A stretch of 64,000 bases of DNA. Source: Stutzerimonas sp. S1 (GTDB taxonomy: Bacteria; Pseudomonadota; Gammaproteobacteria; Pseudomonadales; Pseudomonadaceae). How positions within the stretch are numbered: position 1 is the first letter of the stretch; each line of letters begins with the position of its first letter. Location: positions 1 through 64,000 of the forward strand of contig NZ_JAOEIY010000009.1 in NCBI RefSeq assembly GCF_025966695.1, given 5' to 3'. The notes beneath the pieces were generated by a model that was not told the DNA's origin, did no database searches, and saw only the letters and a program-made list of their open reading frames with translations. The position numbers were made by a program, and so were the translations under genes. Positions 1 through 64,000 of this stretch are shown piece after piece.

Positions 1-14
1 CGCGGGTTGCTCAT
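1..14 (-). CDS. Start of a truncated downstream gene (first codons only)
   Basis: On the minus strand an ATG at position 14 follows a good ribosome binding site (GGAGG at 19-23, 4-base gap). It opens a frame reading Met-Ser-Asn-Pro before the window ends. It lies downstream of the island ftsH in the same direction, so it is probably the next gene of the stress-tolerance module. Nothing about its product can be said from four codons. Confidence 0.35.
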
Positions 15-139
15 GGCACCTCCTAGTGGGCCGTATTATGAGGCCTGGAGGTGTCTACGAAACTAGGGGCGATTCAACGAATTGGATGACGCACTGAACA
101 GAGCCGTCGGTTTACTCTGAATGGCACCTACTACTGTTT

Positions 140-1957
<1,818 letters not shown>

Positions 1958-1984
1958 GGGCAGGGTACCTCGCAAGTCGTGTCG

Positions 1985-3415
1985 CTAGAGAACGGGGGTG
2001 AACAGACGGGCCACCCCGTCGCGCAAGCGGATGGCCAGCGGGCGGGCGCGCAACGCCTTCGCCGATATCTCGCCCGACGCATCACGAGCGGCATCAAAAA
2101 GGGATGACAGCCGCCTAGACAACGCGGTGTCGTACACCTCCACATTGAACTCGAAGTTGAGGCGCAAACTGCGCGCATCCCAATTGGCCGAACCCAGGCA
2201 GCACCACGCTCCGTCTACCAGCATCAGCTTGCTGTGGTCGAACGGGCCAGGCCGTTCGAAGATGCGCACACCGTGCTCCAGCACCTGCCAGTAGTGGGCG
2301 CGCGCGGCCCATTGCACCGTGGGATGGTCGCCGTTTGCGGGCGTCAGCACGTCGATACGCACGCCGCGCAACGCGGCCGTACTCAGCGCCGCGATCATCG
2401 GCTGATCGGGGACGAAGTAAGGTGTCCAGATGCGCACCGAATGCTTCGCCGCGCTCAAAGCGCCCATGAAGGTCCAGCGCATCCGGTCCAGGGCCTCGTC
2501 GGGACCGGCCTCGATGCCGCGCGCCCAAGAGGTTCCTTGCTCATCAGCCATTACGGGCGGTTCGCCCCAGTAACCCTTGCTGAGCCGCTCGCCCGTGGTA
2601 TCGCACCAATCATCGGTGAAGCTCCGCATCAGATGCTCTACCACCGGCCCGCGCAGACGAAAGTGCAAATCGTGACAGGCCTGGCCCGGCGCATCGGGCC
2701 GCCAATACGAACCGAAGATGTTCATGCCGCCGGTGAAACCCGTCTCGCCATCGATCACCAGCAGCTTGCGGTGATTGCGCAGATGCGCGGCATGCAGGCG
2801 CGCGGGAATCAATGTCGGGTTGAACGTCGCCACCGGAACGCCGGCGCGCTGCAAGGCGCGGTAGGCGCTGCGGGGCGTCCAGCGGGCATACACGTCGTCG
2901 ATCAGCACCCGCACTTGCACGCCGCGCGCATGAGCCCGGCGCAGCGCATCGACGAACTGCGCCCCGATGCCTTGGCCGTCGAAGATGTACGAAGCCAGCG
3001 CGACGCTGTGCCGCGCCGATTCGATGGGAGCGAGCATGGCCGGGTAGGCCTGCTCGCCATCGATGAGCGGCTCGATGCGGTTGCCGCTGGTCAGCGACTG
3101 GCCGGTGGCGCGTCCCACCAGGTGGGCCAGACCGGCAAGCGGCGGCGATACAGCCTCGGGCATCGTGGGCGAGAGGTCCTGCCGAGCAGCAGGATCTGCC
3201 CCCGGGAAGAGCCGCCGCGCCCGCCGCTGGTAACGGTTGATGCCGAACAGCCCATACAGCAGCGAACCGCCCAGCGGCAACAAGGCGATCAGCAGTACCC
3301 ACAGCGTGGCCGATCGAGGGTCACGCTTGTAGATGACCGCGTGCCCCGCTGTGGGAACAGCGACCGCCAGCGACACGAGGGTGGCTGCCCATGTCAGCCC
3401 ATTGGGGTCGGACAC
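1985..3415 (-). CDS. Cardiolipin-synthase-like phospholipase D family protein
   Basis: 476-residue membrane protein of the cardiolipin synthase (Cls) type. Two N-terminal hydrophobic segments (about 8-24 and 37-54) are followed by two catalytic HKD motifs: HRKLLVID (His215, Lys217, Asp222) and HSKLMLVD (His394, Lys396, Asp401). Cls enzymes join two phosphatidylglycerol molecules into cardiolipin at the inner membrane. The GTG at 3415 is chosen as start because GGGAGG stands just before it, while the longer open frame upstream overlaps clpG and looks non-native. It lies 16 bases after clpG and 27 bases before ftsH, so co-transcription is likely. Its presence suggests membrane remodelling as part of the heat response, which is inference. 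A different PLD-family substrate cannot be excluded. Confidence 0.88.
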   Translation of the reverse strand: MSDPNGLTWAATLVSLAVAVPTAGHAVIYKRDPRSATLWVLLIALLPLGGSLLYGLFGINRYQRRARRLFPGADPAARQDLSPTMPEAVSPPLAGLAHLVGRATGQSLTSGNRIEPLIDGEQAYPAMLAPIESARHSVALASYIFDGQGIGAQFVDALRRAHARGVQVRVLIDDVYARWTPRSAYRALQRAGVPVATFNPTLIPARLHAAHLRNHRKLLVIDGETGFTGGMNIFGSYWRPDAPGQACHDLHFRLRGPVVEHLMRSFTDDWCDTTGERLSKGYWGEPPVMADEQGTSWARGIEAGPDEALDRMRWTFMGALSAAKHSVRIWTPYFVPDQPMIAALSTAALRGVRIDVLTPANGDHPTVQWAARAHYWQVLEHGVRIFERPGPFDHSKLMLVDGAWCCLGSANWDARSLRLNFEFNVEVYDTALSRRLSSLFDAARDASGEISAKALRARPLAIRLRDGVARLFTPVL

Positions 3416-3431
3416 GACAGCCTCCCATCGC

Positions 3432-6281
3432 TCAAGATCCGCCGCCCGCTGACTTCTTCTTGCGCGCAGGCTTGCTCTCGCCGTTCGGCGGTGCCTCGGC
3501 CACGTTCGCTGCATCGGGCTTTTCAGGCTCGGCCGGCTGCGCGGCTGGCTCCTGGCGCTCGAAGACCACCCGTTCGGCCTTGTCATCCCAGCGGGCGCTG
3601 GCGTGATCGGCCTTGCCGATGCCACCACCGAGCATCTCGCGTGCCAGCGCGGTTTCCAGCTCGCTGCGGATCAGCCGCTTGAGCTCGCGCGCGCCGAACT
3701 CGGGTTTGTAGCCTTCCTCCGCGAAGTGGTCGATCAAGGTCTGGTCGAAGGTCAACGTCACGCCCTGGCTGGCGGCGTTGCGGGCCACACGATCGAGCTG
3801 CAGGCCGACGATATGGCGGATCTCCTCCTTGCCCAGCGCATGGAAGACGATGATCTCGTCGATGCGGTTGAGGAACTCGGGGCGGAAGTGTCCGCGCAGC
3901 ACGTCCATCACCTCGGACTTGGTCTTCTCGTATTCCTCGCCGGCGGCGCCACGGGCCTTCAGCCGACGCTGGATGATGTCCGAGCCCAAGTTCGAGGTGG
4001 CGATGATGATGGTATTGGTGAAATCCACCACCCGGCCCTTGCCGTCGGTGAGCCGCCCGTCGTCGAATACCTGCAGCAGGATGTTGTAGACGTCGGGGTG
4101 CGCTTTTTCGATCTCATCGAGCAACAACACGCTGTAGGGTTTGCGACGCACCTTCTCGGTGAGCTGGCCGCCCTCGTCATAGCCCACATAACCCGGAGGC
4201 GCGCCCACCAGGCGTGCCACGGTATGGCGTTCACCGTACTCGGACATGTCGATGCGCAGCAGCGCGCCCTCATCGCCATAGATGGACTCGGCCAGTGCCT
4301 TGGCGAGTTCGGTCTTGCCCACACCCGTCGGCCCGAGGAACAGGAAGGTGGCCACTGGCTTGCCGCCTTCGCGCAGGCCCGCGCGCGACAGCCGCACGGC
4401 ATCGGCCACGGCACGTACTGCTTCGTCCTGGCCCACCAGGCGCTCGTGCAGCCGCTGCTCCAGATGCAGCAGCTTCTCGCGTTCTTCCACCGTCAGCTCG
4501 TTGACCGGAATGCCGGTCAGGCGCGAGACGATCTGCGCGACATGCTCGGCCTTGACTTCGGCGCTGCCCGAGGCGCGCTCGCGTTCCCATTCCTCGACGA
4601 GCTTCTTGAGTTCAGTCTCCTTGGCCTCGATGCGCTTGCCCAGCTCGGCGGCCTTGTCGTACTGCTTGCGCGAAGCCACATAGTCTTGCTCACGCCGCAG
4701 CTGGTGCAGTTCGGACTCCAGCTCTTGCACCGCCACCGGGCGGGCCGTGGCCGACAGCTTCACGCGTGCGGCCGCCTGGTCGAGCAGGTCGATGGCCTTG
4801 TCAGGCAAAAAGCGCGCGGTGATGTAGCGGTCCGACAACTCGGCGGCGGCGATGATCGCATCCTCGGTGATGCTGACCTTGTGGTGCGCCTCGAAGGTGT
4901 CGCGCAGGCCGCGCAGGATCATCATGGTCTGCGCTACCGTCGGCTCGGGCACCATCACCGGCTGGAAGCGACGCTCCAGCGCGGCGTCCTTCTCGATGTA
5001 CTTCTGATACTCGTTGAGCGTGGTGGCGCCGATCAGGTTCAGTTCGCCGCGCGCCATCATCGGCTTGAACACGTTGGCCACGTCCAGCCCGCCTTCGCCG
5101 CCACCCTGGCCTGCACCGACGATGGTGTGCACTTCGTCGATGAAGAGAATCAGCTCGCCCTGGTGCTCGGTCACTTCCTTGAGCACCTTCTGCACGCGCT
5201 CCTCGAACTCGCCGCGGTACTTGGCGCCGGCCACCATGGCATTGATGTTGAGTTCCACCAGGCGCTTGTCGCGCAGCGTCTCGGGCACTTCGCCGGCGAC
5301 CATGCGCTGCGCCAGCCCTTCGACGATGGCGGTCTTGCCGACGCCGGGCTCGCCGATCAGCACCGGGTTGTTCTTCTTGCGCCGGGCCAGCACTTCGATG
5401 GTCGTCTCGATCTCCTGCGCGCGGCCGATGACCGGATCGAGCTTGCCCTCGCGCGCCATCTTGGTGAGGTCGCGCGAATACTTGTCGAGTTCCGGCGTGT
5501 TGGTCGGCGTCTCGGCGCGGCCATCCTCGGCCCCTTTGCCGACCACCTTGCTTACCTGCTGGCGCAGCGCTTGCGGCGTGAGGCCGTAACGGCGCAGCAG
5601 GTTGGCCGCCAAACCTTCGCCTTCCTCGGCGAGCCCGATCAGGAAATGCTCCGGCCCGACATAAGAGTGGCCGAGTTCGTTGGAGGCCACGAAAGCACGG
5701 CTGAGCGCGTCCTTGACCCGGGGCGACACGCCGATCTCGCCCTCGAACGGCTTATCGCCGCGCTTGGCTTCGGATTCGATCTGGCGCTTGAGGTCATCGA
5801 CCTTGATCTTGAACTGCCCCAGGATGGTCTTGACCACGTCGCTGTCGGATAGCGCCAGCAGCAGGTGTTCGGTATCGACTTCGGCGCGCCCGAACTCTGC
5901 AGCGTGTCGGGCGGCCTCCTGCAATAGGGCCTCGGACTGTTCGCTGATACGGCTGGCCAGCCCGCTGCCGCGGCGGCGCGCCGTGCCCGCCGTTGCGGGA
6001 GCGGATTCGCCGAAAGACGCATCGACCACTTCGTCGGCATCAGCCGCCACGGACGGTGCATCGTCACCGATGCGGAAGAAGTCGCTGCCGAGGAAGTCTT
6101 CGAACAAACCGCTGCGCGAGCCAAACAGAGCCTCCAGCGGCGAGACGGTGCGCTTTTGCTGGCGCGCCAGTTGGCGATAGTGATCGTCACACAACAGCAT
6201 GGTGCTGTGGCGACCATTGAGATTGGCTTCCACCCGCACCGTGGCGGACTGGTCGCAGACTTGGCATTGTTTTCTGGCCAT
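3432..6281 (-). CDS. clpK: Stand-alone AAA+ disaggregase ClpG/ClpK
   Basis: 949-residue HSP100 protein. The N-terminus carries a cysteine/histidine cluster (C6, C9, C31, H34) typical of ClpK/ClpG and absent from ClpB. Two Clp N repeats follow (about 115-245), then AAA-1 with Walker A GEPGVGKT at 310-317, a short coiled middle domain (about 510-575) and AAA-2 with Walker A GPTGVGKT at 650-657. The C-terminus is a charged, Ala/Pro/Lys-rich tail. Family members dissolve protein aggregates and confer survival at lethal heat in Klebsiella, Pseudomonas and E. coli. I see no IGF/IGL-type ClpP-binding loop, which agrees with disaggregation rather than proteolysis. The ATG at 6281 follows AGGAGC; the upstream in-frame ATG lacks support. 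It lies downstream of hsp20 in the same direction. Confidence 0.95.
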
Positions 6282-6310
6282 GCTGATGCTCCTGTAAAGA
6301 TTGATTTGAC

Positions 6311-6335
6311 GAGGCGCCACCGATCACGGCGCCTC
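6311..6335 (-). terminator. Hairpin between hsp20 and clpK
   Basis: Perfect inverted repeat GAGGCGCC / GGCGCCTC (8 bp arms, 9-base loop) in the 94-base gap between hsp20 and clpK. No U-tract follows on the transcribed strand. It may be an mRNA processing or stabilising structure that sets the sHsp to ClpG ratio rather than a full terminator. Confidence 0.45.
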
Positions 6336-6375
6336 GACCTTCACCTGGTTTTTTCGGAGGACGAGCCGATCGGCG

Positions 6376-6945
6376 TCAGCCGTTGATCGGGATCGAGCGG
6401 CCCTGCTTGGGAGCACTGGCCTCGCGCTTTTCCATCGTGATCGTGAGTACGCCGTTCTTGAAAGCGGCCTTGATCGTGTCTTGGTTGGCATCGGTCGGCA
6501 GGTTCAGAGCGCGCTGAAAGCTGCCGTAGCAGCGCTCCACCCGGTGGAAACCGCCGTCTTTCGTTTCCTGCTCCTGACGCTTTTCACCGCGCACCAGCAG
6601 CACGTCGTTGTCGAGCGTGATCTGGATGTCTTTTTCCTCGACGCCGGGCACTTCCAGGGCGATCTTGTACTGCTTGTCGGTCTCCTGGATGTCCAGCGCC
6701 GGCTTCAGCAGGCCCGGCCAGTCCGACGGCCAGCGTGGCATGGCCAGCGCCGGGAAACCGAAGCCTCGAAACGTGTCGTCGAAGAGGCGGTCGATCTCGC
6801 GGTGCAATTGCAGGATGGGACTGACGGGCCCACCCGCCACCGGCAGGTCATTGCGCTGCACGGGCAGCGAGGCAGTGCTCTGTTGTTCTTCCTGCTCCTT
6901 CTTGAACCAGTTCCAGGGAGCCAACTTCTTGAAATCAATGTCCAT
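6376..6945 (-). CDS. hsp20: Small heat shock protein Hsp20
   Basis: 189-residue alpha-crystallin family holdase. The N-terminal arm (about 1-75) is followed by the alpha-crystallin domain (about 75-165, including DIQETDKQYKIALEVPGVEE and the GVLTITMEK strand). The C-terminal IXI anchor appears as I-P-I at 185-187. sHsps bind unfolding proteins in large oligomers and pass them to disaggregases such as the downstream ClpG. The start at 6945 follows GGAGG, five bases away. A possible 35-codon leader ORF ends one base before this start (see 6947-7054), and the HTH reading frame upstream runs 240 bases into this gene. Found in the same order in transmissible heat-resistance loci. Confidence 0.95.
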   Translation of the reverse strand: MDIDFKKLAPWNWFKKEQEEQQSTASLPVQRNDLPVAGGPVSPILQLHREIDRLFDDTFRGFGFPALAMPRWPSDWPGLLKPALDIQETDKQYKIALEVPGVEEKDIQITLDNDVLLVRGEKRQEQETKDGGFHRVERCYGSFQRALNLPTDANQDTIKAAFKNGVLTITMEKREASAPKQGRSIPING

Positions 6946-7262
6946 GTCATACCTCCAGAAGAAAAATTGAAGACTCTCGCTCGCTCCGTTTGCCTGCGGC
7001 GACGGACAGCGCGCCCAGACGACACGGAGTGTTCCGCTGACTTTGGCTGCTCATCTGTGCGTATCACCTCCTTCTTTCTGCCTGCTTGGATCTGATCATT
7101 GATCCATCGTTCGATTTCACTTTGACGAAACCGCCACGTCCCGCCGACCTTGAAGACCGGAATCTCCCCGTGCGAGGCGAGCCGGTAAAGCGTCCGCTTG
7201 CCGACTTTCAAGTAGGCAGCCAACTCGTCGAGTGTGAAGATCGCCTGCTGGCGCGCTGTCAT
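6705..7262 (-). CDS. Excisionase/MerR-type helix-turn-helix protein, C-terminus overlapping hsp20
   Basis: The first 50 or so residues are a clear helix-turn-helix of the excisionase/MerR type (FTLDELAAYLKVGKRTLYRL, then PVFKVGGTWRF and EIERWI). The ATG at 7262 follows a weak GGTGG site. Past about residue 55 the sequence becomes Arg/Ser-rich and non-native, and the frame runs on through the hsp20 start to 6705 (185 residues in all). The original stop may have been lost by a frameshift, so the working protein may be only the first 60 to 70 residues. First gene of the module and a candidate regulator. The CTTGCAA direct repeats just upstream may be its operator. Confidence 0.6.
   Translation of the reverse strand: MTARQQAIFTLDELAAYLKVGKRTLYRLASHGEIPVFKVGGTWRFRQSEIERWINDQIQAGRKKEVIRTDEQPKSAEHSVSSGRAVRRRRQTERARVFNFSSGGMTWTLISRSWLPGTGSRRSRKNNRALPRCPCSAMTCRWRVGPSVPSCNCTARSTASSTTRFEASVSRRWPCHAGRRTGRAC
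6947..7054 (-). CDS. Possible 35-codon leader ORF coupled to hsp20
   Basis: On the minus strand an ATG at 7054 stands 8 bases downstream of AAGGAGGTGAT, an extended match to the anti-Shine-Dalgarno sequence. The frame runs 35 codons and its TGA ends one base before the hsp20 ATG, so the hsp20 ribosome binding site lies inside its last codons. I do not recognise the peptide (starts MSSQSQRNTP, ends SIFLLEV). The arrangement suggests translational coupling or a leader region controlling hsp20. It could equally be a chance frame inside the 3' part of the HTH ORF. Confidence 0.35.
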   Translation of the reverse strand: MSSQSQRNTPCRLGALSVAAGKRSERESSIFLLEV

Positions 7263-7310
7263 ACCACCCCCACAAGTTCCGTCGTCACGCGGCCTCGCCT
7301 GAGGAAGTTC

Positions 7311-7327
7311 TTGCAAGACTTTGCAAG
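7311..7327 (-). promoter_or_regulatory. Direct repeat CTTGCAA, candidate operator
   Basis: Two copies of CTTGCAA (7327-7321 and 7317-7311 on the minus strand) with a 10-base period, one helical turn, about 50 bases upstream of the HTH gene. One-turn spacing is typical of binding sites for small dimeric or MerR/excisionase-like regulators. The link to the HTH protein is inference. Confidence 0.35.
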
Positions 7328-7329
7328 GT

Positions 7330-7362
7330 ATTGCGCTTACCAGGACAAACTTCAAGAGTCAA
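7330..7362 (-). promoter_or_regulatory. Candidate promoter of the heat-resistance module
   Basis: On the minus strand TTGACT (7362-7357) is immediately followed by CTTGAA (7356-7351). TTGACT has a weak -10 (TAAGCG) at 17 bases. CTTGAA is a perfect sigma-32 -35 element but no CCCCAT-type -10 is found at the right spacing. Mixed or weak promoter. Confidence 0.3.
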
Positions 7363-7485
7363 TGTACAGCGATCTCCCGCCCCATTGATGCAGGTCAACT
7401 GCTCAGGCAAGGCGCAGCGGGGCGGCCTGATCAGGCCATGGACAGCGCATGGCTCGTCAGCCTGCGTGTGCCACAGGCGCCTCGA

Positions 7486-7752
7486 TCAAACACCGATCCT
7501 CACGTTGTAGCCGAGTGCCCGCAGCCCCTTGCTCGTCTGCATGTTCCTTGGCGGAAACTCGTCTGGGCGCGCCCAGCCGACGATTTCCCCGAGGCTGCTC
7601 AGGCCAACGTGCGGAATTGCCCAGTCGTCGCTGCGGATCGCGTTCCAGAGTCGGGCCGAAACACTTCCGTTGCCCCAGACAACGTAGTTCAACAGTATCC
7701 GTCCTGCCAACACACCTTCCCGACACCGCCGCCGAAGGCCATGGCCCATCAA
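7486..7752 (-). CDS. Hypothetical protein resembling an RNA polymerase alpha C-terminal domain
   Basis: 88-residue frame whose last 65 residues look native. They resemble the helix-hairpin-helix fold of the RNA polymerase alpha C-terminal domain: SVSARLWNAIRS, then LGEIVGW, then TSKGLRALGYNV. Stand-alone alpha-CTD-like proteins occur on mobile elements. The first 18 residues are Arg-rich and doubtful, so this may be a 3' fragment of a longer gene. It is bordered by an IS66 fragment and lies in a degraded part of the island. Identification is by eye only. Confidence 0.4.
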   Translation of the reverse strand: MMGHGLRRRCREGVLAGRILLNYVVWGNGSVSARLWNAIRSDDWAIPHVGLSSLGEIVGWARPDEFPPRNMQTSKGLRALGYNVRIGV

Positions 7753-7763
7753 GCGGATTTTCC

Positions 7764-7862
7764 ATGCCCCCTCAGCGCCGTACCTACAGCAAATCTTTTA
7801 AGGCCCAGGTCATTCAGGAGTGTTCTGAACCCGGTGCCTCCATCGCAGACGTTGTAAGAGAG
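7764..7862 (+). pseudogene. 5' fragment of an IS66-family tnpA (OrfA)
   Basis: From the ATG at 7764 about 33 codons match the N-terminus of the IS66 helix-turn-helix protein TnpA (pattern RRTYSKSFKAQVIQEC, then PGASIADV). After residue 33 the similarity stops and the frame continues as unrelated sequence to a stop at 7916. No terminal repeats or other IS66 genes are present, so this is a deletion remnant. Confidence 0.65.
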
Positions 7863-7933
7863 ACCTCTAGTCAGGCCATTTCGAAGAATCAGATCGCTAA
7901 GTTTATGTGGTACTAGTGGTGCCACATGTTTGA

Positions 7934-8085
7934 TTATTTTTTGATTATTTTTTCCAGTTTTGCGAGCTTTGGTGAGATTGATATCTGGCAGTATCTGTTG
8001 CTTGGATTCTTTGTGAAGAAGTCTTGGTGATACTCCTCAGCCTCGAAAAATTCAGCTAACCTCTCTAGGGTGGTTACCACTGGGC
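7934..8085 (-). pseudogene. msrA: 3' fragment of msrA (peptide methionine sulfoxide reductase A)
   Basis: The last 49 codons read as the C-terminus of MsrA: AEFFEAEEYHQDFF, KNPSNRYCQ and SPKLAKLEK correspond to the conserved AEDYHQDYF...NP..GYC...PKL ending of the family. The catalytic N-terminal part with its GCFW motif is missing because the reading frame enters the left end of the IS21 element at 8086. Methionine sulfoxide repair would fit the stress cargo of such an island, but this copy is dead. Confidence 0.75.
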
Positions 8086-8158
8086 TGTTGCCGCTGACCG
8101 AAAACTGACCCAGTAGAGGCTGTTCTGCCGACTGAAAACTGACCCAGGTGTTCAACTG

Positions 8159-8183
8159 CTCCTGCTCAATTTTTGAGCAGGAG
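8159..8183 (+). promoter_or_regulatory. Hairpin sequestering the istA ribosome binding site
   Basis: Perfect 11-bp inverted repeat (CTCCTGCTCAA, loop TTT, TTGAGCAGGAG) directly before istA. The 3' arm contains the AGGAG Shine-Dalgarno sequence, so a transcript entering from outside would fold it shut. Comparable structures damp transposase translation in IS10 and IS50; for this element it is inference. Confidence 0.6.
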
Positions 8184-8191
8184 AACACAGG

Positions 8192-9700
8192 GTGATCAGT
8201 ATGGAAATGATGGGCAAAATCCGCCGGATGTATTTCCGCGACAAGCTGTCGCTGCATGAGATAGCCAAGCGCACCGGGTTGGCGCGCAACACGATTCGCA
8301 AGTGGGTCAGAGCACCTGAGGCCAAGCCGCCGGTCTACCAACGCCGCGCGATCTTCAACAAACTCAGCCCTTTTCACGCCACGCTGGAGCAGGCGCTAAA
8401 AGCCGATTCGCTGCGGCCCAAGCAACAGCAGCGCAGTGCCAAGGCGCTGTTGGCGCAAATCAAAGCCGAAGGTTATGACGGTGGCTACAGCCAGCTCACC
8501 GCGTTTATCCGTGCCTGGCGAGGGGGACAGGGCAAGGCGTCGCAGGCCTTTGTGCCGCTGACCTTTGCTCTTGGCGAGGCGTTTCAGTTTGACTGGAGCG
8601 AGGAAGGCTTGCTGGTCGGCGGCATTTACCGGCGTATGCAGGTGGCACATCTGAAGCTGTGTGCCAGCCGTGCGTTCTGGCTTGTGGCGTATCCGAGCCA
8701 GGGCCATGAGATGTTATTTGACGCCCATACACGCTCGTTCGGCTCCTTGGGCGGCGTGCCGCGCCGGGGCATCTACGACAACATGAAGACCGCCGTCGAC
8801 AAGGTCAATAAGGGCAAAGGCCGGGCGGTGAATGCGCGCTTTGCGGTGATGTGCGCGCATTACCTGTTCGATCCGGACTTCTGCAACGTCGCCGCTGGTT
8901 GGGAAAAGGGCATCGTTGAAAAGAACGTGCAAGACAGCCGCAGGCGTATCTGGCTAGACGCCCAGGACTGCCAGTTTCACTCCGTCGAGGAACTCAATGC
9001 CTGGCTGGGCCAGCGCTGCCGCGCGCTTTGGAACGAGCTGACGCACCCTCAATACAGCGGGCTGAGTGTGGCCGAAGTGCTGGAGTTGGAGCGCGCTGAA
9101 CTGATGCCTGTGCCAGCGCCATTCGACGGTTACGTCGAGCGGCCTGCGCGGGTCTCCAGCACCTGCCTGGTCAGCGTCGGGCGCAACCGCTACTCGGTGC
9201 CGTGTGAGTACGCGGGTAAGTGGGTCAGCAGCCGTTTGTATCCGACGCGAATCGAGGTGGTGGCTGACGACGCGCTGATCGCCAGCCATGTCCGCTTGCT
9301 GGATCGCGACCAGGTCAGCTATGACTGGCAGCACTACCTCCCGCTGATCGAACGCAAGCCCGGTGCGCTGCGCAACGGCGCGCCCTTTGCTGATCTGCCG
9401 GCGCCGCTGCGTCAGCTTAAGCACGGTCTGGGGCGTCATGCCGGCGGTGACCGGATCATGGCGCAAGTTCTGGCTGCCGTACCAGTCGCCGGGCTCGATG
9501 CGGTGCTGGTGGCTGTTGAGCTGGTACTGGAAAGCGGCAGCCTGAGCGCCGAACACATCCTCAATGTCGTGGCGCGCCTGGCCGCGACCGAACCACCACC
9601 CAGCGTCGAAACCCACTTGTCGCTCAAGGAAGCCCCCGTCGCTAACACGGCGCGCTACGACCGCCTGCGTGGCCAGGCCGAGGAGGTCGGTCATGCGTGA
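8192..9700 (+). CDS. istA: IS21-family transposase IstA
   Basis: 502-residue DDE transposase. The N-terminal helix-turn-helix (about 12-40, [17 protein letters not shown]) is followed by the RNase H-like catalytic core with acidic residues in [17 protein letters not shown] and GIVEKN, and a C-terminal beta-barrel region. It cuts and joins the IS ends together with IstB. The GTG at 8192 has AGGAG 9 bases upstream; the ATG at 8201 is an alternative start. The last 8 bases overlap istB, the usual translational coupling in this family. Intact, so the element may be active. Confidence 0.93.
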
Positions 9701-10496
9701 TTTGATGGCGGAACTCAAGGAGCTGCGCCTGCACGGCATGGCCACGGCCTGGGCGGAGTTAACTGCACAGGGTGAGTCGAACACAGCCTCGTCCAAGTGG
9801 CTGCTCGAACACCTGCTGGAACAAGAGCACACAGATCGCGCCATGCGCTCGGTGAGCCACCAGATGAACATGGCCAAGCTGCCGATGCACCGCGATCTGG
9901 CCAGCTTCGATTTCAACGCCTCTAGCGCCGACGCACGCCTGATCAGCGAGCTGGCCAGCCTGGCCTTTACCGACACCGCGCAGAACGTGGTGCTGATCGG
10001 TGGGCCAGGCACCGGTAAAACCCACCTAGCCACCGCGCTGGCCGTGTCCGGCATCACCCGGCACGGTAAGCGCGTGCGCTTCTACTCCACGGTCGATCTG
10101 GTCAATCTGCTGGAGCGCGAAAAACACGACGGCAAAGCCGGGCGGATCGCCCAGGCACTGCTGCGCATGGATCTGGTCATCCTCGACGAACTGGGTTATC
10201 TGCCGTTCAGCCAGGCTGGCGGTGCGTTGCTGTTTCACCTGCTGTCCAAGCTGTACGAACACACCAGCGTGGTGATCACCACCAACCTGAGCTTCGCCGA
10301 ATGGTCGAGCGTGTTCGGCGACGCCAAGATGACCACCGCCCTGCTGGATCGGCTGACCCACCACTGCCACATCGTCGAAACCGGTAACGAGTCCTATCGC
10401 CTGCAACACAGTAGCTTGGCGGCCCAGGCCAAGATCAAATCACGGGAGCGAAAGCGTAAGGGCGGCCAGGAACCGGAGGACGATGAGCCGTTCTGA
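9693..10496 (+). CDS. istB: IS21-family helper ATPase IstB
   Basis: 267-residue AAA+ ATPase of the DnaC/IstB family, which selects target DNA and activates IstA. Walker A GGPGTGKT lies at about residue 108-115, Walker [11 protein letters not shown] at about 165-174, and sensor-like ITTNLSF at about 198. The ATG at 9693 follows GAGGAGG inside the istA 3' end and overlaps istA by 8 bases. The C-terminus is a basic/acidic tail. Confidence 0.93.
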
Positions 10497-10691
10497 TTTC
10501 ATGGCGACGACGGCCTGCTACATGGCTGCGTGTGGCAGGTCTTAAACAACTGAACTGGGCTAGCGAAGGAGTGGGGGCAACAGCAGCTGCGCTGGTAGAC
10601 TTATCCACAGTTGCTGGTAACAAAATCAGCAATCCGCCCTGGGTCAAATTTCAATCGGCAGGGTGGGTCAATTTTCCATCAGCGCCAACAT

Positions 10692-10741
10692 TGGGCTGCG
10701 AGCTGGGCTTCTAGAGCTTTGAATTCGGCGAGTTTGGACAT
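10692..10741 (-). pseudogene. 5' fragment of an MvaU/H-NS-like xenogeneic silencer gene
   Basis: The ATG at 10741 (AAGG upstream) opens 17 codons reading MSKLAEFKALEAQLAAQ. This matches the start of Pseudomonas MvaU-type H-NS-like proteins, which begin MSKLAEFR and continue as a coiled coil. The right end of the IS21 element cuts the frame at codon 17; reading on into the msrA fragment beyond the IS gives an immediate stop. Loss of a mobile-DNA-borne silencer could change expression of the island. Confidence 0.6.
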
Positions 10742-11076
10742 GGGTAACCTTCTGAGAACGACACTGCTGTGTTGTGTCTCAGTCTACCGTTTGGGCATGA
10801 AGGGGGAAAAGGAAGGTCGACCGATTTCGAGTGCGATGAAGTCATCGGGAGGCTGGTACAGGAATAGCGCTACGGAGCGTTTGTCTGTTGAGAGGTGCGT
10901 ACTTTCCTGACTTAAGACGTGGTGGGTTAGCAGAATGGGAGGTGACCAAGCGGCGGTCGATGCATAGAAATGTTGCGCATTCCATAGAGGAAGCGGACGT
11001 GAGCAGGCTTCTTCCGCTTTAGCAGAGGTAGCCATGCATAGCATCGAAATTTGAGCTAGCCATTTACCCGCGGCAA

Positions 11077-11217
11077 ATGAAGAAAGCTGCTTTTTTGACA
11101 ACAATGGCAGCCGCTTCGCGAAGGCAGTTGATCATTTTGGTCTTATTGCTCGGTCTCGCTCCACATTCGTTTCGCTTACCTGCAAACGCCCAAAATGCTC
11201 AACTGCCCCATACTTGA
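11077..11217 (+). CDS. Possible 46-residue signal-peptide-like ORF
   Basis: The ATG at 11077 opens 46 codons reading like an export signal: basic start MKK, two Arg at 15-16, hydrophobic core LIILVLLLGLA (18-28), and an ANA-Q cleavage-like site at about 36-39. No Shine-Dalgarno sequence is visible and the mature part would be fewer than 10 residues. The stop codon lies inside the first arm of the inverted-repeat array. It may be the remnant of an exported protein or chance. Confidence 0.2.
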   Translation: MKKAAFLTTMAAASRRQLIILVLLLGLAPHSFRLPANAQNAQLPHT

Positions 11218-11284
11218 AGGTTTCAAGTATGGGGCGCGGGGGCATACTTGAAGGAACGCTTCGCTGCTTCAAGTATGCCCCCGC
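11206..11284. repeat. Four alternating copies of a 10-mer forming two perfect stem-loops
   Basis: CATACTTGAA occurs in the order forward, reverse, forward, reverse. Arms 11206-11218 and 11222-11234 pair over 13 bp with a 3-base loop. Arms 11236-11253 and 11267-11284 pair over 18 bp with a 13-base loop and are followed by AATTTT. Copies 2 and 3 can also pair with each other, so mutually exclusive structures are possible. Confidence 0.75.
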
Positions 11285-11308
11285 AATTTTGTTGTCAAAG
11301 CTCTAGCC

Positions 11309-11325
11309 GCCAGGCGTTGCCTGGC
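11309..11325. repeat. Small hairpin
   Basis: Perfect inverted repeat GCCAGGC-GTT-GCCTGGC, 25 bases after the alternating array. Function unknown. Confidence 0.4.
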
Positions 11326-11757
11326 CGAAATGGCGATTTAGCAGAAGACGTGAGCTGCGCCTCCGCGAGCGCGCCCCCGTATCCGGCCTAACAAACTCGG
11401 GCCCGATTGCCGCTGCACACTTGTTCTATCACGACCACCATGCCGCATGACTCGAGTGCTGCACTCTCGCCGTGTCACTCTTAGGGCTTGCGGCACCTAG
11501 TGCGCGTCGATGCGCCGGGGGACCGTGCCGGGTGTTTGTCACGGAGCTATGATGCAGCGTTCGGTCTGATCCCAAAGCGCCCATGCTTCAAGTGCGATTT
11601 GTGTGGCAGTAACCGCCGACTGTCACGAAATTCGCGTCGCAGCCGATCCAAATTTTTCGGTGGAAGAGCGTGCTCAGCGATTGGGTGTTCCAACGGTCGC
11701 CGCAAGTGATACCCGCAGTCGTGTGAATATACGGTTTCTTTCCTGTTGTGTTCAGAA

Positions 11758-11794
11758 CGAAAAAGGCCGCAGATTAGCTGCGGCCTTTTATTCA
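11758..11794. terminator. Bidirectional rho-independent terminator
   Basis: AAAAA, then GGCCGCAG-ATTAG-CTGCGGCC, then TTTTA: an 8-bp GC stem with A/T tracts on both sides. It can end transcripts from either strand. It lies about 50 bases beyond the stop of the 419-residue recombinase gene and is its likely terminator. Confidence 0.8.
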
Positions 11795-11842
11795 TCCTGT
11801 CTCATAACCATCTCCAAGCGATGATCGTTCCCGCTCTATGCG

Positions 11843-13102
11843 TTAGTAAAGCTGCAGCTTACTTTTCCTCCCGCGCTTTCCACGTCCCACCTGGCTATTG
11901 AGCAGCTTTTTAAAATGCTCCCAGCGAATCTCGTCGGTCTGGATGTTGTAAGTCAGGCCGCGTTCCATCTGCTCCAGTAATCTCAAACTCAGCGGCTTTT
12001 CCAAGTAGTGGTCTGCTGTGACCTCCGGAGCACCGCCCTCATGGCCCAGCAGATGGGCGATCGTGGACGGAGATATGCCTGACCGTTCCAGCCGGACGGC
12101 AAACGAACGACGGAGACTTTTAAAATTGAGCCCGCCATTAACGGCCGGCGGACAATGCTGACCGATGTATCCCGTTCCCGTACACGGCCCGCAGAAAAAA
12201 CGACTCGGATCGCGGGAGTATAAGTGCTTCGGGTCAAAGCTCAGCTCGCCGAAAAGCAATGCATCGTTGCCATCGGCCCGTCGTCGTTCCTCTACGAAAT
12301 TTATAAAACCCATCTCCACAAGCTTCGTGCAGATCGGAATCTGCCGTGCCGATGAGCCCGTTTTTAGCGACTTGTTGTAGCCGTTATCGTTTATGTCGAT
12401 GAGCTCTACGCCGTGGACATCCCGGATCACATCATGCACACGAAGCTGGCAGAGTTCATTGAGCCGCGCGCCGGTGTAGAGCCCGAGAGGAAGCAACCAG
12501 AACCGATACGGCTTGGCGTCTTGGTAGACCTTGGGCAGTGTGCCCGCGAGGTACTTTTGGTAAGGCCAGCCGGAGAGCATCTGAATCAGGTTGCTATCTA
12601 GAAATGGCTTGGTGACCTCGGCCTGTTTTGTACTGCAAGTAGCAACCTTGATCGCATCAGTAATCAGCTTGCTCTCCAGCGCCTCGTCCAGCATGCGATT
12701 GAACAGCTGGTAATAGGTCGTGAGGTTTGCGCCTTTACTTCCCGAAGCCGAGTTCTGCTTCAGTAACAATGGCAACTGATCCTTTAGACGCTGCACATCA
12801 GCTCGATCAAGCTCAGCGACTCGGCGTGTAGGGTTATCTCGGGTCAGGATGACCTTCAGCTTTTCCATTCGAGCCCGCAGCATATGCTCGGACTTTCCTG
12901 CGTAAGTGTTTTCTCGCAGGAAGCGGGACAGCGTAGTGTCCATGAACTCGGTAAGTAACGGTGAAGAGTGGAAGCGGTTGATCGCGTCCGTTACCGCGGA
13001 GATGTTCGCCAAGGCGATTCGCAAGTGCTCTTCATGGCCAGGCTCTACAATCAGGCTCAGGCCCTTATAAAAAGGAATGGAGATAGGGGACGTTACATTC
13101 AT
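11843..13102 (-). CDS. Tyrosine recombinase with a His-to-Lys change in box II
   Basis: 419-residue integrase. The catalytic half is recognisable: box I Arg in YTGARLNELCQLR (about 216-228), the beta-hairpin Lys in SLKTGSSARQIPI, the GH of LLGHEGG, and the nucleophile Tyr in ADHYLE. Box II, normally HxLRHTF, reads FKSLRRSF, so the first His is Lys while the Arg is kept. An N-terminal SAM-like core-binding domain precedes. It shares the WLLPLGLYTGARL block with the 813-residue recombinase at 13268-15709, so the two probably derive from a common ancestor. The ATG at 13102 has GAGG seven bases away, buried in a hairpin. Likely acts in island integration or excision. Confidence 0.88.
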   Translation of the reverse strand: MNVTSPISIPFYKGLSLIVEPGHEEHLRIALANISAVTDAINRFHSSPLLTEFMDTTLSRFLRENTYAGKSEHMLRARMEKLKVILTRDNPTRRVAELDRADVQRLKDQLPLLLKQNSASGSKGANLTTYYQLFNRMLDEALESKLITDAIKVATCSTKQAEVTKPFLDSNLIQMLSGWPYQKYLAGTLPKVYQDAKPYRFWLLPLGLYTGARLNELCQLRVHDVIRDVHGVELIDINDNGYNKSLKTGSSARQIPICTKLVEMGFINFVEERRRADGNDALLFGELSFDPKHLYSRDPSRFFCGPCTGTGYIGQHCPPAVNGGLNFKSLRRSFAVRLERSGISPSTIAHLLGHEGGAPEVTADHYLEKPLSLRLLEQMERGLTYNIQTDEIRWEHFKKLLNSQVGRGKRGRKSKLQLY

Positions 13103-13107
13103 ATATA

Positions 13108-13124
13108 CCTCACGGTGGGTGAGG
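13108..13124 (-). promoter_or_regulatory. Hairpin over the recombinase ribosome binding site
   Basis: Inverted repeat CCTCAC-CCACC-GTGAGG on the minus strand, directly before the ATG at 13102. The GAGG of the Shine-Dalgarno sequence is part of the 3' arm, so folding would mask it and limit recombinase translation. Confidence 0.45.
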
Positions 13125-13137
13125 CTCGAGATTATTA

Positions 13138-13153
13138 CTGTATAAATGACCAG
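13138..13153 (-). promoter_or_regulatory. LexA (SOS) box-like site before the 419-residue recombinase
   Basis: CTGTATAAATGACCAG has the CTG-N10-CAG layout and differs at 2 of 16 positions from the site in front of recN in this window (CTGTATAAATAGCCAG). On the minus strand it lies just after TTGACT and before AT-rich -10-like sequence, where LexA would block transcription. This suggests recombinase expression rises on DNA damage. Confidence 0.6.
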
Positions 13154-13190
13154 TCAAGATAATCTATTGGAAAAATACATTCGATAGTTT

Positions 13191-13211
13191 TTATTGACAC
13201 TTTGTCAATAA
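13191..13211. promoter_or_regulatory. Inverted repeat overlapping a -35-like sequence
   Basis: TTATTGACA-CTT-TGTCAATAA, perfect 9-bp arms. Each arm carries TTGACA. It lies between the two recombinase genes, upstream of the 419-residue one, and could be an operator or a recombinase arm site. Confidence 0.4.
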
Positions 13212-13224
13212 TTATGGGATGTGT

Positions 13225-13251
13225 AAAAAGGGCAGGAGCAGGGCTCCCGCC
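13225..13251 (-). terminator. Terminator of the 813-residue recombinase gene
   Basis: On the minus strand the stem GGCGGGAG-CCCTG-CTCCTGCC (one G-U pair) is followed by CTTTTT, 16 bases after the stop at 13268. Confidence 0.75.
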
Positions 13252-13267
13252 TCTGTTTGGCTAGGCC

Positions 13268-15709
13268 TTATGCGTACGATTTCCAGTGGCGCTTAGGAGC
13301 TCGCACGTTCGGGAATGGCGTGCCCACCGGCCGCCCGACTTTAAAGTCACCTTGTGCTTTCTGGAGCCCCTGATAGTGCCGGTAATGGATGTGATCCAAG
13401 CCAAGGCCGAAATCGATTTTGTCGAGCTCGTCCTTGAGGACGCCTGCCGGATAGCAGTCGCCATAGCCGCCAGTTGTACTTTTATCAGCGTGACCCACGA
13501 GTGCTTTAGCTTTCGCGAGGTCGAGGTTCTGTCTGCGGAATTGGTTGATAAAAGTATGCCGTAGGCCGTGATACGTCAGGCCCTCCTCTCCGAGGCCGCA
13601 GAGCCCCAAGTAGCCATGACTGCCCTGGCTTGAGCCCAGGTACCAACGACTCGCAACGTGCCCAGGAGAAAGATCACCGTAGACACGGATATTTTCGAAA
13701 AGAGGAGCTTTCATATCCTGCTTAACTATGTCCAGGCGAGCTTGGTGATAGTCGAGGAAGCCTGTCTCGATCAGCTGCTTGTGAATGGGCACTAGCCGTT
13801 CAGAGTCGGATGTTTTGAGTTGCTTCGACCCTGTCCGATTGATGCTGATGATCCAAACGCCGAGCTCCTGCCGAATGTCTTCGAGCCGTAGCTGGCACAG
13901 CTCGCTGAGCCTCGCGCCGGTATAGAGGCCTAGCAGCGGTAACCAAAACTTGTAGTCGTCCAGACGCCAGCGAGGCGGCTGGGTCAGCGTGTAGGCCGGG
14001 CCGTGAAGCAGCTTCTCGATTTGGCTTGGGCTATATGTGCGCTTCCTAGGCGCCTCGGCACCTTTCGTGCTGAACGCCAATCCGGCCGCGATGTTTTCGG
14101 TGATGTAACCTTGATCATGGGCGTAGGTGACAAGCGCCCTCGCCAATTCGAAAAACTTCTTCGCGGTGCGAGGGTTGATTGGCTCGAACTTACCGTCGCT
14201 AATGATCTTACTTAGCGGCTGGTTACGCGTGGCACGGAGGCGATGCCGGTTCTTCGGATAGCTGCGCAAATGATCGCGTAGTGTGTTGAATTCGGCACGA
14301 CTCAGCGTTCCGACTTGCCGGTGCCCGCCAAGCAGTTCGCACAGGCCTGCCAGGCGGGCCCTTGCGGTAATGCGAGTCCGCGGATTGGCCCAGGCTCCTT
14401 CACGAATTTGCCGTTCTTCGTATTCCTTTACCAATGCTGCGAGGCTCAGCCCTGCGTTTGGACTGCTCGTCGGCGAGACAATGCGTTCGCTGACCGAAGG
14501 TTGCGTAAAGAGGGTTTCAAGCTTCGCTTTCTGCGCGTCGGGCAGAACGCTCCCGAGCGCATTCAGCAACGCGAGCGTGCCTGGATCCTGTGGCGGTGCC
14601 ACAGTATCTGTCGGCGAGTTCAGCTCCGGAATCGTCTGCATAGGCTCGGTGGTTGCAGCAGAACCCAACATCCGCCGAACCAGGTCACCGATTTCCTGCA
14701 TGGCTTGGGCGTAAGGATCTTGGTGATCGTCTTCCTGAAAGTAACGCAACAGCACCTTATCAACCTTCTGCAGCGTATACGTCAGCATGAGGACCGCAAT
14801 GATGATGGAGCTAGTGAGCAGCTCAACCCGAAAGCTTTTCTTTTCTCTCAGATGCGCTTTCATGCACAGCGGATCAAGTTCGATAAGCATCACATAAAGC
14901 CCCGACTCCTCCTGCACCAAGAGCGCTCGATCAATGATGCGCAGCTTCAGATGCATCGCGTTGGCTTGCTGAAGATGAAAATGCAAAGCTTGCCGAGATT
15001 GCGGTAGTGCTTGGGGGATGTGCATGAGATTCCGACCCTGGTCTGGGCGGGCATGGCACAGGTATTCATAAAGCGTCATCGCTGCAAACGCAGGAGATTC
15101 TTTCGAATAGCGCCCTGGAGAGGGTGGGACTGTCTCGAGTACATCAAGGGCAGCGTAAATGTACCGGGCAGCGTCGCTCGCCACGTTCTGGTTGCTGGTT
15201 CCGAGCGGCCAGTCAAAGCGTACGAACCCGACCCCAAGCGCTTTTACCAGTGCGGGCGTTGGTGTCAGTGCGAAGAAAATTTCGCCCCCTGGCTCGTGGC
15301 TATAGAGCACTACACGCTCGGCACTCTCTTTCATCATGCGAGCGTGGGCGACCGAAAGGTCTTGGTTCGCGAGCTTCATTGGCGACGGGCGGACTTTCCA
15401 AACTCGGTCGGCGAATTTAAGTGCTTCCGCTACCGCAAGGTGAAACCTTTGGAGGTCAACCAGCAGGCGGTCAGAAAAGAGCTCGACGTAGTGCTCTGTT
15501 GCTTTGGCAAGGAAGTGCTCGAAAGAAGCATTCAGGTACTTAGCGAGATCGCGGGCCAGGGCTTCGTCGTGGCTGAGCGACCACCGGATTTGCGCAGGCA
15601 GTTTCGGGTTGGCCGCGAAATGCTTCGGGAATGTGAGGTAGTACTGGAAGCCAGAGTTGGCTTGATAGACCAGGTGGGGGACACCTGTTTTGCTTTGGCG
15701 CTTGGACAT
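13268..15709 (-). CDS. Large tyrosine recombinase (phage-type integrase) with long N-terminal extension
   Basis: 813-residue integrase. The C-terminal third (about 500-745) has all catalytic residues: Arg in YTGARLSELCQLR, Lys in KQLKTSDSERLVPI, box II HGLRHTF, GH in LVGHAD, and Tyr in TTGGYGD. A SAM-like core-binding domain precedes it. The first 400 or so residues include an N-terminal YQANSGFQYYLTFP stretch like the DUF6538 segment of some integrases and a hydrophobic stretch near 310-330 (SSIIIAVLMLTYTL). The ATG at 15709 follows AAAAGG; an earlier in-frame start lacks support. It lies about 100 bases from the 3' end of ssrA, the position expected for the integrase of an element inserted in that gene. 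Confidence 0.92.
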   Translation of the reverse strand: MSKRQSKTGVPHLVYQANSGFQYYLTFPKHFAANPKLPAQIRWSLSHDEALARDLAKYLNASFEHFLAKATEHYVELFSDRLLVDLQRFHLAVAEALKFADRVWKVRPSPMKLANQDLSVAHARMMKESAERVVLYSHEPGGEIFFALTPTPALVKALGVGFVRFDWPLGTSNQNVASDAARYIYAALDVLETVPPSPGRYSKESPAFAAMTLYEYLCHARPDQGRNLMHIPQALPQSRQALHFHLQQANAMHLKLRIIDRALLVQEESGLYVMLIELDPLCMKAHLREKKSFRVELLTSSIIIAVLMLTYTLQKVDKVLLRYFQEDDHQDPYAQAMQEIGDLVRRMLGSAATTEPMQTIPELNSPTDTVAPPQDPGTLALLNALGSVLPDAQKAKLETLFTQPSVSERIVSPTSSPNAGLSLAALVKEYEERQIREGAWANPRTRITARARLAGLCELLGGHRQVGTLSRAEFNTLRDHLRSYPKNRHRLRATRNQPLSKIISDGKFEPINPRTAKKFFELARALVTYAHDQGYITENIAAGLAFSTKGAEAPRKRTYSPSQIEKLLHGPAYTLTQPPRWRLDDYKFWLPLLGLYTGARLSELCQLRLEDIRQELGVWIISINRTGSKQLKTSDSERLVPIHKQLIETGFLDYHQARLDIVKQDMKAPLFENIRVYGDLSPGHVASRWYLGSSQGSHGYLGLCGLGEEGLTYHGLRHTFINQFRRQNLDLAKAKALVGHADKSTTGGYGDCYPAGVLKDELDKIDFGLGLDHIHYRHYQGLQKAQGDFKVGRPVGTPFPNVRAPKRHWKSYA

Positions 15710-15770
15710 GATGGCATACCTTTTGGATTCACAGACGGACTGTGAGTAATCCAATGCCATCAAATCTGGG

Positions 15771-15799
15771 CTGAAACCCGCGTTCTAGACGGGTTTCAG
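15771..15799 (-). terminator. Hairpin just after ssrA
   Basis: Perfect 10-bp inverted repeat CTGAAACCCG / CGGGTTTCAG (9-base loop), 9 bases beyond the ssrA 3' end. Probably the ssrA terminator, though the U-tract is poor (ATTTG). This is also where an island junction would fall, so part of the original terminator may have been replaced. Confidence 0.5.
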
Positions 15800-15807
15800 T
15801 GTTGAAT

Positions 15808-16186
15808 TGGTGGAGCCGGGGGGATTTGAACCCCCGTCCGCCAGCTCTCCGCTATCGGTTCTACATGCTTAGCCAGATCTACTGAGTTAACTCCGCGCCG
15901 CCCGATTGGCAGGGTGCTTAGAGCGAGCTGTATGAGTTTTAGCCGTTACGTCTACAGCGAACTTGGCGGCGATCCTGTTCTATCTGACGGTCATTTCGGG
16001 TTTACAGGCATCCCCTAGTGACCGCTGGCGCCGAAGCGACCAGATGAAGGTTAGGCGGCTAGCGCGTACCCTTCGTAGTTGTCGTCGTTGGCAACTATAG
16101 GTTTGCAACAGTTTATTTACGAGTTCTGTTACCAACTCGGCATGCCCCTCAAGTTTCGTTACCGGCGTCGAATCCTAATCGGCCCC
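15808..16186 (-). ncRNA. ssrA: tmRNA
   Basis: 379-nt transfer-messenger RNA that rescues stalled ribosomes with SmpB. The 5' end GGGGCCG pairs with the 3' CGGCTCC of the acceptor stem, and the 3' end carries the T-arm GGTTCAAATCC and an encoded CCA. The tag reading frame starts at the resume codon GCC and encodes ANDDNYEGYALAA then TAA, ending in the ALAA degron seen by ClpXP and FtsH. The 3' half of ssrA is a common attachment site for genomic islands, and two recombinase genes lie directly beside it. Confidence 0.95.
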
Positions 16187-16212
16187 TGGTGTCGCTTGTG
16201 GTGCTGGGCGCG

Positions 16213-16241
16213 ACTATACGGCGAAGCGTTTGCCGTGTCGA
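16213..16241 (-). promoter_or_regulatory. ssrA promoter
   Basis: On the minus strand TCGACA (16241-16236), 17 bases, then TATAGT (16218-16213), a near-consensus sigma-70 promoter. The mature 5' end of tmRNA lies 26 bases beyond the -10, leaving a short leader to be trimmed. Confidence 0.65.
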
Positions 16242-16282
16242 TCACTTTTTAGCCATGCTGGTTACAAAATGTACAGTGGTGG

Positions 16283-16313
16283 GGTGGCGGGTCGGCTTGT
16301 CGACCCCGCCACC
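16283..16313 (-). terminator. Strong hairpin after the small periplasmic protein gene
   Basis: GGTGGCGGGTCG / CGACCCCGCCACC, 12-bp stem with one bulged base and a 6-base loop, directly after the stop at 16320. No good U-tract. Confidence 0.5.
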
Positions 16314-16319
16314 GCGGGC

Positions 16320-16625
16320 TCAGTTGCCTGCGCCGGAGCCTGAGCCGCTGGTGCCGCCGCTGCCGGAGCTACCCGGACCTTTGAGTGCCTGCAGGGCTTT
16401 GGTGGAATGGGCGATGCAGGCCTCGGTGTCTCCCGCTTGCTGAGCCTGTTTGGCCTGTTGGACGGATTCCTCGACCTGGCTCTTGGCCGGTTCCCCGAGG
16501 GTGGCCATGTTGGTGGCCATGTTGTCGTCGATTTCCTGCAGGTTGAGCTGACACAGATCGTCTTGGGCGAAAACGGCGGGGCTGGCGAGCAGCACGGCGG
16601 ATGCGAGCAAAGCGTGAATTTTCAT
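16320..16625 (-). CDS. Small secreted protein of unknown function
   Basis: 101 residues. Signal peptide of about 20 residues (MKIHALLASAVLLASPAVFA) with an AxA cleavage site before QDD. The mature part is mostly helical and Gln/Ala-rich with two Cys (in DLCQLN and EACIAH) that could form a disulfide. It ends in a Gly/Ser-rich tail (GSSGSGGTSGSGSG). The start at 16625 has GGAGG ten bases upstream. I recognise no family. It stands alone between ssrA and the lactate operon. Confidence 0.8.
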   Translation of the reverse strand: MKIHALLASAVLLASPAVFAQDDLCQLNLQEIDDNMATNMATLGEPAKSQVEESVQQAKQAQQAGDTEACIAHSTKALQALKGPGSSGSGGTSGSGSGAGN

Positions 16626-16768
16626 TGTGGGTCCTCCAGTCTTTGGACTTCCCGGTCCGCCTGATGAACGGATAAAGCGGCGGCGCCGAGTCGAATCGAA
16701 CCCGTCAGGGGCTCTGAAATTCCGACTGCGATTACGCTTGAGCGTTCATCGAAATGCCACAAACGCAG

Positions 16769-16794
16769 CGGCCCCGGCATTGCGCACGGGGCCG
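16769..16794 (-). terminator. Terminator of the lactate operon
   Basis: Inverted repeat CGGCCCCG / CGGGGCCG with a 10-base loop, just after the dld stop at 16806. It is followed on the minus strand by CTGCGTTTGTGG, a weak U-tract. Confidence 0.55.
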
Positions 16795-16805
16795 TATGCG
16801 GCGAG

Positions 16806-19651
<2,846 letters not shown>

Positions 19652-19655
<4 letters not shown>

Positions 19656-20323
19656 GCGTCCTCCAGGATCAGCAAGACCAGATCTTTCGGCCCGTGGGCG
19701 CCGTAGGCCAGCACCTGCTCGATGTCGGCGGTCTTCGACGGGCCGGAGACCAGCAGTGCATTGGTCGGCATGCCGGCGGCCCAGTGAAACTTCTGCTGGA
19801 TCTCGTAGAAGTTGTCGTGAATTTCGCTGGCCTTGAGGATGGCGAAATGCACCGGCGGCACCAGGCTCATCAGGCGTGGTTCCTCGCGGGTCGGCCACAT
19901 GATCAGGCTGCCGGTGGAGGCGATGGCGCCGAGGGTGCCGGTGAGGCTGGCCGGGGTGTCGTTGAACAGCTCGTCCTTCCATTCCTCGACCGGGCGGTCG
20001 TAAGCCTTGAGCGTCGGCAGGCCTTCACGGCCGGCGCAATACGCGGTGAAGCGCTGGCCGTACGGCGTGGTTGGGGCGATCAGCAGGCTCGGCAGCTGGC
20101 GGTCGTGCAGCAGCTGTTCGAGCAGGGCGGGCCAACCGGCATCGGTGGTCAGATGGATCTCGGTGTGCACAGCTTCCATCAGCTGGCGCAGGCGGGCGAT
20201 ACGCTGCTCCGCGGGGTAAGTCCACGGCTGGGTAACCAGCGACTCGTCGTAGTCATCGACGATCGGTGTGGTGCCTTCCAAGCTCGTGTTCAGCTTGGCG
20301 AGAATGTTGGCTTTGGCGCTCAT
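19652..20323 (-). CDS. lutC: L-lactate oxidation protein LutC/LldC
   Basis: 223-residue LUD-domain protein, third component of the LutABC (LldABC) L-lactate oxidase. The LUD fold is seen in the conserved GTLGAIASTGSLI and VPPVHFAIL segments and the C-terminal SGPSKTADIEQVLAYGAHGP block. The start at 20323 follows GGGAG; the longer frame upstream is rejected. It ends 4 bases into dld. Separated from lutB by 136 bases holding a REP-like repeat pair, the only sizeable gap between lutA and dld. Confidence 0.9.
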
Positions 20324-20348
20324 GTCAGGCTCCCGGAAACGGCACGTT

Positions 20349-20430
20349 GGTGGAAAAAAGCTGCGCTTGTTTTCCACCCTACGGAGCCCGCAGGCCGGCG
20401 TAGGGTGGACAACGGCGCAGCCTTGTCCAC
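20349..20430. repeat. Inverted pair of REP-like hairpins
   Basis: Two related units facing each other: GGTGGAAAA...TTTTCCACC (20349-20378) and GTGGACAA...TTGTCCAC (20405-20430). Each has GCTGCGC/GGCGCAG in the loop, and CCCTACGG / CGTAGGG flanks them symmetrically. This is the layout of a REP doublet. It lies inside the lut operon between lutB and lutC. Confidence 0.75.
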
Positions 20431-20459
20431 ACGGGTGTTGAGGCGGCAGCGGTCGAGGC

Positions 20460-21920
20460 TCATCGCTTGCCCTCCAGGTGTGCCTTGGCCAGCTCGTGCA
20501 GCGAGCGGGCGGCCGGTTTCGGTGCGCTGTGATTCTGCGTCCAGGGGCCGATGTTCGACGGCGTCAGGGCGCGCAGGCGGGTGGCGAAGAAGCCGAACAG
20601 GCGGTACAGCGTCGGGCTGCTATTGAGCAGGCGCCAGCCGGCCCAGATCAGCCGTTCTTGCCGCGAGTACTTGGCGCCCTGGCCGCGCATGACCTTGTGT
20701 GGGTCGTCCGGTGCCTTGACGTTCTCCTCGCGCAGACGGCGCAGGAGGGTCGGAATTGGAATCTTCACCGGGCAGACTTCGCCGCAGGCGCCGCACAGCG
20801 ACGAGGCGCTGGGGTGATCCGGCACCTTGTCCAGACCGACCATGTGCGGGGTGATGATCTTGCCGATCGGCCCGGGATAGACCTCGCCGTAGGTGTGGCC
20901 GCCGACGCGGGTGTACACCGGGCAGTGGTTCATGCAGGCGCCGCAGCGGATGCAGTTGAGCGTCTGGCGCAGCTCGCTGTCGGCGAAGGCCTGGCTGCGG
21001 CCGTTGTCCAGCAGGATCAGGTGCACTTCCTGCGGGCCGTCCAGCTCGTTCGCCTTGCGCGGGCCGGAGATCATGTTGACGTAGGTGGTGATCGGCTGGC
21101 CCAGCGCCGAGCGGGTCAGCAGGGAGAGCAGCGGGACGACGTCGCGCAGGTTCTCCACGACCTTCTCGATGCCGGTGACGGCGATATGCACCGGCGGCAC
21201 GGTGGTACTCATGCGGCCGTTGCCTTCGTTCTCCACCAGCAGCAGGGTGCCGGTCTCGGCCACCGCGAAGTTGACCCCGGAGACGCCGATGTCGGCCTCG
21301 AAGAACTTCTGGCGCAGCGTGCGGCGGCCGATCTGAATGAGTTGGTCGACGTCCTTGGTGTACTCCACGCCAAGCTTGTCGTGGAACAGGGACGCGACCT
21401 GGCCGGCGTTCTTGTGGATCGCCGGCATGATGATATGGGAAGGCTTTTCGTGGTCGAGCTGGACGATGTACTCGCCCATGTCCGATTCCAGGCATTCGAT
21501 GCCATGGCCTTCGAGGAAATGGTTCATCTCCATTTCTTCGCTGACCATCGATTTGCCCTTGATCACTTGGCGCGCCTCGTGAGCGCGGGCGATCCCGAGG
21601 ACGATGTCGTTCGCCTCTTCGACCGTCTCCGCCCAGTGCACCTTCACACCGTTGCGGGTCAGGTTGGTTTCCAGCCGCTCGAGCAGTTCGGGCAGCTTGG
21701 ACAGTGCGCGGGCGCGGATATGGTTGCCCATCTCGCGCAGCCGCTCGCGTTCGTCGGCATCGCTGAAGGCCGCGGCGCGCTTGGTCATCAGCGAGTCCAT
21801 GGCGGTGCGGAAGTTGCGCCGCAGCTGCTCGTCCTTCAGCGACTTGCGCGCGCGGGCGCGGAAGTCCGGGTCGCCGGCGTTCTCGATCTGTACCGCGGGG
21901 ATGCGCTGTTCGGCGTTCAT
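20460..21920 (-). CDS. lutB: L-lactate oxidation iron-sulfur protein LutB/LldB
   Basis: 486-residue LUD plus ferredoxin protein, the electron-transfer component of LutABC. The N-terminal LUD domain (about 60-300, with IKGKSMVSEEM, AVAETGTLL and the STTVPPVHI loop) is followed by 4Fe-4S motifs CIRCGACMNHCP (about 310-321) and CGACGEVCPVKIP (about 364-376). The C-terminus ends with an Ala/Lys-rich segment as in other LutB. The start at 21920 has GGAGG 6 bases upstream and overlaps the lutA stop (ATGA). Confidence 0.93.
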   Translation of the reverse strand: MNAEQRIPAVQIENAGDPDFRARARKSLKDEQLRRNFRTAMDSLMTKRAAAFSDADERERLREMGNHIRARALSKLPELLERLETNLTRNGVKVHWAETVEEANDIVLGIARAHEARQVIKGKSMVSEEMEMNHFLEGHGIECLESDMGEYIVQLDHEKPSHIIMPAIHKNAGQVASLFHDKLGVEYTKDVDQLIQIGRRTLRQKFFEADIGVSGVNFAVAETGTLLLVENEGNGRMSTTVPPVHIAVTGIEKVVENLRDVVPLLSLLTRSALGQPITTYVNMISGPRKANELDGPQEVHLILLDNGRSQAFADSELRQTLNCIRCGACMNHCPVYTRVGGHTYGEVYPGPIGKIITPHMVGLDKVPDHPSASSLCGACGEVCPVKIPIPTLLRRLREENVKAPDDPHKVMRGQGAKYSRQERLIWAGWRLLNSSPTLYRLFGFFATRLRALTPSNIGPWTQNHSAPKPAARSLHELAKAHLEGKR

Positions 21921-22738
21921 CGGGCACCTCCGGTGCGTTGCCAGAGGAAGCTCGCCAGGTGCTGGCCGCGCAGGGCTTCGCGCTGCTTTTCCAGCGAGCC
22001 ATTGATGTTCATCAGGCAGCCGCAGTCGGCGCTGACCACCTGATGCGCGCCGGATTCCTTCAGCGCGCGGGTCTTGTCCAGCACCATGGCGCCGGAGATA
22101 TCGGGCATGCGCACGCTGAAGGTGCCACCGAAGCCGCAGCATTCGCTCTCGTGATCATGCTCGACGCGCTCGACTTGGCCCAGCTGGGCGAGCAGGGCAC
22201 GGCCGTGCAGGTGGGTGTTCATCTCGCGACGGGCTGAGCAGGAGGTGTGCAGGGCAACCTTGGTCGGTGTGCCGGCGTCCTTGAACTCGACCTTGCAGAC
22301 GTTGAGCAGGAACTCGGCCAGCTCGAAGGTGCGCTCGGCCAGCGCCTGGGCCTGCTTCAGCGTGGCCGGCTCGTCCTTGAACAGGTCCAGATAGTGGTGG
22401 CGCAGCATGCCGGCGCAGGAACCGGAAGGGACGACCACCGGCCAGTCGTTGGCGAACAGTGCCAGCTGCGCACGGGCCACCTTGCGCGCCTCGTCGGTAT
22501 AGCCGGTGGTGTAGGCCGGCTGGCCGCAGCAGGTCTGGCCCTGCGGGTAGTGCACGGTCAGTCCTTCGCGTTCGAGCAGACGGATGGCATCCAGGCCAGC
22601 CTCGGGATAGAACAGATCCACCACGCAGGTTCCGAACAGGTAGACCTGGCTCGGCTTGGCCGGATACTCGCGTGGTTTGGGCAGCGGCGGCGCGACGCGG
22701 GTAGCGTTCGGCGCAGCATCGTAGAAGAGTTCGCTCAT
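21917..22738 (-). CDS. lutA: L-lactate oxidation protein LutA/LldA
   Basis: 273-residue CCG-domain protein, first component of LutABC. Two cysteine-rich CCG domains of heterodisulfide-reductase type are visible: FGTCVVDL...CCGQPAYTTGY in the first half and HTSCSARREM...CCGFGGTFSV in the second, expected to bind Fe-S clusters. The start at 22738 follows GGAGA and gives the usual family length; the longer frame upstream is not supported. First gene after lldP, from which a hairpin separates it. Confidence 0.92.
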   Translation of the reverse strand: MSELFYDAAPNATRVAPPLPKPREYPAKPSQVYLFGTCVVDLFYPEAGLDAIRLLEREGLTVHYPQGQTCCGQPAYTTGYTDEARKVARAQLALFANDWPVVVPSGSCAGMLRHHYLDLFKDEPATLKQAQALAERTFELAEFLLNVCKVEFKDAGTPTKVALHTSCSARREMNTHLHGRALLAQLGQVERVEHDHESECCGFGGTFSVRMPDISGAMVLDKTRALKESGAHQVVSADCGCLMNINGSLEKQREALRGQHLASFLWQRTGGAR

Positions 22739-22795
22739 CGGCTTGGTCTCCGGGTGGACCCGGTTATCCGCAAACTGCGGGATGTTGGAAACGCT

Positions 22796-22819
22796 CTTGC
22801 CCCGCATGGGCGGGGCAAG
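22796..22819 (-). terminator. Hairpin between lldP and lutA
   Basis: Perfect 10-bp inverted repeat CTTGCCCCGC / GCGGGGCAAG with a 4-base loop in the 95-base gap. No U-tract, so more likely a partial terminator or 3' stabiliser that separates permease and enzyme levels. Confidence 0.45.
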
Positions 22820-22833
22820 ACATCACGGTTGAA

Positions 22834-24528
22834 TCACACTCCGACCAGCGGGTCGCTCACGCCCATCACGTAGATCGCGATCAGCGTCAGTAGGCCCGAG
22901 ACCAGAACGTAGTACAGCGTTGGCCATACCGTCTTGCGAAGCGTAGTTCCTTCGCGGCCTAGCAACCCCACTGTAGCGGAGGCAGCGACGACGTTGTGGA
23001 TCGCCACCATGTTGCCCGCCGCTGCCCCTACCGCCTGAGCGGCGACGATCAATGCGCCGGAGATGCCAAGGTTCTGCGCGACGCCGAACTGGAACTGGCT
23101 GAGCATCATGTTGCTGACAGTGTTGGAGCCGGCGATGAAGGCACCCAGTGCGCCGATGCTTGGTGCCAGCAGCGGATAGACCGAACCCACGCTATCGGCC
23201 ACGTAGCGCGCCATGGTGATCGGCATGCTCGCCAGTTCTGCGGTGTTGACGCCGGAGTTGATCAGGATGCGCACCATCGGCACGGTGAACAGCAGCACGA
23301 AGCCGGCGCCGATCAGCACCTTGCTCGATTCACCGACCGCAGCGGCCAGTTCGCGAACCTTCATGCCATGCAGGAAAAACGTGGCGATGACTACGGCGAC
23401 CAAAATGCCGCCCGGCAGGTACAGCGGCATGAAGTCGGCCTTGATGCCGGCCTCGCCGAGGATGTCCGGGAAGACCAGCACGACGGACTTCATGAAGGCG
23501 CCGACTTCCGGAACCGTGCGACTGATCACCAGCAGCGCGCCGACCAGTACGTAGGGCAGCCAGGCGCGGAAGGTGCTCATCGGCTTGGCGGTCAGTTCTT
23601 CGAGCTTCATCTCGATGCTGCCGAGCCACTCGCTCGGCCATTCCTTGGCATCAGCGAAGTCCCAGGATTTCTTCGGAACCAGGAAGCCGAAACGGGCGGC
23701 GCTGGTGACGATGGCCAGGCCGATCAGCCCGCCCAGCAGGGAGGGGAACTCCGGGCCGAGGAAGATGCCGGTGGCGACGTAGGGCAGGGTGAAGGCCAGA
23801 CCGGCGAACAGGGCGAAGGGCAGCACTTCAAAACCGGCCTTCCAGCTTTTTTCCTTGCCGAAGAAGCGGGTCAGCATCAGCACCATGATCAGCGGCATGA
23901 TGGTGCCGGTCACGGCGTGGAGAATCGCCACTTCGCTGGTGATCAGCTGCAGGAAGGCCGGCCAGCTGGAACCTTGGGCGGTCAGTTGCGCAGCCAGCGT
24001 CGCGGTGTCCAGACCGCCGTTGATGCCGATGATGATCGGTGTGCCGACAGCGCCGAAGGACACCGGTGTCGACTGCACCAGCATGCCGAGGATGACCGCG
24101 GCCAAGGCCGGGAAACCGATGGCGACCAGCAGCGGCGCGGCGATGGCTGCCGGGGTGCCGAAGCCCGAAGCGCCTTCGATGAAGCAGCCGAACAGCCAGG
24201 CGATGATGATGGCCTGGATGCGGCGATCGGGGCTGATAGTGGTAAAACCAGCACGGATGGCGGTGATGCCACCGGAGTGCTTGAGCGTATTGAGCAGCAG
24301 GATTGCGCCGAAGATGATCCACAGGACGCCGGCGGTGATCACCAGACCTTGTACGGTCGAAGCGAGTACGCGGTTGAAACTCATGTCCCAGACGTACAGC
24401 GCGATACCCGCGGTGAGCAGGTACACCAGCGGCATGGCGCGCTTGGCGGGCCAGCGCAGGCCGATCAGCAGGATGGCAGCAAGCAGAATTGGGGAAAACG
24501 CGAAGAACGCGAGAAGGCCGTTTGACAT
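22834..24528 (-). CDS. lldP: L-lactate permease
   Basis: 564-residue LctP-family inner-membrane transporter importing L- and D-lactate (and glycolate) with protons. About 13 hydrophobic segments span the length. Family-typical stretches include [19 protein letters not shown] near residue 125 and [18 protein letters not shown] near 470. The start at 24528 has a modest GGGAG about 12 bases upstream. Expression is probably controlled by LldR through the operators at 24645 and 24787. Heads the lldP-lutABC-dld operon. Confidence 0.95.
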
Positions 24529-24644
24529 GGATTCAGACTCCCGCCGTCACAAGGCGCTGGATGGGGTCGATAGAGACCGAGGATTGGCGAATTCGATACG
24601 ACTTCATGGGTCGTCCTCTTCTTGTTGGGATTCGCACTGTAAAG

Positions 24645-24655
24645 TGGTAATACCA
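24645..24655. promoter_or_regulatory. LldR-type operator (lldP side)
   Basis: TGGTAATACCA fits the FadR-family LldR consensus TNGTNNNACNA and is a perfect palindrome around one base. It lies 117 bases upstream of lldP, within a longer palindromic context AAGTGGTAATACCAATT. Confidence 0.7.
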
Positions 24656-24786
24656 ATTTATCGGTGCGAGACGCCAGCGTAAGAGGTCGCGCTTGGATGC
24701 GTCAATTCAGCAACTTTAGACATTGGTAGTACGCTGCGGTGTTGCGGGGCCATTCGGGCGCCGTTAGGCTGGCATGACATTTAAAG

Positions 24787-24797
24787 TGGTCAAACCA
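24787..24797. promoter_or_regulatory. LldR-type operator (lldR side)
   Basis: TGGTCAAACCA fits TNGTNNNACNA, 20 bases upstream of the lldR start. It shares the AAGTGGT...ACCAAT context with the site at 24645. The pair suggests autoregulation and control of lldP from the shared region. Confidence 0.7.
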
Positions 24798-24816
24798 ATC
24801 GAGAGCGGGATTCGCG

Positions 24817-25602
24817 ATGGAAGTGGGAGTGGTGCGCCAGCGGCGGCTGGCCGATGACATCGTTGCGCAGCTGGAAACCATGATTCTGGAAGGTACGCTC
24901 AAGGCCGGTGAGCGGCTGCCCGCCGAGCGCGCATTGGCCGAACAGTTCGGCGTATCGCGCCCGTCACTGCGTGAGGCGATCCAGAAGCTCGCTGCCAAGG
25001 GGTTGCTGATCAGTCGGCACGGCGGCGGCAATTTCGTCGCCGAGTCTCTGGGCTCCACGTTCAGCGATCCATTGTTGCACCTGCTGGAGAACAACCGTGA
25101 CGCACAGCGTGATCTGTTGGAGTTCCGGCATACCTTGGAAGGCAGTTGCGCCTATTACGCTGCCATGCGCGCCACCGAGGTGGACCAGCAGCGGCTGACC
25201 GAGGCCTTCGCCGCACTGCAGGATTGCTACGCCCGTGAGGGTACGGTCACCCGCGCAGAGGAGGGGGCGGCCGATGCCCAGTTCCATCTGGCCATCGCGG
25301 AAGCCAGCCATAACGCCGTGCTGCTGCATACCATTCGTGGTCTCTTCGATCTGCTAAAGCGCAATGTCGTGACCAACATTGGCGGAATGTACGCCCTGCG
25401 CGATGAAACGCGGCACATGCTGATGAGCCAGCATAGCGAGCTGTACGAGGCGATCATGGCGCGGCGCGCGAGCGAGGCCCGCGACGTGATCCATCGGCAC
25501 ATTAATTACGTGCAGGAGGTGCTCGCCGAAGGGCAGCAGGAGGCTCAACGTCTGGCTCGCGCGCAGCGCCGCCATGGCGAGCGGGTGGGACACAAGGCTT
25601 GA
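24817..25602 (+). CDS. lldR: Lactate-responsive FadR-family regulator
   Basis: 261-residue GntR/FadR-type repressor. The N-terminal winged helix (about 8-75, with LPAERALAEQFGVSRPSLRE) is followed by an all-helical FCD ligand domain (about 95-235; metal/ligand residues in EFRHTLEG, QFHLAIAEASHN and RHINYV). LldR proteins repress lactate genes until lactate binds. Divergent from lldP with two matching operators between them. The start at 24817 follows GCGGGA. Confidence 0.93.
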   Translation: MEVGVVRQRRLADDIVAQLETMILEGTLKAGERLPAERALAEQFGVSRPSLREAIQKLAAKGLLISRHGGGNFVAESLGSTFSDPLLHLLENNRDAQRDLLEFRHTLEGSCAYYAAMRATEVDQQRLTEAFAALQDCYAREGTVTRAEEGAADAQFHLAIAEASHNAVLLHTIRGLFDLLKRNVVTNIGGMYALRDETRHMLMSQHSELYEAIMARRASEARDVIHRHINYVQEVLAEGQQEAQRLARAQRRHGERVGHKA

Positions 25603-25607
25603 GGAGG

Positions 25608-25630
25608 GCACGCCTGCGGGGCGGGCGTGC
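25608..25630. terminator. Hairpin between lldR and smpB
   Basis: GCACGCC / GGCGTGC stem in the gap between the convergent genes lldR and smpB. No U-tract is evident, so weakly supported. Confidence 0.35.
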
Positions 25631-25669
25631 TCGGGAGGGGATCTTAGGCGGGTGAGAGCGGCGAACGAT

Positions 25670-26152
25670 TCAGTCGTCCTTGCCTTTGGTGCGCATGGCT
25701 CGCTGGATCTCACGGGCGGAGTCGCGCTCCTTCTCGGTATGGCGCTTGTCGAACTCCTTCTTGCCTTTGCCCAGGGCGATCTCGCACTTGATCATGTGCT
25801 TCTTCCAGTACAGCGACAGCGCCACGCAGGCGTAGCCCTTCTGCTGCACGGCACCGAACAACTTGCCTAGCTCGCGCTTGTTCAATAGCAGCTTGCGGGT
25901 ACGAGTCGGGTCGGCGATGACATGGGTGCTCGCCGTGGTCAGAGGAGTGATGTGGCTGCCCATCAGCCAGGCTTCGCCATCCTTGAGCAAGACGTAGCTA
26001 TCGACCAGCTGTGCCTTGCCCGCCCGCAGGCTTTTCACTTCCCAGCCAGCGAGGACGAGACCGGCCTCGAACTTCTGTTCGATGAAATAATCATGTAGCG
26101 CTTTCTTGTTCAGCGCGATGGTCCCGGGGGACTGTTTCTTCTGTTTGGCCAT
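25670..26152 (-). CDS. smpB: SsrA-binding protein SmpB
   Basis: 160-residue tmRNA partner needed to load tmRNA onto stalled ribosomes. Family hallmarks: [22 protein letters not shown] start, [16 protein letters not shown], and the C-terminal basic tail ([19 protein letters not shown]) that enters the empty mRNA channel. The start at 26152 fits the family length. Its RNA partner ssrA lies 9.5 kb to the left, with the lactate locus between. Confidence 0.96.
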
Positions 26153-26362
26153 AGGGGGCGCATTATAGGGAGTCGCATCGCGGCTGGCGACAGCCTCGGC
26201 ATTGTGGTTGCGTGAAACTTGAGGGGGGCGCGCTTATCCCTGACAATGTCGCGGTTTTTTGCACGCGCCGTGGTGGTGCTGCCAAGGCCGGGGCTGCTCG
26301 TGGAGCAGAACGGCAGCGGGATGGCTGCAAGCGCAGACGGCATGACGAAGTAGAAGGTCCGC

Positions 26363-26797
26363 ATGACGACGCATATTCAACGCTCGGCGCTGCTCCCATA
26401 CCCGGCACGGGCTCTGTTCGACATGGTCAACGACGTGGCGAGCTATCCGCAGTTCCTGCCCTGGTGCTCCGCCACCGAGGTGTTGGCCAGCAGCGATACG
26501 CAGATGCACGCGAGCATGACTGTCGCCAAGGCTGGCCTCAGTCAGAAGTTCAAGACGCGTAATGAGCTGCAGGCTGGCAAACGTATTGAAATGACGTTGG
26601 AGGAGGGGCCGTTCAGTCACCTGCACGGCATCTGGGAGTTCAAAGCGCTAGGAGAGAAGGCCTGCAAGATCAGCCTCGATCTGACCTTCGACTACGCAGG
26701 TCCACTGGTCAAGGCCACGCTTGGTCCGCTGTTCAATCAAGCGGCCAACACTTTGGTTGATGCGTTCTGTGATCGGGCGAAGCAGCTCTATGGATAA
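26363..26797 (+). CDS. ratA: RatA family START/polyketide-cyclase-like protein
   Basis: 144-residue protein of the RatA/Coq10 START-like fold. In E. coli RatA is reported to bind 50S subunits and block 70S assembly; the eukaryotic homologue Coq10 binds ubiquinone. Typical motifs: VNDVASYPQFLPWC, the EGPFSHLHGIWEF strand pair, and a C-terminal LVDAFCDRAKQLYG helix. Which role applies here is uncertain. The start at 26363 has AAGG five bases away. Its stop overlaps the rnfH start. Confidence 0.9.
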   Translation: MTTHIQRSALLPYPARALFDMVNDVASYPQFLPWCSATEVLASSDTQMHASMTVAKAGLSQKFKTRNELQAGKRIEMTLEEGPFSHLHGIWEFKALGEKACKISLDLTFDYAGPLVKATLGPLFNQAANTLVDAFCDRAKQLYG

Positions 26798-27113
26798 GCC
26801 GGAGATCGCCATAGAGGTGGTATATGCACTGGCCGACAAGCAGAAGTTGTTGCGCCTGACCGTGCCGGCCGGGACTTCGGTGCGCGACGCGGCGCTACGT
26901 TCGGGGATGGCTGCGTTTTTCCCGGGCCTCGATCTCGCGAGTGCACCGCTGGGGATCTTCGGCAAGGCGGTAGCCAAGCCGGACGAGCGGATTCTGGAAG
27001 AGGGCGAGCGGGTGGAGATCTACCGGCCGCTCATCGCTGATCCTAAGGAGGTGCGCAAGCAGCGTGCCGCCAAGGCGGCGAAGACCAAGGCCGACGACGC
27101 TGAGGCGAACTGA
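26790..27113 (+). CDS. rnfH: RnfH family ubiquitin-like protein
   Basis: 107 residues with a beta-grasp (ubiquitin-like) fold: IAIEVVYALADKQKLLRLTV, GTSVRDAALRSG, and the conserved EGERVEIYRPLIADPKE near the C-terminus, then a Lys/Ala tail. Its cellular role is not established; it is usually found beside ratA. The ATG at 26790 overlaps the last 8 bases of ratA, so translation is coupled. Confidence 0.92.
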   Translation: MDKPEIAIEVVYALADKQKLLRLTVPAGTSVRDAALRSGMAAFFPGLDLASAPLGIFGKAVAKPDERILEEGERVEIYRPLIADPKEVRKQRAAKAAKTKADDAEAN

Positions 27114-27136
27114 GCGGTAAGCGTTTCAGTGGCAAT

Positions 27137-27163
27137 AAAAAGCCCGGCTAGGCCGGGCTTTTT
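27137..27163. terminator. Bidirectional terminator between rnfH and bamE
   Basis: AAAAAGCCCGGC-TAG-GCCGGGCTTTTT, a near-perfect GC stem with A/T tracts on both sides, between convergent genes. Confidence 0.92.
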
Positions 27164-27172
27164 ATTGCGTGC

Positions 27173-27697
27173 TTATTCGGTGTCCAGCGGTTCGGGTATC
27201 GGTACCGCCACCGGTTCGGCAGCGTCGACTTCACGCTGGATCTGTTCGAGTAGTGAGCCTGGCGCAGGTTTCTCCGTCTCTGGCTGCTGGGTCTCGGGCT
27301 TGCTCGCAGCGGGTGCCTCGGACGTAGCTGGCTGGGTGCCGAGGATTGCCTCGTCGCGGCTGACGCCGGGCATGAAGTCGCCGGCCAGGCCGACCAGCTG
27401 GTCGTTGCCGTCGAAGACCAGGCTCACACGCTCCTGCTGTCGCGGGCTGCCGCCAGGCTGAATGCTGTACAGATAATCCCAGCGATTGGCATGAAAGGTA
27501 TCGGTGATCAGCGGGTTGCCCATGATAAACCGCACTTGTTTGCGGGTCATTCCCGGGCGCAACTGGTCTATCATGTCCTGCGTGACGACATTGCCCTGTT
27601 GAATGTCGACCTTGTAAACCCCGGGAAATGAACAACCGGCGAGTGCGAACAAACCCACGAGCGTGAGGCTGGTCAGCATGAGCTTGGTGTTTTGCAT
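27173..27697 (-). CDS. bamE: Outer membrane assembly lipoprotein BamE (OmlA)
   Basis: 174-residue lipoprotein of the BAM complex that inserts beta-barrel proteins in the outer membrane. A signal peptide with lipobox LAGC (Cys20) is followed by the SmpA/OmlA domain ([41 protein letters not shown]). Then comes a Pro/Glu/Ala-rich C-terminal tail, longer than in E. coli BamE and usual in Pseudomonas OmlA. The start at 27697 was chosen for the signal peptide. Divergent from fur, as in other pseudomonads. Confidence 0.94.
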
Positions 27698-27792
27698 CGG
27701 TGGGTGACTTCCACTATCTTGGCTGGGCAAAGAACCCGGATCATACCCGTATTGAAGGAGGCTGCGAAACAGCAGCAGCGAGAAAGCCACCC

Positions 27793-28197
27793 ATGGTTGA
27801 AAATAGCGAACTACGAAAAGTTGGTCTGAAAGTAACTCTGCCCCGGGTGAAGATCCTGCAGATGCTGGACACCACCGACCGGCGTCATATGAGCGCTGAG
27901 GATGTCTACAAGGCGCTCATGGAGGCGGGCGAAGACGTCGGACTGGCGACTGTCTACCGTGTGCTGACGCAGTTCGAAGCAGCTGGGCTGGTGGTTCGGC
28001 ACAACTTCGATGGCGGGCATGCCGTATTCGAGCTGGCAGATGGCGGCCATCACGATCACATGGTCTGTGTCGATAGTGGTGAGGTGATCGAGTTCTTCGA
28101 TTCGGAAATCGAGAAGCTACAGAAAGAGATCGTCAAACGGCACGGCTATGAGCTGGTCGATCACAATCTGGTGCTCTACGTGCGCAAGAAGGCCTGA
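27793..28197 (+). CDS. fur: Ferric uptake regulator Fur
   Basis: 134-residue iron-dependent repressor. The winged-helix DNA-binding domain (about 1-83, with [10 protein letters not shown] and [15 protein letters not shown]) is followed by a dimerisation domain with metal ligands in [15 protein letters not shown] and a C-terminal [11 protein letters not shown]. It lacks the CxxC pair of some Fur proteins, as Pseudomonas Fur does. The ATG at 27793 gives the family length. Shares its upstream region with bamE. Confidence 0.96.
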
Positions 28198-28212
28198 AGT
28201 CTTCTTTGCATG

Positions 28213-28242
28213 AAAAAAGGCGACCTGCGGGTCGCCTTTTTT
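28213..28242. terminator. Bidirectional terminator between fur and recN
   Basis: AAAAAAGGCGACC-TGC-GGTCGCCTTTTTT, strong stem with A and T tracts, between convergent genes. Confidence 0.93.
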
Positions 28243-28260
28243 GTTCGATCTGCTCGGCGC

Positions 28261-29934
28261 TCAGGATTGTGCCGCGCCGACCATCTGGCGAGCGTGCGCC
28301 AGTGATTGCTCGGTCAGGTCGACGCCGCCGAGCATTCGTGCGATCTCCTCGATACGTCCGCTGCCATCCAGTTCGGCGACGGCAGTGCGCGTTTCGTCGC
28401 TGCCCCGCGCCTTGTGTACGAACAGGTGATGATGACCCTGGGCGGCAACCTGCGGCAGGTGCGTGACCGTCAGTACCTGGCCGCGTTCGCCAAGTCGACG
28501 CAGCAACTGGCCGACGATTTCGGCGGTCGGGCCGCCAATGCCAACATCTACCTCATCAAAGACCAGCGTTGGTACTCGCGAGGTCTGGGCAGTGATCACC
28601 TGAATCGCCAGGCTGATGCGCGACAGTTCGCCGCCCGAGGCGACTTTGGCCAGCGGGCGCAACGGTTGCCCTGGGTTGGCGCTGACCAGAAACTCCACCT
28701 GCTCGAGCCCGTAGGGCGGATAGTCGCCTTCCGCAGCCGGCTTGAGCGTCACGCTGAACTGGCCGCCGGGCATGCCCAGGCGCTGGATCTCGTTCTCTAC
28801 CGCGCTTGACAACTGTGCAGCGGCGGCCTGGCGGATGCGGCTGAGTTCGCCGGCTTTTTCCTCGTAGTGGCGCGCATTGGCGGCCAGCTCTTCAGTGAGA
28901 CGTTCAAGCGCTTCATCATCGGCATTCAGGCCCTCCAGCTCTTCCAGCAGTCGCTGCTGCAGGCTGACCAGCTCCGTAGGCTGTACGCGATGTTTGCGCG
29001 CCAGGGTATAGATGGCGTCCAGCCGTTCTTCCAATGCCTGCTGGCGTTGCGGGTCAGCATCGAAATGATCGATGAAGCGATTGAGTTCGCCGACGGCCTC
29101 CTCGACTTGAATCTGCGCGCTGGCCAGCAGGTTGGCCGCTTCGCCAAGTGCGCCCGCCTGGTTCTGGAAGGCGCTCAGGCGTTGCAGGCTCGACGTTAGG
29201 GCGGATAGCACGTTGCCCGCATCGCTTTCGCTGCATAGTTCCATGACCTGGCGGCAGGCGCCGAGTAGCTGTTCGGCATTCGCAAGGTTCTTGTGCTCCT
29301 GCTCCAGCTGTTCCAGTTCATCCTCGGCCAGTGCCAGGTTTTCCAGTTCTTCCAGCTGGTAGCTGAGTAGCTGGTGGCGTGCGCGCTGTTCGTCGCTGCT
29401 GTTGCTCAGGCGCTCCAGGGTTTGCCGGGTCTGGCGCCAGCGCTGTGCGGCGAGCTGAACCTGACGCGCCAGATCCTGACTGCCGCTGTACTCATCAAGC
29501 AGGCGGCGGTGGGTGTCGGGCTTTAGTAGCGATTGGTGCTCATGTTGGCTGTGAATGTCGATCAGCAGCTCGCCGAGAGCTTTGAGATCGCCCTGCGGGC
29601 AGGGAGTGCCGTTGATATAGCCGCGCGAGCGACCTTCGGTAGTGATCACGCGGCGCAGAATGCAGGGCCCTTCGGTATCGAGGTCGCGCTCCGCAAGCCA
29701 GGCGCGGGCGTCGGGAATGTCGTCCAGATCGAAGCTGGCGAGGATGTCTGCCTTGTCAGCACCCAGCCGTACCACGCTGCTGTCGGTACGGTCGCCGAGC
29801 GCCAAGCCCAGGGCATCGAGCATGATCGACTTGCCGGCCCCGGTCTCTCCGCTGATCACGCTCATGCCGCGTTTCAGCTCGAGATCCAGATGTTCGACGA
29901 TGGCGTAGTTGTGAACCGAAAGATGAACCAGCAT
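28261..29934 (-). CDS. recN: DNA repair protein RecN
   Basis: 557-residue SMC-like ATPase acting in double-strand break repair. N-terminal Walker A GETGAGKS (about 29-36), a long coiled coil split by a hinge (about 160-360), and C-terminal ABC signature LSRISLAIQV with Walker B LVFDEVDVGIGG. The start at 29934 gives the canonical MLVHLSVHNYAIV beginning. A LexA box lies just upstream, in line with SOS control of recN in other bacteria. Confidence 0.96.
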   Translation of the reverse strand: MLVHLSVHNYAIVEHLDLELKRGMSVISGETGAGKSIMLDALGLALGDRTDSSVVRLGADKADILASFDLDDIPDARAWLAERDLDTEGPCILRRVITTEGRSRGYINGTPCPQGDLKALGELLIDIHSQHEHQSLLKPDTHRRLLDEYSGSQDLARQVQLAAQRWRQTRQTLERLSNSSDEQRARHQLLSYQLEELENLALAEDELEQLEQEHKNLANAEQLLGACRQVMELCSESDAGNVLSALTSSLQRLSAFQNQAGALGEAANLLASAQIQVEEAVGELNRFIDHFDADPQRQQALEERLDAIYTLARKHRVQPTELVSLQQRLLEELEGLNADDEALERLTEELAANARHYEEKAGELSRIRQAAAAQLSSAVENEIQRLGMPGGQFSVTLKPAAEGDYPPYGLEQVEFLVSANPGQPLRPLAKVASGGELSRISLAIQVITAQTSRVPTLVFDEVDVGIGGPTAEIVGQLLRRLGERGQVLTVTHLPQVAAQGHHHLFVHKARGSDETRTAVAELDGSGRIEEIARMLGGVDLTEQSLAHARQMVGAAQS

Positions 29935-29957
29935 GGTGGCGCTCCGGAGTTGCGTGG

Positions 29958-29973
29958 CTGGCTATTTATACAG
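29958..29973 (-). promoter_or_regulatory. LexA (SOS) box of recN
   Basis: On the minus strand CTGTATAAATAGCCAG, CTG-N10-CAG, 24 bases upstream of recN. It fits the Pseudomonas LexA motif. Confidence 0.75.
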
Positions 29974-30091
29974 TGGTTTTCTGTGTCGCTTCAAGTGCGC
30001 GCGTCTCCGTGGGTGCGAAGGGGGCTGCGGCGGGCCGATCTATGTGGTGAGGTCTTCATCGGCAACCTGGACACGCTGTAGGGGCTTTGCC

Positions 30092-30119
30092 CTTGAAGCG
30101 AGGTTTTGTGCCCCCATAT
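30092..30119 (+). promoter_or_regulatory. Sigma-32 heat-shock promoter of grpE-dnaK-dnaJ
   Basis: CTTGAA (30092-30097), 14 bases, CCCCATAT (30112-30119): a perfect match to the RpoH consensus, 56 bases before grpE. Confidence 0.9.
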
Positions 30120-30174
30120 AGCGGCACAAGCGCGGGCTGTCGCCCGCCGACGTACTGAGATTAAGGAGGAATGC

Positions 30175-30744
30175 ATGGCCGACGAGCAGAACCTGGACAA
30201 CCAGACCCCTGAAGGGCAAGAGCCCGCGCAAGCCACCGCGGCTGAAGATCTGGCTGCCCGCGTGCAGTCCCTCGAGGAGCAGCTGGCGGCTGCCCAGGAT
30301 CAGTCGCTGCGGGTGGCGGCTGAACTGCAGAACATTCGCCGGCGTGCCGAGCAGGATGTGGAGAAGGCCCACAAGTTTGCGCTGGAGAAGTTCGCCGGCG
30401 ATCTGCTGGCGGTCGCCGACAGTCTGGAGCGGGGCCTCGAGCTGTCGAAGCCGGACGATGAGGCGGTCAAGTCGGTGCGCGAGGGGCTGGAGCTGACGCT
30501 CAAGCTGTTGCTCGACACGCTGGCGCGCCATCAGCTGACGCAGATCGATCCGCATGGCGAGCCGTTCAATCCGGAGCACCATCAGGCAATGGCAATGGAA
30601 GAGAGTACCCATGCCGAGCCGGGCAGCGTGCTCAAGGTCTTCCAGAAGGGTTATCTGCTCAACGGGCGCCTCCTGCGTCCGGCGATGGTGGTGGTCAGTA
30701 AGGCGCCGGCCGACGTGCCGCCTTCAATTGACGAGAAGGCTTGA
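30175..30744 (+). CDS. grpE: Nucleotide exchange factor GrpE
   Basis: 189-residue DnaK co-chaperone that releases ADP. An acidic N-terminus leads to a long dimerising helix (about 20-100, [20 protein letters not shown]). The C-terminal beta domain ends with the family signature ([21 protein letters not shown], about 158-178). The ATG at 30175 follows AAGGAGG. First gene of the heat-shock operon behind the sigma-32 promoter. Confidence 0.96.
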
Positions 30745-30841
30745 ATTCGGGCTGGCCATCCCCATCTGGTAGCCAAGCGTTTTTGTGTTACCCGCAGCCG
30801 GTAAACAGGCGCGGACCAATCAAAGTTCGGAGAGAGATTAA

Positions 30842-32755
<1,914 letters not shown>

Positions 32756-32777
32756 GCCCCGGCTTGCTTCCGCTCCA

Positions 32778-32835
32778 GTCCGCCCAAGGCTTCGGCCGGG
32801 CGGACCTGACCGCCGCGCGGGAGCTTGCTCCCGCG
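32778..32835. repeat. Two hairpins between dnaK and dnaJ
   Basis: GTCCGCCC...GGGCGGAC (32778-32805) and CGCGGGAG-CTTG-CTCCCGCG (32816-32835). The second is a REP-like palindrome. Paired hairpins of this kind often stabilise the upstream message, which would keep DnaK above DnaJ. Confidence 0.65.
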
Positions 32836-32878
32836 TCGGCGTGTCTGGAGGGCATGAATTTGAGGGTTCAGGAAAGTT

Positions 32879-34006
32879 ATGGCCAAACGTGATTTTTACG
32901 AGGTGCTGGGGGTCGAGCGCGGCGCCAGCGAGGCGGAGCTGAAGAAGGCCTACCGCCGACTAGCCATGAAGCACCATCCGGATCGCAATCCGGGTGACAA
33001 GGCCGCTGAAGAGGCCTTCAAGGAGGCTAACGAGGCCTACGAGGTGCTCTCCGATGCGAGCAAGCGCGCGGCATACGACCAGTACGGTCATGCCGGCGTC
33101 GATCCGCAGATGGGTGCAGGCGCTGGGGCAGGCTACGGTGGGGCGAATTTCTCCGACATCTTCGGTGACGTGTTCAGCGACTTCTTCGGTGGGGCGCGCG
33201 GCAGTTCGCGTGGCGGCGCGCAGCGCGGCAGCGACCTGCGCTACACCCTGGAGCTGGATCTGGAAGAGGCGGTGCGCGGCACCACGGTCACCATTCGCGT
33301 GCCGACGCTGGTCGAGTGCAAGACTTGCGATGGCTCCGGCGCGAAGAAGGGCTCCAGTCCGGTAACCTGCACCACCTGCGGCGGCATTGGCCAGGTGCGC
33401 ATGCAGCAGGGTTTCTTCTCTGTGCAGCAGACCTGCCCGCGCTGCCATGGCAGCGGCAAGATGATTTCCGATCCCTGTGGCAGCTGCCACGGCCAGGGGC
33501 GCGTGGAGGAGCAGAAGACGCTGTCGGTCAAGGTTCCGCCGGGTGTCGACACCGGCGACCGTATCCGCCTGTCTGGCGAGGGTGAGGCCGGCGCTCAGGG
33601 TGGCCCGGCGGGCGACCTCTATGTCGTGGTCAATGTTCGCGAACATTCGATTTTTCAGCGAGATGGCAAGCACCTGTACTGCGAAGTACCGATCAGTTTT
33701 GCCGATGCAGCATTGGGTGGCGAGCTTGAGGTGCCGACGCTGGACGGTCGGGTCAAGCTGAAGATCCCGGAAGGCACGCAGACCGGCAAACAGTTCCGCT
33801 TGCGTGGCAAGGGCGTGGCGCCGGTGCGCGGTGGTGCTGCCGGCGATCTGATGTGCCGGGTGGTGGTCGAGACGCCGGTCAATCTGAGCAAGCGCCAGCG
33901 CGAAATGCTCGAAGAGTTCCGCGGAACGCTACAAAACGATAGTTCACACTCGCCCAGGGCTAGTGGCTGGTTCGAGGGCGTGAAGCGCTTTTTCGGGGAC
34001 TTGTAA
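32879..34006 (+). CDS. dnaJ: Chaperone DnaJ (Hsp40)
   Basis: 375-residue class A J-protein. J domain with HHPDRNPGD (HPD about 33-35), Gly/Phe-rich linker, four zinc-binding repeats of CxxCxGxG type ([32 protein letters not shown]) and C-terminal substrate-binding domains. It stimulates DnaK ATPase and delivers clients. The start at 32879 follows AGGAAAG. Confidence 0.97.
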
Positions 34007-34073
34007 TCAGTGTGACGCGCAGTGCGGGCGCTGAAGCTGCCCACACTGCGCGGTGCATGCAGCCTGGAGCTGA

Positions 34074-34883
<810 letters not shown>

Positions 34884-35008
34884 GTTTCTGCTTTGGTCGG
34901 CTGGATGCTGCTCTTTTCGGGCGCGCTGTTCGGCCATTTTGGCTGGACCCGAAAAGGGGTTTTCTGTAAGCTACTCGCTTTAGTGTGTCCACTAAAAGTT
35001 GCGCAGAA

Positions 35009-35107
35009 ATGAATCAAACAAAAAGCGGGATGACCTTCACACGTCATCCCGCTTTTTTACAATCTGCGTTTGCTCCAGCCTTGATCTACGGGAGGTCTCT
35101 TGACTAA
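35009..35107 (+). CDS. Possible carA leader peptide ORF
   Basis: The ATG at 35009 opens 32 codons ([10 protein letters not shown]... to GRSLD) that span the hairpin at 35020-35058 and end 8 bases inside carA in another frame. Pseudomonas carAB is known to be controlled through an upstream leader ORF and attenuation by pyrimidines, so a leader peptide is plausible here. No Shine-Dalgarno sequence is visible before the ATG, hence modest confidence. Confidence 0.4.
35020..35058 (+). terminator. Terminator/attenuator hairpin before carA
   Basis: AAAAGCGGGATGAC-CTTCACAC-GTCATCCCGCTTTTTT: 10-bp GC-rich stem plus A/T tracts, a textbook intrinsic terminator 41 bases before carA. It could end dapB transcripts, attenuate carAB transcription, or both. 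Confidence 0.85.
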
Positions 35108-36236
35108 GCCAGCCATACTCGCCCTTGCTGATGGCAGCATCTTTCGCGGCGAATCCATCGGCGCCGATGGGCAAACCATCGGTGAGGTGGTATTCAACAC
35201 CGCAATGACCGGCTATCAGGAAATCCTCACCGATCCTTCCTACGCCAAGCAGATCGTCACGCTCACGTATCCGCACATCGGCAATACCGGTACCACGCCG
35301 CAGGATGCGGAGGCGGCTCAAGTGTGGGCTGCAGGTTTGGTCATTCGCGATCTACCGCTGCTGGCCAGTAACTGGCGCAACAAACAGTCGCTGCCCGACT
35401 ACCTTAAGGCCAACGGTACCGTTGCCATTGCCGGCATCGATACCCGTCGCCTGACTCGTATTCTGCGTGAGAAAGGTGCGCAGGATGGCTGCATCCTGGT
35501 GGGGGACGATGCCACCGAAGACAAGGCGCTGGAACTGGCGCGCAGCTTCCCCGGCCTCAAGGGCATGGACCTGGCCAAGGTGGTCAGCACCAAGGAACGC
35601 TACGAGTGGCGCTCCAGCGTCTGGAATCTGCAGAACGATAGTCATCCGGAAACTCCTGCCAGTGAGTTGCCGTACCACGTTGTGGCCTATGACTATGGTG
35701 TGAAGTGGAACATCCTGCGCATGCTGGTCGCGCGCGGTTGCCGCGTGACCGTGCTGCCGGCGCAGACCCCGGCAAGCGAAGCCCTGGCGCTGAATCCGGA
35801 TGGAATCTTCCTGGCCAATGGTCCGGGTGACCCCGAGCCTTGCGACTACGCGATCAAGGCGATTCAGGAAGTACTCGAAACCGATATTCCGGTTTTCGGC
35901 ATCTGCTTGGGTCATCAGTTGCTCGCGCTGGCCTCCGGTGCCAAGACGGTGAAGATGCCCAACGGCCACCACGGTGCCAACCATCCGGTCCAGGATCTGG
36001 ATACCGGTGTAGTGATGATCACCAGCCAGAACCACGGTTTTGCCGTCGACGAGGCCAGTCTGCCGGTCAATCTGCGCGCCACTCACAAGTCGCTGTTCGA
36101 CGGTACCCTGCAGGGTATCGAGCGTACCGACAAGGTCGCCTTCAGCTTCCAGGGCCACCCTGAAGCCAGCCCCGGCCCGCACGATGTCGCGCCACTGTTC
36201 GACCGTTTCATCGAAGCCATGGCCAAGCGCCGCTAA
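35100..36236 (+). CDS. carA: Carbamoyl-phosphate synthase small subunit (TTG start)
   Basis: 378-residue glutaminase subunit that releases ammonia from glutamine for CarB, feeding arginine and pyrimidine synthesis. The N-terminal CPSase domain is followed by a class I amidotransferase domain with nucleophile Cys in GICLGHQ and partner His/Glu in [11 protein letters not shown]. The start is TTG at 35100 with GGAGG six bases earlier; no better ATG or GTG exists. The leader ORF and attenuator-like hairpin upstream suggest regulation. Confidence 0.96.
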
Positions 36237-36272
36237 GCCTGCCGACTGACCAAAGGATTCGAGAGTAAGAAA

Positions 36273-39490
<3,218 letters not shown>

Positions 39491-39494
<4 letters not shown>

Positions 39495-39967
39495 CAAAAT
39501 TCCCCATGACCATCCAGGGCGCTCGCGCCCTGGAAGAAGAACTCAAGCATCTGAAAACTGTGCTGCGCCCGCAGATCACTCAGGCCATCGCCGAGGCGCG
39601 TGAGTTGGGCGATCTCAAGGAGAACGCCGAGTACCACGCAGCGCGTGAGCAGCAGGGCATGGTCGAGGCGCGCATTCGTGACATCGAGGGCCGTCTGCAG
39701 AACGCTCAGGTAATCGATATCGCCAGTATTCCGCCGACCGGTAAAGTGATCTTCGGTACGACTGTGGATATCGCCAACGTCGAAACCGATGAGCAGGTGA
39801 CTTATCAGATCGTTGGTGACGACGAGGCTGACATCAAGCAGGGCAAATTGTCGGTGAGTTCGCCGATTGCTCGCGCGCTGATCGGCAAAGAAGAGGGGGA
39901 CGTGGTAGCGGTCAAGACGCCCAGCGGTCTGATCGAGTATGAGATTGTCGAGGTTCGCCATCTCTGA
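39491..39967 (+). CDS. greA: Transcription elongation factor GreA
   Basis: 158-residue factor that rescues backtracked RNA polymerase by stimulating transcript cleavage. The N-terminal coiled coil (about 8-75) with acidic tip residues in [18 protein letters not shown] leads to the C-terminal FKBP-like domain ending [16 protein letters not shown]-like. The ATG overlaps the carB stop (ATGA). Confidence 0.96.
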
Positions 39968-40376
39968 GCGACGGCGGTCGCCGGCCGCCGTCATCAGTTG
40001 GCAGCTGGCTCAGACCTTCTGGGTCGGCGGCCTTTGGCTATTGCACTTCGTCGTGCTGCCTGCGCTGGGCAAGGTAGGGCTGGCACCGTTGCTGGTCGAT
40101 GACATCGCCAGTGCGCTGCGTCCTTTGCTGGTGGGTTTCGCGGCGTTCTGCGTGGTCCTGCAGGCGATGGTGTTGGTGCAGGTTACCGGGTTGGTGCGTT
40201 TCGTTCGCGACCTGCGCGGCCAGTTGTTGCTGACGATCCTGCTGCTTGCCGCCAGCTTCTTCGTCGAGCGCGTTGACGGCTTTGAGTCGGTCTACTGGCC
40301 GGTGTTCAGTTACCTCGCGATAGCCTGCTGTGGGCTGATGCTGGTGTTGCAACCGTTGCCGGGACGTGAGGACTGA
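39939..40376 (+). CDS. Small inner-membrane protein of unknown function
   Basis: 145 residues with four hydrophobic segments (about 22-42, 62-84, 92-110, 119-138). The first reads [20 protein letters not shown], somewhat like DUF4149 proteins. A gene of this kind sits between greA and yhbY in other pseudomonads. The ATG at 39939 overlaps greA by 29 bases and has no clear ribosome binding site; translation might start later from a non-ATG codon. Confidence 0.75.
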
Positions 40377-40384
40377 TAATAAGC

Positions 40385-40401
40385 GGCGGGCCGTGCCCGC
40401 C
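40385..40401. terminator. Hairpin between convergent genes
   Basis: GGCGGGC-CGT-GCCCGCC, perfect 7-bp stem between the membrane protein gene and yhbY. No clear U-tract. Confidence 0.45.
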
Positions 40402-40408
40402 GTGGGTA

Positions 40409-40720
40409 TCAGGCCTGAAAGCGGTGGATGTTGGAAAGTTGCTTGTTGGCCTTTGGGTTCTTGCGGTAGACCAGCGCCATCTTGCCGATGGTTTGTACCA
40501 GCTCGCAATTGGCGGTCTTGCAGAGCTCTTCCATCAGTGCGCGCCGATCTTCGCGCTCGGCAATGCGAAACTGAACCTTGATCAGTTCGTGATCGTTCAG
40601 TGCGCGTTCAAGTTCGGCCATCACGCCTTCGTTGAGCCCGTTTTCAGCTACGATCAGAACCGGTTTCAGGTGGTGGCCGATGGATTTGTAGTGTTTCTTC
40701 TGCTCGTTGGTGAGCGGCAT
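40409..40720 (-). CDS. yhbY: Ribosome-associated RNA-binding protein YhbY (CRM domain)
   Basis: 103-residue single CRM-domain protein, thought to bind pre-50S ribosomal particles. Hallmarks: LTNEQKKHYKSIGHHLKPVL, then VAENGLNEGVMAELERAL and the GKMALVYRKNP end. Transcribed opposite to its neighbours, divergent from rlmE. Confidence 0.93.
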   Translation of the reverse strand: MPLTNEQKKHYKSIGHHLKPVLIVAENGLNEGVMAELERALNDHELIKVQFRIAEREDRRALMEELCKTANCELVQTIGKMALVYRKNPKANKQLSNIHRFQA

Positions 40721-40804
40721 ATTTCGACCCTTGCGTCAGAACCCTTGAAAAACGGCGGCTAGTGTAACCCGACAGGTTCCGAGCCGCACAGATGAGGTAT
40801 CAGC

Positions 40805-41443
40805 TTGGCACGCTCCAAGACCAGCCCGCGTTGGCTGAAAGAACATTTCGATGATCCCTACGTGAAGATGGCGCAGAGGGACGGCTATCGCTCCCGCGCC
40901 AGTTACAAGCTGCTGGAGATTCAAGAGAAGGATCACATTTTGCGGCCTGGCATGACGGTGGTCGATCTTGGTGCTGCGCCCGGCGGTTGGTCGCAGGTCA
41001 CCAGCCGAGTCATCGGAGACAAGGGGCGGCTTATTGCCTCTGACATTCTGCCGATGGACAGCATCGCCGATGTTACCTTCATTCAGGGCGACTTCACCGA
41101 GGATGAGGTGTTCGCACAGATTCTCGAAGCGATTGGCGATCATCCGGTGGACCTTGTGATTTCCGACATGGCCCCCAATATGAGTGGAGTCCGTGCAGCG
41201 GATCAGCCGCGGGCAATGTTTCTCTGCGAGCTGGCGTTGGATCTGGCGACGCGTGTGCTGCGTCCCGGCGGCGATTTTCTGATCAAGATCTTTCAGGGCG
41301 AGGGCTTCGATGCCTACCTGAAAGAGGTGCGCCAGAATTTCGAGAAGGTGCAAATGCGCAAGCCGCTCTCGTCGCGCGATCGTTCACGGGAGCAGTATCT
41401 GCTGGCGCGGGGGTTCAGGGGCGGCGGGACGCGTGAGCGGTGA
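40805..41443 (+). CDS. rlmE: 23S rRNA 2'-O-ribose U2552 methyltransferase RlmE (RrmJ/FtsJ)
   Basis: 212-residue heat-shock methyltransferase acting on U2552 of 23S rRNA in the 50S subunit. SAM-binding motif [13 protein letters not shown] (about 52-64) and the catalytic K-D-K-E set in [20 protein letters not shown] and SREQYLL. The start is TTG at 40805 with GAGG 7 bases upstream, giving the family N-terminus MARSKTS. Lies upstream of ftsH, as in E. coli. Confidence 0.95.
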
Positions 41444-41616
41444 TTGACCATGACCAGTGGGGCGATAGCGGGAGTCTGTTTGGTCCGCTAGGCTGTTTCA
41501 TATAGGGTTACAGACGAGCTGCCAGTTCTCCAGCGTTGTGTAGTAAGTTAGGCCGAGCAAGCATTCGGCCGTCATGCAGCCCCGTTTGAGGGGGTTTGCT
41601 CCAGAGGGTAGTTAAT

Positions 41617-43536
41617 TTGAACGACATGGCTAAGAACCTCATCCTGTGGCTGATCATCGCCGCTGTGCTGGTGACGGTGATGAACAATTTTTCCAGCCCG
41701 AGCGAGCCGCAGACGCTCAACTATTCGGACTTCATCGAGCAGGTGAAGGAAGGGCGCGTCGAGCGCGTCACCGTTGATGGATTCGTGATCATTGGTAAGC
41801 GTAGTGACGGCGAAACCTTCAAAACTGTTCGTCCGGCGATCCAGGACAACGGCCTGATTGGCGATCTGATCAACAACAACGTGGTCATCGAAGGTAAGCA
41901 GCCCGAGCAGCAGAGCATCTGGACTCAGTTGTTGGTGGCTAGTTTTCCGATTCTGGTGATCATCGCCGTATTCATGTTCTTCATGCGGCAAATGCAGGGT
42001 GGGGCCGGTGGCAAGGGCGGCCCGATGAGTTTCGGCAAGAGCAAGGCGCGCCTGCTTTCGGAAGATCAGGTCAAGACCACTTTCGCCGACGTCGCGGGCT
42101 GCGACGAAGCCAAGGAAGAGGTCAGCGAGCTGGTCGAGTTCCTGCGCGATCCTGGCAAGTTCCAGCGCTTGGGCGGCCGTATCCCGCGAGGCGTTTTGAT
42201 GGTTGGCCCGCCTGGTACCGGTAAGACGCTGCTGGCCAAGGCCATTGCCGGCGAAGCCAAAGTGCCGTTCTTCACCATTTCTGGTTCGGACTTCGTCGAG
42301 ATGTTTGTTGGCGTCGGCGCCAGTCGCGTGCGCGACATGTTTGAGCAGGCGAAGAAGCATGCACCCTGCATTATCTTCATTGACGAGATCGATGCGGTGG
42401 GGCGTCATCGTGGGGCCGGGCTTGGTGGTGGCCATGACGAGCGCGAGCAGACCCTCAACCAGTTGCTGGTGGAGATGGACGGTTTCGAGATGAACGACGG
42501 CATCATCGTCATCGCTGCGACCAACCGTCCCGACGTGTTGGATCCGGCGCTACTGCGTCCGGGGCGTTTCGATCGCCAGGTGGTGGTCGGTCTGCCGGAT
42601 ATTCGCGGTCGTGAGCAGATTCTGAAGGTGCACATGCGCAAGGTTCCGGTAAGCGAGAACGTCGAGCCGGCACTGATTGCGCGCGGAACTCCGGGTTTCT
42701 CGGGTGCAGATTTGGCCAATTTGGTCAACGAAGCTTCGCTGTTCGCCGCTCGAGCCAACAAACGGATCGTCGAGATGCGGGAGTTCGAGCTGGCCAAGGA
42801 CAAAATCATGATGGGCGCAGAGCGCAAATCGATGGTTATGTCTGAGAAGGAGAAGCTTAATACTGCTTACCATGAGGCTGGACATGCCATCGTGGGTCGG
42901 GTGGTGCCTGAGCATGATCCGGTCTATAAGGTGTCGATCATTCCGCGTGGCCGTGCATTGGGGGTCACCATGTTCCTTCCCGAGGAGGATCGGTACAGTC
43001 TCTCGAAGCGTGCATTGATCAGTCAGATCTGTTCACTGTTCGGTGGGCGTATCGCCGAGGAAATGACGCTCGGTTTCGAAGGTGTCACTACCGGTGCATC
43101 CAACGACATCATGCGGGCCACGCAACTGGCGCGGAACATGGTGACCAAGTGGGGGTTATCCGAAAAGCTTGGTCCGCTCATGTACGCGGAGGAAGAGGGT
43201 GAAGTATTTCTGGGCCGTAGTGCGGGCAGCCAGCACACCAATGTCTCCGGTGAAACAGCCAAGCTGATCGATCAGGAGGTGCGCAGCATCATTGATCATT
43301 GTTATGGCACGGCCAAGCAGATTCTTTCGGACAATCGTGACCGCCTGGACATGATGGCTGAGGCGCTGATGAAATATGAAACCATCGATGCCGAGCAGAT
43401 CGACGACATCATGGCTGGGCGACCACCGCGAGAGCCGCGCGACTGGCAAGGTGGGTCCGGCGCTTCTGGTACGCCGGTACAGCCTGAAGACGGGCGCCCG
43501 GAGGCGCCGATCGGAGGTCCGGCCGGCGAGCACTGA
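41617..43536 (+). CDS. ftsH: Core ATP-dependent zinc metalloprotease FtsH
   Basis: 639-residue essential membrane protease. Two membrane helices (about 8-24 and 104-122), Walker A GPPGTGKT near 200-207, Walker B IIFIDE, and zinc motif HEAGH near 423-427. Start choice: GAGGGT ends 7 bases before the TTG at 41617, giving MNDMAKN like the MSDMAKN of E. coli, whereas the ATG at 41626 would be 16 bases away. This is the housekeeping copy; the island carries another at 140-1957. Confidence 0.95.
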
Positions 43537-43551
43537 GTTTAAGGCTTCAAG

Positions 43552-44403
43552 ATGATCGAAACCCTGTCTCCAACCCGGCTGTCCTGTGGCAGCCGGGTTC
43601 TTGATTTATCCCGTCCTCAAGTGATGGGTATTCTGAATGTCACTCCAGATTCCTTTTCCGACGGTGGTCGCTATGCATTGCGAGATGCAGCATTGCGGCA
43701 CGCCGAATCAATGCTGGCGGCCGGTGCAGCACTCGTAGATGTTGGCGGAGAGTCCACCCGGCCCGGTGCTAGGACTGTCTCTCCCACTGAGGAGCTGGAG
43801 CGCGTCGCTCCGGTGGTGGAGGCGATTGCTCGCGAGTTGGATGTGATCATCTCTGTCGATACGTCTACGCCAGCGGTGATCCGCGAAGTCGCGCGGCTCG
43901 GTGCGGGGCTGATTAATGATGTGCGCTCCTTGCGGCGTGACGGCGCTCTGGATGCGGCAGTCGATACTGGGCTGCCGGTCTGTCTGATGCACATGCGTGG
44001 TGAGCCGGGAGACATGCAGGATGACCCGCATTACGAGAATGTTACTGACGAGGTTTGCATCTTTCTTGAGCGACGCATGGCGGAATGCGTAGCCGCGGGA
44101 ATTGCGGCTCAGCGTATCGTGTTGGATCCTGGATTCGGCTTTGCCAAGACCCTCGAACATAACCTCAGCTTGTTCAGGCATCTCGAGCAGCTGCATCGAC
44201 TCGGCCGCCCGTTACTGGTCGGCGTATCTCGCAAAAGTATGATCGGCAAGGCGTTGGGTCGCGAGGTAGGAGAGCGTTTGTATGGAAGCCTTGCATTGGC
44301 GGCGCTTGCGGTTACCAAAGGGGCGCAGATCGTGCGTGTGCACGACGTGGCGGAAACGGTTGATGTAGTTCGTATGATTGCTGCAGTTAACGCAGCAGAA
44401 TAG
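43552..44403 (+). CDS. folP: Dihydropteroate synthase
   Basis: 283-residue TIM-barrel enzyme of folate synthesis that joins p-aminobenzoate to dihydropterin pyrophosphate; target of sulfonamides. Signatures: MGILNVTPDSFSDGG (about 25-39), GGESTRPGA (about 65-73) and GVSRKSMIGK near 224. It lies 15 bases after ftsH and 12 bases before glmM, as in E. coli. Confidence 0.96.
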   Translation: MIETLSPTRLSCGSRVLDLSRPQVMGILNVTPDSFSDGGRYALRDAALRHAESMLAAGAALVDVGGESTRPGARTVSPTEELERVAPVVEAIARELDVIISVDTSTPAVIREVARLGAGLINDVRSLRRDGALDAAVDTGLPVCLMHMRGEPGDMQDDPHYENVTDEVCIFLERRMAECVAAGIAAQRIVLDPGFGFAKTLEHNLSLFRHLEQLHRLGRPLLVGVSRKSMIGKALGREVGERLYGSLALAALAVTKGAQIVRVHDVAETVDVVRMIAAVNAAE

Positions 44404-44415
44404 GGAAAATTGTTC

Positions 44416-45753
44416 ATGGGTAGAAAGTACTTCGGTACCGACGGAATTCGCGGTCATGTCGGGCAGTTTCCCATCACCCCTGACTTCATGCTCAAGCTCG
44501 GATGGGCTGCGGGTATGGCGTTTCGCAAGCAAGGCAAGTGCCGCATTCTGATCGGTAAGGACACGCGTATATCCGGGTACATGTTCGAATCAGCCTTGCA
44601 GGCAGGACTGTCGGCGGCGGGCGCTGATGTGCTGTTGTTGGGGCCGATGCCGACGCCGGCGGTTGCTTATCTGACGCGCACGTTCCATGCGGAAGCCGGG
44701 ATTGTCATCAGTGCGTCGCACAATCCGCATCATGACAACGGCATTAAGTTTTTCTCCGGTCGCGGCACCAAGCTGCCGGACGAAGTCGAACTGATGATTG
44801 AAGAGTTGCTAGATGCGCCGATGACGGTCGTCGAGTCTTCCCAGCTGGGTAAGGCGTCTCGAATCAACGATGCGGCGGGGCGCTACATCGAGTTCTGCAA
44901 GAGCAGCGTGCCGACCAGTACGGACTTCTCGGGTCTCAAGCTGGTGATCGACTGTGCGCATGGGGCCACATACAAGGTGGCGCCGAGCGTATTCCGTGAG
45001 CTCGGTGCGCAGGTTGTCGTAATCGCTGCGCAGCCCGATGGCCTAAACATCAATGCCGATGTCGGCTCAACTCACGTTGGGCAGTTGCAGAAGGCTGTTG
45101 TTGATAATGGCGCGGATCTTGGTATCGCGTTCGATGGCGATGGTGATCGGGTGATGATGGTCGATCATACTGGCGCGGTCGTCGATGGCGATGAGCTGCT
45201 CTATATCATCGCTACTGATTTACAGGATCGTGCGCGGTTATCAGGTGGTGTTGTTGGAACCTTGATGAGCAACCTAGGGCTGGAGCTGGCGCTCAAGGAG
45301 CGTGAAATACCCTTCGTTCGCGCCAAGGTTGGCGATCGCTACGTCATTGCGGAAATGCTTGAGCGCAATTGGCAGTTGGGTGGGGAGAATTCGGGACATA
45401 TCGTCTGTGCTCAGCACACAACTACAGGTGACGCCATCATCGCGGCGTTGCAGGTGGTACTCGCCTTGCGGCGACGTGGTCAGTCGCTCGCGCAGGAGCG
45501 CTTAGCGTGGCACAAATGTCCTCAAGTGCTGATAAACGTGCGTTTCACCGGCGGGGTCGACCCAATAGCTCATCCTGACGTACAGGCCGCCTGTGAGGAC
45601 GTTACAAAACGTATGGCGGGTCGTGGAAGGGTGCTGTTGCGAAAATCGGGTACGGAGCCCTTGGTGCGGGTGATGGTGGAGGGTGACGACGAAAAGCAGG
45701 TCAGGGAGTATGCCGAAGGCCTTGCCAAAGTGGTTGCACAAGTTTGTGCATGA
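44416..45753 (+). CDS. glmM: Phosphoglucosamine mutase
   Basis: 445-residue enzyme converting glucosamine-6-phosphate to glucosamine-1-phosphate for peptidoglycan and lipopolysaccharide. Phosphoserine loop [15 protein letters not shown] (Ser near 101), metal loop DGDGDR near 240, sugar-binding GENSGH near 324 and phosphate-binding [12 protein letters not shown] at the end. The ATG at 44416 gives the family start [10 protein letters not shown]; a TTG two codons earlier is possible. Confidence 0.96.
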
Positions 45754-45818
45754 TCATGCTTGCCAGGGGGCAACCGGTTGAGTAACATCTGCGCCCACTT
45801 TGACCGACGAGGTAAAGC

Positions 45819-46574
45819 ATGCGCCGCAAGATGGTAGCTGGTAACTGGAAAATGAACGGTACCCGCACTAGCGTCGCAGAGCTGATTTCTTCCCTTAAGC
45901 GGGAAGAGTTGCCAAGTGGTGTAGATGTTGCGGTTTTCCCTTCATCTTTGCATATCGCACAAGTTGTCGGCGAGCTGGAAGGTTCGGCGATATCGGTAGG
46001 TGCTCAGGATTGCGCTGAAGAGTGTGGGTTCGGTGCTTTCACCGGTGAAGAGTCTTCAGCGCAGTTGCTGGATGCCGGTTGTACTTGGGTCTTAGTCGGT
46101 CACTCCGAGCGAAGGTTGTTGCTGGGTGAGGGTGACGAGGTTGTTAGCCGGAAATTTTCGGCGGCTCAGGCAAGCGGTTTGAGGCCCATCCTTTGTGTTG
46201 GTGAGACGTTCGATGAGCGTCAAGCGGGAAGAACGCTTGAGGTAGTGTCGAGACAGATTAGTTGCGTGCTGGATGTGGTTGGCGTTGCAGCTTTCGAGTT
46301 CGCAGTGGTTGCATATGAGCCGGTCTGGGCTATTGGTTCCGGTTTGTCGGCAACTCCTGGTCAGGCTCAGCGTGTTCATGCTGCTATTCGTGGAGTGGTG
46401 GCGCGTCGAGATCCAGCTATCGCGGAAGGCCTGCGGATTCTCTATGGTGGAAGCGTGAAGGCAGAAAACGCCGCCGAGCTATTTTCGCAGGTGGATGTTG
46501 ATGGGGGGCTGATAGGTGGTGCCTCTCTGAATGCGAACGATTTTAGCGCGATCTGTCGCGCTGCGGGGAACTGA
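45819..46574 (+). CDS. tpiA: Triosephosphate isomerase
   Basis: 251-residue glycolytic TIM barrel interconverting dihydroxyacetone phosphate and glyceraldehyde-3-phosphate. Catalytic residues lie in GNWKMNG (Lys), VGHSERR (His) and [11 protein letters not shown] (Glu), with the phosphate loop [10 protein letters not shown]. Ends four bases before secG. Confidence 0.96.
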
Positions 46575-46578
46575 TCAG

Positions 46579-46953
46579 ATGTTGCAGACTGTTGTGATCG
46601 TGGTGCATCTGCTGGTTGCTCTAGGTGTGGTTGTGTTGGTATTGCTGCAGCAGGGTAAGGGTGCGGACGCGGGAGCGTCGTTCGGTTCGGGTGCTTCGGC
46701 AACTGTATTCGGTAGTCAAGGTTCTACTACCTTTCTGAGTCGATTCACTGCTATACTTGCCGGCGTTTTTTTTGTGACAAGTCTGGGTTTGGCTTTTTTC
46801 GCCAGGCAGCAGTCTGATCATCTTTCGCAGGCAGGGCTGCCGGATCCAGCGGTGCTGGAGGTTCCAGTAAGCAAGCCGGCGGTAGAGGATGTTCCGGTGC
46901 TTGAAGAGCGTAACCCGGCGGGTGAAGTTCCTTCGGTTCAGGATAAGCAGTAA
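46579..46953 (+). CDS. secG: Protein translocase subunit SecG
   Basis: 124-residue inner-membrane component of SecYEG. Two membrane helices (about 1-22 and 54-74) flank the conserved [22 protein letters not shown]-type cytoplasmic loop. The C-terminal tail is Pro/Glu/Val-rich. The ATG at 46579 directly follows tpiA. A tRNA-Leu gene begins 7 bases after its stop. Confidence 0.94.
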
Positions 46954-46960
46954 GGTTTTT

Positions 46961-47046
46961 GCCGAGGTGGTGGAATTGGTAGACACGCTACCTTGAGGTG
47001 GTAGTGGCCATAGGCTGTAGGGGTTCGAGTCCCCTCCTCGGTACCA
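46961..47046 (+). tRNA. tRNA-Leu (anticodon GAG)
   Basis: 86 nt including encoded CCA. Acceptor GCCGAGG pairs with CCTCGGT, anticodon loop TTGAGGT between CTACC and GGTAG, long class II variable arm, and T-arm GGGGTTCGAGTCCCC. Directly downstream of secG and probably co-transcribed with it. Confidence 0.96.
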
Positions 47047-47055
47047 AACAAGCAG

Positions 47056-47082
47056 GCCCGCCTAGTGCGGGCTTTCTTGTTT
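47056..47082 (+). terminator. Terminator after tRNA-Leu
   Basis: GCCCGC-CTAGT-GCGGGC followed by TTTCTTGTTT, 10 bases after the tRNA. Confidence 0.85.
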
Positions 47083-47096
47083 AATAGGGTTTTTGG

Positions 47097-47125
47097 TTGA
47101 CCGGTTGTGGGTGGGATTGTATAAT
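47097..47125 (+). promoter_or_regulatory. Promoter of the initiator tRNA
   Basis: TTGACC (47097-47102), 17 bases, TATAAT (47120-47125): near-perfect sigma-70 promoter ending 15 bases before the tRNA. Confidence 0.9.
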
Positions 47126-47140
47126 TCGTGCCCAGTTTGA

Positions 47141-47217
<77 letters not shown>

Positions 47218-47229
47218 GTGAAGTAAAGG

Positions 47230-47250
47230 GCCCCTGTATAGGGGCTTTTT
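47230..47250 (+). terminator. Terminator/attenuator between tRNA-fMet and rimP
   Basis: GCCCC-TGTATA-GGGGC followed by TTTTTATT. Transcription must read through it, or start anew, to reach rimP; NusA-dependent autoregulation is a possibility by analogy with E. coli. Confidence 0.8.
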
Positions 47251-47344
47251 ATTGGCTTGAGCCAGGTCGCCGGCATCTTTGGGCGATCACAGGGATGGGC
47301 GTTTCGCCCATTTTTCGTTTGTACAGCATGCGCGAGGGACTTCG

Positions 47345-47803
47345 ATGTCGAGCAAGCTAGAACAGTTGCAGGCCTTGTTGGCCCCGGTGGTAGAGGCGCT
47401 TGGATATCAGTGTTGGGGTATCGAGTTCCTCTCTCAGGGAAGGCACTCGCTACTGCGTGTCTATATCGATCACGCCAACGGGATTCTGATCGATGACTGC
47501 GAAAAGGTGAGCCGTCAGCTCAGTGGTGTTCTCGATGTCGAGGATCCCATCAGTGTCGATTACACCCTCGAAGTTTCTTCCCCCGGTATGGATCGGCCGT
47601 TGTTCAAGCTTGAGCAATATGCTGCTCATGTGGGCGAACAGGTAAAAATAAAGCTGCGCTCGCCCTTCGAGGGCCGGCGCAATTTCCAGGGTCTTCTCCG
47701 CGGGGTGGAGGAGCAGGATGTGGTGATACTCGTTGACGATCATGAGTATCTCTTGCCTGTCGACATGATCGATAAGGCCAACATAGTTCCCCGTTTTGAC
47801 TGA
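47345..47803 (+). CDS. rimP: Ribosome maturation factor RimP
   Basis: 152-residue factor for 30S subunit maturation. N-terminal alpha/beta domain ([36 protein letters not shown]) and the conserved [15 protein letters not shown] motif (about 74-88), then an SH3-like C-terminal domain. The ATG at 47345 follows GAGGGA. First gene of the nusA operon. Confidence 0.95.
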
Positions 47804-47850
47804 ATGCGGATCCCGCGGACCCCAATGGATTGCGAAAGGCGAGGCGTACG

Positions 47851-49332
47851 ATGAGCAAAGAAGTACTGCTAGTTGTGGAGTCGGTGTCCAACGAAAAGGG
47901 CGTGCCGGCTGGTGTTATTTTTGAGGCGTTGGAGTTGGCTCTGGCCACTGCAACCAAAAAGCGTTACGAAGACGAAGTAGATCTGCGAGTGGAGATCAAT
48001 CGCCACAACGGCAGCTATGAAACGTTTCGTCGCTGGACCGTGGTGGATGACGAGCACTTTGAAGATCCCGCCCACCAGTTGGCCCTCGATCAGGCTCAAG
48101 AGCGCAAGCCGGACGCGAAAATCGGTGATGTGTTCGAGGAGAAAATCGAGTCCATCGAGTTCGGTCGAATCGCTGCACAAACTGCCAAGCAGGTGATCGT
48201 GCAGAAAGTGCGCGAGGCAGAGCGTGCCCAGGTGGTCGAGGCTTATCGCGATCGTGTTGGTGAGATCATTTCCGGCACCGTCAAGAAGGTCACTCGCGAC
48301 AGCGTGATCGTCGATCTGGGCAACAATGCTGAGGCCCTGCTGGCACGCGAAGACATCATCGCGCGCGAAACTTTTCGTGTCGGTGCCCGTGTACGGGCAT
48401 TGCTGAAAGAAATTCGTACCGAGAACCGCGGGCCGCAGTTGATCCTGTCGCGCACCGCGCCTCAGATGTTGATCGAACTGTTCCGTATCGAAGTGCCGGA
48501 GATTGCAGAAGGCCTGATCGAGGTGATGGGGGCTTCGCGGGACCCGGGTTCGCGCGCCAAGATCGCCGTGCGTTCGAAGGACAAACGTATCGATCCGCAG
48601 GGAGCCTGCATCGGTATGCGTGGCTCGCGCGTCCAGGCGGTTTCCGGCGAAATCGGTGGCGAGCGTGTGGATATCGTGCTTTGGGATGAGAATCCGGCAC
48701 AGTTCGTCATCAATGCCATGGCGCCCGCAGAGGTTGCGGCGATCATCGTCGATGAAGATGCCCATGCCATGGATATCGCCGTAGCTGAGGACAATCTGGC
48801 CCAGGCCATCGGTCGTGGCGGTCAGAACGTGCGTCTTGCCAGTCAGCTGACCGGTTGGACGTTGAACGTGATGACCGAGGCCGATATTCAGGCCAAGCAG
48901 CAGGAAGAAACGGGCGACATTTTGCGTAGTTTCATCGAAGAGCTGGATGTCGATGAAGAGCTGGCCCAAGTGCTGGTCGAAGAGGGCTTTACCTCTCTCG
49001 AAGAGATCGCCTACGTCCCGATGGAGGAAATGCTCGGCATCGAAGGTTTTGATGAGGACATCGTCAACGAACTGCGTACACGTGCCAAAGATCGCCTGCT
49101 GACCAAGGCCATCGCCACAGAAGAGAAACTGGCGGACGCACAGCCAGCCGAGGATTTGCTCGCGTTGGAAGGCATGGACAAGGAACTGGCGGTCGAGTTG
49201 GCCGTGCGGGGTGTCATTACCCGTGAAGACCTGGCCGAGCAGTCGATCGACGACCTGCTCGACATAGACGGCATCGATGAAGAACGTGCCGGCAAGCTGA
49301 TCATGGCCGCCCGAGCCCACTGGTTCGAGTAA
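47851..49332 (+). CDS. nusA: Transcription termination/antitermination factor NusA
   Basis: 493-residue RNA polymerase-binding factor. N-terminal domain (1 to about 130), S1 domain (about 135-200), two KH domains (about 200-345, including [19 protein letters not shown] and [12 protein letters not shown]), and two C-terminal acidic repeats (about 360-490) as in other gamma-proteobacteria. The ATG at 47851 has GAGG upstream. Co-transcribed with rimP and infB. Confidence 0.96.
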
Positions 49333-49360
49333 GTAATTAGCGGCCTGAGGAGAGAGATGC

Positions 49361-51856
49361 ATGACGCAAGTCACGGTGAAAGAACTGGCCCAAGTGGTCG
49401 ACACACCGGTTGAGCGACTGCTGCAGCAGATGCGTGAGGCAGGGCTGTCGCACACCAGCGCCGAGCAAGTAGTGACCGATAACGAAAAACAGGCCCTGCT
49501 GGCTCATCTTAAGAGCAGTCACGGCGCCAAGGTGGACGAGCCGCGCAAGATCACCTTGCAGCGCAAGACCACGACGAAACTGAAGGTCGGTGGCAGCAAG
49601 ACCATCAGCGTCGAAGTGCGCAAGAAGAAGACCTTCGTCAAGCGCAGCCCGGACGAGATCGAGGCAGAGAAGCAGCGCGAGCTGGAAGAGCAGCGCGCGG
49701 CTGAAGAAGCGGCGCGCCTGAAGGCCGAAGAAGAGGCGCGGATTCGCGCTGAGGAAGAGGCCCGACGCCAGACTCAGCAGCAAGCTGAGGCGGCAGCCGC
49801 CGAGCCCCGCGTTGCCGAGGTGGCTTCCGAGCCTGCGACAGCCGAGCTGTTGGTTGCCGCCGCGCCGGTTGAAGAGCGCAAGAAAGAGGAACCGCGCCGC
49901 ACCGAGAAGCCGCGCAGTGACGAGGACGAGCGACGTGATCGCAAGCATGCGCAGCATCGCCCTTCGCTGAAGGCCAAAGCGCCGCTGACGCGAACCGTGC
50001 GCACCGGCGAAGACGATGCCGACGGTTTCCGCCGCGGTGGTCGTGGCAAGTCCAAGCTCAAGAAACGTAACCAGCACGGCTTCCAGAGCCCGACCGGTCC
50101 TGTTGTGCGCGAAGTATCGATCGGTGAAACCATCACCGTGGCAGAACTGGCCCAGCAGATGTCGGTAAAGGCCGCTGAAGTCATCAAGTTCATGTTCAAG
50201 ATGGGTTCGCCGGTCACCATCAACCAGGTGCTCGATCGCGAAACTGCGCAGCTGGTTGCCGAAGAGCTCGGCCATAAGGTCAAGCTAGTCAGCGACAATG
50301 CTCTGGAAGAGCAACTGGCCGAACTGCTGAAGTTCGAAGGTGAATCAGCGACACGCGCGCCGGTGGTGACCGTCATGGGTCACGTCGACCATGGCAAGAC
50401 TTCGCTGCTCGACTACATTCGCCGCGCTAAAGTTGCGGTGGGCGAAGCCGGTGGCATTACTCAGCATATCGGTGCCTACCACGTTGAAACCGAACGCGGC
50501 ATGGTCACGTTCCTCGATACCCCCGGTCACGCGGCGTTTACCGCCATGCGCGCGCGGGGTGCCAAGGCTACCGATATCGTGATTCTCGTCGTGGCTGCTG
50601 ATGATGGCGTGATGCCTCAGACCCAGGAAGCCGTGCAGCATGCGAAAGCGGCGGGCGTACCGATCGTGGTCGCGATCAACAAGATCGACAAGCCGGATGC
50701 CAACCCGGACAACATCAAGAACGGTCTGGCCGCGCTCGATGTGATTCCTGAGGAGTGGGGCGGCGATACGCCGTTCATCCCGGTTTCCGCCAAGATGGGT
50801 ACCGGTGTCGACGAATTGCTCGAGGCGGTACTGCTGCAGGCCGAGATCCTCGAGCTCAAGGCTACGCCGTCGGCGCCTGGCCGGGGTGTGGTAGTCGAAT
50901 CGCGGCTGGACAAGGGCCGTGGCCCGGTGGCCACCGTACTGGTTCAGGACGGCACCCTTCGCCAGGGTGATATGGTTCTGTGCGGCGTTAACTTCGGTCG
51001 CGTGCGGGCCATGCTTGATGAGAATGGCAAGCCTGTGAAGGAGGCTGGTCCGTCGATTCCGGTCGAAATTCTCGGCCTGGACGGTACCCCGGAAGCCGGC
51101 GACGACCTGACCGTGGTCGCTGACGAGAAGAAGGCTCGCGAGGTTGCGCTATTCCGCCAAGGCAAGTTCCGCGAAGTAAAACTGGCTCGCGCGCATGCCG
51201 GCAAGCTGGAAAATATCTTCGAGACCATGGGCCAGGACGAGAAGAAGACGCTCAATATCGTTCTCAAGGCCGACGTGCGTGGCTCGCTCGAGGCGCTTCA
51301 GGGCTCGCTCAACGGTTTGGGCAACGATGAAGTACAGGTTCGTGTGGTCGGTGGCGGCGTTGGTGGTATCACCGAGTCCGATGCCAACCTGGCGCTGGCG
51401 TCCAACGCCGTGCTGTTCGGCTTCAACGTGCGTGCCGATGCCGGTGCCCGCAAGATCGTCGAAGCCGAAGGTCTGGATATGCGCTACTACAACGTCATTT
51501 ACGACATCATCGAGGACGTCAAGAAGGCGCTCACCGGTATGCTCGGCAGCGACGTGCGCGAGAACATCCTCGGTATCGCCGAGGTCCGCGATGTGTTCCG
51601 TTCGCCCAAGTTTGGTGCGGTCGCCGGCTGCATGGTCACCGAGGGGATGGTGCATCGCAACCGCCCGATCCGCGTTCTACGCGACGACGTGGTCATCTTC
51701 GAAGGCGAGCTGGAGTCGCTGCGGCGCTTCAAGGACGACGTTTCCGAAGTTCGCGCTGGCATGGAATGTGGTATCGGCGTGAAGAGCTACAACGACGTCA
51801 AAGTTGGCGACAAGATCGAAGTGTTCGAGAAGGTCGAGGTAGCGCGTTCGCTGTAA
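49361..51856 (+). CDS. infB: Translation initiation factor IF-2
   Basis: 831-residue GTPase delivering fMet-tRNA to the 30S subunit. An N-terminal domain (1 to about 55) is followed by a long charged Glu/Ala/Arg-rich helical region (about 85-200), the IF2N domain, then the G domain with GHVDHGKTS near 341, DTPGHA near 386 and NKID near 440, and C-terminal beta-barrel domains. The ATG at 49361 follows GAGGAGAG. In-frame internal starts could give a shorter form as in E. coli; not determined here. Confidence 0.96.
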
Positions 51857-51987
51857 GGCGAAGCCGGCTACAGACGGCAGGTTCTGGTAGTGCGTGGCTG
51901 CGCTGCCAGGACTTGCCGTTTGCATTTATGTGTTCCTGTTTCTCAGCGCTGCAAGCGAGTTGCCTGCAGCCTGTTGCGAGTTTCGAT

Positions 51988-52377
51988 ATGACCAAAGAAT
52001 TCAGTCGTACCCAGCGTATCGGCGACCAGATGCAACGCGAACTGGCGCAGCTGATCCAGCGTGAGATCAAGGATCCGCGCCTGGGGCTGGTGACCATTAC
52101 CGGCGTGGACGTCAGCCGCGACCTGTCACACGCGAAGATCTTCATCACGGTGATGGGTAAGGATGACGATGCGCAAGCCGTTACCCATAGCCTGCGCATT
52201 CTCAATGATGCTGCCGGGTTCCTGCGCATGCAGCTGGGTAAGGTGATGAAGCTGCGTACCGTGCCGCAGCTACATTTCAACTACGATGCCAGCGTCCGGC
52301 GAGGGGTCGAACTGGCCTCGCTGATCGAGCGGGCGGTTGCGGAAGATCGCAGGCATAACGACGAGCGCGGAGAGTAA
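51988..52377 (+). CDS. rbfA: 30S ribosome-binding factor RbfA
   Basis: 129-residue KH-like protein that matures the 5' end of 16S rRNA. Motifs: [35 protein letters not shown] and [15 protein letters not shown]. The ATG at 51988 has a weak ribosome binding site. The stop lies 3 bases before truB. Confidence 0.95.
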
Positions 52378-52380
52378 TCG

Positions 52381-53298
52381 GTGGCACAGGTCAAACGTGT
52401 TCGTCGCGACGTCAGCGGCATCATCCTGCTGGACAAGCCTCGCGGGTTCACCTCCAACGCCGCGCTGCAGAAGGTCCGATGGTTGCTCAATGCGGAGAAG
52501 GCAGGGCATACCGGTAGCTTGGATCCGCTGGCGACAGGCGTGCTGCCGCTGTGCTTCGGTGAGGCGACGAAGTTCTCCCAGTACCTGCTCGACGCCGACA
52601 AGGGCTATGAGACGGTAATGCAGCTGGGCGTGACGACTACCACTGCCGATGCTGAGGGGGAAGTGCTCGAGCGCAAGCCCGTCGCTGTCACGCGCGAGCA
52701 GCTCGAGGCGCTGTTGCCGCGTTTTCGCGGCGACATCCAGCAGATTCCTCCGATGTACTCCGCGCTCAAACGTGACGGGCAGCCGCTCTACAAGCTCGCG
52801 CGTGCAGGCGAGGTAGTGGAGCGCGAGCCGCGTTCTGTTAATATTGCGCGCCTGGAGTTACTCGCGCTTGATGGCGACAAGGCGCGGCTGGCGGTAGCCT
52901 GCAGCAAGGGCACCTACATTCGCACATTGGTCGAGGATCTTGGCCGGTTGCTCGGCTGTGGTGCACACGTTGCGGAGCTGCGTCGTACCCAAGCCGGACC
53001 GTTCAGCCTGGCTCAGACGGTGACGCTTGAGACACTGGAGCAGGCGCATGCCGAAGGCGGTGCCGAGGCACTGGACGTCTTTCTCAAGCCGGTGGACAGC
53101 GGGCTTGAGCATTGGCCTCTACTGCAGTTTTCCGAGCATAGTGCGTATTACTGGCTACATGGGCAACCGGTGCGTGCGCCGGATGCTCCGAAGTACGGCA
53201 TGGTCCGAGTTCAGGATCATGCGGGTCGCTTCATCGGTATCGGTGAGGTGAGCGAAGACGGGCGCATTGCGCCGCGTCGACTGATTCGGTCGGAATGA
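52381..53298 (+). CDS. truB: tRNA pseudouridine-55 synthase TruB (GTG start)
   Basis: 305-residue enzyme making pseudouridine 55 in the T-loop of tRNAs. Catalytic Asp in GSLDPLATG (about 41-49), RNA-binding [15 protein letters not shown] near 175, and a C-terminal PUA domain. The start is GTG at 52381, three bases after rbfA. Confidence 0.95.
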
Positions 53299-53413
53299 CC
53301 GGTACGCATCATGCTTGGCGTGGTGCGTCAGAGGGTGGCTGTCAGCAGGCACGGTCATGCCTCTTTATTAAACACGGGACTCGCTCCCGGCCTGTTCACT
53401 CAAGGAGCCCATC

Positions 53414-53683
53414 ATGGCACTGAGCGTTGAAGAAAAAGCCCAGATCGTTAACGAGTACAAGCAAGCTGAAGGCGATACCGGTTCTCCGGAAGTGCAGGTT
53501 GCCCTGCTGACCGCCAACATCAACAAGCTGCAAGGTCACTTCAAGGCCAACGGTAAGGACCACCACTCCCGTCGTGGTCTGATCCGCATGGTCAACCAGC
53601 GTCGTAAGCTGCTGGATTACCTGAAGGGTAAGGACACTACTCGTTACAGCGCCCTCATCGGCCGTCTGGGTCTGCGTCGCTAA
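53414..53683 (+). CDS. rpsO: 30S ribosomal protein S15
   Basis: 89-residue primary 16S rRNA-binding protein. The signature [20 protein letters not shown]...[21 protein letters not shown] spans about 22-72. The ATG at 53414 follows AAGGAG. Upstream, CGGGA-CTCGC-TCCCG just before the ribosome binding site could take part in S15 autoregulation; inference only. Confidence 0.97.
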
Positions 53684-53696
53684 GCGTCGCACGCCG

Positions 53697-53775
53697 GAAG
53701 CAAGAAGCTGGAAGCTTGAAGTTGAAAGTTGGGGTTCCCCGCTTCCAGCTTCGGGCTTCCAGCTTTTAGCTTTCT
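53697..53775. repeat. Inverted repeats between rpsO and pnp
   Basis: AGCTGGAAGC (53706-53715) pairs with GCTTCCAGCT (53741-53750), and a second copy of CTTCCAGCTTT follows near 53757. GAAGC/GCTTC motifs recur throughout. It looks like a dispersed intergenic repeat, and may serve as the rpsO 3' hairpin or a processing site for pnp mRNA. Confidence 0.65.
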
Positions 53776-53850
53776 AGAAGGAGCAGAAAGGGTCCGACTC
53801 CCACTGCTTCACCGATTTCCCCCAAAGGCAACAAAGAGAAGGAAAACACC

Positions 53851-55959
<2,109 letters not shown>

Positions 55960-55983
55960 GCGAACAGCTTCGACGATCGCAGA

Positions 55984-56006
55984 AAGGGCCCTTCGGGGCC
56001 TTTTTT
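55984..56006 (+). terminator. Terminator after pnp
   Basis: AAGGGCCC-TTC-GGGGCCTTTTTT, GC stem with one mismatch and a T-tract. Confidence 0.8.
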
Positions 56007-56044
56007 GTTGCCTGGCAAAAGAGGGTTGCGCGTCACCGTACGTG

Positions 56045-56071
56045 GAGCGGTCCGAGCGGTCCGAGCAGTTC
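56045..56071. repeat. Tandem 9-base repeat
   Basis: GAGCGGTCC twice, then GAGCAGTTC and a partial GAGCGAG: about three and a half units in direct repeat. It could be a small variable repeat. Confidence 0.6.
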
Positions 56072-56276
56072 GAGCGAGTTGATAGATTGCAAGATGCACG
56101 TGCCTTCGCGGGTGAACATGCATAGTGCACGTAGGTGTAATTACAGGTATGCGTGTAAGTTATTGAATATAAATGGAATTATTATTTTTCGCGGTTTGGC
56201 ACGCCGCTTGCGCTTATCACTCCTGAATCCGGGCTCGGAGTAATGCCTGGACACCACGAGAAACAGGAGTGACATC

Positions 56277-56651
56277 ATGAAAAAGATTCAGAACTCTCTT
56301 ACTGCTGCCGCCGTTACCGCCGCCCTCAGCCTGCCATTGGCCAGCGTAGCACTGGCAGACAACACGCCTGCTATCGAGAAAACCGAAGCCGTCATGCTCG
56401 CTACCAATGAGAATGTCGAGCAAGCCAAGGACGCTGTCTCCGATACCTGGATTACCACCAAAGTGAAATCCACGCTGTTGGCTGAAGATGCAACGCCGGG
56501 CATGGAAATCGAAGTGGAAACCAAGGATGGTGTCGTTTCGCTCTCGGGTACCGTAGCCACCGAAGCGGAGAAGGAGGCAGCAATCGCCAAGGCCAAGGGC
56601 ATCAAGGGCGTGCGCGAAGTATCTGCCGATGGCTTGAAGGCCGTCGAGTAA
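56277..56651 (+). CDS. Periplasmic BON-domain protein
   Basis: 124 residues. Signal peptide (about 1-27, ending ASVALA before DNT), then one BON domain (about 58-124: TWITTKVKSTLLAEDATPGMEI, DGVVSLSGTVATEAEKEAA, GIKGVREV), related to OsmY. BON proteins bind membranes and often help with osmotic or envelope stress. The ATG at 56277 follows CAGGAGTG. The AT-rich upstream region suggests its own promoter. Confidence 0.9.
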   Translation: MKKIQNSLTAAAVTAALSLPLASVALADNTPAIEKTEAVMLATNENVEQAKDAVSDTWITTKVKSTLLAEDATPGMEIEVETKDGVVSLSGTVATEAEKEAAIAKAKGIKGVREVSADGLKAVE

Positions 56652-56683
56652 CACGCGGCTACCGGAACGCTCCGGTAGGCCTA

Positions 56684-56708
56684 AACCCCACCTCGCGTGG
56701 GGTTTTTT
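56684..56708 (+). terminator. Terminator after the BON gene
   Basis: AACCCCAC-CTCGC-GTGGGGTTTTTT, strong stem with T-tract. It also faces the convergent DUF2845 gene. Confidence 0.9.
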
Positions 56709-56721
56709 ATGCCCTCATGCC

Positions 56722-57036
56722 TCAGTTTCCGCGCCTGCTGTCGATGCCGCGCAGGCGATTACCCTCGAAGCGCAGGTAGTAGTACATGCCGTGGTTCGGT
56801 CCGTATATCCATTCCTCCACCACTACTTCCTGACGGAAACCGTAATCGTCGACTATTTCCTTGTAGCCGATCACCGTGCTGCTGGCGGGGGCACCGCATT
56901 TTTCACGGACCTGCGCGGTGCTGGCGTCCAGGCTGACCAGGCGGCTATTGCAGCGGAAGGTCGACGATGCCCAGGTGAGATTGCTGCACAGCAGCAGGGC
57001 GAGGAAGGAGAAATATGCGAGAGATCGGTAGGGCAT
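56722..57036 (-). CDS. Secreted DUF2845 protein (second copy of a pair)
   Basis: 104 residues with a signal peptide (about 1-24) and the DUF2845 pattern: FRCNSRLVSLDAS, VREKCGAPAS, a Tyr-rich VVEEWIYGPNHGMYYYLRFEGNRLRGID end. Two Cys are placed for a disulfide. The ATG at 57036 follows AGGAG. Function unknown. Paralogue of the next gene (57056-57352), 19 bases apart. Confidence 0.85.
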   Translation of the reverse strand: MPYRSLAYFSFLALLLCSNLTWASSTFRCNSRLVSLDASTAQVREKCGAPASSTVIGYKEIVDDYGFRQEVVVEEWIYGPNHGMYYYLRFEGNRLRGIDSRRGN

Positions 57037-57055
57037 GACGTCTCCTGTTACTGGC

Positions 57056-57352
57056 CTATCTCGCCCGTTGCGTTTCAATCCGTATTAAACGGTTGCCTTC
57101 GAAGGTGAGAATGCTGAGCGTGCCGTTATTCGGTCCGTAAATCCACTCTTCGACAATGAACTCCTGGCGTCCATTGGCGCTAAGGCCATAGCCAACCAGG
57201 TCGCGCTGAACGGGCGGGCCGCACTTGCGTTCGACCGCGAAGGCGCGGTCGCCAGTGCTGACCAGTTGGCTGCCACAGCGCAACGTATCGGCGTGAGCCC
57301 AGAGCGGTGCGCCTGACAGCAGCAGGCCAAGCAGAATCGCGCGTCCAGGCAT
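57056..57352 (-). CDS. Secreted DUF2845 protein (first copy of a pair)
   Basis: 98 residues with a signal peptide (about 1-21, ending AHA before DTL) and the same pattern as its neighbour: LRCGSQLVSTGD, VERKCGPPV, VEEWIYGPNNGTLSILTFEGNRL. The start at 57352 lies two bases after the DUF748 stop, so the three minus-strand genes probably form an operon. Function unknown. Confidence 0.85.
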   Translation of the reverse strand: MPGRAILLGLLLSGAPLWAHADTLRCGSQLVSTGDRAFAVERKCGPPVQRDLVGYGLSANGRQEFIVEEWIYGPNNGTLSILTFEGNRLIRIETQRAR

Positions 57353-57354
57353 GC

Positions 57355-60246
57355 CTATTCGCTTCCCAGGTGCAGGACGGTAACGACGCGACCGTCATCC
57401 TGTGGTTCCGCAATGCCGGTATCGAGCAGGAACACGCGCTCGGCATTCAGACCGTGATCCACGAGGTACCCCTTGATCGCCGCTGCGCGATCGCGGCTGA
57501 GGCTGCGCAGCAGGGCGGTGCTTTCGGCCCAGGACGCCAGAACCGCTTCACGCATGCGTTCGGCTCGCTGTTTCTTCTTCAATTCCTTCCACTGTGCGGG
57601 TGGTTGTTGCTGCAGGCGACTGCGGTAGATACCTTCGAGCAGGACGCTCTTGTCGTCCTCATCCACCTGAATCAGGCTGGCGTCGGCCGGCACCTTATCG
57701 CCGCGCCGTTGCAAGATGCGGTACTGGCTCTCCTGATACTCACGTTGCAACCGCTGCTCCGCGAGCAGCGGACCATCGCTGCTGGTGGCGCTCATACCCT
57801 CAACTTCCAGGCGCAGCGTAGGGCGTTGCTGCAGGGCCCGGGCGAGTGTATCGAGCGCCTTGCGCGCCTCACTGTCGAGCTCGCTGCTGCCCGCAGCGAA
57901 GGCGATCTGGCTGAGATCTTGATCGCCATCGACCAGGCCGGCGATGAACTTGAACGGTGCCTGTGCGGCGCGCAGCACCAGATTGCGCAGGGTCTGCCAG
58001 ACAATCGGCATGACGCTGAACTGTGGATCATTGAGGTTACCGGTGACCGGCAGCTCAATGGAAATCGTGCCTTTGGTGTCCTTCAGCAGCGCCACCGCCA
58101 GGCGAATCGGTAGATCCACAGCGTTCGGGCTGTCGACCTTTTCGCCGAGCTGCAACTGTTCGAGCACCACCTTGTTCTCAGCGTTGAGCTGTCCTTGCTG
58201 GATGCGGTAATGCAGGTCGAGGTTGAGGCGGCCCTTGCGAATACGGTAACCGGCGAACTTGCTGGAATAGGGTGTCAGCGTGGTCAATTCGACTTGCTTG
58301 AAGCTGGTGGCGATGTCCAGACGCTGCAGTGGATCGAATGGCGTCAGTTGGCCCTTGATGCTGACGGGCGCGTAGCGATCCACCTTGCCCTTGATGTTGA
58401 CCGCCGCCGGCGTCTGCCGCTGATTGTCAAGCGTGCCGACCCGTCCGTTGAGCTCCTGGATCGCCGTGGCGAAGGGCGGGCGCAAGCTGAGGTCGGCGAA
58501 GTTGGCCGACCCGTCGGCGATGGTGATTTCGCCGATGTGTAGCGCCAGCGGGGGGCCTGCTGGCGCGGTGTCGGCTTTCTGCTCTGCGTTCGCAGCCTCG
58601 GGTTGCTGGATCAGCAGATCGTTGAGGTTGGTGGTCAGGTCCGGATTGATGATGAAGCGGGCATACGGCTGATTGAGCTGCACCTTGGCGATGCTCAGAC
58701 TTTGTGGATGGCGGTAATCGATGCCGTCCAGATGCAGGCGCTCCCATTTGGCAAGGTCGCGATTGCCAATGGTGTCGAGCGTGTGCAGCTGGGTGATATC
58801 GGCCTCGCCGGTGATCGAGAAGGCCAGCGGCGTGCTGCTTTGCAGTTCGGCGGCAAGCCGGCTGTCGAGCAGCCCGCTTCGCAGCTCGAGATGCATGAAT
58901 GGGCTGAGATAGGCCTGGGCGATGCGCAGGTCGATATCGCGGGTGGTGATCGCCAGCGTGCCGCTGGCTGGGCTCAGCTGCAGCTGCCCTTCGGCCTGCA
59001 GCGCGCCCTGAGGGCCGATCCCGGTTTGTGCGGCGAGCTGGAAGGGCGAAGTGCCGAGGCTGTCGAAGTCGCGCACATCGACATTGAGCGGGCCGACGTC
59101 TAAAGCGACATCCTGCTCGGGAACCCGGTCGGCGAGGTGGATGCGGTAGTCACGCAGCTGCGCGTCGCGCAACAGCACCTGCCAGGGCCGTTTGGTCTCA
59201 GGCGCGGCGTCTGCCTCGGACGGCGGCTGCGGTGCCGGAGCCGGCGAAGCCGCGAAGAGTGTCTGCCAGTCGAGCGTACCGTCGGCCTCGCGGGCGGCCC
59301 AGGTTTCCAGGTTGCTGCTGCGCAGGGTGCCGATGGTAACGCGCTGCTCGGCCAGATCCAGCGAGGTGTTGCCGACCTCCAGCCGCTCCAGACGGATCAG
59401 AGCCTTGTCGTCGGGACCGTCGATTGCCAGTGGGGCCAGCGTGAGCGCCCCATCTTCCAGGTTGAGCACGGTTCCTTCGCTCAGATCCAGGCGGTAGGCG
59501 GTGCTCAGGTCCAGACGGCCCTCCTGCAATCGTAGCGGGACCACGTCGTGCACGTAGGGCCAGATGTCCTTGAGTGGCAGGCCGTCGACCTGCAATTGCC
59601 CGCTGGAGGCTATCGGCGCGAGGCTGAACTGGCCCTGCCAGGCGATGCGGCCGCCGCTCGCTCCGTTGGCAACGAGACTGGCGTCGGCGCTGCCGTCGGA
59701 ACGGGTCGCCAGGTTGTGCAGCTCGACGTTCAGCGCATCGTAGCGCAGGTTGATCGGTTCGCTCGGGCGCAGGTCCTGAAAGGCGACATCGCCGTCGGCC
59801 AGCAGTAGGCGGTCGATACGCAGGGGGAAGACCTCGCTGTCGTCCTTTGCTTCTGGTTCCGGGGTTTGCGGCAGCTTGAACAGGCGGGACAGATTGAGCG
59901 CGCCGTCCCGGTCGAACAGCACCTGCACCGATGGGCGGTTGAGCTCGACGTCGGCAAGGTGCAGCGTGCGCCGCCACAGGCTGTCCCAGGACAGGTTGAT
60001 ATAGAGTCGTTCAAATGCCACCTGCCTGGCTTCGGGTGCGCCAATGTGCAGGTTGAATGCGCTCAGCTCGAGGCTGAACGGATTCAGCTCGATACGCTCC
60101 AGCGTGGCCGGCGTAGTGGCATAGCGTGCTAGCTGCTGGTTGGCGATGCGTTGGGCAACGCCAGGAAGAATGAGAAAGCCGAGCAGGCAGTAGCAGACCA
60201 GAACGCTCACTGCTCCGATGAGCGCACGCTTCATTCCGTTGGGCAT
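57355..60246 (-). CDS. Large AsmA-like DUF748 protein
   Basis: 963-residue envelope protein: one N-terminal membrane anchor (about 9-30), then a long periplasmic beta-rich body with repeated segments of the type 'hNpFsLelsafnl / hdLnLRpPFATAI' typical of the DUF748/AsmA family. These are now thought to be bridge-like lipid carriers or regulators of outer-membrane assembly. A C-terminal region (about 780-963) has a helical OmpA-like feature (LRLEVEGMSATSSDG...LNAERVFLLDTGIA). The ATG at 60246 is used; a second ATG lies four codons later. Exact function unknown. Confidence 0.85.
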   Translation of the reverse strand: MPNGMKRALIGAVSVLVCYCLLGFLILPGVAQRIANQQLARYATTPATLERIELNPFSLELSAFNLHIGAPEARQVAFERLYINLSWDSLWRRTLHLADVELNRPSVQVLFDRDGALNLSRLFKLPQTPEPEAKDDSEVFPLRIDRLLLADGDVAFQDLRPSEPINLRYDALNVELHNLATRSDGSADASLVANGASGGRIAWQGQFSLAPIASSGQLQVDGLPLKDIWPYVHDVVPLRLQEGRLDLSTAYRLDLSEGTVLNLEDGALTLAPLAIDGPDDKALIRLERLEVGNTSLDLAEQRVTIGTLRSSNLETWAAREADGTLDWQTLFAASPAPAPQPPSEADAAPETKRPWQVLLRDAQLRDYRIHLADRVPEQDVALDVGPLNVDVRDFDSLGTSPFQLAAQTGIGPQGALQAEGQLQLSPASGTLAITTRDIDLRIAQAYLSPFMHLELRSGLLDSRLAAELQSSTPLAFSITGEADITQLHTLDTIGNRDLAKWERLHLDGIDYRHPQSLSIAKVQLNQPYARFIINPDLTTNLNDLLIQQPEAANAEQKADTAPAGPPLALHIGEITIADGSANFADLSLRPPFATAIQELNGRVGTLDNQRQTPAAVNIKGKVDRYAPVSIKGQLTPFDPLQRLDIATSFKQVELTTLTPYSSKFAGYRIRKGRLNLDLHYRIQQGQLNAENKVVLEQLQLGEKVDSPNAVDLPIRLAVALLKDTKGTISIELPVTGNLNDPQFSVMPIVWQTLRNLVLRAAQAPFKFIAGLVDGDQDLSQIAFAAGSSELDSEARKALDTLARALQQRPTLRLEVEGMSATSSDGPLLAEQRLQREYQESQYRILQRRGDKVPADASLIQVDEDDKSVLLEGIYRSRLQQQPPAQWKELKKKQRAERMREAVLASWAESTALLRSLSRDRAAAIKGYLVDHGLNAERVFLLDTGIAEPQDDGRVVTVLHLGSE

Positions 60247-60340
60247 GTCCGGGGGGATTCCTGGCAGTTGGTTGCCTTGGAGTATGGCACGACCTGCAGG
60301 TTCCTCTTGCGATACAGCTCAGTAAACCGGTTGCAAGGCT

Positions 60341-61213
60341 CTAGCTCGGTGGCAGCCCCATGCGTCGACGGGCGCGATGCACGGAGCCGTTGCGCACTGC
60401 CCAGCGCAGCAGCGGCGCGCTGGCGTTGACGCCCGCCTGGATTGCCTGACGTCGGGATTGGCCGAAGTCGAGGCCGTACAGCGCCCCGGCCCATTGAGGC
60501 AGCAGCTCAATCCCCGCCTGCATCATCAGGGCGCCAAACGGCCTCGCCAGGTGGCTTGGCGATGGCGCGGCCCGCAGGATGTCGAGGAGTTCGCGACAGC
60601 GTTCGTCGCATTGCAGGGCAGGGCGGATGCTGGCGAAATAGGCAGCGACTTCGGCGCGCGAGCGCGGCACTTGTCGCGCACCGAGGTGTTCGGCGATCAA
60701 GGCAACCTCGGCGTAATAGCGATCCTGTCGGTCAGCCGGTAATGCCGGGTCGCGATAACGCAGATAGGCGCTGAGGAAACTGCTCACCTCGGCCACGTGC
60801 ACCCAGGTCAGCAGCTCCGGGTCGGATGCCGCGTAAGGCGTGCCGTCGGCAGTCTGCCCTCGCACCTGAATATGGACCTTCCTGACCCGCGCCAGCAGAC
60901 GTTCGGCATCGGCGCGGCTGCCGTAGGTGGTTGCCGCGATGAACTGGCCGGTGCGCCGTAATCGACCCAGCAGATCGCTGCGAAAATTGGAGTGATCCCA
61001 CACGCCAGCCAGTGCCAGCGGATGCAGCGCCTGCAGCAGCGCGCTGATGCCTCCGGCGAGCATGCATGTGAAGTCGCTATGGACCTGCCAGCAGGCCGAG
61101 TCGGGGCCGAACAGGCCGGGCTCTCCGGGTGGGTTCTCGTAGTCGATGCCGCCGAGCGCCAGGCCGGTGAGGCCGAGCACCTGGGATTCTATATGGCGGC
61201 GAATGAAGTCCAT
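60341..61213 (-). CDS. MpaB/latex-clearing-type oxygenase (DUF2236)
   Basis: 290-residue protein of the ER-bound oxygenase MpaB/DUF2236 family, heme-linked in studied relatives. Markers: the N-terminal arginine/histidine helix IRRHI, WQVHSDFTCMLAGGISALLQALHPLALAGVWDHS, TTYGSRADAERLLARVRKVH, and LLTWVHVAEVSSFLSAY with the conserved His. The substrate is unknown. It lies about 95 bases after pgi in the same direction with a palindrome between. Confidence 0.82.
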   Translation of the reverse strand: MDFIRRHIESQVLGLTGLALGGIDYENPPGEPGLFGPDSACWQVHSDFTCMLAGGISALLQALHPLALAGVWDHSNFRSDLLGRLRRTGQFIAATTYGSRADAERLLARVRKVHIQVRGQTADGTPYAASDPELLTWVHVAEVSSFLSAYLRYRDPALPADRQDRYYAEVALIAEHLGARQVPRSRAEVAAYFASIRPALQCDERCRELLDILRAAPSPSHLARPFGALMMQAGIELLPQWAGALYGLDFGQSRRQAIQAGVNASAPLLRWAVRNGSVHRARRRMGLPPS

Positions 61214-61240
61214 GCGAAGGAGGCGGCTGAGTGGAAGGGC

Positions 61241-61263
61241 GTGCAGACCGTAACGGTCTGCAC
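61241..61263. terminator. Perfect palindrome between pgi and the oxygenase gene
   Basis: GTGCAGACCG-TAA-CGGTCTGCAC, perfect 10-bp arms. There is no U-tract on either side. It could end the pgi message or be an operator in front of the oxygenase gene. Confidence 0.5.
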
Positions 61264-61307
61264 GAGGAAGGCTTCCATCCGCCGCTGCGCGCCGGATGAA
61301 GAGGGCG

Positions 61308-62975
61308 TTAGCCGCGGTGCCGGCCGCGGAAGAAGTCGATCAGGCCTTGGGTCGACGCGTCTTCGGCCGGCGGGCTGTCATAGCCGGTCAGGCGACCGTA
61401 GACGCCTTTGCCGAGATCCTTGCCCAGCTCTACCCCCCACTGGTCGAAGGAGTTGATGCCCCAGATGACGCCCTGTACGAACACCTTGTGCTCATAGAGT
61501 GCGATCAGCGCACCCAGGCGTCCTGGGCTGATGCTTTCCAGCACCAGCGTATTACTTGGGCGATTGCCGGGGATCACCTTGTGCGGTGCCAGGCGCTGTA
61601 CTTCTGCCTCCGGGAGGCCCTTGGCGCGCAATTCGGCCTCGGCCTCGGCGCGTGTCTTGCCGAGCATCAGCGCCTGGCTTTGCGACAGGCAGTTGGCGTA
61701 CAGCCACTCCTGGTGATCGGCGACCGGGTTATGGCTGACCACCGGCACGATAAAGTCGGCGGGAATCAGCGGGGTGCCCTGGTGCAGCAGCTGGTGGTAG
61801 GCGTGCTGGCCATTGCAGCCGACACCGCCCCAGATCACCGGTCCGGTGGTACAGGAGACAGGTGTGCCGTCCTGGCGCACGCTCTTGCCGTTGGACTCCA
61901 TATCCATCTGCTGCAGGTGTTTGACGAAGTTGCGCAGGTAGTGATCGTAGGGCAGGAACGCGTAGCTCTGCGCACCCCAGAAGTTGTGGTACCAGATGCC
62001 GAGCATCGCCAGCAGGACCGGCATATTGCTTTCGAATGGCTCGTGGAGGAAGTGCTGGTCCATGCTGTAGGCGCCGGAAAGCAGATCCTTGAAGTTGTGC
62101 ATGCCGATGGCCAGGGCAATGGGCAAGCCGATCGCCGACCAGAGCGAGTAGCGACCGCCGACCCAGTCCCACATCGGGAAGATGTTTTTCTCGCGGATAC
62201 CGAAATCGATCGCTGCCTGCTTGTTGCTGGTCACGGCGATGAAGTGGCGGTAGAGCTTTTCCTCGGTGCCGCCACGGGCCAGGTACCAAGTCCGCGCGGC
62301 CTGAGCGTTCTTCAGCGTTTCCAGGGTGCCGAACGACTTGCTGGACACGATGAACAGCGTGGTTTCGGCATTGAGGTTGGCGGTTACCTCACGGAATTCG
62401 CTGCCATCGATATTGGCCAGGTAATGGCAGCGCACGCCGGATTGCTGGGTGAAGGGCAGCAGCGCTTCGGATACCAGCTGCGGGCCGAGGAAGGAGCCAC
62501 CGATGCCGATGTTTACCACGTCGGTGATCGGCTTGTCGTTGTAGCCGCGCCACAGGTGGTTGTGAATGCGTCCGACGATGTCGGTCATCTGCGCCAGCGC
62601 GGTGTGCACTTCGCGCATGAGATTTACGCCATTGACGACCAGGTTGTCGCCCATTGGCCGGCGCAGTGCTGTGTGCAATGCCGGGCGATTCTCCGAGGCA
62701 TTCACCGGTTCGCCGTTGAACATGGCGTGGGCGGCTTGCTCGACGCCCGCCTCGCGCGCCAGGTTGACCAGCAGCGTACGGGTTTCGGGAGTGATGAGAT
62801 TTTTCGAGTAGTCGAGAAACAGGCCGCAGCAGGAAACCGACAGTTCTTCGAAGCGCGCCGGGTCGGCAGCGAAGGCCTCACGCATGTTGAAGTGCTGCAT
62901 GGCCAGGCGATGTTCTTCCAGGACATTCCAGGATGACAGCGTGGTGACATCGAGCGGGTGCTGGTAATAGCTCAT
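61308..62975 (-). CDS. pgi: Glucose-6-phosphate isomerase
   Basis: 555-residue glycolytic and gluconeogenic enzyme. Signatures: [15 protein letters not shown] (sugar-phosphate loop), [32 protein letters not shown] (PGI signature 1), and [14 protein letters not shown] (signature 2). The ATG at 62975 gives the family N-terminus [10 protein letters not shown]; the 30 codons upstream are rejected. Adjacent to panD as in other pseudomonads. Confidence 0.96.
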
Positions 62976-63229
62976 GGTGATGCGGCTTCCTTTGCGTTGA
63001 CGGGCCATGAAGACGTTGCGGCTCCGGGCGCAGGGATCATGCGCCACGCGCTGCATGGGCTTCAACAGCCGTTTGATGGTGCTGGCACAGCGACATTCGT
63101 TGCGCGTGCGGGCGCTATGGCCGGCGGCGGTATCGACCTGGCCGGCCGCGCTGCTCCCGTGCCGTTAGCGACTGCTCTGACCTGCGAAACGGCTGCGGTG
63201 TTCCGTTCGCCCCGCGGCGCCCGACCATG

Positions 63230-63262
63230 AAAAAGCCCGAAGCGTGGTGTGCGCTTCGGGCT
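63230..63262 (-). terminator. Terminator after panD
   Basis: On the minus strand AGCCCGAAGCG / CGCTTCGGGCT followed by TTTTT, 11-bp stem, 26 bases after the panD stop. Confidence 0.92.
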
Positions 63263-63288
63263 GGAGGTATGCGGTGCTGTCGGTGCCT

Positions 63289-63669
63289 TCAGGCGACCTG
63301 GACCGGAATCGCGTTGCTGGTATGGCTGAGATCGCCATCGGCGCCCATGTACAGGACGTGGGGCTTGAAGTTGGCCAGCTCGGCCTCGCTGTAGTGCGCA
63401 TAGGTGCAGATGATCAGGCGATGGCCAACCCCTGCCTTGTGCGCAGCGGCGCCGTTGACGGAAATGATCTTCGAGCCTTCCTCGCCACGAATGGCATAGG
63501 TGGTGAAGCGCTCGCCGTTGTCGACGTTGTAGATCTGGATCTGTTCGTACTCACGGATTCCGGCTAGGTCGAGCCAGTCGCCGTCGATGGCACAGGAGCC
63601 TTCGTAGTCGAGCACTGAGTGAGTCACCACGGCGCGGTGCAGTTTTGCCTTGAGCATGATGGCGTGCAT
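63289..63669 (-). CDS. panD: Aspartate 1-decarboxylase
   Basis: 126-residue pyruvoyl enzyme making beta-alanine for pantothenate and coenzyme A. The self-cleavage site Gly24-Ser25 lies in DYEGSCAID, and Tyr58-type residues in [10 protein letters not shown] are intact. The ATG at 63669 follows GGAGGA and gives [13 protein letters not shown]. It lies downstream of panC, which supplies the enzyme using beta-alanine. Confidence 0.96.
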
Positions 63670-63746
63670 GGCAGGGTCCTCCGGTGCGCAAGCGGCGCAG
63701 AGTGTGCCCGAAGCCCCGAGTGTGATCAAGGCCATTGGGCGGGCGG

Positions 63747-64000
63747 TTACTTGGCTGGCGACGTGAGATCGACCAGCAGATTGTCCAGCAGACGAGTCTT
63801 GCCGAGGAAGGCTGCCACCAGGATGACCAGCTCGTGAGAGGCATCGCTGATCGGCTGCAGGTCGGGCGCATTGCGAATCTCCAGATAGTCCGGACGCAGT
63901 CCAGCTGCCTGCAGTTGCGCGAGGCCACGGTCGATCAGCGCGGTGTAGTCGCGTTGTCCGCCGAGTACGGCCTCCTTCATATCACAGAGCGTGCGATACA
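63747..64000 (-). CDS. panC: Pantothenate synthetase, 3' part (runs off the right end)
   Basis: The last 84 or so codons of PanC, which joins pantoate and beta-alanine using ATP. The C-terminal domain shows [25 protein letters not shown], and the ending [15 protein letters not shown] as in the family. The 5' end lies beyond the window. The stop is 77 bases before panD, so panC-panD are probably one operon. Confidence 0.93.

Follow-up and report, generated by a model that had tools for sequence, protein, structure and literature searches.

A predicted LexA operator at one of two paired tyrosine recombinase genes in an ssrA island of Stutzerimonas

The integrases of integrons are reportedly under SOS control, as Guerin is said to have described in 2009. 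Integron intI promoters carry a LexA box, which in some genes partly overlaps the -10 element (Cambray 2011, PMC3108266), and it is for integrons that control of a recombinase directly by LexA is established. At one end of GInts, the ginABCD islands, lie several different tyrosine recombinases; these islands also have imperfect direct repeats and variable cargo, and have been studied in P. stutzeri DSM 4166 (PMC5385486). Their gin genes form a co-transcribed four-gene operon with three integrases, and no circle was detected when any one of the gin genes was mutated (PMC5385486). SE elements also have more than one catalytic tyrosine recombinase in their recombination module, which consists of four genes (intA-tfp-intB-srap); they have inverted terminal repeats and no empty site, and in SE-6283 the operon and CDS4 were called essential. 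The main text of PMC5385486 mentions neither SOS nor LexA, and that of the SE-element paper mentions neither LexA, SOS nor tmRNA.

LexA control has been proposed for recombinase elements of Pseudomonas, the integron-like elements inserted in rulAB; in that case the LexA site belongs to the rulAB operon that they interrupt, and the T3SE-integron integrases have none of their own (PMC4542609). In Klebsiella, excision of GIE492, an island at a tRNA site, was up to 100-fold higher with mitomycin C, and no LexA motif was found before its integrase (PMC4891358). For other islands, DNA damage is reported to affect excision in a manner that is unclear in most cases (PMC4891358). The tLST, or locus of heat resistance, combines clpK, ftsH, cardiolipin synthase and hsp20 in a protein homeostasis module (PMC8290217).

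We analysed a window of 64,000 nucleotides (the whole stretch of DNA under study) from Stutzerimonas sp. S1, in which a tyrosine recombinase gene, P0001, carries a predicted LexA box on its promoter, like the integrase genes of integrons. Unlike these, P0001 is one of a pair in a large ssrA island. Its partner, P0002, scored 19.8 bits with the IntI model TIGR02249 (cut-off, 265), which was not among the P0001 matches; neither was placed in the IntI family. Like a GInt, the element is a genomic island with several different tyrosine recombinases, repeats and variable cargo. It has two adjacent recombinase genes and a third, integrase-like gene, P0003, elsewhere in the island instead of a contiguous ginABCD operon, and this gene arrangement sets it apart. 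It shares with SE elements the presence of more than one catalytic tyrosine recombinase, but differs in that its att repeats are direct, a relative has the empty site, and there is no four-gene module. In contrast to the rulAB case, the element carries a LexA site of its own, and unlike GIE492 it carries it before the integrase-like gene. Its cargo has the same four genes together as the tLST, a comparison that covers the visible part only, the contig ending at base 1. A search of the open-licence literature returned no paper on this island pair, its LexA box or a Stutzerimonas tmRNA-integrase genomic island. The LexA switch looks as if it works like that of integron integrases, in an element that by the features tested looks to be neither integron, GInt nor SE element, and in an arrangement that looks new.

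The recombinase pair and its island

The features of the island in the window that are needed here are the following.

11843..13102, minus strand: P0001, 419-aa tyrosine recombinase (ATG at 13102-13100; PF00589, E 4.9e-11; PHROG integrase)
13268..15763, minus strand: P0002, 831-aa tyrosine recombinase that adjoins att; start codon uncertain; no LexA box
15808..16186, minus strand: ssrA (tmRNA), the integration target
15808..15831, minus strand: att core copy, 3' end of ssrA (second copy, G000:C11:48163-48190)
140..6945, minus strand: heat-stress cargo (ftsH, cardiolipin synthase, clpK, hsp20)

The first-pass annotation had assigned the recombinase to an island with heat/stress cargo; the sequence supports this and shows the island to be att-bounded and located in ssrA. 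In this genome (G000), contigs C22 and C11 share a 24-bp att repeat: the last 24 bases of ssrA recur, with one difference, at C11:48163-48190. When five right flanks were compared with 30 ssrA loci of the genus, the right flank of G000 shared, over 1393 bp from base 1, 90% identity with the DNA that follows ssrA in G030, a genome without the pair, and the right flank of G029 likewise matched G013 at 77%. Those of G024 and G036 gave short matches only, and that of G003 gave none. The direct att repeats, of which one forms part of the 3' end of ssrA, together with the empty site of G030 identify a genomic island. The att copies are 58-82 kb apart in G003, G024, G029, G033 and G036, and 153 kb apart in G028. 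An island-type second att copy was found in 19 of the 23 genomes with the pair against 1 of the 33 others (Fisher P 4e-10); the exception, G018, has a P0002 remnant. It was not found in four genomes with the pair (G004, G006, G020 and G043). The window contains 15.8 kb of the island, with ftsH, cardiolipin synthase, clpK, hsp20, an IS21-type IstB and the pair; we infer that C11:1-48162 is the remainder.

In G011, G016, G017 and G025, which lack the pair, the ssrA end is also duplicated, though the bases flanking its second copy differ; other elements may use ssrA too. Inside the G036 island, a degenerate att copy (L089:10058) and a different integrase (L089:10890-11678) indicate tandem or nested elements.

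P0001 had been called "the island recombinase". It does belong to the island but is not its sole recombinase: P0001 and P0002 co-occur in an identical set of 23 of the 56 genomes of the genus, which makes this island family common. P0002 follows ssrA directly here and in 19 of the 23, with both genes together at the att end. In G003, G008, G028 and G054, P0002 is 8-63 kb from the ssrA end, and other elements seem to have come between them. P0002 is interrupted in G028 and G043.

The catalytic set of tyrosine recombinases is R-K-H-R-H-Y. In P0001, R213, K247, R331, H354 and Y366 were invariant in 11 of 11 homologues, and the box-II His was replaced by Lys or Arg in all 11. In P0002, R618, K650, H732, R735, H758 and Y767, the full set, were invariant in six of six. 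A search against sequences of solved structures gave weak tyrosine recombinase matches for P0001, the best being lambda integrase (E 0.062), and XerC/XerD-type matches for P0002. Structure prediction was unusable (mean pLDDT 38 for seven P0001 sequences and 37 for six P0002 sequences). These residues bear on a reading in which LexA controls P0001 but P0002 alone recombines att, while P0001 has given up island movement for some other role (multimer resolution or DNA capture, for example) or only accompanies its neighbour. The Lys/Arg substitution in P0001 and the full set in P0002 would agree with it, whereas the occurrence of both genes in the same 23 genomes and the five invariant residues of P0001 argue against it, and we regard it as quite improbable.

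P0001 had matches in 35 of 398 genomes of the family (E 1e-40). In the samples of the order and the class, G000 itself was the only match (1 of 390 and 1 of 369; E 1e-50). Homologues were found in 18 plasmid records and 4 phage records, all with less than 60% identity.

The LexA box and promoter of P0001

The region upstream of P0001 and the reference site before recN have the following features.

13138..13153, minus strand: predicted LexA box of P0001, reading CTGGTCATTTATACAG on the gene strand
29958..29973, minus strand: recN LexA box, reference site outside the island, reading CTGTATAAATAGCCAG
13152..13157, minus strand: predicted -35, TTGACT, overlapping the LexA box (by eye; conserved as TTNACT)
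13129..13134, minus strand: predicted -10, TAATCT, spacer 17 (by eye)
13131-13136, minus strand: alternative -10, AATAAT, spacer 15 (by eye)
13192..13210, unstranded: conserved palindrome TATTGACAAAGTGTCAATA (also written TATTGACAAnTTGTCAATA), from sequence comparison of upstream regions
13107..13125, minus strand: leader hairpin (fold -10.5 kcal/mol, z -3.9) whose 3' arm holds the Shine-Dalgarno GAGG (13108-13111)
13231..13251, minus strand: terminator-like hairpin after P0002 (2 such sites in the scan vs 3.4 expected, weak alone)

The 16-mer CTGTATAAATGACCAG was present exactly where it had been reported, upstream of the 419-aa recombinase gene, and its two-base difference from the recN box was confirmed, both differences being at inner positions. 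P0001 starts 36 bp downstream of the predicted box; the recN box is 24 bp upstream of the recN ATG, and the identity of recN is clear (NCBIfam NF008121, 665 bits vs a cut-off of 418). The pattern CTGTATAWNNNNNCAG had two matches in the window against none in 100 shuffles, 13 in the whole genome against none with a reversed control, and 138 in 14 genomes of three genera against 7 with the reversed control. The looser pattern CTGTAYRNNNNNNCAG was far less specific (21 vs 13 control matches in this genome). The strict matches in the genome include sites before lexA (two), recA, recN, imuA, topB and a UmuD-like gene, the names lexA, recA and imuA having been assigned by eye and imuA being without a Pfam match. 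The fixed consensus CTGTATATATATACAG, with up to three mismatches, matched the recN box alone in the window and missed the P0001 box.

For scoring, a matrix was made from nine other SOS-type boxes of this genome, excluding the island site. The P0001 box scored 18.9 bits, within the range of the nine host boxes when each was left out in turn (13.7-24.9 bits), and all other 16-mers of the window except the recN site scored at most about 8.3-8.4 bits. The same scan found no LexA box for P0002. Under simple base models, 0.00003-0.0003 matches at 18.9 bits are expected per 150 bp and 0.9-7.5 per 4.2 Mb; since several chance matches could thus occur in the genome, place and conservation decide, and not score alone.

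The place is that of a predicted promoter. The box occupies the 17-bp spacer of the promoter read by eye, although the automatic promoter scan reported neither its -35 nor its -10; transcription is predicted to start near 13122. We considered whether the box serves another gene and dropped this, because P0002 is read in the same direction and its end is some 115 bp away from the box, leaving P0001 as the only gene seen downstream.

Conservation was seen in several collections. CTG-N10-CAG was at the same distance upstream in all 23 near-full P0001 orthologues from the genus search (L020-L042; the starts of L041 and L042 were set by alignment, and the spacing to ATG is the same within 3 bp). 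It also preceded P0001 at each of the 17 named-collection loci with an intact N-terminus (L050-L066, from genomes partly shared with the genus search) and in L069 and L070 from another genus (57-59% identity), and L076 and L077 have it as well. Two IMG/VR contigs (91% identity) carry the box with the pair region. Among the upstream regions read, all those of orthologues with 57% identity or more kept CTG-N10-CAG, while the interior of the box drifts. Among 14 distinct haplotypes, no variation was seen in the six CTG/CAG columns, whereas only 2 of the 10 columns inside the box and 4 of the other 56 were invariant; the spacing was constant. Presence of a box was a condition for entering this scripted alignment set; the counts free of that selection are 23 of 23, 17 of 17, and L069, L070, L076 and L077. 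Weaker boxes were found in the 91% group (17.3 bits) and in L041 and L069 (15.2 bits).

Nine distant homologues whose upstream DNA was read had no box, six at 46-55% identity (L071-L075 and L078) and three at 33-37% (L079-L081). Partial or distant matches (L043-L048) had none either, though their starts are not comparable, and L049, L067 and L068 gave no usable match. A divergent LexA motif as the reason for the absence in genus g5 was rejected, because the six g5 genomes searched had 5-11 ordinary LexA boxes each, against 0-2 control matches. Judged from these upstream regions, the box is an old, retained feature of one clade and not of the whole family.

A CTG-N10-CAG box within the score range of the host's own SOS boxes, overlapping a predicted promoter and conserved among orthologues, is what a member of the LexA (SOS) regulon would have. 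The description of the site as an SOS-type operator is therefore very likely correct by score, rarity, promoter position and conservation; what it had not seen are other conserved control elements. That the motif arose by chance or is the operator of another island-borne repressor is very improbable: the box is imperfect against the consensus, yet its score is in the host range, the control counts are low, and CTG and CAG are kept while the interior drifts. LexA control of P0001 is, on the same evidence, highly probable.

LexA is probably not the sole control of P0001, for the palindrome and the hairpin at the ribosome-binding site are conserved too. The palindrome is kept more deeply than the LexA box, with small changes in L071-L073, L075, L078 and L079. 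Sought as a possible recombinase site near att, it had one occurrence per locus wherever the pattern matched; the pattern missed L025, L065, L074 and L081, and in L080 the palindrome is about 490 bp from the gene. Leaders of the LexA clade have a clear hairpin, with z from -3.9 to -4.3 (the L041- and L042-type leaders form other stems, at z -4.0 and -4.3); in g5 the signal was weaker, at z -2.6 and -1.5. Hairpins at the equivalent place after P0002 were seen in relatives by eye only. An inverted repeat before P0002, at about 15700-15760, was also noticed by eye.

Proposed SOS switch and its alternatives

In the model that we favour, host LexA would occupy the spacer of the P0001 promoter and repress the second recombinase of the island-mobility pair. 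DNA damage or incoming single-stranded DNA would activate RecA, leading to self-cleavage of LexA and synthesis of P0001. The hairpin at the ribosome-binding site, and perhaps the terminator after P0002, would limit leaky expression. P0002, adjacent to att and without a box, would be expressed independently. LexA would then gate one component only, because P0001 is one of a pair and P0002 has no box. If P0001 is the limiting partner, SOS would gate recombination at the ssrA att copies. We give this model as a whole a probability of about 0.7. It is built on the box and its conservation, the pair, the att repeats and the empty site, from which LexA binding, repression, partner limitation and excision or integration are inferred.

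Gating by a limiting second recombinase would have parallels in GInts and SE-6283, and there is about an even chance that excision or integration rises with SOS. SOS-induced excision, which had been suggested from the box, is plausible. DNA damage probably turns P0001 on, and this may help the island and its heat-tolerance genes to move; that the SOS response speeds the spread of the heat cargo is a tentative and rather doubtful proposal. Since the cargo includes heat tolerance, Shango-type defence and catabolic genes, the proposed switch is relevant to the way in which tolerance of stress is spread by stress itself. With one short operator, a single mutation would suffice to test the link between damage and excision. 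P0002 may be able to act without its partner, and if only one of the two is gated, the island would allow the role of the second recombinase to be addressed cleanly.

The operator could instead serve establishment: incoming single-stranded DNA would induce SOS in the recipient and P0001 would help integration into ssrA, with little role in a settled host. The G036 island has a TraI_2 relaxase gene (L088:4141-5697), which we take to be of MOBH type and which hints at conjugal transfer. Conjugal entry of this kind would suit establishment, as would the fact that in 19 of 23 genomes both recombinases lie beside att, but nothing in the sequence separates the excision from the integration direction, and we consider this reading improbable.

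Other parts of the island bear on a further alternative. They were located on the following contigs.

C11:3266-3281 (L094): predicted second island LexA box, 25.8 bits, before a 144-aa gene divergent from P0003
L094:3352-3786 (G000:C11): the 144-aa gene
L094:1891-2805 (G000:C11) and L083:11186-12118 (G036): P0003, third integrase-like protein (weak PF00589), away from the pair within the island

The 144-aa gene was present in 17 of 56 genomes, 14 of which have the pair, and its product had no match in Pfam, PHROGs, NCBIfam or solved structures. The second box was present in 12 of 12 loci read, with eight distinct upstream sequences, and also counts in favour of the preferred model. P0003 (at least 67% identity) was found in 20 of the 23 genomes with the pair and in 2 of the 33 others; 5 of 13 P0003 loci were without the box and the 144-aa gene in the flank examined. 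The island might have an SOS programme of its own, in which the second of the two or three recombinases is the only one under LexA, damage alters the complex and the direction of the reaction and also switches on the 144-aa gene, and P0001 is a recombinase-fold directionality factor and not a plain integrase. This version is unlikely, and the switch acting through P0001 as limiting partner is preferred.

Cargo and other SOS-linked loci

The identity of clpK in the heat-stress cargo is clear (NF033606, 2149.7 bits vs a cut-off of 1900). Shango-type SngA, SngB and SngC are encoded close to the distal att copy of the G000 island (L091:9503-15472, G000:C11), and proteins of G036 (L088/L089) start nearly like them. 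The C11 part of the island also has meta-cleavage catabolic genes, for a BphC-like dioxygenase, an alpha/beta hydrolase and a DmpG-like aldolase (L094:4653-6520 and L091:4095-5117).

Elsewhere in the genome, a LexA-type box (L100:6203-6218, G000:C15) was found before a 301-aa phrog_7003 protein beside a 527-aa integrase (region 7252-8835); this locus is perhaps another SOS-linked element. In six loci of the 91% islands (L053, L054, L055, L057, L061 and L063), a UmuC/UmuD-like pair was recognized by eye downstream of P0001, accompanied in five of the six by an AT-rich LexA-like box. An MvaT-type silencer (PF22055) was also found downstream of P0001 in L053, the locus scanned.
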